A stretch of 34,950 bases of DNA from a virus: positions 1 through 34,950 of IMG/VR virus record IMGVR_UViG_3300028399_000021, one strand, 5' to 3'. The notes beneath the pieces are model-generated. The model worked only from the letters and a program-made list of their open reading frames with translations, made no database searches and was not told the origin of the DNA. The position numbers and the translations under genes were made by a program. Numbering within the stretch: position 1 is the stretch's first letter; every line of letters begins with the position of its first letter. Below, in pieces: positions 1 to 34,950 of the stretch.

Positions 1-65
1 GCATGGGGGTGTTCGCGGTGGGGGTGGTGGTGGGCGGAGTGGAGCCCAGATCCTAGTTTCGGCAT
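1..65 (-). CDS. Left-edge ORF fragment, joins the right end in frame
   Basis: An ATG at 65-63 opens a frame that runs off the left edge after 21 codons. It is His-rich. If base 1 is joined to base 34950, the split codon becomes GCC and the frame continues into the HNH-like end at 34884-34950, giving a 43-residue product. There is no clear ribosome binding site. It may be the start of a small HNH-like protein split by the contig break, or chance. Confidence 0.3.
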   Translation of the reverse strand, partial: MPKLGSGLHSAHHHPHREHPH

Positions 66-113
66 CGTAGTTTCATCGATGTGATTTGGCAAATGGTCCG
101 ATGGTTGTTGCCG

Positions 114-650
114 TCACGAAGCCTGCTCGCGGGAGTTAGCGGTCGTTCGCGGCGGGTAGGGTCGGCCGCAGGCGGGGCAGTGGCCGGCGGGCTGGCGGGT
201 GCCGTCGGGGAGGCGGATGAGGGAGGGGCGGCGGCGGTCGTAGAGGGGGCAGCGGCGGTTGCCGCAGCGGACCGACGGCGGTTTCGGTTCGGGCTGCCAG
301 CCACGTTGTTTGGCGGCCCACCAGCGGGCGACGGCGTGTTCGAGGTCGCGGTGGAGGCGGCGGGCCCAGCGGCGTGCTGGGGCGGTGGAGGCGCCGGGTA
401 TGGGGCTGTCGGAGGGTCGACGGCTGTGGCTGCGGGTGTCGTCGATGGCGGATGCTTGGCGGGGGTCGGAGGCTTCGGCGGCGTCGGCGAGGGCGGCGGC
501 GACGGCTTCGAGGAGCCGCAGATCGACTCTCGGGATGTTGGTGGCGGTGAGGGCGGCGATCTTGGCTTCGAGGCGGGCGATCTCCCGCCGGGCTTTGTGG
601 AGTTGGTGGGCGAGGGCGGTGTCGGAGGGGTGGCGGTGGCGGCGTTTCAT
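114..650 (-). CDS. Zinc-ribbon protein, function unknown
   Basis: 178 residues. The first half is charged and helical, with a likely short coiled coil at about residues 12-35. The last 45 residues carry two Cys pairs (CGNRRC and CPACG) spaced like a zinc ribbon. The ATG at 650 overlaps the stop of the upstream gene in an ATGA junction, so translation is probably coupled. It is the last gene of the leftward early operon that can be seen. Zinc ribbons of this kind often bind nucleic acid or protein; nothing here gives a specific role. Confidence 0.7.
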   Translation of the reverse strand: MKRRHRHPSDTALAHQLHKARREIARLEAKIAALTATNIPRVDLRLLEAVAAALADAAEASDPRQASAIDDTRSHSRRPSDSPIPGASTAPARRWARRLHRDLEHAVARWWAAKQRGWQPEPKPPSVRCGNRRCPLYDRRRPSLIRLPDGTRQPAGHCPACGRPYPPRTTANSREQAS

Positions 651-910
651 CGGTCGACTCCGAGACGGGCTGCGAGTTGCCGCCACCGCCAGAACGCCTG
701 GTTCGCTGTCGAGGCGACCGGGTATTCGTAGAGGAACAGGTCGAGGTGGCTGGCGAGGTCGGCGGCGACGTTGAACAGCTCGGCGACGGTGGCTGCGTCG
801 ACGACGACCAGGTCCTCGGGTCGATGCCAGCCGCCGTGGCTGCATTCACCGTCGACGGTGAACCCTTCGCGGTTGCAGTGCCAGATCCCGATGGTCTGTT
901 CACCGTTCAT
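647..910 (-). CDS. Hypothetical early protein
   Basis: 87 residues from the ATG at 910, which has an AAGGAGG-type ribosome binding site about 5 bases upstream. A GTG at 925 is in frame but would place that site inside the gene. The N-terminus has a Cys/His cluster (WHCNREG, GECSHGGWH) that could bind a metal. The rest is an acidic helical segment. It lies just downstream, in the direction of transcription, of the iteron region and overlaps the next gene by 4 bases. No family recognised. Confidence 0.7.
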   Translation of the reverse strand: MNGEQTIGIWHCNREGFTVDGECSHGGWHRPEDLVVVDAATVAELFNVAADLASHLDLFLYEYPVASTANQAFWRWRQLAARLGVDR

Positions 911-960
911 CGTCTCCTCCTTCACCGTTTTCCGTTCGACCCATCAGACCGAGCATCAGC

Positions 961-979
961 GGGGGTACTACGTACCCCC
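961..979. other. Perfect GC-rich hairpin
   Basis: Eight-base arms GGGGGTAC and GTACCCCC flank a 3-base loop. It lies between the iteron region and the start of the small early gene at 910. It may act as a terminator or processing site for RepA-like gene transcripts, as a protein binding site, or as part of an origin. No T-run follows it. Confidence 0.5.
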
Positions 980-1053
980 CCGCTGTGATGCGCGTCTGAT
1001 GCGCTTGATGCGCTTGGTGATGCACTTCGCTGACCTGGGGTTTTGCTGCTTGC

Positions 1054-1080
1054 TGATGCGTTTGATACGCAAACTGATGC
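1054..1080. repeat. 27-bp direct repeat, copy 1
   Basis: Perfect 27-bp match to 1187-1213. Each copy contains two TGATGC hexamers flanking an inverted repeat with arms GTTTG and CAAAC around ATACG. The mix of direct and inverted elements is typical of initiator or regulator binding sites. Confidence 0.75.
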
Positions 1081-1186
1081 ACTTGGTGATGCGCTTGGTG
1101 ATGCGCTTCCTCTTGCACCACCCGATATCGTCCAATATCGTCCCCGTTCGGCGGCCGCGTCGCTTGTACCCCCGCTTGTGCACCTG

Positions 1187-1213
1187 TGATGCGTTTGATA
1201 CGCAAACTGATGC
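1187..1213. repeat. 27-bp direct repeat, copy 2
   Basis: Second perfect copy of the element at 1054-1080, beginning 133 bp from the first. The identity stops exactly at both ends. Confidence 0.75.
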
Positions 1214-1310
1214 GCCAGCGAGCCATATCCTGGAAACGCCCAGGTCAGGACGGGTTTTCGACCCCGTCGACCGCATCTAGCGGTCGCGGCCGCGAGCGAC
1301 CGTTCGCGGG

Positions 1311-2651
1311 TCAGAACGGGTCGGGCAGCTCATCTTGATTCCCGTCGTCTCGGGGCTCTCCGGCGACCCGCCATAGCGTCTGGCGGCCAGACTTCACCTT
1401 GACGAACCGGTCGTGGTGGCGGGCGAGCTGAGCGCGGATGGACGCCTCCGAAGCGTCGACCTGTGCGGCGATCTCCGACACCGAGAGCGGTTCGTCCGAC
1501 GCCAACAGCAACGCGGCGATCCGGTCCACCAGCCGGGACGGCCGCTCCTCGAGGTGGGCGAGCGGATGCACCGACTGGGGGTCGACCGGCTGGACCCGGA
1601 TCTCCTGGAGGCTGTCGTCGTCGCTCGTGAACGTGAACCGGAAACCGAGGTCGTGTTGCGGGGAGACGTTGTTCTTCTTGGACAGGGACAGGACGATGGC
1701 GATGTCGTCAGCCGTCTGCGTCTGGCGGATCACCTCCCACTCCAACCTGACCGAATTCGTGTTGAACACCGAGCCGTAGCCGCCGCGTCGGCCCGTCCTC
1801 ATCTTCTCGTCGGACTTGTGGTCGATGATGAGGGCGGGGACGCCGATCTCCCGGAGCGCAGCGAACATCCGGATGGTGGAGTCCTCGGCGCCACGGTCGC
1901 CGGATCCGCCACGTGCCAAAGCGTTGGAGTCGACGACGAGCATGACGACGTGTTCGTCCCGGACCGTGCGTGCCACCGACCGGTAGTTACGGACGAGCGG
2001 GAACCGGTGCTGCTGGTAGAGGAGGGTGTCGGGGATCGGCAGCCCGTGCGGTTTGCAGAGGGCACGGAGCCGCTCCGCATGCGTCTCGGCGTCCGCCTCC
2101 CAGTCCAGATAGAGGACGGGGCCGGATTCGTCGGGTTTGGCGCCGAGCAGTTTCGCCCTACCGGTGGCGACGGTCCAGGCGACGGTGAGGGCGAGGAGCG
2201 ATTTGGCGGAGCCGCCGGGGGCGATCAGCCTGGTGTGGCCGGCGGTCTCGACGAGGGGGCGGAGCAGCCAGCGTCGCCGTGTCGGCAGCACGTCGGACAG
2301 CGGCACCGACGGTTCACCGGCGTCGAAATCCGAGACGGTGGAGTAGACCGCGGCCCTGATCATCGACCTGAGGGCGGCTTCGGTGTCCTCTGCGAGTCGG
2401 GGACAGTCGGCGGCGGCGGCACGGGCGAGCGCCGTGACGGTGCGGGAGCCCCGCAGGTCGAACCGGCCGAACGTCAGCAGCGTCGGTGGCGGCGTCTCGC
2501 CCATCCACCGGACCTCCACCCACGCCTCCAGACCGCGGCTGGTCGGGTTGAGATGGTCGAACACGATCCGGACGCCTGCCGGATGCTGCCAGACCGACCG
2601 CATCCCGTCCGACAGGATCGGCTCCAAACGGCGGGCCCACTCAGACGTCAT
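1311..2651 (-). CDS. RepA-like AAA/RecA-fold ATPase with C-terminal winged helix
   Basis: 446 residues from the ATG at 2651, with a GGAGGG site 7 bases upstream. A TTG two codons earlier is less likely. Walker A is APGGSAKS (about residues 144-151), Walker B is VVMLVVDS (about 235-242), and an IIDHKSDE segment follows near 276-283. This is the layout of RepA/RecA-type (AAA_25) replicative ATPases. The last ~70 residues look like a winged helix (SVSEIAAQVDASEASIRAQL). It probably acts in phage replication as a helicase or initiator on the iterons just downstream. No separate primase or polymerase gene is visible. Confidence 0.82.
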   Translation of the reverse strand: MTSEWARRLEPILSDGMRSVWQHPAGVRIVFDHLNPTSRGLEAWVEVRWMGETPPPTLLTFGRFDLRGSRTVTALARAAAADCPRLAEDTEAALRSMIRAAVYSTVSDFDAGEPSVPLSDVLPTRRRWLLRPLVETAGHTRLIAPGGSAKSLLALTVAWTVATGRAKLLGAKPDESGPVLYLDWEADAETHAERLRALCKPHGLPIPDTLLYQQHRFPLVRNYRSVARTVRDEHVVMLVVDSNALARGGSGDRGAEDSTIRMFAALREIGVPALIIDHKSDEKMRTGRRGGYGSVFNTNSVRLEWEVIRQTQTADDIAIVLSLSKKNNVSPQHDLGFRFTFTSDDDSLQEIRVQPVDPQSVHPLAHLEERPSRLVDRIAALLLASDEPLSVSEIAAQVDASEASIRAQLARHHDRFVKVKSGRQTLWRVAGEPRDDGNQDELPDPF

Positions 2652-2904
2652 CGACAACCCTCCGGTAGATGGCGAACATGCGGGGTGTCGGATGCTCCAA
2701 ACACACCTCCAGCAGATGTGCCCACGAGTCGAGGCCTTCGAGGCGGGCCCGCAGGTCGAGTCGCCGTTCCTCCTCCAGGTCGAAACCTCGGTGGAGGAGC
2801 CGGGTGGTTTCGGCGGTGAGGACCCCGTCGACGGTGGGGAGGAGATCCCAGCGGCCTGCCCGCCACGCAGCTACGACGGATTCAGGGGTGAGCCGTCCGG
2901 TCAT
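2641..2904 (-). CDS. Hypothetical early protein
   Basis: 87 residues. The ATG at 2904 overlaps the upstream stop in an ATGA junction, and its 3' end overlaps the RepA-like start by 11 bases, so the three genes are probably translated in series. It is mostly helical and acidic, with no Cys motif or membrane segment. Its place next to the replication ATPase suggests a replication accessory role, but that is inference. Confidence 0.7.
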   Translation of the reverse strand: MTGRLTPESVVAAWRAGRWDLLPTVDGVLTAETTRLLHRGFDLEEERRLDLRARLEGLDSWAHLLEVCLEHPTPRMFAIYRRVVDDV

Positions 2905-3176
2905 GGTTTCTCCCAGCATTCGGCGGCGGCCCGTACTTCCAGCATGGTGGTGGCGACGGTTTTGCCGGTGCGGCGTTGCCAGACGGTCCAGCCGGGCCGG
3001 GTGCGGAGTTGCCCGTCGGCGATGAGCCGTGTGATGGCGCGGCGGACGGTGTCGGGGGCGAGGTCGAAACGGTCGCATACGTGGTCTACGAGGGCGGCGA
3101 CCGGCATCCAATATCCGAGGGTTTCAGCGACGTCCATGACGAGAATGGGAGCGGATGGGCGGGACCGTACAGCCAT
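2901..3176 (-). CDS. Winged-helix DNA-binding protein
   Basis: 91 residues from the ATG at 3176; a TTG one codon upstream is possible. The middle (LVDHVCDRFDLAPDTVRRAI, then ITRLIADGQLRTRPG) reads as a winged helix-turn-helix: recognition helix, then a small wing. GGGGGTGG lies just upstream as a weak ribosome site. It sits in the replication block upstream of the RepA-like gene, so it may be an initiator helper or an early regulator. Confidence 0.68.
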   Translation of the reverse strand: MAVRSRPSAPILVMDVAETLGYWMPVAALVDHVCDRFDLAPDTVRRAITRLIADGQLRTRPGWTVWQRRTGKTVATTMLEVRAAAECWEKP

Positions 3177-3265
3177 CAACCACCACCCCCGGCAGGACGG
3201 CTATAGGGGTATAACCGGTGGCTGGTCAGGCCGATGTATTTGCTGGTAACCCCCGAACCGGTCAT
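3176..3265 (-). CDS. Possible 29-aa leader peptide
   Basis: An ATG at 3265 opens 29 codons whose TGA overlaps the next ATG as TGATG, the same coupling seen between genuine genes here. There is no ribosome binding site and the codons are less biased (it includes TTA). It may be a short coupled leader, or the 90 bp may simply be a spacer or promoter region. Confidence 0.25.
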   Translation of the reverse strand: MTGSGVTSKYIGLTSHRLYPYSRPAGGGG

Positions 3266-3269
3266 GATG

Positions 3270-3545
3270 TTATTCGTCGGTGTGTTCGGTGGCGGACAGG
3301 TGGGCGTCGTCGAGGAGGTTGAGGAGGCGGCAGAGCCGGTCGTGGCCTGCCCTGTCACCGCGCCGGTCCCGGAGGCGGGCCTCCCGGGAGACGGCGTTGT
3401 CGGCTGCTGCGACGAGGGTGCGCATCGCCTCGTCGGGGAGGAAGCGGATGGCGGTGTGGAGGAGGTCGAGGAGACCGGCTGCCCACACGTCGTCTCGGTC
3501 GATGGCGGCGACGTTACGGCGCAGACGGCTCCGGTAGGTAGTCAT
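3270..3545 (-). CDS. Small helical protein, paralogue of 3723-4001
   Basis: 91 residues; ATGA overlap with the upstream gene. The layout matches the protein at 3723-4001: an N-terminal YRSRL/YRSLV segment, a WAAGLLDLL/WGRGVVDML helix, and GDRAGHDRLCRL versus GDKAGYDRLLRL near the C-terminus. The two are separated only by a small membrane protein, so they look like a diverged duplication. Function unknown. Confidence 0.7.
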   Translation of the reverse strand: MTTYRSRLRRNVAAIDRDDVWAAGLLDLLHTAIRFLPDEAMRTLVAAADNAVSREARLRDRRGDRAGHDRLCRLLNLLDDAHLSATEHTDE

Positions 3546-3730
3546 CGTGGGATCAGCTCCTGGACGCATTCCCCCACCGCCCACAACAACACCAGCACGG
3601 CCAGCCCATACACGGCCCATTCGACCCAGACCGGGCCCCGGTCTGCCAGCCAACACGCCAACGCCGGGACCGCGACGACGACCAGGACCGCCGCCAGTCC
3701 GACCAGCACGGTGGCTGCCACGTCAACCAT
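3542..3730 (-). CDS. Small two-span membrane protein
   Basis: 62 residues from the ATG at 3730. Two hydrophobic segments (about 4-24 and 33-50) are separated by a short polar loop containing WLADRGPVW, which gives a hairpin topology. It is sandwiched between two paralogous soluble proteins and overlaps both. It could anchor its neighbours at the membrane; no family recognised. Confidence 0.68.
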   Translation of the reverse strand: MVDVAATVLVGLAAVLVVVAVPALACWLADRGPVWVEWAVYGLAVLVLLWAVGECVQELIPR

Positions 3731-4001
3731 CCGACCCGCCCACGGTGAGTGCTCGACGGCGTGCGGCGGCCACCTTGTGTTCGAGCCGCAGCAGCCGGTC
3801 GTAGCCGGCCTTGTCTCCGCCCATCCGCCGTCTGGACCGTTCCGCCGAGATGACCGCCGCCGCCACATCCACCAGCCTGTCCGGCTCACCTGTACCCGAG
3901 ATGAGGAGGCTGCGGCGCAGCATGTCCACCACACCACGTCCCCACTCGTCGCTGGTCTGGATGTCGGCGAGATATCGGGCGACCAGACTGCGATACCTCA
4001 T
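3723..4001 (-). CDS. Small helical protein, paralogue of 3270-3545
   Basis: 92 residues; the ATG at 4001 overlaps the upstream stop as ATGA. Predicted all-helical with a very basic SAERSRRRMGGDKAG stretch. It shares motif order with the 3270-3545 product. Its 3' end overlaps the membrane protein start by 8 bases. Function unknown. Confidence 0.7.
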   Translation of the reverse strand: MRYRSLVARYLADIQTSDEWGRGVVDMLRRSLLISGTGEPDRLVDVAAAVISAERSRRRMGGDKAGYDRLLRLEHKVAAARRRALTVGGSDG

Positions 4002-4219
4002 GGGGTCTCCTCGACCTGCCGGATGACGATGTAGTCGCCCTCGGGTAGCCGCTTCGGGGATGTGTCGGCTGGGAGCCGATAGCGACGGTCGAACCTGTCC
4101 GCTACCCGCTGAATCAGGTCGGTGACGGTCTCACCGGGTATGGGGTCCATGGCGACGACGATTTCGCGGCCATGATCTCCCAGGTTCTCAACGGTGTGGA
4201 CCTCAATCACGTACTTCAT
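3998..4219 (-). CDS. Hypothetical early protein
   Basis: 73 residues from the ATG at 4219, with GAGGAG about 8 bases upstream; it overlaps the RusA-like gene stop. The sequence alternates beta-type stretches (KYVIEVHTVEN, REIVVAMDP, GDYIVIRQ) with one helix (TDLIQRVADRFDRRY), suggesting a small alpha/beta fold. No catalytic motif seen. Confidence 0.68.
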   Translation of the reverse strand: MKYVIEVHTVENLGDHGREIVVAMDPIPGETVTDLIQRVADRFDRRYRLPADTSPKRLPEGDYIVIRQVEETP

Positions 4220-4605
4220 TGGTGGTCTCCTCGTCCGGTGGCGAACGTGACGGTGAGGGTTTCGACGAGCCGGTCGTCGGCCAACACGCCGCCCTGCTGG
4301 AGTGCGTCGAGGACCGCCTTCGCATAGTTGTCGATGTCGCCGCGTACACCCTTCGGCCTGGTGGCAGTGTGCGGGGTGACGACCACTTCGACCCGGTCTG
4401 GTTCGACGCCGACCCACACGGCCACCGGATCGGTCCACGTGTACCGGGCGCCATACCGCGCGGCCTGAGCGGCGGTGCTGCGCCAGTCGCGGTAGCGTTG
4501 CGAGTGCACCCGCATCGGCCGACCCGTCCGACGGTTGACCGCGGTGATGGCCCGGTCGTAGGGGACAGGCCGGCCGGGCAGCCACAAACGGGTCACATCA
4601 ACCAT
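4216..4605 (-). CDS. rusA: RusA-like Holliday junction resolvase
   Basis: 129 residues from the ATG at 4605; an in-frame GTG at 4623 would add six residues. RusA-family enzymes resolve four-way DNA junctions made by recombination or replication. The conserved block is clear: RGDIDNYAKAVLDAL (about 88-102), then GVLADDRLVETL (about 106-117). This supplies the family's DxDN, Lys and DD residues (D90, D92, K96, D110/D111). Length matches the family. It fits with the RecT and YqaJ-type genes in the same operon. Confidence 0.85.
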   Translation of the reverse strand: MVDVTRLWLPGRPVPYDRAITAVNRRTGRPMRVHSQRYRDWRSTAAQAARYGARYTWTDPVAVWVGVEPDRVEVVVTPHTATRPKGVRGDIDNYAKAVLDALQQGGVLADDRLVETLTVTFATGRGDHQ

Positions 4606-4825
4606 CGCCGGCAACCTCGTCACGTGTCAGCCGCAGCTCGACGACCGGGACCGACCGCGTGCCCCGTTCGTAGACGACGATCATCACCTCCGGGACCGGT
4701 GTGACGATCTGGCGGACCGCCCAACCGGCCGCCTCCATCTCGTTGATCTCGGCGACGACGCTGCGACGCCACCGACCACGTGAAGTGTCGGTCATTGGGT
4801 AGTGGACGGTTTTGGTTTCCATCAC
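4598..4825 (-). CDS. Hypothetical early protein
   Basis: 75 residues from GTG 4825, or 74 from the adjacent ATG at 4822; AGGAGA lies just upstream. It contains a helix (RRSVVAEINEMEAAGWAVRQ) and a strand-rich C-terminus. The GTGA overlap couples it to the upstream gene. No family recognised. Confidence 0.65.
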   Translation of the reverse strand: MMETKTVHYPMTDTSRGRWRRSVVAEINEMEAAGWAVRQIVTPVPEVMIVVYERGTRSVPVVELRLTRDEVAGDG

Positions 4826-5223
4826 GGCGTCTCCTTCCGGACGATCTGCCAGCCCGCCCGGTCGAGTTCGGCGACGAACTCGGCTGCATCACGTGCACCG
4901 TCCATCCACGCCTCGACGACATCCTCCAACGGCCGTTCCGGTTGGAGGATCTCCCAGGTCAGGCCCCAGATGGCAAGCCAGCCGGCCACCAGGGCCACCA
5001 GGTCCGCCGTGTCGCTGAGACCAGACCACAACGCCTGGTTGAGGGCTTGAGTGATGACGCGGCTGCGCCGCTGCCCGCTGGTGCCGTCGGGTAGCACCCG
5101 GATGGTGGTGCCGTCACGGAACACCAGGTCATGGCCGCCCTCAGACTGACCCCGCCGGGTGATGTAGTAGACATCGACACCGGCGACGGTTTTCGACGGG
5201 GTTTTGGCTCGTTTCCAGCTCAT
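4822..5223 (-). CDS. Hypothetical protein with hydrophobic segment
   Basis: 133 residues, ATGA overlap at the start. The N-terminal ~55 residues are basic and strand-rich. Residues about 71-92 (ADLVALVAGWLAIWGLTWEI) are hydrophobic enough for one membrane span, though Trp and Glu make this uncertain. The C-terminus is acidic and helical. Function unknown. Confidence 0.66.
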   Translation of the reverse strand: MSWKRAKTPSKTVAGVDVYYITRRGQSEGGHDLVFRDGTTIRVLPDGTSGQRRSRVITQALNQALWSGLSDTADLVALVAGWLAIWGLTWEILQPERPLEDVVEAWMDGARDAAEFVAELDRAGWQIVRKETP

Positions 5224-5459
5224 AGGTGTCCTTGTCCGATGAGTCGGATGCGGCCGGCACCGACCGACACCGTCCAGTCGGCACCAGGCAGCATCTCCGC
5301 AGCCTCGGCGGCGATACGATCGAGTTCGTCCGATATCTGGCTGAGCAGCAGGGCCGCCTCGGACGGGTCGCCGGTCCAGCCGGAGGCGCCGAACATGCCG
5401 TGCTCGGTGACGGTGATTTCGCAGCGGACGGGCCGCTGCAACGTCTGCTGTCCGGTCAC
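5220..5459 (-). CDS. Hypothetical early protein
   Basis: 79 residues from a GTG at 5459 that overlaps the previous stop as GTGA, with GGAG just upstream. A long acidic helix (PSEAALLLSQISDELDRIAA) is flanked by beta segments. No motif recognised. Confidence 0.62.
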   Translation of the reverse strand: MTGQQTLQRPVRCEITVTEHGMFGASGWTGDPSEAALLLSQISDELDRIAAEAAEMLPGADWTVSVGAGRIRLIGQGHL

Positions 5460-5734
5460 GGATACTCCTCCTGATCGAAGCCTTCGATGGTGAGGGTCTG
5501 TTCGGGCCGGCAATGCCACACGTGGGCGTGGGGCTGCTGGTAGGCGACCGCCTCACACACATACATCCGGTCGCCTTTGGACAGGTTGTGCTGCCAGACC
5601 GACCTGATCGCCTCCACAGCCGAGCGGGCTTTGACGTCAAGCCAGGTACCGATGATCTGACCACGGGAGTTGCGGACGATGACCGTCCACCGGTGCGGAT
5701 CCGTCGTGGTGATGCGCTGTGCAGGCCGAGTCAT
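5456..5734 (-). CDS. Hypothetical early protein
   Basis: 92 residues; the ATG at 5734 overlaps the previous stop (ATGA). The central stretch RWTVIVRNSRGQIIGTW, then AVEAIRSVWQHN, resembles a small beta-alpha domain. Two Cys and several His occur in the C-terminal half. Function not recognised. Confidence 0.66.
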   Translation of the reverse strand: MTRPAQRITTTDPHRWTVIVRNSRGQIIGTWLDVKARSAVEAIRSVWQHNLSKGDRMYVCEAVAYQQPHAHVWHCRPEQTLTIEGFDQEEYP

Positions 5735-5940
5735 GTCGGGTCTCCTGGTTGGCGGCCTCTGATCGGTTCCTCGTGGCGGCCCAGCACGGTGCGGCAGCGG
5801 CGACACCACCACCGGGCCCTGCCGGCGACGAACGTCACGTTTACGGCGTCGTGGACGCAGTAGGTGGAGGCGATGATCTTTTCCTCGGCGCTTAGGGGCA
5901 GTAGGTCGAGGCGGGTGGGGCGGACGTGCCTGCCAGACAT
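5731..5940 (-). CDS. Small CxxC protein
   Basis: 69 residues from the ATG at 5940, with GGAGG about 7 bases upstream. It has a Cys-His pair (YCVHDAV) and a WWCRRCRTV motif that together could hold one zinc. It follows recT by 16 bp. Likely a small zinc-binding early protein; the role is unknown. Confidence 0.68.
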   Translation of the reverse strand: MSGRHVRPTRLDLLPLSAEEKIIASTYCVHDAVNVTFVAGRARWWCRRCRTVLGRHEEPIRGRQPGDPT

Positions 5941-5956
5941 AAGGTCGCCTCCCGGG

Positions 5957-6787
5957 TCAGGCGGCGTCGACCGGCAACGTCCCCTCCACCTCGCCGTCGT
6001 CGTCGACGAGGACGGCGTCCTCCACCTCCCCGCCGTCGTCGTCGGCGAGTTCGATGTCAGAGACGATGTCGGTAGAGATACCCGGCACCGGCCGCTCGTC
6101 CACCGTTTGCACCGCCGCCAACTCCGGCGTCACCGGCAACCACGTGAACAGGCGGCGCACCGCGGTTTTGATCGCCATCGCCACGTAGTCGGTCGTCCAC
6201 GGTGAATGCTGCGACTTGGCCGACGGCGAGCGCCTGCGGTATGACTCGATATCGTCTCTGGTGAGGACGACGAACACGTGGCCGCCGTCCCGGAACTTCG
6301 CCAAGGCGTAGACGTGGGTGAGCTTGTCCGGGTCCTGCCCACCGTCCGCCGTCGGCACATGCTCCAACCGGTCGTCCAACCCGTAGGCGTAGTCGAACCG
6401 GTCACCGTCGAACACGGCCCGGCCGACGATCGTGGACACCTGCCCGCTGCGGCGGGCCAGGTCGATCATCCCCTTGTAGCCGACGATGAACTGGATCTCC
6501 CGTTTGAACGGCACCAGATAGGCGTGGCCCAACGGTCCGGGTTCGAGACCGAGCTGGGCGGCCAACATGACGGCGCCGAGCAGCGACATCGGGTCGCATT
6601 TGAGGAGCTGCGGGTTGCGGCGCACCTCCGTCAGGACGATCCGGGTGAACCGTTCGGCGGTCATGTGCTGCGGCAACGCCAGTTCGATCGCTTTCTGCTG
6701 CTGCCGGATCAGATCCAACACCGCCGCCTTCTTCGGGTCGGCCTTGGCGGCCTGCCCCTGTTTGACCTGTTTGGCGACTTCACCCAT
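5957..6787 (-). CDS. recT: RecT-family single-strand annealing protein
   Basis: 276 residues, with GGAGGAG before the ATG at 6787. RecT proteins anneal complementary single strands during phage recombination. The family pattern is clear: MTAERFTRIVLTEVRRNPQL, SLLGAVMLAAQLGLEPG, a HAYLVPF/IQFIVGYKGMIDLARRSG core and a WTTDYVAMAIKTAVRRL block near 205-221. The C-terminal ~40 residues are very acidic, as is common. Its start overlaps the end of the YqaJ-type exonuclease gene, the classic exonuclease-annealase pair. Confidence 0.93.
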   Translation of the reverse strand: MGEVAKQVKQGQAAKADPKKAAVLDLIRQQQKAIELALPQHMTAERFTRIVLTEVRRNPQLLKCDPMSLLGAVMLAAQLGLEPGPLGHAYLVPFKREIQFIVGYKGMIDLARRSGQVSTIVGRAVFDGDRFDYAYGLDDRLEHVPTADGGQDPDKLTHVYALAKFRDGGHVFVVLTRDDIESYRRRSPSAKSQHSPWTTDYVAMAIKTAVRRLFTWLPVTPELAAVQTVDERPVPGISTDIVSDIELADDDGGEVEDAVLVDDDGEVEGTLPVDAA

Positions 6788-7730
6788 CTGTCTCCTCCTG
6801 CTTCCAGTGGAGTCGGAACACCCTCGTGGTCCGCTCCGACGTGTACTGCTCGGCGATGTCGGGTCGTTCGGCTTTCAGGCGGCGGGTGTCGATGATGCGG
6901 CGGGTCTGCGCCCGCCACGACACCGCCCGCACACCATCCACCGTCCCCACCTGCGCCTCCCGCAACCGGTCTTTGATCTGCGCCTCCAACCAGTCCCGAC
7001 GGCGGGACAGCTCGTCGAGACGGCGCCGCACGTCGGCCAACTCTGCGACCAGCTCACCGTCCACCTCCACCTCGCCGTCGCCGTCGTCGGGCCACACCTG
7101 GCCGAGGAGCCGGTTGTCGTCGGCGGCCACCGGCGGCGCCACCCCCGCCTCCACATGGTCGAACCAGAAGCTGCGGGCGGCGTCGATCAACGCGGTCTGG
7201 TCTTCGGGGTCGGCGGCGACGGTGTGCACGTCGAGGCGGCGGCCCTGATGCAACACGACGACATGGGCGGTCGACACGCCGAGGACGGCCATCTGCCACT
7301 GCACCTGACAGACGTAGTGGGCGGGCGGCCCGTCCGGCCACCCCTTCGACGAATCCAGTTTGACTTCGACGACCGCCTCCACGTCGGCGAGCTCGGTGCT
7401 GCCGCGGGGGACGGCGAGACCGTCGACGGTGCACATCATCCACGGCTCATCCACCCGGCGGAACAGCCCGCCCCGATGGATCGTCGAGAGGCCAGAGCGG
7501 CGGCCCCATTCGTCCATGACGGCGTCCTCCAGGAGCCGGCCCCACAGCATCGGCTCCGACTCGTCGATGTCGTCCAGAGCGCCGGTTTTGTCGGCCCACA
7601 CGCCGAACGGGGTGTTCCAGGGGGAGAGGCCGACGACGGCGGCGACGTCGGAGCCGCCGATCCCTTCCCGCCGCAGCTTCAACCACTCGTCACGGCTGTG
7701 GTAGGGGACGGGGATGCCGGTGAACGTCAT
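6780..7730 (-). CDS. YqaJ-type (lambda exonuclease-like) recombination nuclease
   Basis: 316 residues from the ATG at 7730 (TGATG overlap with the WhiB gene). YqaJ nucleases resect double-strand ends to feed an annealase. Motifs: GIGGSDVAAVVGLSPW (about 23-38), GRLLEDAV, CTVDGLA with D103, VEVKL giving the E122-x-K124 pair, and a YVCQVQWQM block. About 130 extra residues follow the nuclease core, with a basic coiled coil (ADVRRRLDELSRRRDWLEAQ). It acts with the downstream RecT. Confidence 0.92.
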   Translation of the reverse strand: MTFTGIPVPYHSRDEWLKLRREGIGGSDVAAVVGLSPWNTPFGVWADKTGALDDIDESEPMLWGRLLEDAVMDEWGRRSGLSTIHRGGLFRRVDEPWMMCTVDGLAVPRGSTELADVEAVVEVKLDSSKGWPDGPPAHYVCQVQWQMAVLGVSTAHVVVLHQGRRLDVHTVAADPEDQTALIDAARSFWFDHVEAGVAPPVAADDNRLLGQVWPDDGDGEVEVDGELVAELADVRRRLDELSRRRDWLEAQIKDRLREAQVGTVDGVRAVSWRAQTRRIIDTRRLKAERPDIAEQYTSERTTRVFRLHWKQEETDG

Positions 7731-8017
7731 CAGCACGCCTTCATCCGCATCGACATGGCAGCTTCCCGGGCCGCCCACACGTCGGCGGCGGTGACTGTGC
7801 CCCGCCGGATCGCCCGCCGATCCGACACCGACGTCCCACCCCACACACCGGCCTCGTCGTAATGACTGGACAGGTTGGAGAGGCACCAGTCGAGACATTC
7901 GGCCCGCACCGGACAGGGCAGGCACAGCTCCAACGCCTCCCAAATCGACTCCCCCACCCCGGGAAAGAACACCTCGATGGGGACGCCGGCACACGGAGCC
8001 TCGTCCCGCCAACTCAC
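7730..8017 (-). CDS. WhiB-family iron-sulfur regulator
   Basis: 95 residues from a GTG at 8017 (GTGA overlap). WhiB proteins are actinobacterial [4Fe-4S] transcription factors that bind the principal sigma factor. The four cluster cysteines are present (C9, C32, C35, C41; CxxC then x5 C), followed by GVWGG at 57-61 and a basic RRAIRRG segment. Phage WhiB proteins are known from mycobacteriophages, where some interfere with host WhiB function. It supports an actinobacterial host and may shift host transcription early in infection. Confidence 0.9.
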   Translation of the reverse strand: MSWRDEAPCAGVPIEVFFPGVGESIWEALELCLPCPVRAECLDWCLSNLSSHYDEAGVWGGTSVSDRRAIRRGTVTAADVWAAREAAMSMRMKAC

Positions 8018-8208
8018 GGCACCCTCTCCGCTGCACGCCAGTCGGCGAGGACCGCCGCCGCACCCTTCGCCATCCCGGCAGCGATATACCGTGCCTGCGA
8101 CTCCGCATCGGACGTATCCGGCACGAAGAACACGACCTCGACCCGAGCCAACGGCCCCACCTGGGAGACGGTCACGTCCGGGTCGAACAACACCTGCTGC
8201 ACCGTCAC
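8014..8208 (-). CDS. Hypothetical early protein
   Basis: 64 residues from a GTG at 8208 (GTGA overlap), with an AGGAGG site about 7 bases upstream. Two beta-type segments (VSQVGPLARVEVVFFVPD) precede a helix (AGMAKGAAAVLADWRAAE). Function unknown. Confidence 0.66.
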   Translation of the reverse strand: MTVQQVLFDPDVTVSQVGPLARVEVVFFVPDTSDAESQARYIAAGMAKGAAAVLADWRAAERVP

Positions 8209-8465
8209 AGAAGCACCTCCTGCGGGGTGTCGGTCGACGCCAACCAGCGGCGAAACGCCGCCACATCGGCCTCGGTCACCGCCCTCGACGCCCCCACCAG
8301 CATCAGCGACACCAGCACCGCCGGGCCGGCACGCATCCCCCACCTGACCCCACAGTGCCGCCACCACACCACACCACGGTCCGGCATCACCGTCACCTCC
8401 GACGGCTCCAACCGGACCGTCGACCGGCAGACAGGACACGGAGCCAACACCACAGACATCGTCAT
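8205..8465 (-). CDS. Zinc-ribbon-like early protein
   Basis: 86 residues; ATG 8465 overlaps the previous stop (ATGA), with a second ATG at 8459. It has CPVC near residue 10 and WWRHCGVRWG near 34-43, a partial zinc ribbon. This is followed by a hydrophobic helix (GPAVLVSLMLVGASRA) that may be buried or membrane-associated. Function unknown. Confidence 0.65.
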   Translation of the reverse strand: MTMSVVLAPCPVCRSTVRLEPSEVTVMPDRGVVWWRHCGVRWGMRAGPAVLVSLMLVGASRAVTEADVAAFRRWLASTDTPQEVLL

Positions 8466-8734
8466 CCTTCGATGGGCAGCGACACCCGGCCGTGACGGCG
8501 GTCGTCGACCCGACGCAGCTCGTCCGCGACCCTGCCCACCAGATCCTCCGGACACCGCATCACGTTGGACACCTTCAACGTCCAGACCGTCTCGACGGTG
8601 CCGTCGTCTCCGAAGCGGCGGGTTTCGGACACGACCTCGCCGTGCACCAGCCCGGTCATCCACTCGCCCGGCACCACCTCGTCCACGTCCGACGCCAACT
8701 CGACCGCCCCCGACAGCCTCAACCGTTCACCCAT
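8462..8734 (-). CDS. Hypothetical early protein
   Basis: 90 residues, with GGAGGAG upstream of the ATG at 8734. The composition is beta-rich with an acidic N-terminus and a basic C-terminus (ELRRVDDRRHGR). No motif recognised; it overlaps both neighbours. Confidence 0.66.
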   Translation of the reverse strand: MGERLRLSGAVELASDVDEVVPGEWMTGLVHGEVVSETRRFGDDGTVETVWTLKVSNVMRCPEDLVGRVADELRRVDDRRHGRVSLPIEG

Positions 8735-8873
8735 CCGACTCCTCCTCCATCCACATCTCGTACAGCAGCCCCCACACCACAGCGACGGCCGGCAGGGTCA
8801 GCCAGGCGGCACCCGTCCACATCGCCTGGACGGCCACGACCAGGACGACGGCGGCGGCGACGGGACGCCACAT
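8727..8873 (-). CDS. 48-aa two-span membrane protein
   Basis: The ATG at 8873 shares its A with the previous TGA (TGATG). Two hydrophobic spans (about 5-21 and 24-41) with a tryptophan-rich boundary are followed by an acidic tail (MEEESDG). Probably an inner-membrane hairpin made early; role unknown. Confidence 0.62.
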   Translation of the reverse strand: MWRPVAAAVVLVVAVQAMWTGAAWLTLPAVAVVWGLLYEMWMEEESDG

Positions 8874-9085
8874 CACCCCACCCCCGCACAGCTGCGGCAG
8901 ACCAGCCCGGCCGCCGCTCGGACGAACAGCCCCGCCGCCACACCGCACGTCGGACAGACCGCCAGCCCCATGTGGTCGACGGTGACGGCCGCCCCTACAG
9001 GGGGCTGGGAGCCCACATCCCGAGAACGGGAGTCGAGTGCCTGCAGGTCTCCCGGACCGTCACCGTCCACCACACCGAACCTCAC
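8873..9085 (-). CDS. Small zinc-ribbon protein
   Basis: 70 residues from a GTG at 9085 (GTGA overlap), with GGGGGTGG upstream. The last third is a two-knuckle zinc ribbon, CPTCG and CRSCAG. The N-terminal half is polar and probably unstructured. One of several tiny CxxC proteins in this operon. Confidence 0.62.
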   Translation of the reverse strand: MRFGVVDGDGPGDLQALDSRSRDVGSQPPVGAAVTVDHMGLAVCPTCGVAAGLFVRAAAGLVCRSCAGVG

Positions 9086-9354
9086 CGTCCACCCCCGAAC
9101 AACCACGACCTGACCGGCTCCGCCACATGCGCCACCGGCTCACCCACCGCAGCCTCGAACGCCGCCACATGCCCCGCCATCCACCACCAGCGGGCCCGAG
9201 CATCCGGCCACAGCTCCGCATCCGGCGACGGGAGACTGTCAGCGATCGCCTCCAACACGTCCGCCCGGCCGGCCGCCCTCCCGGCCCGAAACACCAACCA
9301 GAACCCGGCGGCAGCCACCACAGCGGACACGGCCACCTGGACCAGCTCACCCAC
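9082..9354 (-). CDS. Single-span membrane protein
   Basis: 90 residues from a GTG at 9354, with GGGAGG 9 bases upstream. The N-terminal hydrophobic stretch (about 4-23) forms one membrane span or signal anchor, followed by RAGRAAGR, so the C-terminal domain is probably cytoplasmic. The remainder is helical and Trp-rich (ARWWWMAGHVAAFEAAVG). Function unknown. Confidence 0.62.
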   Translation of the reverse strand: MGELVQVAVSAVVAAAGFWLVFRAGRAAGRADVLEAIADSLPSPDAELWPDARARWWWMAGHVAAFEAAVGEPVAHVAEPVRSWLFGGGR

Positions 9355-9595
9355 GGAAGACCACCTCCCGGCCGGCCGGTGGGCCGCCACCCCAATGCGC
9401 CGCCGCCCACTCCCAACAGGCCACACACAGCCGCACCCCTGCCAGGCGGCGGGCCGCCGTCGGCCAGCCACACCATGCACATGGTTCGGCGGGGTCGGGC
9501 ACCGTCGCCCCCCGGACGGACGACGGAACGCCGCACGGCTGGGAGGGGGAATCGGCGATGCGACGTTGCGGATGCCCGACCCCACCGAAACTCAC
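9347..9595 (-). CDS. Small zinc-ribbon protein
   Basis: 82 residues from a GTG at 9595 overlapping the Cro-like stop (GTGA), with GGGAGG 4 bases upstream. It carries CAWCGWP and CVACWEW knuckles. The first 35 residues are low-complexity. Second gene of the leftward early operon; role unknown. Confidence 0.62.
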   Translation of the reverse strand: MSFGGVGHPQRRIADSPSQPCGVPSSVRGATVPDPAEPCAWCGWPTAARRLAGVRLCVACWEWAAAHWGGGPPAGREVVFRG

Positions 9596-9828
9596 GATGC
9601 CTCCCGCTCCGCAGCGGCCGCCTGGCGATGCCACTCGGCGATCGTCTGCTTCGACACGTTCGCCACCCCGTCGGTGACCTCGGCGAGACGGCGGGAGATC
9701 CACGCATACGACCGGTGATCGTCCACCTGGTCGAGGATCCAGCCGTCGAGGGTGATACCGAGATCCCGCCTCAGGAGACGGTCGATGGTGGCCTTGAGAC
9801 CCCGGTCGTGGCTCGAGATGTTTCCCAT
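9592..9828 (-). CDS. Cro-like helix-turn-helix protein
   Basis: 78 residues, first gene of the leftward early operon. Residues about 40-68 (SYAWISRRLAE, then NVSKQTIAEWHRQ) read as a helix-turn-helix with the recognition helix at the end. The ATG at 9828 has no Shine-Dalgarno sequence, and the best promoter places the transcript start about 3 bases upstream, so the mRNA is probably leaderless. Divergent from the XRE repressor, it is in the classic place for a Cro or early activator. Confidence 0.72.
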   Translation of the reverse strand: MGNISSHDRGLKATIDRLLRRDLGITLDGWILDQVDDHRSYAWISRRLAEVTDGVANVSKQTIAEWHRQAAAAEREAS

Positions 9829-9837
9829 GACGGCAGA

Positions 9838-9866
9838 AACTTACCGTATCGGGAAGTTCTCGTCAA
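9838..9866 (-). promoter_or_regulatory. Leftward early promoter
   Basis: Minus-strand -35 TTGACG (9866-9861), 17-base spacer, -10 TAAGTT (9843-9838). Predicted start near 9831, immediately before the ATG at 9828. The -10 lies inside the left arm of the 10-bp inverted repeat, so a bound repressor would block it. Confidence 0.5.
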
Positions 9867-9883
9867 GTACTTTCCCTCCGGCA

Positions 9884-9913
9884 TTGACAAGAAGTTATCC
9901 ACAACGGTAAGTT
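9884..9913 (+). promoter_or_regulatory. Rightward repressor promoter
   Basis: Perfect -35 TTGACA at 9884-9889, then an 18-base spacer to TAAGTT at 9908-9913 (or 17 to GTAAGT). The -10 is weak and is contained in the right operator arm, consistent with autoregulation. It drives the XRE repressor and probably the integrase. Confidence 0.5.
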
Positions 9914-9940
9914 GTTGACACAGGCGGCACGGGAGGAGCA

Positions 9941-10249
9941 ATGAAGGAACACACACCAGCCAAAGCGATCAAAGCCGGCAGAGCCCTCGCAGGACAGACC
10001 CAGGCAGACCTCGCCCGCGCCCTCGAAGAGGCCACCGGCGAGCACTGGACCAGCATCATGGTGACGAAGCTGGAGCGGGGCGACCGCAAACTCACGGTCG
10101 ATCTGCTGTTGACGATCGCGCAGATCCAAGAGCTGCCGATCGAGTTCTACCTGTACGGTCCGGCTGCTACCGTCACCAACCGCGGCCCAGATCGCGCTAA
10201 TCCGGGTTCTCTCGATCCGGCCGCCGCCGCCGTTAGCGTCGCCGCCTAA
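9941..10249 (+). CDS. XRE-family repressor
   Basis: 102 residues, with GGGAGGAG 4 bases upstream of the ATG. Residues about 8-66 form a typical XRE/lambda-repressor-type helix-turn-helix domain (GQTQADLARALEEATG, then IMVTKLERGDRKLTVD). The C-terminal ~35 residues are short and Ala/Pro-rich, with no peptidase domain. It is therefore not a LexA-like self-cleaving repressor. It likely maintains lysogeny from the operators upstream. Confidence 0.82.
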   Translation: MKEHTPAKAIKAGRALAGQTQADLARALEEATGEHWTSIMVTKLERGDRKLTVDLLLTIAQIQELPIEFYLYGPAATVTNRGPDRANPGSLDPAAAAVSVAA

Positions 10250-10264
10250 AGCTCCGACCCTCCG

Positions 10265-11098
10265 ATGCCGATACATATCGGTGGAGTGGGAGACGCGTTC
10301 GCACGGCATCTCGTCGGGCTGGGGCTGGCAGACAGCACCATCCGCAACTACACGGCGAAGGTCGCCGCAGCCGCCGCATGGCTCGCCGAACACCGCGGCG
10401 TCGACCTCCACACCGCCGGCGCCGACGACATCCGCGCCTACAGCCGCACCACCCCCAACACGGCGTCCACCCGGCGGCAGCTGCGGGTCGCCCTCTCCCA
10501 CTGGTGGCAGTGGACCGGCAGACACGACCCGCCCGTCGGCGCCGTCCGCGTCCCACCCAAACGCCGAGGCGTCTGCCGCGCCCTCGAACCGGACGAAGCC
10601 CGCGCCGTCGTCAAAACCGCCCTCGGCTGGCGACCCGAAGGGCTCGCCGTTCTCTGCGGCCTCTACCTCGCCCTACGCGCCTCCGAAATCGCCGGCCTGC
10701 GTTGGGACCAGTTCGCCCCCGACCTCACCTGGGTCACCATCACCGGCAAACGGGACGTCACCGCCGACCTGCCCGTCCACCCCATCCTCGCCGGCGAGCT
10801 CGCCGAGGCGCAGACCGCCTGGCGGTGGCTGTTCCCCGGCTCCCGCGGCCGAGCCCACGTCCACCCCGGCACCATCTGGACCTGGTCGGTGCGGGTCTGC
10901 CAGGCCGCCGGCGTCGGCCATGTGGAGCCGCACCGGCTGCGGCACACGGCGTTGGCGACCGCCAACGACCGGCTCGGCGACCTCCGCGCCGTGAGCCTCT
11001 TCGCCCGCCACGCCAGGGTGGAGACGACCATGATCTACACCCGCACCACCGCCCGCAAACTCCAAGCCGTCGTCGAATCGCTCGACTACATGACGTGA
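10265..11098 (+). CDS. int: Tyrosine recombinase (phage integrase)
   Basis: 277 residues. The N-terminal SAM-like core-binding domain covers about 10-95 and the catalytic domain about 105-270. Catalytic residues are all visible: R138 (LALRASEIAGLRW), K162 in the beta hairpin (ITGKRD), H223 and R226 (PHRLRHT), H249 and Y258 (MIYTR). It is compact and Xer-like, without a long arm-binding domain. The start could be ATG 10265 or GTG 10286, the latter with GGTGGA just upstream. It should integrate the phage into the host chromosome; no attP can be assigned. Confidence 0.93.
   Translation: MPIHIGGVGDAFARHLVGLGLADSTIRNYTAKVAAAAAWLAEHRGVDLHTAGADDIRAYSRTTPNTASTRRQLRVALSHWWQWTGRHDPPVGAVRVPPKRRGVCRALEPDEARAVVKTALGWRPEGLAVLCGLYLALRASEIAGLRWDQFAPDLTWVTITGKRDVTADLPVHPILAGELAEAQTAWRWLFPGSRGRAHVHPGTIWTWSVRVCQAAGVGHVEPHRLRHTALATANDRLGDLRAVSLFARHARVETTMIYTRTTARKLQAVVESLDYMT
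10268..10281. promoter_or_regulatory. Palindrome over the integrase start
   Basis: CCGATA and TATCGG flank a 2-base centre, directly over the first codons after ATG 10265 and upstream of the alternative GTG 10286. It could be a regulator binding site for integrase expression. Confidence 0.3.
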
Positions 11099-11117
11099 CC
11101 GCCGATAGGATCAGGTC

Positions 11118-11240
11118 ATGGTGGATCCTCGAGATCGTCCCTGGTGGGTGACGGTGCTGTGGTGGGTGGCGGCGGTTGTGATGCTGCTGGCGATGGCAGC
11201 GGCGGTCGTGTGGGACCAGCTGCGCATCTGGCTCGGCTGA
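11118..11240 (+). CDS. 40-aa single-span membrane peptide
   Basis: Begins 19 bp after the integrase stop. A Trp-rich N-terminus (RDRPWWVTVLWW) leads into one hydrophobic span (about 11-32), with a short C-terminal tail. The ribosome site is weak. Tiny membrane peptides next to the integrase may act in lysogenic conversion or exclusion; here that is only a guess. Confidence 0.5.
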   Translation: MVDPRDRPWWVTVLWWVAAVVMLLAMAAAVVWDQLRIWLG

Positions 11241-11267
11241 CCGGCTGTACTTGAGGTCGACGCGACT

Positions 11268-11289
11268 GGCCCCCGCCAGAGCGGGGGCC
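11268..11289 (+). terminator. Hairpin terminator after the integrase unit
   Basis: Nine-base perfect stem GGCCCCCGC / GCGGGGGCC with a 4-base loop, 28 bp after the 40-aa gene. There is no T-run, which is usual for actinobacterial terminators. The remaining intergenic DNA to 11446 holds the next promoter and could include attP, which cannot be located without host sequence. Confidence 0.62.
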
Positions 11290-11381
11290 GCCTTGCAGGT
11301 CCGGGCCTGCGCAGGTGGCTCCTGACCTTAGTACGGGTTCGAGACCGCGAAAACTTTCCTCCCGGATTCTGTTCGCAGGGC

Positions 11382-11410
11382 TTGACAGATACGGCCCTAT
11401 CCGTCATACT
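11382..11410 (+). promoter_or_regulatory. Sigma-70-type promoter for the 11447-12432 unit
   Basis: Consensus -35 TTGACA at 11382-11387, exactly 17 bases, then CATACT at 11405-11410 (4 of 6). The predicted start is near 11417. The 9-mer TGACAGATA occurs at 11383-11391, over the -35, and again at 11423-11431, just past the start, a spacing that suggests operator sites. Confidence 0.65.
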
Positions 11411-11446
11411 GTTAGTAGACGCTGACAGATAAAGAGGAGCGAGCAG

Positions 11447-11707
11447 ATGACCACCAGCACTACCACCGTCACCGTCGAAGTCGTCAAGGGCCGCAACTTC
11501 TCGAAGGGCGTGAAGTACGCCAAGCGGTTCGGCGGCCGCTTCGACTCCGCCACCAAGACCTGGCAGATCCCCGCCGACAAGCTGCCCCCCACCAAGGCTC
11601 TCGCCGTCTACGGGCTGCGGCTCGTGGCCGGCGGCGGATGCGGCCTGTGGACTGACGACCAGGGCTGCCCCCTCCACGGCGAAGCCTGCGCAGAGGGGAA
11701 GGTCTGA
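11447..11707 (+). CDS. Small protein with GGRFD..TKTW motif
   Basis: 86 residues, with GAGGAG 7 bases upstream. The core KYAKRFGGRFDSATKTW (about 23-39) resembles the short module seen in DUF5710 and HARP-like domains (Lys, Gly-Gly-Arg, Asp, Lys-x-Trp), a nucleic-acid-associated motif. This is a similarity in pattern only. The tail (CGLWTDDQGCPLHGEAC) has three Cys and one His that may bind a metal. It is first in a two-gene unit with its own promoter, so it may be expressed in the prophage. Confidence 0.72.
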   Translation: MTTSTTTVTVEVVKGRNFSKGVKYAKRFGGRFDSATKTWQIPADKLPPTKALAVYGLRLVAGGGCGLWTDDQGCPLHGEACAEGKV

Positions 11708-12432
11708 TGGCCACCGTCCTCATCATCAGCCCCGTCGACGACGTCTCATATCGGGACGTCGTCGACGGCTTGGCGCCTCCGGACTGCGGGACGGTGGAGC
11801 AGCGCCGCAGCGTCGCCAGGACAGCAGCAGCCGCCCACGCCGACCTCGTCGCCGAACGGTGCAGGCAGGCGCCAGATGCGCCGTGGGACGAAGTGCAGAT
11901 CATGGAACCCCACGAGGTGGCGACATGGCGGAGCCTCCACCCCCGCGACATCGTGCTGCAGGGAGGAGACCTCGACGGCTACTGGTCCGACTGGCTGGAC
12001 GCAGCCGCCGACGACGCCTGGCAGGACGTCGACATCCAAGCAGCCCTCGACGAGGCCGGTATCCGCCGGTATGCGAGCATCGACGCTCTGGCCCGGGACG
12101 TCGCCGCCGAATACCGCTGCGAGGTCGGGGAGCGGCTGGTGTCGATGGCCGCCGACTATGCGATGCGCCGCTGGCAAGGGTGGACACCCGACTGGGATGT
12201 CCTGCAGCGTCTCCGCGGCGACCTCGAGGTCGTGTCCCGGCTGGTGACGGCGGAGATGATCGCCGACCGGGCCGGGGTGACGACCAACACGGTGCATGTG
12301 TGGAGGCGCCGACATCAGGGGTTTCCGCCACCGTTGGCCGAGTTGGGGCAACTGTTGGTGTGGCGGTGGGAGGATGTGGAGCCGTGGCTGGCGGTGGAGC
12401 GTCGGCCCGGCCGGCCCCGCAGAGGCGGGTAG
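11707..12432 (+). CDS. HTH protein, possible excisionase/regulator
   Basis: 241 residues; TGATG overlap with the previous gene. The N-terminal ~170 residues are acidic, mostly helical and unrecognised. The C-terminal ~60 residues form an excisionase/AlpA-like winged helix: VTAEMIADRAGVTTNTVHVW, then FPPP.....LLVWRWEDVEPWL, including the typical segment that ends with a Trp-rich helix. The basic tail RRPGRPRRGG may contact DNA. Being near the integrase, it may be a directionality factor or a regulator of the late region. Confidence 0.72.
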   Translation: MATVLIISPVDDVSYRDVVDGLAPPDCGTVEQRRSVARTAAAAHADLVAERCRQAPDAPWDEVQIMEPHEVATWRSLHPRDIVLQGGDLDGYWSDWLDAAADDAWQDVDIQAALDEAGIRRYASIDALARDVAAEYRCEVGERLVSMAADYAMRRWQGWTPDWDVLQRLRGDLEVVSRLVTAEMIADRAGVTTNTVHVWRRRHQGFPPPLAELGQLLVWRWEDVEPWLAVERRPGRPRRGG

Positions 12433-12449
12433 GGGCGGTCTGGACGCGG

Positions 12450-12483
12450 AGAGACCCCCGGCCAGCACCGGCCGGGGGTCTCT
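12450..12483. terminator. Bidirectional terminator between convergent units
   Basis: Perfect 14-base stem (AGAGACCCCCGGCC and its complement) with a 6-base loop. It lies 18 bp after the plus-strand stop at 12432 and 27 bp after the minus-strand stop at 12511. It would end both the lysogeny unit and the late operon. Confidence 0.8.
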
Positions 12484-12510
12484 GCTGCCCTGGAGGAGAC
12501 GGGCGGAGGG

Positions 12511-12948
12511 TCAGTAGGTGGGTGGCTTGTCGGCGAGACCGACCGACAGGATCCTGTTCACCCACGGCCACCGTCTACCGGCTTCGTTGAGGAGGCCGGC
12601 GACGACGCCGACGAGGAGGGCGAAGGCGGCCGCCTCGAGGGCCGTCCGGTCGACCTGCACCCCTTGGGCGGCGATCCAGTCCAACACGGGTGTCGCCCAT
12701 GTCAGCAGGGCGGCGACGATCACCTGGATGATGGTTTTGATGGCGGAGATGGCTACGTCTCGGACGGTCATGTTTGCTCCTTGGTCGATGATGGTTGCGT
12801 CGTGGTGGGGGACGAGGTGGGAGGTGCCGCAGATGCGGCAGGTGAGCCAGAGGGCGACGACGACACCGGCTTGGAGGATGGGGTCGGCGTCTGCGGTGTC
12901 GGAGGGGCAGCCTGGGCGGGGACAGACCGCGGCGGCCGTCCACGTCAT
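12511..12948 (-). CDS. Zinc-ribbon plus holin-like protein with internal start
   Basis: 145 residues from ATG 12948 (ATGA overlap). Residues 1-59 hold a zinc ribbon (C9, C14, C37, C40). Residues 60-145 look like a complete small holin with two hydrophobic helices: about 69-87, then a hydrophobic stretch around 105-122. An internal ATG at 12771 has its own AAGGAG site 5-6 bases upstream and would make the 86-residue holin alone. So this is either a true fusion or a dual-start gene. Position after the endolysin supports a lysis role. Confidence 0.7.
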   Translation of the reverse strand: MTWTAAAVCPRPGCPSDTADADPILQAGVVVALWLTCRICGTSHLVPHHDATIIDQGANMTVRDVAISAIKTIIQVIVAALLTWATPVLDWIAAQGVQVDRTALEAAAFALLVGVVAGLLNEAGRRWPWVNRILSVGLADKPPTY

Positions 12949-13085
12949 ATGCGGTCGACGCCGTCGGGACAGTGGACGGGGATCGTCGCCGGGTCGACGA
13001 GGAGGTGCACGGCCTGGCAGGTGCAGCGGAGCCACCAGGAGACGGTGACGCCGTCGCCGTCGGTGGAGCGATGTCTGGCGGTCAT
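12945..13085 (-). CDS. 46-aa Cys-containing protein
   Basis: The ATG at 13085 and the stop at 12945 both overlap neighbours as ATGA. It has CTC at 21-23 and HC at 38-39, a possible compact metal site. Codon choice is strongly GC3, as in the neighbours. Function unknown; part of the lysis cluster. Confidence 0.55.
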   Translation of the reverse strand: MTARHRSTDGDGVTVSWWLRCTCQAVHLLVDPATIPVHCPDGVDRI

Positions 13086-13141
13086 CTCATTCCGGCGAGG
13101 ACGACGAGGCCGATGACGACGATGGCGAGGAGACACCACAT
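13082..13141 (-). CDS. 19-aa single-span membrane peptide
   Basis: ATG 13141 shares its A with the upstream TGA, and its own TGA overlaps the next ATG, so it is embedded in an unbroken coupled series. Nearly the whole peptide is one hydrophobic helix (LLAIVVIGLVVLAG) with an Arg end. It may be a lysis accessory or holin regulator. Confidence 0.5.
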   Translation of the reverse strand: MWCLLAIVVIGLVVLAGMR

Positions 13142-13419
13142 CAGACCGGCACCCCTCCGATGTCGTCCGGCGGCGGGGTTCGGTGGTCGAGGGCGATGGT
13201 CTCGAGGGTGCGTTGGATGTCGGAGATGGCCTGCTCCATCCGGACGATCCGGTCATGCAGGCTGTGGCCGTCGTTGGGTCGGAACTGGGCGGCGATCTCC
13301 ACCAATATCGGGGTGGCGTCGGACAGGCGGGCGAGGGGTACGACGATCCGCCACCAGACGACGGACATGGCGGCCATGCCGGAGACGACGCCGATGGCGA
13401 CCTGCAGCCACATCGGCAT
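13141..13419 (-). CDS. Membrane-anchored coiled-coil protein (holin-like)
   Basis: 92 residues, TGATG overlap with the endolysin stop. N-terminal membrane span (about 4-23), then a soluble helical region with HDRIVRMEQAISDIQRTLET, a likely coiled coil, and a Pro-rich end. Proteins of this shape sit beside endolysins in many actinophages and are called holin or DUF2746-like. Lysis role inferred. Confidence 0.65.
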   Translation of the reverse strand: MPMWLQVAIGVVSGMAAMSVVWWRIVVPLARLSDATPILVEIAAQFRPNDGHSLHDRIVRMEQAISDIQRTLETIALDHRTPPPDDIGGVPV

Positions 13420-14342
13420 CAGCCGCCTCCCGCAGCCGCCCTCAACCCGGCGACGATCCGGGAGAGGATCGACTGGTGTTCGTCGACGCGGGCGGAGAGG
13501 GTGGTCCAGTCGCCGGTCGTGTCCGCTCTGCGGACGGCGGCGAGGATCCGGTCGGCTTCGCCGGGACCAATGCCGACACCGGTCGCCGGCGCGGCGTGGG
13601 TGCGGATCGCCTTCTCAAACACGTCCGACCAGGCACCCCATTCGTCGCCCCGGTCGGGACCGAACGGCAACGTCGGGTCCAAGCGGAGGAGTTGCCGTTT
13701 CCACCACTCCACCTTCCAGGCCTTGGCTCTGGTGTCGGGGTCGTCACGTAGGACGAACATGGCGTCTCCTTGGTCGTCGATGAGGACGGCTGCACGGGCC
13801 CGGATGTCGTCGAGGGACGGCAACCCGGCCGACCGGATGTCCGGCTTGCGGGGCGTCCACCGGCGATGGTCGATCACCTGGCCGGCGGTGAGGCCGTAGT
13901 GGATGCAGAGGGCGGCGACGGTGCGGCACAAAGCGTCCACCTGGACGTCGGGGGCGGTCTCGGGTGGCCGATGGTTGACGGCGACGCCGACGAGCCACTG
14001 GTTGCCGGACACGGCCGACGTGGCGGCGTCCCGGTCGGCCCGGCCTGTGCGCAGGTCGTCGAGGACTTGGGGGTCGCCTCGTCCCGCATGCCAGGCGACC
14101 CGCTGCGACAGCAGCCAGCAGCGGCCGTCCCGGTCGACGACGACGTGGTAGATGACGGCGCCGTACCGGTTGCGGCGGGTGTAGTAGTCGGCGCCGGGCC
14201 ATGACGAGATGGCGTCCCAGTGGAGGACGACACCGAGGGTGTCCTGCCGGTCACCGGAGGCGGTGCGGGTCTCCCACCCGTCCGCCTCCACGACATCAAC
14301 ATCGAAAGCACGGAGCAGGTCGGCGAGGCTCATACCGGTCAT
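13419..14342 (-). CDS. N-acetylmuramoyl-L-alanine amidase endolysin
   Basis: 307 residues. Amidase_2/PGRP-type domain in about residues 20-185: LGVVLHWDA with ligand H41, YHVVVDRDG, RVAWHAG, and DHRRWTPRKPDI with H159 and D168 as the other zinc ligands. It would cut the amide bond between MurNAc and the stem peptide. The C-terminal ~120 residues are helical and may be a cell-wall binding domain. ATG 14342 (or 14333) lies 15 bp after the cysH stop. Confidence 0.87.
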   Translation of the reverse strand: MTGMSLADLLRAFDVDVVEADGWETRTASGDRQDTLGVVLHWDAISSWPGADYYTRRNRYGAVIYHVVVDRDGRCWLLSQRVAWHAGRGDPQVLDDLRTGRADRDAATSAVSGNQWLVGVAVNHRPPETAPDVQVDALCRTVAALCIHYGLTAGQVIDHRRWTPRKPDIRSAGLPSLDDIRARAAVLIDDQGDAMFVLRDDPDTRAKAWKVEWWKRQLLRLDPTLPFGPDRGDEWGAWSDVFEKAIRTHAAPATGVGIGPGEADRILAAVRRADTTGDWTTLSARVDEHQSILSRIVAGLRAAAGGG

Positions 14343-14357
14343 CGTGTCACCATCCCC

Positions 14358-15125
14358 CTACGTGAAGCATCTCGCCTGTGGATATGCGGCAGCGAACCGC
14401 TCGTAGAGATCAGGCCAGCCGGCTTTCAGGACCGCCAGCTGTCCGTATCCGAGCGCGGTCTCGCATGCGAACGGGCCGACGCGACGCTGGTCGAGCGGCA
14501 CGCCGATCTCGGCCAGCCGGTCATATGCCCGGTTGTAGTCGAGGCCCCTCGACAGGATGAATGCCCATACGTCACGCACCGACCATGATGCGAGGGGATA
14601 CACCTGCCATACTTGCCTGGTTTCGGCTCGGAACAGCGGCCCGTAGGTTCGGATATGGATCCGCCTGTATGCGTTCTCGTCGGCCCGGATGCCGATCGCC
14701 GCCCCGTCGTAGCCATTGTTCCGAGCCCACGTGATCAGTGCTCCATCTGCGTCGGCGTCCACCCACTCCGCCCCTGCAGGCCGGTCCTTCTCCCATGACG
14801 TGAACCAGTCGGTATGTCGGGTCTGTCCGGCGACCCGGATGAGGCCATCGACGCGGTCGATGTAGTCGAGGGTCTCTGGCAGGTGCCATTCGTCGTCGGA
14901 CCAGACGACGTCGATGTGTCTGGCGACGTCACTGACGAGGCCGAGGAGGGCCGTCGAATCCTTGCCTCCCGAGAAGGCCACGTATGGCCGTTCCGTCCGG
15001 TCGAGGAAGTCGGACAGCAGTTGGCGTGCCATCTCGACGCGACGGCCGAAAGGCCGCGTCTTGGCGTGAGCGAGCAGCCCGGCCTTCTCGATCGGTTTCA
15101 AGGGCGCCGCACCTCGGTATGCCAC
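14358..15125 (-). CDS. cysH: CysH-like PP-loop protein of type IV-B CRISPR-Cas
   Basis: 255 residues from a GTG at 15125 that overlaps csf3 by 28 bases; no Shine-Dalgarno is seen, so it is probably coupled. The PP-loop YVAFSGGKDSTALLGL (SGGKDS at 52-57) defines the adenine-nucleotide alpha-hydrolase/PAPS reductase superfamily. The catalytic ECG-x-H thiol motif of true PAPS reductases is absent; only scattered Cys occur (FACETA, QARCFT). CysH-like proteins are the hallmark accessory of type IV-B loci, with an undefined role. Last gene of the Cas operon, directly before the endolysin. Confidence 0.88.
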   Translation of the reverse strand: MAYRGAAPLKPIEKAGLLAHAKTRPFGRRVEMARQLLSDFLDRTERPYVAFSGGKDSTALLGLVSDVARHIDVVWSDDEWHLPETLDYIDRVDGLIRVAGQTRHTDWFTSWEKDRPAGAEWVDADADGALITWARNNGYDGAAIGIRADENAYRRIHIRTYGPLFRAETRQVWQVYPLASWSVRDVWAFILSRGLDYNRAYDRLAEIGVPLDQRRVGPFACETALGYGQLAVLKAGWPDLYERFAAAYPQARCFT

Positions 15126-15859
15126 GGCGCATACCAGTACGGCGGTGTCCAGCCGCCGTACGTGAGCCGCCCATCCGGGATACGACCTCGGTCATGCCAG
15201 TAGGCGATCGGGGTGGTCCGCTCCATGACGGCGGCACCGACGATCTCTTCGACGGGTTCGTCGATTGGTTCGACCAGCCAGCGGACGACCCGGCCGAAAC
15301 CCTGCGACGGCTTCTTCCCGATGTGTGTGACGACGTCCAGCAGCCGTTCGATTTCGGTATGGATGCCGACGACGACCGCACGGAGCTCCGGGACACGGAC
15401 TGTCGGCATTGGGATCCGGTACTCCTTCCATCTACCGGACCGCATGTTGGCGTTGCGTTTGCTCGACCATTCAGCTTCGGCAGTCGGGTAGCGCTTGTGC
15501 CAGTACTCTTTGTCACGGAGCGTCTGACCTTGCGGCAGCAGATCCGACGCGGCCCATAGGGGGAGACCGTCACGGCTGACCCATGCGAGATGAACCGGCA
15601 GGGGGAATACCGCGGCGCTATCGTCCGGAAATCGCAGCGGATACGGGAATGTGTTCGCCACGGCCCAGACCAACACGCCGTCCAGGTGGATACGGCCGTC
15701 TGGCTCCGCTGGAACATACGGTGTGCCGAGCACCGCACGGACGAGTAAAGGACGCATGTCCGCGCCCTGCCATGCATCGTGCAGCGCTTCCAGCGTCTCA
15801 CCGCGTCGCCTTGCCCTTGCGGGCACATACGGCATCCGGCGGGTCTCTAAGGTCCGCAT
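15098..15859 (-). CDS. csf3: Csf3, Cas5-like subunit of type IV-B CRISPR-Cas
   Basis: 253 residues from ATG 15859 (13-base overlap with csf2). The first 34 residues look like an extension: M35 (ATG 15757) begins MRPLLVRAVLG, followed by RIHLDGVLVWAVAN, matching the usual Csf3 N-terminus. A glycine-rich loop GKKPSQGFGRVVRW (about 181-194) is the RAMP signature. Cas5 subunits cap the 5' handle of the guide RNA. Gene order csf1-cas11-csf2-csf3 supports the call. The true start is uncertain between the two ATGs. Confidence 0.88.
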   Translation of the reverse strand: MRTLETRRMPYVPARARRRGETLEALHDAWQGADMRPLLVRAVLGTPYVPAEPDGRIHLDGVLVWAVANTFPYPLRFPDDSAAVFPLPVHLAWVSRDGLPLWAASDLLPQGQTLRDKEYWHKRYPTAEAEWSSKRNANMRSGRWKEYRIPMPTVRVPELRAVVVGIHTEIERLLDVVTHIGKKPSQGFGRVVRWLVEPIDEPVEEIVGAAVMERTTPIAYWHDRGRIPDGRLTYGGWTPPYWYAPWHTEVRRP

Positions 15860-16698
15860 ACCGCCTTTCCGCTCCCCAACGTCCCGTCGAGCAGGCCAGC
15901 CCGCATCGACTCGACGTTGCTATCGATGTGGGCCAGATAGACGTCGGGGTCAGGCAGGTTCGGCTGTTGCACGGCCATACGGCCTCGACCCTGCCGGGCC
16001 TGACCACCAAAGTAGCCGTCCCACTGGTCGACGGCTACAGCGACGGCTGCTTCCGCCGCAGGTGATGTCGCCCCCTCCAGGGTCACTTCGACGAAGAACC
16101 GCGCTCCAGCTGCCAGCACCTCGTACTCGTAGAGCATCTGGTTCCCGTCGGAATCCGAACCGGTCCCTCGGGTGCGTACCTCCTCGGACAGGAGGTCGAA
16201 CACTGAGACCTGTTCTGCGTCGTCGACGAGTTCGGGTGCGACGTGATGGAGCGCCCCGACGAACTCCCGTGTGACCGGCCAGGCAGCGACCCGGAGGCGG
16301 CTCCGTGGCAGGATGAAGGTGTCGACGGCGCCGCCGAGCAGCTCCAACGTGGGGTACAGCTCGCGGATGCGGTGGGCGACCTCGATCTCGTCAGACGGGC
16401 TCTTTGACCCTGCGGCCATATTCCCGCCGGAGAACAGCAGGTTGGTGACCGCTTGCGGCAGCGACCCCTTGGCGACAGCGAGCACCGCCAGCAGATGCAG
16501 TGCCAATGGGATCCGGAAGACCACAGTGCGGAGGGCGTTCTCGGAGATGTCCGGCACCCTGACAGGTACACCGTCGATCAACATCGCCGACCGCATGAAC
16601 AGCCGGATGTTCGTCACGTTATCGATGCCCGTGAGGGTGTCGCTGTGAGTCACCGGCTCAATGGCTTCCAGCATGAACGTGTATCTCTTAGGTTTCAT
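15847..16698 (-). CDS. csf2: Csf2, Cas7-like backbone subunit of type IV-B CRISPR-Cas
   Basis: 283 residues from ATG 16698, with AAGGAG about 11 bases upstream and an 11-base overlap with cas11. Cas7 subunits polymerise along the guide RNA. The Csf2 signature is clear: VPDISENALRTVVFR (about 48-62), GGNMAAGSKSPSDE (91-104) and ELLGGAVDTFILPRSRLRV (119-137). A C-terminal GGQARQGRGRM supplies the glycine-rich RAMP loop. Length is normal for the family. No frame damage is seen, so the subunit should be functional. Confidence 0.92.
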   Translation of the reverse strand: MKPKRYTFMLEAIEPVTHSDTLTGIDNVTNIRLFMRSAMLIDGVPVRVPDISENALRTVVFRIPLALHLLAVLAVAKGSLPQAVTNLLFSGGNMAAGSKSPSDEIEVAHRIRELYPTLELLGGAVDTFILPRSRLRVAAWPVTREFVGALHHVAPELVDDAEQVSVFDLLSEEVRTRGTGSDSDGNQMLYEYEVLAAGARFFVEVTLEGATSPAAEAAVAVAVDQWDGYFGGQARQGRGRMAVQQPNLPDPDVYLAHIDSNVESMRAGLLDGTLGSGKAVCGP

Positions 16699-17095
16699 CG
16701 AGAGGCAGCTCCTTCTCCTCGCCGGCGCGTCCGCTCTTCCGGGCGGCCTTGTCGTCGTCATGCCAGGCCCGGGCCAGCATGACGATGCTCGGTGCGTCCT
16801 CGACGAGCGCCCTGAGCACCGCCGCCTCGTCGTCGGCCTCCAGCATCGGCAGCACCACTTGGTCGGCATGCTTCGGCGGCGTCGGCCACTGCATCCTTGT
16901 GAGTAGACGCGCCCAGAACTGAAACAGCGTGCGGCTTTGGGCCGCGGCGATCCGCACCCGGCCTTCGAGTGCGGCGTAGCGGCCCGGACCCGACAACAGC
17001 CCCACCCCGTCGTAGGTGTTATAGAAGTCGAGGCCGCTCTTGATCAGTTTGACTGCGTGCCGCTGCGGCCCGCTCAACGCTTCGAGTAGCTCCAC
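16688..17095 (-). CDS. cas11: Cas11 small subunit of type IV-B CRISPR-Cas
   Basis: 135 residues from a GTG at 17095, with a strong AAGGAGG site 6 bases upstream; it lies inside the last 77 bases of csf1. Predicted all-helical (LEALSGPQRHAVKLIKSG, AQSRTLFQFWARLLTRMQ, VLRALVEDAPSIVMLARAWH), as expected for the small subunits that line the target strand in type IV-B complexes. Sequence alone would not name it; length, helicity and position between csf1 and csf2 do. Confidence 0.82.
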   Translation of the reverse strand: MELLEALSGPQRHAVKLIKSGLDFYNTYDGVGLLSGPGRYAALEGRVRIAAAQSRTLFQFWARLLTRMQWPTPPKHADQVVLPMLEADDEAAVLRALVEDAPSIVMLARAWHDDDKAARKSGRAGEEKELPLDET

Positions 17096-17846
17096 CTTTT
17101 TCCTCCTTCCGTAATCCGGCGACGACCAGCGCCGGCACGAACTCGTCGATGTCCCTCAGCGACGCCAACATGCGCTCGAGGCTGATTCCGTCCGTTCCGA
17201 GCTGTCGCATCAGCTTGTAGTTGCGCCACAGGCCGCGGTAGATGTCCGCCTTGGTGAATCCCAGCCGGAGCGCACAGATGATCGAACGGGCGATGCGTTC
17301 GACCGTTGCGAGATCAAGGTATCTGAACTCGGAGACGTCGTACTCGGGCGCATGCACGTATAGCCCGAAGGAACCTAAGGTGACGGCTTTCGCTCTCGGC
17401 CACAGCCTCGGTTTGACGTCTGTGGTTAGGATCCCGGCGGCGGGGAGCCCTGCATTCATCTCGACAACGTCCCGGACCACACGCAGCCACGCAGGTCTCG
17501 TGTCCGTCTCTGACTCGAGCGATATGACCGGCCAGTACAGCCGTTCGCCCACGACCAACAGGTTGCCTGGCCGTGCCCTGCCCATGCCGAATAGGTAGGC
17601 GCATGGTGCGCAGACATGGGTGCCGTGTCGTAGGAAGTCTCCGTGTTGCGAGAACGTGGGGCCGACGATCGTCTCGTGAGGTACACCCGCTTCGATGCTT
17701 TGGCCACAGGTTGCGCAGCAACCATCGATCTGTTCGAGGGTCCATTTCGGCTCGGGCTCACCCAACGCTCGCCACACCATCGAGGAGATCGTCCCGCGCG
17801 CTCCGTCGACGGAGAGGCCCCTCAGCGTGTCAGAGAGCCGACGCAC
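17019..17846 (-). CDS. csf1: Csf1, large-subunit protein of type IV-B CRISPR-Cas
   Basis: 275 residues from a GTG at 17846; an ATG at 17780 is possible but would leave only the conserved MVWRALGEPE start. Csf1 is the type IV large (Cas8-like) subunit that holds the guide 5' end. Zinc-finger pairs C44/C47 (CCATCGQ) and C79/C82 (CAPCAYLFG) bracket a GVPHETIVGPTFSQHGDFLR segment, followed by RARPGNLLVVG, all typical of Csf1. It is the first gene of the operon. Its start overlaps the out-of-frame tail of the preceding phage gene. Confidence 0.9.
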   Translation of the reverse strand: MRRLSDTLRGLSVDGARGTISSMVWRALGEPEPKWTLEQIDGCCATCGQSIEAGVPHETIVGPTFSQHGDFLRHGTHVCAPCAYLFGMGRARPGNLLVVGERLYWPVISLESETDTRPAWLRVVRDVVEMNAGLPAAGILTTDVKPRLWPRAKAVTLGSFGLYVHAPEYDVSEFRYLDLATVERIARSIICALRLGFTKADIYRGLWRNYKLMRQLGTDGISLERMLASLRDIDEFVPALVVAGLRKEEKGGATRSVERAAAARSQTDQERPRLL

Positions 17847-17948
17847 GAGGGTTTGCTTCCCAGAGTCGGGCGACGGGGGCGAGGTATCCGTGGGCGGTCA
17901 TGTGGGCGGCCCAGAGCCGGAAAGGGGTGCGGGTGGCCTGGTAGGGGG
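17830..17948 (-). pseudogene. Out-of-frame C-terminal part of the 17898-18398 gene
   Basis: In the -1 frame relative to the upstream gene, 17948-17830 encodes a convincing protein tail (PYQATRTPFRLWAAHMTAHG, then YLAPVARLWEANPRASAL) with strong GC3 bias, while the annotated frame becomes Pro/Ser-rich and stops at 17898. The frames meet at a C5 run (17944-17948 on the plus strand as GGGGG). One extra C would give a single 189-residue protein. Explanations: homopolymer error, real mutation, or frameshifting. Confidence 0.6.
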
Positions 17949-18398
17949 CGAGCCGTCGGCGAAGCGTCGGAACAGTTGCCGGGCGGCGACGGAGTGCGGA
18001 TCCCAGCAGTCGGCGGGGACCGGTTCGCCGCGGCGAGCAGCCTCGAGGTCGGCATGGCCGCGGGGTGTGACGGCGCGGAGTCCGTACCGTTGCCGGTCGA
18101 TCCTGTCTGCGATGATCTCGCCGTAGCATCGTGCCCACCTCCTGATCAGTTCGTCTGGGTCTGTGACGTCGCCGTTGTCGAGCTGGTCGGCGATCTGGCA
18201 GAGGTCGTCGCCCAGATCGTGGCGGCGGTTGGGTCGGCAGTGATGTTCGGCCAGTTCCCTCACCGCCGACGCGGTGAGGTGGTAGACGGCGGTGAGGTCG
18301 GAGACGGTGCCGTCTGCGTGGAGGACGGCGGGGCCGGTCCAGCGGATGAGATAGCCGCCCATCCCGTCGGGCTGCCAACGGTCGATCGTGATGGTCAT
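17898..18398 (-). CDS. Tail-region protein, probably frameshifted near its 3' end
   Basis: 166 residues as read; the ATG at 18398 overlaps the minor tail gene stop (ATGA). The N-terminus is beta-rich (ITIDRWQPDGMGGYLIRWTG). A helical middle (YHLTASAVRELAEHH, DDLCQIADQLDNGD, ELIRRWARCYGEIIADRI) follows. The last ~18 residues (SPPTRPPAPLSGSGPPT) look wrong, and the natural continuation lies in another frame ending at 17830. Function unknown; last phage gene before the Cas operon. Confidence 0.68.
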   Translation of the reverse strand: MTITIDRWQPDGMGGYLIRWTGPAVLHADGTVSDLTAVYHLTASAVRELAEHHCRPNRRHDLGDDLCQIADQLDNGDVTDPDELIRRWARCYGEIIADRIDRQRYGLRAVTPRGHADLEAARRGEPVPADCWDPHSVAARQLFRRFADGSPPTRPPAPLSGSGPPT

Positions 18399-20029
18399 CT
18401 CAGCCCCACCACGAACGACTGGAGGCGGACCTGGTTGTCGTTGAGCGTGCCGAGATTCACGTTGGTCCACCCATAGACGGAGATCGTCGACCCCGGTGCC
18501 ACAAACGTCTCCTGGTGCACCCTGAACGTGACGCTGGTGGAATCGGGTTCATGGATCGTCTGGCTGTTGGCGTCGGTCGGGGCCGATCCGTCGGTTGTGA
18601 TGCCGAGCTGCATGTTCCGTTTGGTGCCGGTCGCCGAGAGTGACCCCTGGAAACGGAGGATTGCCCAGAGATTCGCGGTTCCGACCCAGCTTGGGATGGT
18701 GTGGGTGTTGGTGACGTAGTTCCGCCAGGTCGTGTCGATGGCCACGTTGTTTGCGTCCGCCAGCTGCATGTCCGTCCACACCGGGTCGGACATCTCGGTG
18801 ACGGTGACCGCCTGCGACGCGATGTTGGGGGTGGTGACCGGGGTCGTCCACGTCCGGTCCGGCACCGCCGGCGACTCCCTCGAGATGATCCGTTTGGACG
18901 GTGCGCCGACTTTGAGCCGGGCCTGCCCGGTCTCCCACCGCACGTAGGGGGTGAGGTCGATGTAGTTGCCGTCGGCGTCGCGGTAGTAGACGCCCATCCC
19001 TTCCCGGACCGGCCAGCGGATCTCCCACACCCGCAACACGAGCGGCGACAGCAGCTCGCCCCGATGGGTGGTCTGCTGGGAGGTGTCGACCACCCTGCCC
19101 TCGGGGAACCATGCCCAGATGTTGTCGCCGGGTTGGACGAGGCTGCGGATCCGAGGATGGTCCGTGGCCGCTGTCACCACACCGGAGACGTTGGCGAACC
19201 GGTTCAGCTGCGCCTGAGCCACCACACTCGCTTCGCCCGATTCGGTGATCGGACTCGACACGGGCCTCTTGCGGACCAACGGGTTGCCCTGCGGATCCTT
19301 GTAGGGGTTGGTGGCGACGTCGGCGGTGCCGACCACGATCGTCTCGGTCTGCTGACCCTCGCCGAACAGCACCACCCTGCTGGTCCAGTCGTCGGCGTCC
19401 CACTCCACGTCCAGCACCGTCGCCGGCAGGCCGTCGGTCACCGGATCCTCCCCGGCCCGGTCGAACAACACCACCGTGGGCGTGACGTTGAACAGGGCCG
19501 ATTCGGGGCCGGCGTCGACCGTGAAATCCGGGTTCACCCGATACGACGCCGAGTAGTAGTCGACGATGTAGTCGAGGACCTGCCGGCGGTTGAGGTAGCG
19601 GACGTAGATGGTGCGGTCGCCGGACGACGGCGGGGCGACATTGGTGACCGTCCCCGGCTGCAGCGGCGACGGGGTGCCGTTGATCGTGCCGAGGAGGCCG
19701 TTGATCCAGTCGGCGAACGTCCACGACGCCGTCGGCCGCCACGGCGTCTCGATGATGTCGCCCTTGCCGTCCTGATCGCCGAGATGGATCAGCGGCCCAT
19801 AGCCTGCGAGCCGCACCGACAGGTCGAGGCGGCGGGCGGGCCGGTAGACGACACCGGTGTACCGGGCCGCCGCGAGCATCCCCGAGTCGCCGAGTGCGGC
19901 CGGGTCGACGGGGGAGTCGGTGATGACGACGTGGCCGAACTCGACCAGCTGGGTGACGACGTCCGACGGGGTGTCGTCGGAGAGGCGCAGGTCGAAGCGC
20001 CCGTGGCCGCGGTACCGTTCCGTGATCAT
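18395..20029 (-). CDS. Minor tail protein (tail-tip, gp27-like position)
   Basis: 544 residues from the ATG at 20029 (ATGA overlap). Residues about 1-340 resemble a siphovirus tail-tip protein: beta-rich, with RRQVLDYIVDYYSASYRVNP and a NIWAWFPEGRVVD OB-like stretch. The C-terminal ~200 residues form a separate beta domain rich in Thr/Asn, possibly receptor-binding. Order after the tape measure and a distal-tail-like gene supports the call; the exact role is inferred. Confidence 0.75.
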   Translation of the reverse strand: MITERYRGHGRFDLRLSDDTPSDVVTQLVEFGHVVITDSPVDPAALGDSGMLAAARYTGVVYRPARRLDLSVRLAGYGPLIHLGDQDGKGDIIETPWRPTASWTFADWINGLLGTINGTPSPLQPGTVTNVAPPSSGDRTIYVRYLNRRQVLDYIVDYYSASYRVNPDFTVDAGPESALFNVTPTVVLFDRAGEDPVTDGLPATVLDVEWDADDWTSRVVLFGEGQQTETIVVGTADVATNPYKDPQGNPLVRKRPVSSPITESGEASVVAQAQLNRFANVSGVVTAATDHPRIRSLVQPGDNIWAWFPEGRVVDTSQQTTHRGELLSPLVLRVWEIRWPVREGMGVYYRDADGNYIDLTPYVRWETGQARLKVGAPSKRIISRESPAVPDRTWTTPVTTPNIASQAVTVTEMSDPVWTDMQLADANNVAIDTTWRNYVTNTHTIPSWVGTANLWAILRFQGSLSATGTKRNMQLGITTDGSAPTDANSQTIHEPDSTSVTFRVHQETFVAPGSTISVYGWTNVNLGTLNDNQVRLQSFVVGLR

Positions 20030-21264
20030 CGCCGCACCGGGACGACCCGTTCGGATACGTAGCCGAGGTATTGGAGGCACAGATCGTCGGCAGAGTTCCC
20101 GAACGTCGCCGCGTCCCGCACCGTGCCGATGAATGCCGACAGCGTCTTCCGGGCGCTGGACACCGACAGCCCACCCTGGGTGGTGTCGAACGTCACCGAC
20201 TCGCCCGAACCGGCGATGTAGCGTTGCCCGTCGGCGTCGTCCGCCGACGCCTGCACCGCCACCGCCGACGTCGCCCCGGATGGGGTCACCGTCGTACCCG
20301 CCTCAGCCGACTGCCTGCGGATCTCCAAGGTCGTCGCCACATGGAACGCCATGACCACCTCGACGTACCGGGAGCCGCGCCGCAGCGACAGGTCGACTGT
20401 CATCCGCCCGGCGTTCGGCGATCGCGTGTAGGTCAGTCTGATCGCGCAGGCCTCGGCGTCATTCCGCAAGATGTCGATCGCGCTCCAAGTGCCGACGGCC
20501 GTGCCAGACCACTCCAAAACCCACGTCTTTGCCGACGACCACGACGACCCTGTCCAGGTCTCGATGTCGAGTCTGCCCGGGTTCGTCGGGTTCGGTGTGA
20601 CCCGGAGCAGGCCGTTCGACAGCTCCCAGTCGGTCGGCGAGTTCGGACAGGCCAGCCCCGCCCGGACATAGCCGCCCACTTTGATCGTCGCCGCCGCCCG
20701 GTAGTAGGCGGCCGGGGAAATCCCCCACTTCGGGTCGACGGTCGTGTCGATGTCCAGCCACGACTTGACCTGTGCGCCGTCTGCGGTGTCCCGCCACACG
20801 TACGACGGCGCACCAGGCACGTCGTAGGCGTAGAACCCGAGCGGGACTGCATGCCACGGTTGCGCCTCCGCCAGATCGATACCCTGCACGTTCGACCGCA
20901 CAGCCCCGGTGATCACCGACTGCATCTCCACGTCCGCCTCCGACCCGACCCGCTGCAGGCGGATGCTGTAGGGGGCGAAACCGCGGTCGTTGAGGGACTG
21001 GACATCGACGTCGGCAGCCAGCAGCCGGTAGTAGCCGTCGATGCGGGAGTCGCCCGTCCACGTCACCGGCACGAACCGGCCATGCTCGACGGTGGCGGCC
21101 AGCTCGTCCCGCAACGCCAACGTGTCCGCCAGCGATGCGGCGACCAGGTCACCGCGGAGCTGCAGCTCCCGGCCACGACCTGCCCGCACCCGCACCACCA
21201 TCCGGTCCGGGTCGTCGACCGACACCGGGTCAAGGCCGACACGGCCCACGGTGAGGACGGCCAT
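20026..21264 (-). CDS. Minor tail protein (distal-tail-like)
   Basis: 412 residues directly after the tape measure gene, the usual place of the distal tail protein. The N-terminal ~110 residues (LRGDLVAASLADTLALRDEL, VPVTWTGDSRIDGYYRLLAA) match the Dit-like pattern in actinophages. A large C-terminal beta domain (DIETWTGSSWSSAKTW, MTVDLSLRRGSRYVEVVM) may bind carbohydrate or decorate the tail tip. Confidence 0.76.
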   Translation of the reverse strand: MAVLTVGRVGLDPVSVDDPDRMVVRVRAGRGRELQLRGDLVAASLADTLALRDELAATVEHGRFVPVTWTGDSRIDGYYRLLAADVDVQSLNDRGFAPYSIRLQRVGSEADVEMQSVITGAVRSNVQGIDLAEAQPWHAVPLGFYAYDVPGAPSYVWRDTADGAQVKSWLDIDTTVDPKWGISPAAYYRAAATIKVGGYVRAGLACPNSPTDWELSNGLLRVTPNPTNPGRLDIETWTGSSWSSAKTWVLEWSGTAVGTWSAIDILRNDAEACAIRLTYTRSPNAGRMTVDLSLRRGSRYVEVVMAFHVATTLEIRRQSAEAGTTVTPSGATSAVAVQASADDADGQRYIAGSGESVTFDTTQGGLSVSSARKTLSAFIGTVRDAATFGNSADDLCLQYLGYVSERVVPVRR

Positions 21265-22805
21265 CAGCCGAGACCCCGTTCACGGTCGACGAGGGCGGTG
21301 GCGATCGTCTCCGAATCGAGGGTGACGTTGACGACGATCGGCTCGACCTGGTCGACGGTGGGCGGGTCGGCGACGATGCGGCCTGCCCGCAGATCCGACC
21401 ACACTTCGGGGCCGCGTTCCCCGACGATGTAGGTGGAGCGGGCGAAGGTGGGGCCGCCGTGGGCCCGCACTCCGGACACACCACCTGGCCGGCCCCCGGT
21501 GCGGGCACCGATCCCCGCATACACACCCTTTTCACCGAGAGCCTTCAATCGGAGGATCTCGTCGCGGAGCTCCCGGGCGTCGCGTACGAACTTGGCGAAC
21601 GGGCCTTCCCCCTCGATCATCTTCTCGGCGAGCTCCTTCATCACGTCCGGGATCGTCTGCACTTCGTCCCGTAGACGTTTGAGCTCCTCCTTCGCCTTCC
21701 TGGACGCCTCCTCCTGCGCCTCGGCCGCTTCCGCCGCACGGCGCATTGCGTCGGCAGCCAGCTCCGCCTCGGACGGCATCCCGGAGAACTCGTCCGCCAA
21801 CTCGGCCCACTCCTCCTGCGCCGCATCGACACGGTCCAGCTGCTCCCGCAGCGTCTCGTTCATGTCGGCCTGCACGTCCCGGAGATCCCCGTAGATCGGG
21901 ATCGAGTCCAACACGGCATCGGTCAGACCGGACCAGAATCCTTTCGTGTCGTCGGCGACCAGACCGGTCTCCTCCATCGCCTCCCCGACCAGCTGGAGCG
22001 ATTCGCCCCACATGCCGGCGTCCTCGATGACGGGTTCGATCGCCTCCTTCACGACTTTGGCGAGCGCCTGCTCCATGTCCTTCGCCTGCGCCGTCAGCTC
22101 CTTCTGCTTCCGCAACGCCGAATCCCCCGCCTCGGTGTAGGCGTCGAGGGCGTCCCGTGACCGTTCCAGGATGAGCTCGAGGGTGGCCTGCGCCTTCGCC
22201 TGCTCCAACGCCGCCCCCGTCAGCCCGTCCTGACCCTTCTCCAGCAGACGCTGTTTGACGTCCGCCTCCGAGATCTTCACGCCCAGCTCCTTGAGGCCTT
22301 CCCGTTCCCCGAGGATGGCCTTGCGGAGCCGGTCGGCCGCATCCGCGGCGGAGATCGACCCGCCGGTCCACTCCGACAACGCGTTCGACGTCTCGAGGAT
22401 CGTCTGGGTCATGTCGAACGCCTGCTGACGGGTGAACCCGAGGGGGACGAGCAGGTCCTGGGTGGCGGCCGCCATCTCCAACAAGTCGGTCTTGGCGACG
22501 CCGAACGCTTCGTTGTTCCGGTCGGCCCATTCCTCCGCCTCCCGCGCCAGACTACCGAAGACGGTTGCGGCCCGCCGCTCTGTCGACTCGGCCTTCACCG
22601 CCAGCTCGTTCATCTGCCCCACGAACGCCAGCACGGCGGAGCCGGCCACCGCAGACATGGCGAACTGGACACCGGTGGCGAAATCGGAGAACGACCGGCC
22701 GGTCTTGGTGATCCGCCCCTCCACCCGACGGAGACCACCCTCCAGCTGACGGTCGTCGACGACGAACTCGAGCTCGACGGTGCGTTTACGGCTGCGGTTC
22801 GCCAT
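21264..22805 (-). CDS. Tape measure protein
   Basis: 513 residues, with GGAGGTG 6 bases upstream of the ATG. Long helical and coiled-coil regions (about 60-110 and 200-430), a hydrophobic stretch near 45-65, and a C-terminal GGPTFARSTYIVGERGPEVW motif typical of phage tape measures. It is short for the family; at roughly 0.15 nm per residue it predicts a tail near 75 nm. It sets tail length and is ejected with DNA. Confidence 0.92.
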   Translation of the reverse strand: MANRSRKRTVELEFVVDDRQLEGGLRRVEGRITKTGRSFSDFATGVQFAMSAVAGSAVLAFVGQMNELAVKAESTERRAATVFGSLAREAEEWADRNNEAFGVAKTDLLEMAAATQDLLVPLGFTRQQAFDMTQTILETSNALSEWTGGSISAADAADRLRKAILGEREGLKELGVKISEADVKQRLLEKGQDGLTGAALEQAKAQATLELILERSRDALDAYTEAGDSALRKQKELTAQAKDMEQALAKVVKEAIEPVIEDAGMWGESLQLVGEAMEETGLVADDTKGFWSGLTDAVLDSIPIYGDLRDVQADMNETLREQLDRVDAAQEEWAELADEFSGMPSEAELAADAMRRAAEAAEAQEEASRKAKEELKRLRDEVQTIPDVMKELAEKMIEGEGPFAKFVRDARELRDEILRLKALGEKGVYAGIGARTGGRPGGVSGVRAHGGPTFARSTYIVGERGPEVWSDLRAGRIVADPPTVDQVEPIVVNVTLDSETIATALVDRERGLG

Positions 22806-23022
22806 GCGGCACCTCCGAGATCAGCTTCGAGGCGACCAGGTAGTCGACGAGGAGACGGTGCTCCCGGACTGTCAGATCCCAATAGGCGGCCGGGGTGATC
22901 TGCGGGTACTGGTGGAGGATCGGCGGCATGGTGTCCCACCACCAGGTGTCGTCGTCGACGACGTCGGCGGCTTCGGCGAGGGTGAGGTCGGCGATGGGGA
23001 TGCGGGCGTGGCCGTCCATCAC
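22786..23022 (-). CDS. Tail assembly chaperone candidate
   Basis: 78 residues from GTG 23022 (GTGA overlap) or 77 from the adjacent ATG 23019. It lies just upstream of the tape measure gene and contains TPAAYWDLTVREHRLLVDYL, a segment common in chaperones that coat the tape measure. Usually two chaperone products arise by frameshifting; only one reading frame is visible here and no slippery site was found. Confidence 0.6.
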   Translation of the reverse strand: MMDGHARIPIADLTLAEAADVVDDDTWWWDTMPPILHQYPQITPAAYWDLTVREHRLLVDYLVASKLISEVPHGEPQP

Positions 23023-23498
23023 AGTGCGTCACGCAACGCCTGGTCGAGGGCCCGGTCCAGGGCGGCGACGACTCGTCCCGACTCGACCCACTCGTTGAGG
23101 GTGGCGGCGGCGACGTAGCCTTGCCCGAAGTTGGCGCGGGCGCCGGTGTACCGGTTGCCGACCCATCCTGGGAACACCCGCCGCTGCATGTCCCGCTGCA
23201 GGACCCTGCGGCCGAACACGTGGTGGACGATCGCGCCGAACTCGAGACCGCGGACGACCGGGTTGGAGCCGAGCAGAGCGATCGTCGCTTTCGTCTGCCG
23301 GGCCCGTGGCCGCACCCCTTTGGCGCCTTTCCGGCCGAGCGCGCCATACCGTGACGTCATCCGCTGGGCGATCTCGTCGGCTGCTTCCGACGCCACCTGT
23401 TTGAGGGCCTTCTGGGTGCGTTTCCCCAGCGACCGGTCGATCCGTTTTAGGGTGCGGTTGAAGTCCCGCAGCCCTCTGACCCGCAGCGTCTGCGACAT
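23019..23498 (-). CDS. HK97 gp10-like tail completion protein
   Basis: 159 residues, basic. N-terminal helices (LRDFNRTLKRIDRSLGKRTQ, KALKQVASEAADEIAQRM) followed by a beta core (KATIALLGSNPVVRGLEFG) and a C-terminal helix fit the HK97_gp10 family, which joins tail to connector. It follows the major tail gene rather than preceding it, an unusual but possible order. Confidence 0.72.
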   Translation of the reverse strand: MSQTLRVRGLRDFNRTLKRIDRSLGKRTQKALKQVASEAADEIAQRMTSRYGALGRKGAKGVRPRARQTKATIALLGSNPVVRGLEFGAIVHHVFGRRVLQRDMQRRVFPGWVGNRYTGARANFGQGYVAAATLNEWVESGRVVAALDRALDQALRDAL

Positions 23499-24475
23499 CA
23501 GGGGGTGGTGTCGTCGGTGCGGTAGACGACGGTGATCGCCGACGCCGGACCAGACCCGGAATCGACGGCGACGAACGGGAGCGGCTGGTCCAGCTCGTCC
23601 GGCCCGGACACGTTCGGGGTCTCCCCGTCGAACCGGACGTTCATCGTGACCTTCGTCTCGTAGTTGAAGCCGGCTTCGATCTGCGACCCTTGGAACAGCA
23701 GCTCCAGGCTGGCTTCGGTGCCGGTGACGAACCGGTTGTAGGCGGTGAGGTCGGGGAAGAACGCGACGATGCGGCCGCCGTAGCGGCGCATGTCCGCCTC
23801 CACCGGCTCCCGGATGAGACCGGACCCGAGCCGGTGCCGGTCGGCGGCCAGCATGTTGTCGCCGGTGATCTCCACCTCCCGGACGTCCACCGTCGACGAC
23901 GCGATGGACAGAGACCCTTCGACGAAGGTCATCAGCTCGTCGCCGGACGCGTAGGAGGCGGAGGCGAGGGAGGTGGCGGTGTCCTCGTCCTCCCCGACGA
24001 CACCGAGACGCAGCAGCCCGATCTCGCCGACCGACGCCCGCAGCGCCCAGGTGGCGATCTTGCAGCCGTGATACGTGAACGGGCGCACGGTGCCGCCGAC
24101 GTCGGGACGGCCCACCTGCACCGTCAAACCGACCGGCAGATCACCCGGTGTCGCCGTATGGTCCCGGGTGTTGGTGGCACCGGACGGAGTGGTCGTGGCG
24201 ATCGACCCCAACATGTGCTTCCACAACAACCCCTGCGACTTCGAGTTGACTTCGAGTTCGATGTCGCCGGAGACGGACCGGCGGCCGGTCCGCCACCGGT
24301 CCGACCGGAGCACACGGGTGCCGGCCCGCAGACCCCGCGACTCGAGACGCTCCAGGTCGAGCTTCAACGATTCGGAGACGAACTCGAAGAAGCGATTGGG
24401 GGTGACGGGGGTGCCGTAGGTGGTTTCTTCGCCGACGCCGAGCTGGGCGGCGACTCCGGTCCTCAACGGTGACAT
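23498..24475 (-). CDS. Major tail (tube) protein
   Basis: 325 residues from the ATG at 24475, with GGGGAGG upstream. It opens with AAQLGVGEETTYGTPVTPNR, the signature start of siphovirus tube proteins, then SGDIELEVNSKSQGLLWKHM and a long beta-rich body. It polymerises around the tape measure. Length is typical of actinophage tube proteins with an added C-terminal domain. Confidence 0.9.
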   Translation of the reverse strand: MSPLRTGVAAQLGVGEETTYGTPVTPNRFFEFVSESLKLDLERLESRGLRAGTRVLRSDRWRTGRRSVSGDIELEVNSKSQGLLWKHMLGSIATTTPSGATNTRDHTATPGDLPVGLTVQVGRPDVGGTVRPFTYHGCKIATWALRASVGEIGLLRLGVVGEDEDTATSLASASYASGDELMTFVEGSLSIASSTVDVREVEITGDNMLAADRHRLGSGLIREPVEADMRRYGGRIVAFFPDLTAYNRFVTGTEASLELLFQGSQIEAGFNYETKVTMNVRFDGETPNVSGPDELDQPLPFVAVDSGSGPASAITVVYRTDDTTP

Positions 24476-24478
24476 CGG

Positions 24479-24649
24479 TCAGTCCTCCCCGCCGGACTTG
24501 GTCCGGCTCTTGACTTGCTGCCAGCAGTCCTGCAGGCAGAGCGCTTCGGCGACGTCGTCGTCGACGTCGACGGTGCCGCCACGTTCGACGGTCTGGCCGG
24601 TGGCGGCGATCTCCACCACACTGTGCGGCCCGACGTATCGGATCTTCAT
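24479..24649 (-). CDS. Small conserved-type head-tail region protein
   Basis: 56 residues from ATG 24649, with AGGAGG 5 bases upstream. Short beta strands (MKIRYVGPHSVVEIAATGQ) and an acidic turn (VDVDDDVAEALCLQDCW), then a basic tail. Small proteins of this pattern lie between connector and tube genes in many actinophages; role unknown. Confidence 0.7.
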   Translation of the reverse strand: MKIRYVGPHSVVEIAATGQTVERGGTVDVDDDVAEALCLQDCWQQVKSRTKSGGED

Positions 24650-24659
24650 CGCATCCTCC

Positions 24660-25136
24660 TCATGGGCTGGTTCGGGCGGTGTAGCTGACGGTGAAGGAGA
24701 TGACGCAGGCTCGGGCTTGGGTAGTGCCGACGGCGGTGGGGAACTGGGCCATCTCACGGCCTGCGATCTGCGCCTGGACGGTCTGGTCGGTGACGTCGGG
24801 CGGGTCGGTGCGGAGCTGGGCGTCGACGATCCCGACGATGGCGACGGCCCGGTCCCGGGCAGCTTTCGCCTGGGCGGCGCCGCCGCCGGGCCGCACCACC
24901 CGCACCTCACAGACGACGTCCACCTGCTGGTCGTATCGGTTGCGGCCGACCGCCGCCGGCTCCTGACTGTCGGTGACGGTGGAGCCGAGGATGATCTGGT
25001 CGGTGGCGGCGAATTCGAGGCCGGGCCAGTAGGTGAGGACGTCGACGGTCGGTGACGTCAACGCCGCCAACGCGCTGTTGCCGTCCAGTTTCGCTTTGAG
25101 GCCGTCGAGGAACGCGGCGGCGGTCCAGTCGGCCAT
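24660..25136 (-). CDS. Head-tail connector / tail terminator candidate
   Basis: 158 residues. The N-terminal helix (ADWTAAAFLDGLKAKLDGN) and following beta strands (YDQQVDVVCEVRVVRPG, RACVISFTVSYTA) give the alpha-beta layout of tail-terminator proteins. It lies between the first connector and the major tail gene. Assignment is by position and fold pattern. Confidence 0.66.
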   Translation of the reverse strand: MADWTAAAFLDGLKAKLDGNSALAALTSPTVDVLTYWPGLEFAATDQIILGSTVTDSQEPAAVGRNRYDQQVDVVCEVRVVRPGGGAAQAKAARDRAVAIVGIVDAQLRTDPPDVTDQTVQAQIAGREMAQFPTAVGTTQARACVISFTVSYTARTSP

Positions 25137-25137
25137 G

Positions 25138-26031
25138 TCAGGCGATCCCCAGGTTGACGGTCTGCGCCTTCAACCATTCCCACACGGACGGCGGGTAGGC
25201 GAGGGTCCGGTCGAACCGGAAGGAGCCGTCGTCGTTGGAGAACGTCTGCGTCCATGCCGACATGTCGCCGGGGACGTTCGCCAACGCCATCTCCAACGCC
25301 CTCGCGGCGGCTTCGGTGGGGGCGGGCAGGCCGTACACGTATTCGACGACGACGTTCAGCGGGTTCGACGAGGTGCCTCGGGTCCACAGCCCGTCGGTGC
25401 GGCGCAACAGCCCGCCGTCCACCACGACGTTGGAGGCGGCGACGGCGGTTCCGGAGACGGTGACGGACAGGACTTTGCCGATGTCGAGTCGGCGGCCGGG
25501 CCGGTCCAGCGGTGTCCCGTCCCACAGGCGGACGTCGCCGTCGACGACCGGCAGGTCGTAGCGGCCGGTCCCGGACATGCGGATCCGACAGTACCGGCGG
25601 ACGAAACTGCGGCCGGTTTTCCGTTCGAACTGGTCGACGATCCGGCTGCGTAGGTCGGCGATCCAGGCGTCCGGGTAGAGGGTGGTGTCGGCGAGGGGTG
25701 TCTGCCCGCCTGACACCTGGGCGCTGCGGGCGGCCGCTTCGGTGAACAGCAGGTCACCGACGATCTCGTATCGGCGGACGAACGTCACCGCGTCCCCGGA
25801 CATGGTGCCCGTCCACGTCGCCGTCAACACGTTCGGATCCGGCTGGCCCGGCAACGTCGCCCGGTAGATGCCGGTGGTGCCAGCCGGTTTCGTCACGGAT
25901 CCGGTCGACACCGTGTTGCCGTCGCCGTCGACGACGGACAAGGACGGCACCGCGTCCAGGTCGGTGAGGTCGCCGTCCTTGTACACCTTGAGCTCGAGGG
26001 TCGTGGGGGTCTGGGCGAGGATCTGCAACAT
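25138..26031 (-). CDS. Head-tail connector protein with N-terminal beta domain
   Basis: 297 residues from ATG 26031, with GGAGGG 5 bases upstream; a GTG at 26037 forms a GTGA overlap and is possible. The N-terminal ~95 residues form an Ig-like beta domain (TTLELKVYKDGDLTDLD, GIYRATLPG). The rest matches gp6-like connectors: DAWIADLRSRIVDQFERKTG, RRYCRIRMSG, then a helical end. The fused beta domain may decorate the neck. Confidence 0.75.
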   Translation of the reverse strand: MLQILAQTPTTLELKVYKDGDLTDLDAVPSLSVVDGDGNTVSTGSVTKPAGTTGIYRATLPGQPDPNVLTATWTGTMSGDAVTFVRRYEIVGDLLFTEAAARSAQVSGGQTPLADTTLYPDAWIADLRSRIVDQFERKTGRSFVRRYCRIRMSGTGRYDLPVVDGDVRLWDGTPLDRPGRRLDIGKVLSVTVSGTAVAASNVVVDGGLLRRTDGLWTRGTSSNPLNVVVEYVYGLPAPTEAAARALEMALANVPGDMSAWTQTFSNDDGSFRFDRTLAYPPSVWEWLKAQTVNLGIA

Positions 26032-26033
26032 GG

Positions 26034-27935
26034 TCACCCTCCTTCGATCCTCGTCGCGGCGTCGTCTGCTGTCGCACGTCCAATCGCCGCTGCGGCAGAC
26101 GCCAACGTGTCGACGGGGTCGGATGCTGCTGCGGTGATGCCGACCGGTCGGTGATCGACGCCGATGCGGTCGACGGCGTTGTCGCCGGGTTCGACGCTGG
26201 TGGGTGGCGGTGTGCCGCCGGTGGCGGCGACCGACCAGGCGGTGTCGGTTTCGGCGGCTTGGCCGATGATGCGGGAGCGGAGCGCCGTCAACGCCCGCGC
26301 CAGCGACGTCTCGACGGCTTGGCTGACGGTGATGTGTCGGCCTGCCACCACCGGCCGGGCGGTATCCGCCTCGGCGGCTTGACCGGTAGCGATGATGCGG
26401 TTGGGGGTGGCGGGTTGGGCGGTGTCGGTTTCCGCGGCTTGGCCGACCGGGACGGTTTGGCCGCCGGCTTCGGTCACCGGCTGCGCCTGATCGGCCTCGT
26501 CGGCTTGGCCGATCAGGACGGTGCGGCGGGGTGTCAGCGGCCTGGCAGTGTCCGACTCGACCGCCTGACCGGCCGCAACGGTCTTGGCGGCGGCGACCGG
26601 TTGGGCCGTGTCGGCCTCGACGGTCTGGTTGACGGCGATGCGACGGTTGGGGACGACCGGCCGGGCGGTGTCAGTCTCGACCGGCTGGCCGACGGCGGCG
26701 GCCTTCGCCGTGCCGACCTGCTGCGCCTGATCCGACTCGGATGGCTGCCCGACCGTGGCGGTCTTGCCGGCGGAGACGGGCTGCGCGACGTCCGCCTCGG
26801 CAGCCTGCCCAGCCGTGACAGCCCTGTCGGCGGTGACCGGCCTGGCCGCATCCGCCTCGGCAGCCTGACCGACCACGGCGGTTTTGGCCGTGCCAACCGG
26901 TTGCGCGGTGTCTGCCTCGACGGCCTGGCCGACCGGGATGATGCGGACCGGCCGCACCGGCTGCGCCACATCCCCCTCGACCGCCTGCCCGACCCCGAGA
27001 TCACGGGCCGTCAACCAATCGACCAGCAGATCCCGGTTGGTGCGGTAGCCGGCCAGACCAAACCGCAGGTTGCCTGCGATCTGGGTGTCGGTCGTCGACA
27101 GCCACACGTCCGAGTCGACCCTTGCCCGGATCGTCGACCCGTCCACCTCGAGCTGGATGAAGTAGTCGACGTCGGCAGCGATGCTGCGGCTCTGTGAGGC
27201 GATGTCGGTGTTGGAGCCGTTGACGGTGCGGGTGATGTCCAACCTGCCAGCGCTGTCGAGTGCGGCCCGGTAGTAGGTCTGGGATGCGGAGTCGAATCTG
27301 GCGGTGACGCCGATCACCCCGGACACGGATGTGGCGTAGCGGACGGGGGCGCCGACGTAGTGGTCGTCCGAATCTAGGTCGTGCTCCGCCCTCGCCGCAG
27401 CACCGGAGTTGTTGGTCCGTGGCGTGGCACGGTTGGAGACCGTCTGCCAGTCGTTCTGCACCTCGGTCCACGTCAGATCCGGCCCGAGGACGGAGCTGTC
27501 GGCCTGGTTGAACGACTCGGTGTAGCCGACGGCTTGGATCGGTGGTGCGGCGTAGACGAGTTCGCCGCACCAGATCTCCACCAGACCACGGCGGCCTGGT
27601 CTGCATGGCCGCCACCGTCTCCCGTCGTGGCGGCCGTGGACGACGAGCAGCTCGGCGAGGACGCCGCGGAGCCGACGCCGTTCGGTTAGGGTGACGGTGA
27701 GGCGGTCCTCGAGGCGCCGCACCAGCCGGGCCGGGAGGCGGGCGTCGAGGTCGTCGCTGAGATGTAGCACGTTGCGGGCCAGCCGTCCGGGCCGGCCGGC
27801 GGTGCGGACGACCATAAGGCCGGCGGCGCCCGGTGGGGACAGGTCGATCGCCGTCCAGTCCCCGTCGACCGGCGGCCGCCACCGGTTCCGGTCGGTGCCG
27901 TCGCCTACGAGCGGGGTGAGCAGCCAGTGGGCCAC
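26034..27935 (-). CDS. Virion protein with LamG-like domain and 13 repeats
   Basis: 633 residues from a GTG at 27935. Three parts: an Arg-rich N-terminal region (about 1-135); a concanavalin/LamG-like beta sandwich (about 138-312; ESFNQADSSVLGPDLTWTEV, FIQLEVDGSTIRARVDSDVW); then thirteen ~20-residue repeats of pattern GQAxEaDtAqPV (about 313-570), and a low-complexity tail. Probably a head or neck fibre that binds glycans. The repeats may act as a stalk. It lies between the small capsid genes and the connector. Confidence 0.72.
   Translation of the reverse strand: MAHWLLTPLVGDGTDRNRWRPPVDGDWTAIDLSPPGAAGLMVVRTAGRPGRLARNVLHLSDDLDARLPARLVRRLEDRLTVTLTERRRLRGVLAELLVVHGRHDGRRWRPCRPGRRGLVEIWCGELVYAAPPIQAVGYTESFNQADSSVLGPDLTWTEVQNDWQTVSNRATPRTNNSGAAARAEHDLDSDDHYVGAPVRYATSVSGVIGVTARFDSASQTYYRAALDSAGRLDITRTVNGSNTDIASQSRSIAADVDYFIQLEVDGSTIRARVDSDVWLSTTDTQIAGNLRFGLAGYRTNRDLLVDWLTARDLGVGQAVEGDVAQPVRPVRIIPVGQAVEADTAQPVGTAKTAVVGQAAEADAARPVTADRAVTAGQAAEADVAQPVSAGKTATVGQPSESDQAQQVGTAKAAAVGQPVETDTARPVVPNRRIAVNQTVEADTAQPVAAAKTVAAGQAVESDTARPLTPRRTVLIGQADEADQAQPVTEAGGQTVPVGQAAETDTAQPATPNRIIATGQAAEADTARPVVAGRHITVSQAVETSLARALTALRSRIIGQAAETDTAWSVAATGGTPPPTSVEPGDNAVDRIGVDHRPVGITAAASDPVDTLASAAAAIGRATADDAATRIEGG
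26220..26997. repeat. ~60-bp tandem repeats inside the fibre-like gene
   Basis: Thirteen coding repeats of about 60 bp in phase, each encoding a GQ-A-E-x-D-x-A-x-P core. DNA copies are diverged at third positions while the protein motif is kept, which indicates selection on the protein. One unit is expanded to 22 residues (TEAGGQTVPV). Confidence 0.8.
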
Positions 27936-27936
27936 A

Positions 27937-28407
27937 TCACGCAGCCCGCAGCAGCCCGGCGGCGTCGATCTGCGCCGTCAAATCGCTGCCGTCCGTGGTG
28001 ACCGCGAAATCGTGAGCCGAGATCGGGATGATGTCCGAATCAGTCCCCGCGGTGATGTCGGGGTCGTAGCAGACCAGCAGCTTGACGAGGGTGTTGTTGG
28101 TGGCCCCACCCGCCGACGTCCACGTCTGGTCGGGGATGTCGATGTCAACCCGGTCGTTGGCGTCGTCCACCGTCACCGTGATCGACCCGCCCGACACGGT
28201 TTTGCGGGCGTAGTTGGTGAAATCGGCCTCCGTGTTGCCCGCCGCGGCGAGCAACGCGGCGAGGTCGTCGTAGTCCCGCAACACCCCATCCGCCTCGGCG
28301 GCTTTCAACAGGACGATGACGAATCCGGCGTTGGCGACCCCGCCGGCGGCGTTGTCGGCGAACGTGCGGATCCGACCCAGCGCCTGGTTGAAGATCACAT
28401 CAGCCAT
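27937..28407 (-). CDS. Putative virion decoration or head protein
   Basis: 156 residues; GGAG lies about 9 bases upstream of the ATG. It is acidic, with helices (MADVIFNQALGRIRTFADN, GFVIVLLKAAEADGVLRDY) and beta segments (GGSITVTVDDANDRVDIDI). It follows the capsid group. Possible decoration or fibre-base protein; not recognised with certainty. Confidence 0.66.
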   Translation of the reverse strand: MADVIFNQALGRIRTFADNAAGGVANAGFVIVLLKAAEADGVLRDYDDLAALLAAAGNTEADFTNYARKTVSGGSITVTVDDANDRVDIDIPDQTWTSAGGATNNTLVKLLVCYDPDITAGTDSDIIPISAHDFAVTTDGSDLTAQIDAAGLLRAA

Positions 28408-28434
28408 GTGCCTGCACTCCGATCTGACCTGCGG

Positions 28435-28767
28435 TCATCGATTGTGAACATCGGCCGAGAACGTGAACGACGGAGACGAGCCGCCCAGAGTCCATGTGAG
28501 CCGCCACGTGTGGGCTCGGACCGGCACCGTCTTGACGACCGTGCCGGCGGCGGTGATCTGGCTGAACGTGTCGGCCGGGTCAGCCGACGCCCATGTCGTC
28601 CCTCCGTCGTGGGACCATTCGATCTCGAAGTCGATGGTCGGTGAGGTGCCGGACACGGCGGTGATGTCGACGGCGATGTCGAGGCTGCCGTGGTGGGCCT
28701 GCTGTGCAGCCGACTGGCCGTCGACGGTTCGGGCTGCCGACGTGACGAATGTCACAGGGTTGCTCAT
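28435..28767 (-). CDS. Hypothetical virion beta-sandwich protein
   Basis: 110 residues, ATGA overlap at the start. It is almost wholly beta-type (SLDIAVDITAVSGTSPTIDF, EWSHDGGTTWASAD, TWRLTWTLGGSSPSFTFSAD), resembling small capsid-decoration or Ig-like modules. Role inferred from position after the capsid gene. Confidence 0.66.
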   Translation of the reverse strand: MSNPVTFVTSAARTVDGQSAAQQAHHGSLDIAVDITAVSGTSPTIDFEIEWSHDGGTTWASADPADTFSQITAAGTVVKTVPVRAHTWRLTWTLGGSSPSFTFSADVHNR

Positions 28768-28994
28768 GACGCCCCACCGTTCGGCCCAGGCTTCCGCCGT
28801 GGTTTCGGCGACGCGGTCTCGACCGACTCGCCGTCGACGGCCCGTTCCGGCTCTGAGGTCTTGCCGAGTACGGCCTTCACCTTGCGAATCTCCGCCTTGA
28901 TCGCCTTCACCCTGTCAGCCCGACCTTTCGCCTCCTCATATGCGAGCTCGCGGGTGAGCCCGGCCAGGATCGACCGTGGATTCTCATATCCCAT
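28764..28994 (-). CDS. Small basic protein after the capsid gene
   Basis: 76 residues, with GGAGGGTGAC upstream of the ATG at 28994. A basic helix (LAGLTRELAYEEAKGRADRV, KAIKAEIRKVKAVLG) precedes an acidic, Pro-rich tail. Possibly a head accessory protein; unknown. Confidence 0.68.
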   Translation of the reverse strand: MGYENPRSILAGLTRELAYEEAKGRADRVKAIKAEIRKVKAVLGKTSEPERAVDGESVETASPKPRRKPGPNGGAS

Positions 28995-29015
28995 GTCACC
29001 CTCCTAGAGGGTTGG

Positions 29016-29052
29016 GGAGGGGGCAGACAGGGTGCGTCTGTCTGCCCCCTCC
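29016..29052 (-). terminator. Strong hairpin just after the capsid gene
   Basis: Perfect 15-base stem (GGAGGGGGCAGACAG and its complement) with a 7-base loop, starting 13 bp after the capsid stop. There is no T-run. It likely works as a partial terminator or 3' stabiliser so that capsid transcripts exceed those of downstream genes. Confidence 0.8.
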
Positions 29053-29064
29053 GGACGGTCAGGA

Positions 29065-30504
29065 TCAGAAGGTCGGGGCGACCAGACCGGTACCGGAGAT
29101 CACCGACACCGCCGACGCGTACCGTTCGGCCGTGAATGCCGAGTAGCCGTACACGACCAGCTTGACGGTCAGGTTGCCGCCGGACGTCTCCTCGAACCGG
29201 AGCTCGCGGGGCATCCCGTCGCCTTCCTCCCACAGGATCGGGTCGGTGCGTCGCAGCACGATGATCCGGTCCTCGTCGGTGCCGGCCCCCAGGTTGGTGG
29301 GGATGTTGGCGTCGACGAGGACGGGCAACCCCTGCAGGGTGCCGACCAGCTGCCCCTCACCGAAGTTCGAGGCGGCGTCGCCCATCGCGTTGACCGCGGC
29401 GGACGGGTCGTTGACGATCAGCGGCCGGTTCTGGCCGTCGAGCGCCGCGACGAACCACGCCCACCGTCTGGGATGCATGACGATCAGGTTCGCCGACATC
29501 TTCCGGTTGGTCGCGACCTGCTGGATGGCGTCGGCGAGTTTCGGCCACGCCTCCGCCACCGTCGGGGTCGTGTCGGTGTAGGTGACCGAGTTGATGCCGG
29601 TCGCCTGCAGCACACCCTTGTGGGTGCCGGAGGTTCCGGCCCCGTTGATGGCGTCGGCGTCGACCGACTCGGCGTAGGCGCCGACCAGATCGGCGTAGAG
29701 GAGCCGGTCGATGCCGGGCGTGCCACGTTCGAGCGACTGACGGGACACGTCCTGCTGCCCGGCGTAGGTGCGGACCGAGACGGACAGGTCGTTGTCGTAG
29801 TCGATGTTCGTCTCCGACACGGCGGCGTTCTCGGTCGCCTGTGCGGCGACGGAGACGCCGGTCTGCCCGCGGGGCACGACGAGGGTCATCCCTTCGTCGG
29901 GCAGCGGCTCCCGGCGGACGGCGTTCAGGAACGCCCGGCCGTTGCGGAGCACCGGAGCGAACTCGTCGACCAGGTACTGGGGGACGACCAGGCCGCCGAA
30001 CAGGGCGGTGCCGACTGCCCGCGACTCGCCGCCGTCCCGGAGTTCGTAGCCGAGCTCCGACATCTCCCGCTGGTGGCGGCGGAGCCGCTCCGCAGCTTCG
30101 AAGTCGTGGGAGCCGCGGGCTCCGAACGCCCGGTAGGCGTCAGCGAAGAACGAATGCGGCCCGCCGTCCCGGTAGGTGGACGGTTCGGTCACCTGGATGG
30201 GCGGCTGCCGCCGCTCCCCCGGGTTGGAACCTTCGAACCGGCGGGCAGCCTCCTCGGCTGCCTTCCGACGCCGTTCGTCCTCCTCGAGCTCGTCGATGCG
30301 GGCACGCACCTCGTCGACGTCGCTGTCGATGGCACGGACCCGTTCGCGGATCTCTCGGAGCTTGGCCTCTTCCTCGTCGGTGAGGGCGCCGTCGCCACGC
30401 TCCTCGGCGGCGGCGATGATCTGGTCGAGCTCGGCCTGACGGCGGGCCCGCTCCTCGAGCGCGGCCTTCACCTTGGCGCGGAGCTCTTCGATGAGCTTCG
30501 TCAT
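29065..30504 (-). CDS. HK97-fold major capsid protein
   Basis: 479 residues from ATG 30504, with AGGAGGA 7 bases upstream; 121 bp of spacer separates it from the protease gene. Residues 1-~95 are a charged coiled coil, the delta (scaffold) domain removed by the protease. The shell domain follows (GLVVPQYLVDEFAPVLRNG, SVRTYAGQQDVSRQSLERG, ANLIVMHPRRWAWFVAALDG), with a YGYSAFTAERYAS end typical of actinophage capsids. Confidence 0.94.
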   Translation of the reverse strand: MTKLIEELRAKVKAALEERARRQAELDQIIAAAEERGDGALTDEEEAKLREIRERVRAIDSDVDEVRARIDELEEDERRRKAAEEAARRFEGSNPGERRQPPIQVTEPSTYRDGGPHSFFADAYRAFGARGSHDFEAAERLRRHQREMSELGYELRDGGESRAVGTALFGGLVVPQYLVDEFAPVLRNGRAFLNAVRREPLPDEGMTLVVPRGQTGVSVAAQATENAAVSETNIDYDNDLSVSVRTYAGQQDVSRQSLERGTPGIDRLLYADLVGAYAESVDADAINGAGTSGTHKGVLQATGINSVTYTDTTPTVAEAWPKLADAIQQVATNRKMSANLIVMHPRRWAWFVAALDGQNRPLIVNDPSAAVNAMGDAASNFGEGQLVGTLQGLPVLVDANIPTNLGAGTDEDRIIVLRRTDPILWEEGDGMPRELRFEETSGGNLTVKLVVYGYSAFTAERYASAVSVISGTGLVAPTF

Positions 30505-30625
30505 GTGAGCTTCCTCCTGGTCGATGGTGGTGGGCCCAGGTGGATCGGCCGGGTGTCCGACAGGTGCCTGGTGGGCGGCGTGTCGGACGGCGCGGCGTCC
30601 GGCGTGAGCGGTGTGTGTGGTGTGA

Positions 30626-31324
30626 TCAGGCCCGGAGCGATTCGGCGATCGCCCGGGCGAGATCGAGAGACATTCGCGGCTGTGCCGGTTCGGTCGGACC
30701 GTCGACGGCGCGGAGTTGGGCGACGGTCGCCGGGTTGGCGGGGAACGTGACGACGGAGACGTCGAACAGCTGCACTTCCCGGATGATCCGTTCGGTGAAG
30801 TCGTCGTTCCATTCCGACCGGGTGGCCCGGAACGCGAAGGACATCTGGTCGATGTCTCCCCTCTGCATGGCGACGACGAGCGTCTGGACGTCGGGGGACC
30901 GCATGTCGATCCCGTCGGGGGTGACGACATGCAGACCGACGTCGTCGGATGACAGAACGAGCGTCTTCGAGTCGGTGCGGGCGAGCGGGATGCCGGTGTG
31001 GTTGACGAGCAGCCGCACGTCGTCCCGTTCGGCGATCGACTTGGTGGCGGCGCCTTCGGCGACCATCTCCCGCCAGCCGATCGGAGGCCCGCCGAACACG
31101 TCATACCAGGTGTTCCAGACCGTCGCGTAGCCTTCGAGGATCGGGTCGCCGTCGTCGGTCTGCCGCAGTTCGACAGGCCGGGTGCGTTCCTCGACCCGTT
31201 TCTGGACGCCACGGTCGACAACGATGGCGTCGAACCCGGCGAGCGGCTCGGTGAGTGTCTCGGCCCCGAAGCTGTCGGCGAGACGGTCGAGGACGGCGGC
31301 GGGGAGGTTACGGAGGTCACGCAT
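30626..31324 (-). CDS. HK97-family prohead protease
   Basis: 232 residues. The catalytic His is in LLVNHTGIPLART (H109) and the Ser in DQMSFAF (S162). VQLFDVSVVTFPANP (about 186-200) is the conserved end of the family core. The N-terminal GFDAIVVDRG region is an extension. It cuts the capsid delta domain during maturation. Lies 3 bp after the portal stop. Confidence 0.93.
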   Translation of the reverse strand: MRDLRNLPAAVLDRLADSFGAETLTEPLAGFDAIVVDRGVQKRVEERTRPVELRQTDDGDPILEGYATVWNTWYDVFGGPPIGWREMVAEGAATKSIAERDDVRLLVNHTGIPLARTDSKTLVLSSDDVGLHVVTPDGIDMRSPDVQTLVVAMQRGDIDQMSFAFRATRSEWNDDFTERIIREVQLFDVSVVTFPANPATVAQLRAVDGPTEPAQPRMSLDLARAIAESLRA

Positions 31325-31327
31325 CGG

Positions 31328-32503
31328 TCACTCCTCTGGCTGCGGTTTGGTCGTTTTCGGCGGCCAGTTGTACCGGTCGCCTTCCGGTCCGATCGGGTCC
31401 AGGTCGATGAGGTCACGTTCCTCGTTGACGGAGGTCAGGCCGGCAGCGAGACGCATCGTCTGCACCTCGGTGCGGGTCCTCAGGTCGGGACGGATCGTCG
31501 CGTCGACGTTGAACTTGACGAACTGGCCGCGGGGGACGAGCCCGGTGAGGAACTCCTCCAACAGCACCACCCACTGGTGGACGGGGTAGACGAGCCGTTC
31601 GATCTGCCGCTGTTCGACGTTCGCGTACGTGTTGGAGTCGCCGGTTTTGAACCCGATGTCCTCCGGGCGGAGCCCGAAGATCGTCGCGATCAGCGCGCCA
31701 TTCGCCTGAATCGTCTCGAGGAACTGCGACTCCTCGGGGGAGATCTGCACCTGCTGCCATTTCCAGCCGCCGGTCAGCACCGCCGGCTCGCGGGTCCCGA
31801 AGATCGCCTCCATCCACCGCTGCTTGACGGTGCGGGCTTTCGACCCGTCCGGGTCGTTCATCACCTGGTCGTTGGACAGGATCCCGGACGGGTGGGCGCC
31901 GTCACCGAACCAGCGGGCACCGAACTCGCCGGCGGCGAGACCGACGCCGATCACCTCCGCGGCGTAGGCGATCGGTGAGAGACCGACCGGCGACCCGGGG
32001 AACAGGTAGGCGGCGAGGTGGAGGTAGTCGTCCGGCGCCAGGTCGGATCCGTTCCAGCGGACCCTCAGCCTGCCGAGCTTGCCTTCACGTGACACCGTCA
32101 CTTCGTCCGGGTGGAGCACCTCGACCTGGGTGGGGAATCCGAGCCGTCCGTCACGGTCGAGGACGAGACCCCACATGTTCCCCCGGGTGAGCAGCGACAG
32201 CAGGATCTGACGGACCCAGCCGGTCGCCGGCACCTGCGGGTTGGGGCGGACCAGCAGCGGCGGCTTGGCTACTGGTCTGGCCCGGTCCCCGACCCGGCGG
32301 TACACGTCGATCGGATACTTCGAGATGGTCTCGGCGATCAGGTTGATCGACGCCCAGACTGCGGCGAGACGCATCGCCCGGTCCAACGTGACCGGCTGGC
32401 CGGCCTTCGACGACAGCAGCCTGCGGCGGGACAGCTCGTCGACCACCTCCTGGCCGGACAGGCGCCGTTCGGTGCGGGCGAACGCCGACCGGATGATGCT
32501 CAT
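31328..32503 (-). CDS. HK97-family portal protein
   Basis: 391 residues; ATG 32503 overlaps the small membrane gene stop (ATGA). Family blocks: AVWASINLIAETISKYPIDV (about 49-68), NPQVPATGWVRQILLSLLTR, and IFGLRPEDIGFKTGDSNTYA near 277-296. It forms the dodecameric DNA channel at one capsid vertex and docks the terminase. Confidence 0.95.
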   Translation of the reverse strand: MSIIRSAFARTERRLSGQEVVDELSRRRLLSSKAGQPVTLDRAMRLAAVWASINLIAETISKYPIDVYRRVGDRARPVAKPPLLVRPNPQVPATGWVRQILLSLLTRGNMWGLVLDRDGRLGFPTQVEVLHPDEVTVSREGKLGRLRVRWNGSDLAPDDYLHLAAYLFPGSPVGLSPIAYAAEVIGVGLAAGEFGARWFGDGAHPSGILSNDQVMNDPDGSKARTVKQRWMEAIFGTREPAVLTGGWKWQQVQISPEESQFLETIQANGALIATIFGLRPEDIGFKTGDSNTYANVEQRQIERLVYPVHQWVVLLEEFLTGLVPRGQFVKFNVDATIRPDLRTRTEVQTMRLAAGLTSVNEERDLIDLDPIGPEGDRYNWPPKTTKPQPEE

Positions 32504-32670
32504 CGGCGGGCCCGTCCGTCCGGGTCGAGACCCTCACCGACGACGACCAGCGCCGCCCCGGCAGCAACCCAAGCCGCTGCCGTGCCGAGCCACAGACCTA
32601 CACCGACGACGATCGACGCCAGACCGGCAACGACGAACAGTTTCCCCAGCGGACCGGACAGTCGCGGCAT
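32500..32670 (-). CDS. 56-aa two-span membrane protein
   Basis: ATG 32670 with AGGAGG 4 bases upstream; the stop overlaps the portal start. Two hydrophobic spans (about 11-28 and 30-45) end in a charged tail (GEGLDPDGRARR). A membrane protein between terminase and portal genes is uncommon but known. It may be a lysis or superinfection factor; unknown. Confidence 0.7.
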   Translation of the reverse strand: MPRLSGPLGKLFVVAGLASIVVGVGLWLGTAAAWVAAGAALVVVGEGLDPDGRARR

Positions 32671-32678
32671 GGATCCTC

Positions 32679-34313
32679 CTACCAGATCTCGGCCAACAGG
32701 TCGGCGGGCCGGCCGTTGAGGGCGTGCCAGCGGGCCCGGTGGGCAGCGACCACGGCGGCGACGGCGGCGTCGATCTTGTGCGGCGAGTCGGGTTTGTCCT
32801 TCGTCACGACCTGGTAGCCGCGTCGGCTCACCGGCACACAGTTCCCGAGATGGCGGGCGACCACGTCAGATCCGTCGTGGCTGATGTCGCCGTCGGCCAC
32901 CGCCTGGGAGAACTCGTCACAGGCCGGCCCCATCCGCGACGGCTGGTTCGTGTCGAACCGGACGACGACATCCCAACGAGACTCCCACTCCTCGATCTCC
33001 CGATGCCAACCTGGCGGGTCCACAGCCAACTCGGCGACCCGCCAACGGGCCATCGCCGCCGACAACACCTCCTCCACCTCGAGGCGTGGCGTCCGCCAGT
33101 CGGTCTGGCCGGGCGGCCTCTCCCACACCTCCACGACGAACACATACGGCTCCGCCGCCACCGTGGCCCCCACCAGAGCGGTCGAATCCCGGCTGTAGGA
33201 GCCGTCGAACGCCAACACCACCTCGGTGCCTTCCGCCGGCCATCCCGGATGCCCCGGGATCACGTTCGGAAGGACGTCTACACGCCGGGCCGGCCAGACG
33301 GCGACGACCGGATGCCACTTCGTGGACGAACGTCGCGGCTGGTTCAGCCAGTAGCGGCGCCACTCGTTCTCCGACCCGTCCCGGAGCGCCTTCGCCCCAT
33401 CAGAGACGATCGTCGCGATGTCAGCCCACGCCGCCGCATCACCGGAAGCCTCCAACACCGCCGCCTCACGTTCGTCCGCCTTGCCGATGTTCCACGACTC
33501 GGACGCCTGACGATGATCGAAGTACAGGTCGGAGACGTCCACCTGGCCCCGCATCGTCGCCAACGCCAACTCGTGGGCCTCCTCCGCGACCGACCCTTCC
33601 CCCGGCCCGTACATCGTCGTCGTCTCCAAACTCCACGGGTCGGCCATCCGACGCTTCGGGACATTCCGCAGCATCGTCTGATGCGTCTGCCTCAGCCGCG
33701 GCGACGTGAACAGATGCGTCTCGTCGAAGTGCTGAAAGGACGTCCGGGCGCCATCCCGAGCGGACGGTGACGACGCCAACGCCTGGATCTTCCCCGGCGC
33801 CCTCTTGTGGAGGATCCGGTCGAGCCCGACGTCGTAGTCGTCGACCAGCCCACACGAGTCCTGGGTGAGGATCGAGTACACGGCGCCGTAGGCGAGGTCG
33901 TCGGTCTGCTCCTCGGTGACCGCAACCATCGGGATGTACGGGTCCGTCACCGGCCGGCCCACCGGCGCCCACCCGTCCGGACCCTTCCGCCACCCGTCGC
34001 AGCGGACCGGCGCCGTCGGATCCATCTCGGCGATCGCCAGCCACGCCGCCAACTCCGTCTTCCGGCAGCCCTTCCGCCGAGAGTACACCACCCGCTTGAA
34101 CCGGCGCCGCCCAGCCATCTCATGGCCACGGGGATACACCTCGTAGGCCCGCCAGATGAACGCCCGCTCCTCGTCCGTCAACGTCACCCGCTCACCCAAC
34201 ACGTCGCCAGGCCCGTGCACCAGACACGCCTCGATCCACGCACACACCTCAGGCCCCAACGTCGGCCACGGCTCCTCCTCGAGGGCAGGCACGATCAACC
34301 GGCTGCCGCTCAT
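32679..34313 (-). CDS. terL: Terminase large subunit
   Basis: 544 residues, ATGA overlap with terS. The ATPase has a Walker A variant SRRKGCRKTE (about 78-87) and Walker B FQHFDETHLF (D197/E198). The RNase H-like nuclease has D370 (LAFDGSYSRDST), D432 (LAVDPPGW) and D515 (HKIDAAVAAV). It packages and cuts the concatemer. All catalytic residues appear intact. Confidence 0.95.
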   Translation of the reverse strand: MSGSRLIVPALEEEPWPTLGPEVCAWIEACLVHGPGDVLGERVTLTDEERAFIWRAYEVYPRGHEMAGRRRFKRVVYSRRKGCRKTELAAWLAIAEMDPTAPVRCDGWRKGPDGWAPVGRPVTDPYIPMVAVTEEQTDDLAYGAVYSILTQDSCGLVDDYDVGLDRILHKRAPGKIQALASSPSARDGARTSFQHFDETHLFTSPRLRQTHQTMLRNVPKRRMADPWSLETTTMYGPGEGSVAEEAHELALATMRGQVDVSDLYFDHRQASESWNIGKADEREAAVLEASGDAAAWADIATIVSDGAKALRDGSENEWRRYWLNQPRRSSTKWHPVVAVWPARRVDVLPNVIPGHPGWPAEGTEVVLAFDGSYSRDSTALVGATVAAEPYVFVVEVWERPPGQTDWRTPRLEVEEVLSAAMARWRVAELAVDPPGWHREIEEWESRWDVVVRFDTNQPSRMGPACDEFSQAVADGDISHDGSDVVARHLGNCVPVSRRGYQVVTKDKPDSPHKIDAAVAAVVAAHRARWHALNGRPADLLAEIW

Positions 34314-34774
34314 CGCTGCGTACGGCGAGGATCCACCGACCGATCCGGCAACTCCCGCACCACCGCCAAATCGGCAGCCTCCACGCCGCCGTCAGGCAGC
34401 CGCCAGCGGAGATCACGGCGGCCCTTCTCCGTCAACCCCAACGAATCCAACAGGTGCCGCAGCTCCGTCTGCATCGACGCGAACCCGTTGAAGAACTCAC
34501 CGGACGTCAACGCCCTCGTCACACGATCCAACATCACGATCGCCCGCACCAGCGTCGGCCAGTCCGTCTCCCGCCACATGTGCGCCATCGGCGACGACCA
34601 CCACGCCGCCCACGTCCGCCGCGTCGACGCCGACAACCCACCCTTCACCCGCGGCAACGACGGCTTCCCACCCTCATACCGCTCCGACGGCAACGTCACC
34701 CACTCGCCACGCGCAGGCGCATTCGCCCGCCTCCTCTGCGACGGCGGCTTCGGAGCAGGACCACGACCAGCCAT
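34310..34774 (-). CDS. terS: Terminase small subunit
   Basis: 154 residues from ATG 34774, with GGAGG 9 bases upstream; an in-frame start at 34795 has no such site. It begins AGRGPAPKPPSQRRRANAP, then GEWVTLPS, and has RRTWAAWWSSPMAHMWRETD, the pattern of actinophage small terminases. It recognises the packaging site and loads TerL. Confidence 0.9.
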   Translation of the reverse strand: MAGRGPAPKPPSQRRRANAPARGEWVTLPSERYEGGKPSLPRVKGGLSASTRRTWAAWWSSPMAHMWRETDWPTLVRAIVMLDRVTRALTSGEFFNGFASMQTELRHLLDSLGLTEKGRRDLRWRLPDGGVEAADLAVVRELPDRSVDPRRTQR

Positions 34775-34883
34775 CAAACACACCTCCAACGACACCCAGC
34801 CGCTTGAACCCCAGACCGGTAGCCGAAAAAGTTGAGGTGAGTGGGTCGCGACTGGGCGGCTGTTGTGAGAAAAATCGGGGTTG

Positions 34884-34950
34884 TTATCGGTCTCGGCGGG
34901 CGGAGTTGGCGGAGCGGCAGAGGATGCGCCATCCGTCGGTGAGGGTGCCG
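34884..34950 (-). CDS. HNH-like protein, C-terminal fragment
   Basis: The last 21 codons of a gene cut by the right edge: GTLTDGWRILCRSANSARRD, ending at a TAA. LCRSANSA matches the final helix of HNH nucleases, with the second metal Cys replaced by Ala. Many actinophages place an HNH gene just before terS, where it aids packaging. The 109 bases to terS hold no other gene and may include cos. Joined to base 1 the frame stays open. Confidence 0.5.
   Translation of the reverse strand, partial: GTLTDGWRILCRSANSARRDR

What the first reader, a model, noticed from the sequence alone, without database searches (positions are those of the whole stretch)
14358..17846. Complete type IV-B CRISPR-Cas effector operon inside a temperate siphophage late region
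Seen: five overlapping genes in the order csf1, cas11, csf2, csf3, cysH, with the Csf1 zinc finger, the Csf2 GGNMAAGSKSPSD block, the Csf3 glycine loop and the CysH PP-loop all intact. Known: type IV-B loci have exactly this composition and are described mainly from actinobacterial plasmids and related elements, with unknown function. Inference: here it is phage cargo, placed between tail and endolysin genes and co-directional with them, so it may be made late or as a prophage moron. This could be a system for phage-plasmid or phage-phage competition.
Basis: partly seen in the sequence, partly recalled or inferred. Interest (0 to 1): 0.93.

Follow-up and report, generated by a model that had tools for sequence, protein, structure and literature searches.

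The report
Phage-borne type IV-B CRISPR effector cassette
A bacterial virus carries a complete five-gene CRISPR-type machine with no CRISPR array and no known function, and related viruses carry the same five genes as a sharply bounded movable block, which gives a concrete way to find out what this puzzling machine does.

Summary
On the minus strand at 14358-17846 lie csf1, cas11, csf2, csf3 and cysH, intact and overlapping, in the structural/lysis strand of an integrase-bearing tailed phage (one 34,950-bp IMG/VR record). Profiles place the four Csf/Cas11 proteins in type IV; composition and cysH make it subtype IV-B. No array, Cas6 or Cas1/2 was found.
It is not a lone oddity. I found 38 other distinct viral contigs with all five genes, plus one isolated phage (Skermania phage SPI1, genes unannotated, same order). 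The window falls in a strongly supported clade of five phage contigs with no close plasmid or cultured-phage relative. Within that clade, near-identical cassettes in different phages share DNA only from the csf1 start to the cysH stop: no promoter, array or non-coding RNA travels along. The genes are under purifying selection. CysH keeps its PP-loop and phosphate-binding residues but has no conserved cysteine.
Best reading: a five-ORF phage moron whose proteins assemble on RNA supplied in trans and carry a PP-loop enzyme. Its use, against host defence or rival elements, remains inference. Phage IV-B was already reported, so this is a new member of a known kind; breadth and clean boundaries are the news.

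The parts
17019..17846 (-). csf1 (type IV large subunit, zinc finger); likely true start ATG at 17780
   Evidence: PADLOC typeIV_Cas8 7.5e-13; TIGR03114 2.5e-5, below cut-off; zinc cysteines kept in relatives; AF2 model best matches type IV-A Csf1 7xg1_A and 8rc3_G
16688..17095 (-). cas11 (small subunit)
   Evidence: PADLOC typeIV_Cas11 6e-6; a profile built from 9 sequences including this one matches IV-B Cas11 of PDB 7jhy at 1e-49
15847..16701 (-). csf2 (Cas7 backbone); ORF open to 16869, likely start ATG at 16701
   Evidence: PADLOC typeIV_Cas7 7.9e-29; PDB 7jhy Csf2 2.3e-8; PHROG 22746 2.6e-19
15098..15859 (-). csf3 (Cas5)
   Evidence: PADLOC typeIV_Cas5 4e-35; TIGR03116 2.4e-13, below cut-off; PHROG 34599 5.6e-11
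14358..15125 (-). cysH-like PP-loop gene, the IV-B ancillary protein
   Evidence: PF01507 2e-18; SGGKDS and G145/R147/E150/R154/P177/W181/Y201/R215 kept across 65 homologues, no conserved cysteine; AF2 pLDDT 91, PP-loop fold
17898..18470 (-). 190-aa ORF between tail gene and csf1, no family; not seen with relatives' cassettes
   Evidence: no Pfam, NCBIfam, PADLOC or PHROG match; no tblastn match near relatives' cassettes
18395..20080 (-). upstream flank: large tail-region protein (by position only; no family match)
13419..14342 (-). downstream flank: endolysin (Amidase_2), starts 15 bases after the cysH stop
   Evidence: PF01510 2.5e-14; PHROG 880 endolysin 5e-18
10265..11098 (+). tyrosine integrase of the phage
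   Evidence: PF00589 7.2e-12; PHROG 1 9.6e-29
32679..34313 (-). terminase large subunit, same strand as the cassette
   Evidence: PHROG 9 4.2e-67

Best explanation
The locus is a complete, selectively maintained type IV-B effector operon carried by a phage as a self-contained five-ORF cassette (a moron). Csf2 and Cas11, capped by Csf3 and Csf1, most likely build an RNA-bound filament; the RNA is not encoded with the cassette and must come in trans from phage or host transcripts, processed crRNAs or other small RNAs. The CysH-like protein most likely acts with the complex as a PP-loop enzyme that adenylylates or otherwise activates a nucleic acid or nucleotide, not as a sulfur reductase. In this phage it is probably read through from the tail operon into the lysis genes. 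Its most likely use is to bind or modify guide or other small RNAs for the benefit of the phage (counter-defence or exclusion of rival elements). Shown: genes, membership, phage context, cassette boundaries in relatives, purifying selection, conserved CysH residues. Inferred: complex assembly (by homology to PDB 7jhy), RNA in trans, CysH chemistry, expression timing, biological role.
For: Membership. Phage context. Phage-only clade of five, support 100/100. Cassette as a unit: G068 and G072 share 95.5% DNA over 3485 bp, from within a few bases of the csf1 start codon to the cysH stop, with unrelated flanks; G057 has a third upstream flank; across all pairs of different viruses DNA similarity was confined to the operon. 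The window and G069 share only the cassette (70.7% DNA over csf1-csf2, the rest by tblastx). No array or mini-array in the window; no Cas1, Cas2 or Cas6 among the scanned window proteins. dN/dS 0.08-0.34. CysH residues; closest folds human FAD synthase (an FMN adenylyltransferase) and CysH. Published: the IV-B complex assembles on heterogeneous RNAs about 55-60 nt long (PMC7937560). No promoter or terminator match on the cassette strand from 12.4 to 20.3 kb.
Against: No expression or biochemical data. The promoter scan covers only sigma-70 consensus sites and is weak for a 68% GC phage. Relatives sit in early-type (RecE/RecT) as well as structural positions, so timing is unsettled. RNA in trans is an argument from absence: a short or distant RNA gene could be missed. 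An RNA-sponge role does not by itself explain why CysH keeps its active-site residues.
Confidence: 0.55

Rival explanations
1. The complex is an inter-element weapon: it loads crRNAs made by the host's own CRISPR arrays and uses them against plasmids or other phages, helping the lysogen.
For: Type IV-A does this with its own crRNAs against plasmids (review PMC11656645); IV-B is common on rival plasmids (69 plasmid records); the integrase suggests lysogeny.
Against: The published IV-B complex showed no enrichment for co-expressed crRNAs (PMC7937560). The cassette brings no array or Cas6, and lies here in an apparent late operon with no detected promoter of its own.
Confidence: 0.2
2. It is a non-defence regulator: a late-expressed RNA-binding and nucleotide-modifying machine that acts on host or phage transcripts during the lytic cycle.
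For: Cassette strand matches the structural genes in 21 of 29 records with portal, terminase or capsid hits (two-sided binomial 0.024, by hand, lineages not independent); an Amidase_2 endolysin lies within about 2 kb in the window, G010 and G038.
Against: 8 of 29 are on the opposite strand; in G072 the cassette sits next to RecE/RecT; a regulator tuned to one phage would not be expected to spread across such diverse phages as a clean block (inference).
Confidence: 0.15
3. Chimeric assembly of plasmid and phage reads.
For: Cassette GC3 is lower (0.72-0.80) than that of flanking phage genes (0.87-0.90).
Against: Four other phage contigs carry the same clade in other phage settings; isolated phage SPI1 has the same order; no plasmid is close (best 28%). 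The composition shift fits horizontal gain.
Confidence: 0.03
4. A decayed or passenger remnant with no function.
For: No known target, array or nuclease.
Against: All five ORFs intact; dN/dS 0.08-0.34 in the pairs that could be computed; active-site residues kept in CysH.
Confidence: 0.03

Closest known systems
Type IV-B CRISPR-Cas of Mycobacterium sp. JS623 megaplasmid (PDB 7jhy, PMC7937560)
   Same: Csf1, Cas11, Csf2, Csf3; no array or Cas6; Csf2 matches 7jhy at 2.3e-8
   Different: On a phage; Csf2 about 23-28% identical to actinobacterial plasmid copies; cysH co-directional and last, whereas it is divergent in five of five Mycobacteriales plasmid loci where it was in view
Skermania phage SPI1 (KR011061), orf40-44, annotated hypothetical
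   Same: Isolated actinophage with csf1-cas11-csf2-csf3-cysH in the same order and strand, between structural genes and lysin/holin
   Different: Distant proteins (Csf2 26%, CysH 29%); lysin 2.2 kb downstream, not adjacent
Fuxiviridae (Bathyarchaeia virus) type IV-B locus (PMC10848311)
   Same: Complete virus-borne IV-B effector set with CysH
   Different: Archaeal virus with a two-repeat mini-array; the window has none
Plasmid RHOApd of Rhodovastum atsumiense (NZ_OW485605)
   Same: Co-directional csf1-cas11-csf2-csf3-cysH
   Different: Plasmid; small extra ORF before cysH; Csf2 groups with other viral contigs, not with the window clade

Membership tests
Type IV CRISPR-Cas | Csf2 (type IV Cas7) | tested here: met
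   PADLOC 7.9e-29; PDB 7jhy Csf2 2.3e-8; NCBIfam TIGR03115 only 0.0048, below cut-off
Type IV CRISPR-Cas | Csf3 (Cas5) and Csf1 large subunit | tested here: met
   PADLOC 4e-35 and 7.5e-13; Csf1 model matches IV-A Csf1 structures, best E 3e-3, prob 1.00
Subtype IV-B | Cas11 present, large subunit Csf1 rather than Cas10-like | tested here: met
   PADLOC typeIV_Cas11 6e-6; Csf1 275 aa, no HD or Cas10 match
Subtype IV-B | Linked cysH-like gene lacking the reductase cysteine | tested here: met
   PF01507; no conserved cysteine in 65 homologues
Subtype IV-B | No CRISPR array, no Cas6, no adaptation genes | tested here: met
   no array; no Cas1/2/6 in protein scans of most genes. The smallest ORFs were not all scanned
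Subtype IV-B | Forms an RNA-bound Csf2-Cas11 filament | not testable with these tools
   published for JS623 (PMC7937560); no complex prediction available here
Subtype IV-A | DinG helicase, Cas6/Csf5 and array | tested here: not met
   none found
PAPS reductase (CysH, sulfate assimilation) | C-terminal catalytic cysteine motif | tested here: not met
   no conserved cysteine; PP-loop kept
Temperate siphophage | Integrase; tape measure without contractile sheath | tested here: inconclusive
   integrase yes; tape measure 513 aa; no sheath among scanned genes, not all genes scanned

The most novel reading that the evidence does not exclude
Array-less type IV-B is primarily a phage weapon or counter-defence, spread among unrelated phages as an exact five-ORF block. 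It assembles on RNA taken from the infected cell and uses the CysH PP-loop enzyme to adenylylate that RNA or its bound target: a nucleic-acid-modifying form of CRISPR effector not yet described.
Probability: 0.25. Interest if true: 0.88.

Novelty: new member of a known kind. Interest (0 to 1): 0.6.

Why it matters
The function of type IV-B is an open question, and it has been studied on megaplasmids, where it is hard to assay. Here it is a compact phage gene block with clear ends, present in many phages and in one isolated phage (SPI1). That turns the question into ordinary phage genetics: delete the block, infect, sequence the bound RNA. The exact csf1-to-cysH boundaries also argue that these five proteins are the whole system and that its RNA is borrowed.

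Tried and rejected
Single-protein scans of viral and genome contigs found no relatives; wide alignments had no usable conserved stretch; degenerate DNA patterns worked instead. One Csf3 pattern was mis-spaced by a codon, so (one viral scan and the last genome scan) are uninformative. Sister phages by capsid (13 loci) are too short or too distant to show the empty site. Search for a conserved sixth cassette gene: none on the cassette strand beyond phage genes. A conserved RNA beside the operon: no shared flanking DNA to hold one. Chimeric assembly: rejected (see rivals). Array in contig G031: follows a TnpB-like gene, so not taken as the IV-B array. The Csf1 model is of modest quality (pLDDT 70). 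The paper on type IV diversity (10.1093/nar/gkz1197) is not held.
Full report
What is there. The window is one complete IMG/VR record of 34,950 bp. On its minus strand lie csf1 17019-17846, cas11 16688-17095, csf2 15847-16869 (likely start 16701), csf3 15098-15859 and cysH 14358-15125, each overlapping the next. PADLOC profiles give type IV Csf1 7.5e-13, Cas11 6e-6, Cas7 7.9e-29 and Cas5 4e-35; NCBIfam's csf1, csf2 and csf3 models also match but below their curated cut-offs, so the set is divergent. CysH is PF01507 at 2e-18. Csf2's only meaningful match among solved structures is Csf2 of the IV-B complex 7jhy, 2.3e-8. PHROGs already hold phage families for csf2 and csf3 without a function.

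Phage context. The same strand carries small terminase (PF25673), large terminase, portal, capsid protein, minor tail protein, tape measure, further tail-region genes, a 190-aa ORF, the cassette, and an endolysin that starts 15 bases after the cysH stop. RecE and RecT and a plus-strand integrase are present. Terminase relatives are actinophages at about 40%. No sigma-70 promoter or terminator match was found on the cassette strand between 12.4 and 20.3 kb, a weak result in 68% GC DNA. No array, mini-array or tRNA was found. GC3 of the cassette is 0.72-0.80 against 0.87-0.90 in the endolysin and the upstream tail gene, as expected for acquired genes.

Relatives. Among 50,697 phage records only Skermania phage SPI1 has a detectable IV-B Csf2; its orf40-44, annotated hypothetical, are csf1-cas11-csf2-csf3-cysH in the same order and strand, between structural genes and a lysin/holin pair. 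Sixty-nine plasmid records match the JS623 Csf2, mostly Rhodococcus and mycobacteria; in the five Mycobacteriales plasmid loci where cysH was in view it is divergent. Two degenerate DNA patterns in IMG/VR, followed by profile searches built from these loci, gave 38 distinct further viral contigs with all five genes and more with partial sets. In all of those 38 cysH is co-directional. Hallmark searches confirm phages: 29 records including the window and SPI1 have a portal, terminase or capsid match. The cassette shares their strand in 21 of 29; I computed a two-sided binomial of 0.024 by hand, and the lineages are not independent.

The window's own lineage. A Csf2 tree of 63 rows puts the window in a clade of five viral contigs, support 100/100: L172/G069 (Csf2 76%, Cas11 76%, Csf1 62%, CysH 48%, Csf3 36%), and L150/G057, L171/G068 and L178/G072 at 58-59% in Csf2. 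The uneven identities suggest exchange of single genes within the block (inference). The best plasmid match to this lineage is 28-30%.

Boundaries. G068 and G072 share 95.5% DNA over 3,485 bp, from within a few bases of the csf1 start codon to the cysH stop codon, and nothing adjacent. In G068 the block sits between a minor head protein and a head maturation protease; in G072 it follows RecE/RecT; G057 has a third upstream flank. G069 has it upstream of the terminase. The window and G069 share only the cassette. In the all-pairs comparison with 2.5-kb flanks, similarity between different viruses stayed within the operon apart from one 240-bp stretch upstream in G007/G034 and about 160 bp past csf3 in G006/G025. 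So no promoter, array or RNA gene is seen to travel with the five ORFs in the window's clade. That the window's own cassette behaves the same is inference from its clade.

Selection and chemistry. dN/dS is 0.08-0.34 for the gene pairs that could be computed; the G068/G072 csf1 pair gave no value, and the window/G069 dS values are near saturation. In 65 CysH homologues the PP-loop (S52, G54, K55, D56, S57) and G145, R147, E150, R154, P177, W181, Y201 and R215 are nearly invariant, and no cysteine is conserved. The CysH model (pLDDT 91) is a PP-loop fold whose nearest solved structures are human FAD synthase, an FMN adenylyltransferase, and CysH (TM about 0.5). A review calls CysH an inactivated reductase (PMC11656645); the conserved PP-loop argues that only reductase chemistry is gone, in line with the ATP alpha-hydrolase proposal of PMC8175902. 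Csf1's model (pLDDT 70) best matches type IV-A Csf1.

Mechanism. The published IV-B complex assembles on heterogeneous RNAs of uniform length, without crRNA enrichment (PMC7937560). Together with the cassette boundaries this favours RNA supplied in trans. Whether the phage gains by sponging or modifying guides, by using scavenged crRNAs against rivals, or by acting on transcripts is not decided by sequence; I rank the first highest.

Novelty. Type IV in prophages, some phages and an archaeal virus is already reported (PMC10848311, PMC11656645). The window is a new member of subtype IV-B. What I did not find described in the papers read is the breadth of the five-gene block in phages, the co-directional cysH and the exact cassette ends; the library searched is open-access only.

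Noticed in passing
L112:8655-10760 (IMGVR_UViG_3300027706_000010): TnpB-like ORF immediately followed by an 8-repeat CRISPR-like array (37-nt repeat, 72-75 nt period, last spacer duplicated), then a terminase gene; the array lies about 3 kb downstream of that phage's IV-B cassette. Spacers have no match in the phage collection. Resembles the TnpB arrays of Lalka Thermus phages (PMC11437467).
   Followed up: partly
L003:6837-10470 (KR011061): Skermania phage SPI1, an isolated phage, carries an unannotated complete type IV-B operon.
   Followed up: yes
window 990-1220: Short degenerate direct repeats of the TGATGCGCTTGGTGATGCGCTT type, including a perfect 27-nt pair at 1054 and 1187; function unknown.
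   Followed up: no
window 26220-26990: About ten copies of a 60-base degenerate repeat inside the 633-aa structural-region ORF 26034-27935.
   Followed up: no
G016-G019, G026, G027, G033, G035, G040 (e.g. L087, L089, L102); G012 (L083), G032 (L114); L179: Some viral IV-B loci have cysH between csf2 and csf3; G012 and G032 have two cysH-like ORFs; L179 has csf1 and cysH on the opposite strand to csf2 and csf3.
   Followed up: no
L068:2801-6824 (G002): Order csf1-cysH-cas11-csf2-csf3: cysH lies inside the operon, right after csf1.
   Followed up: no
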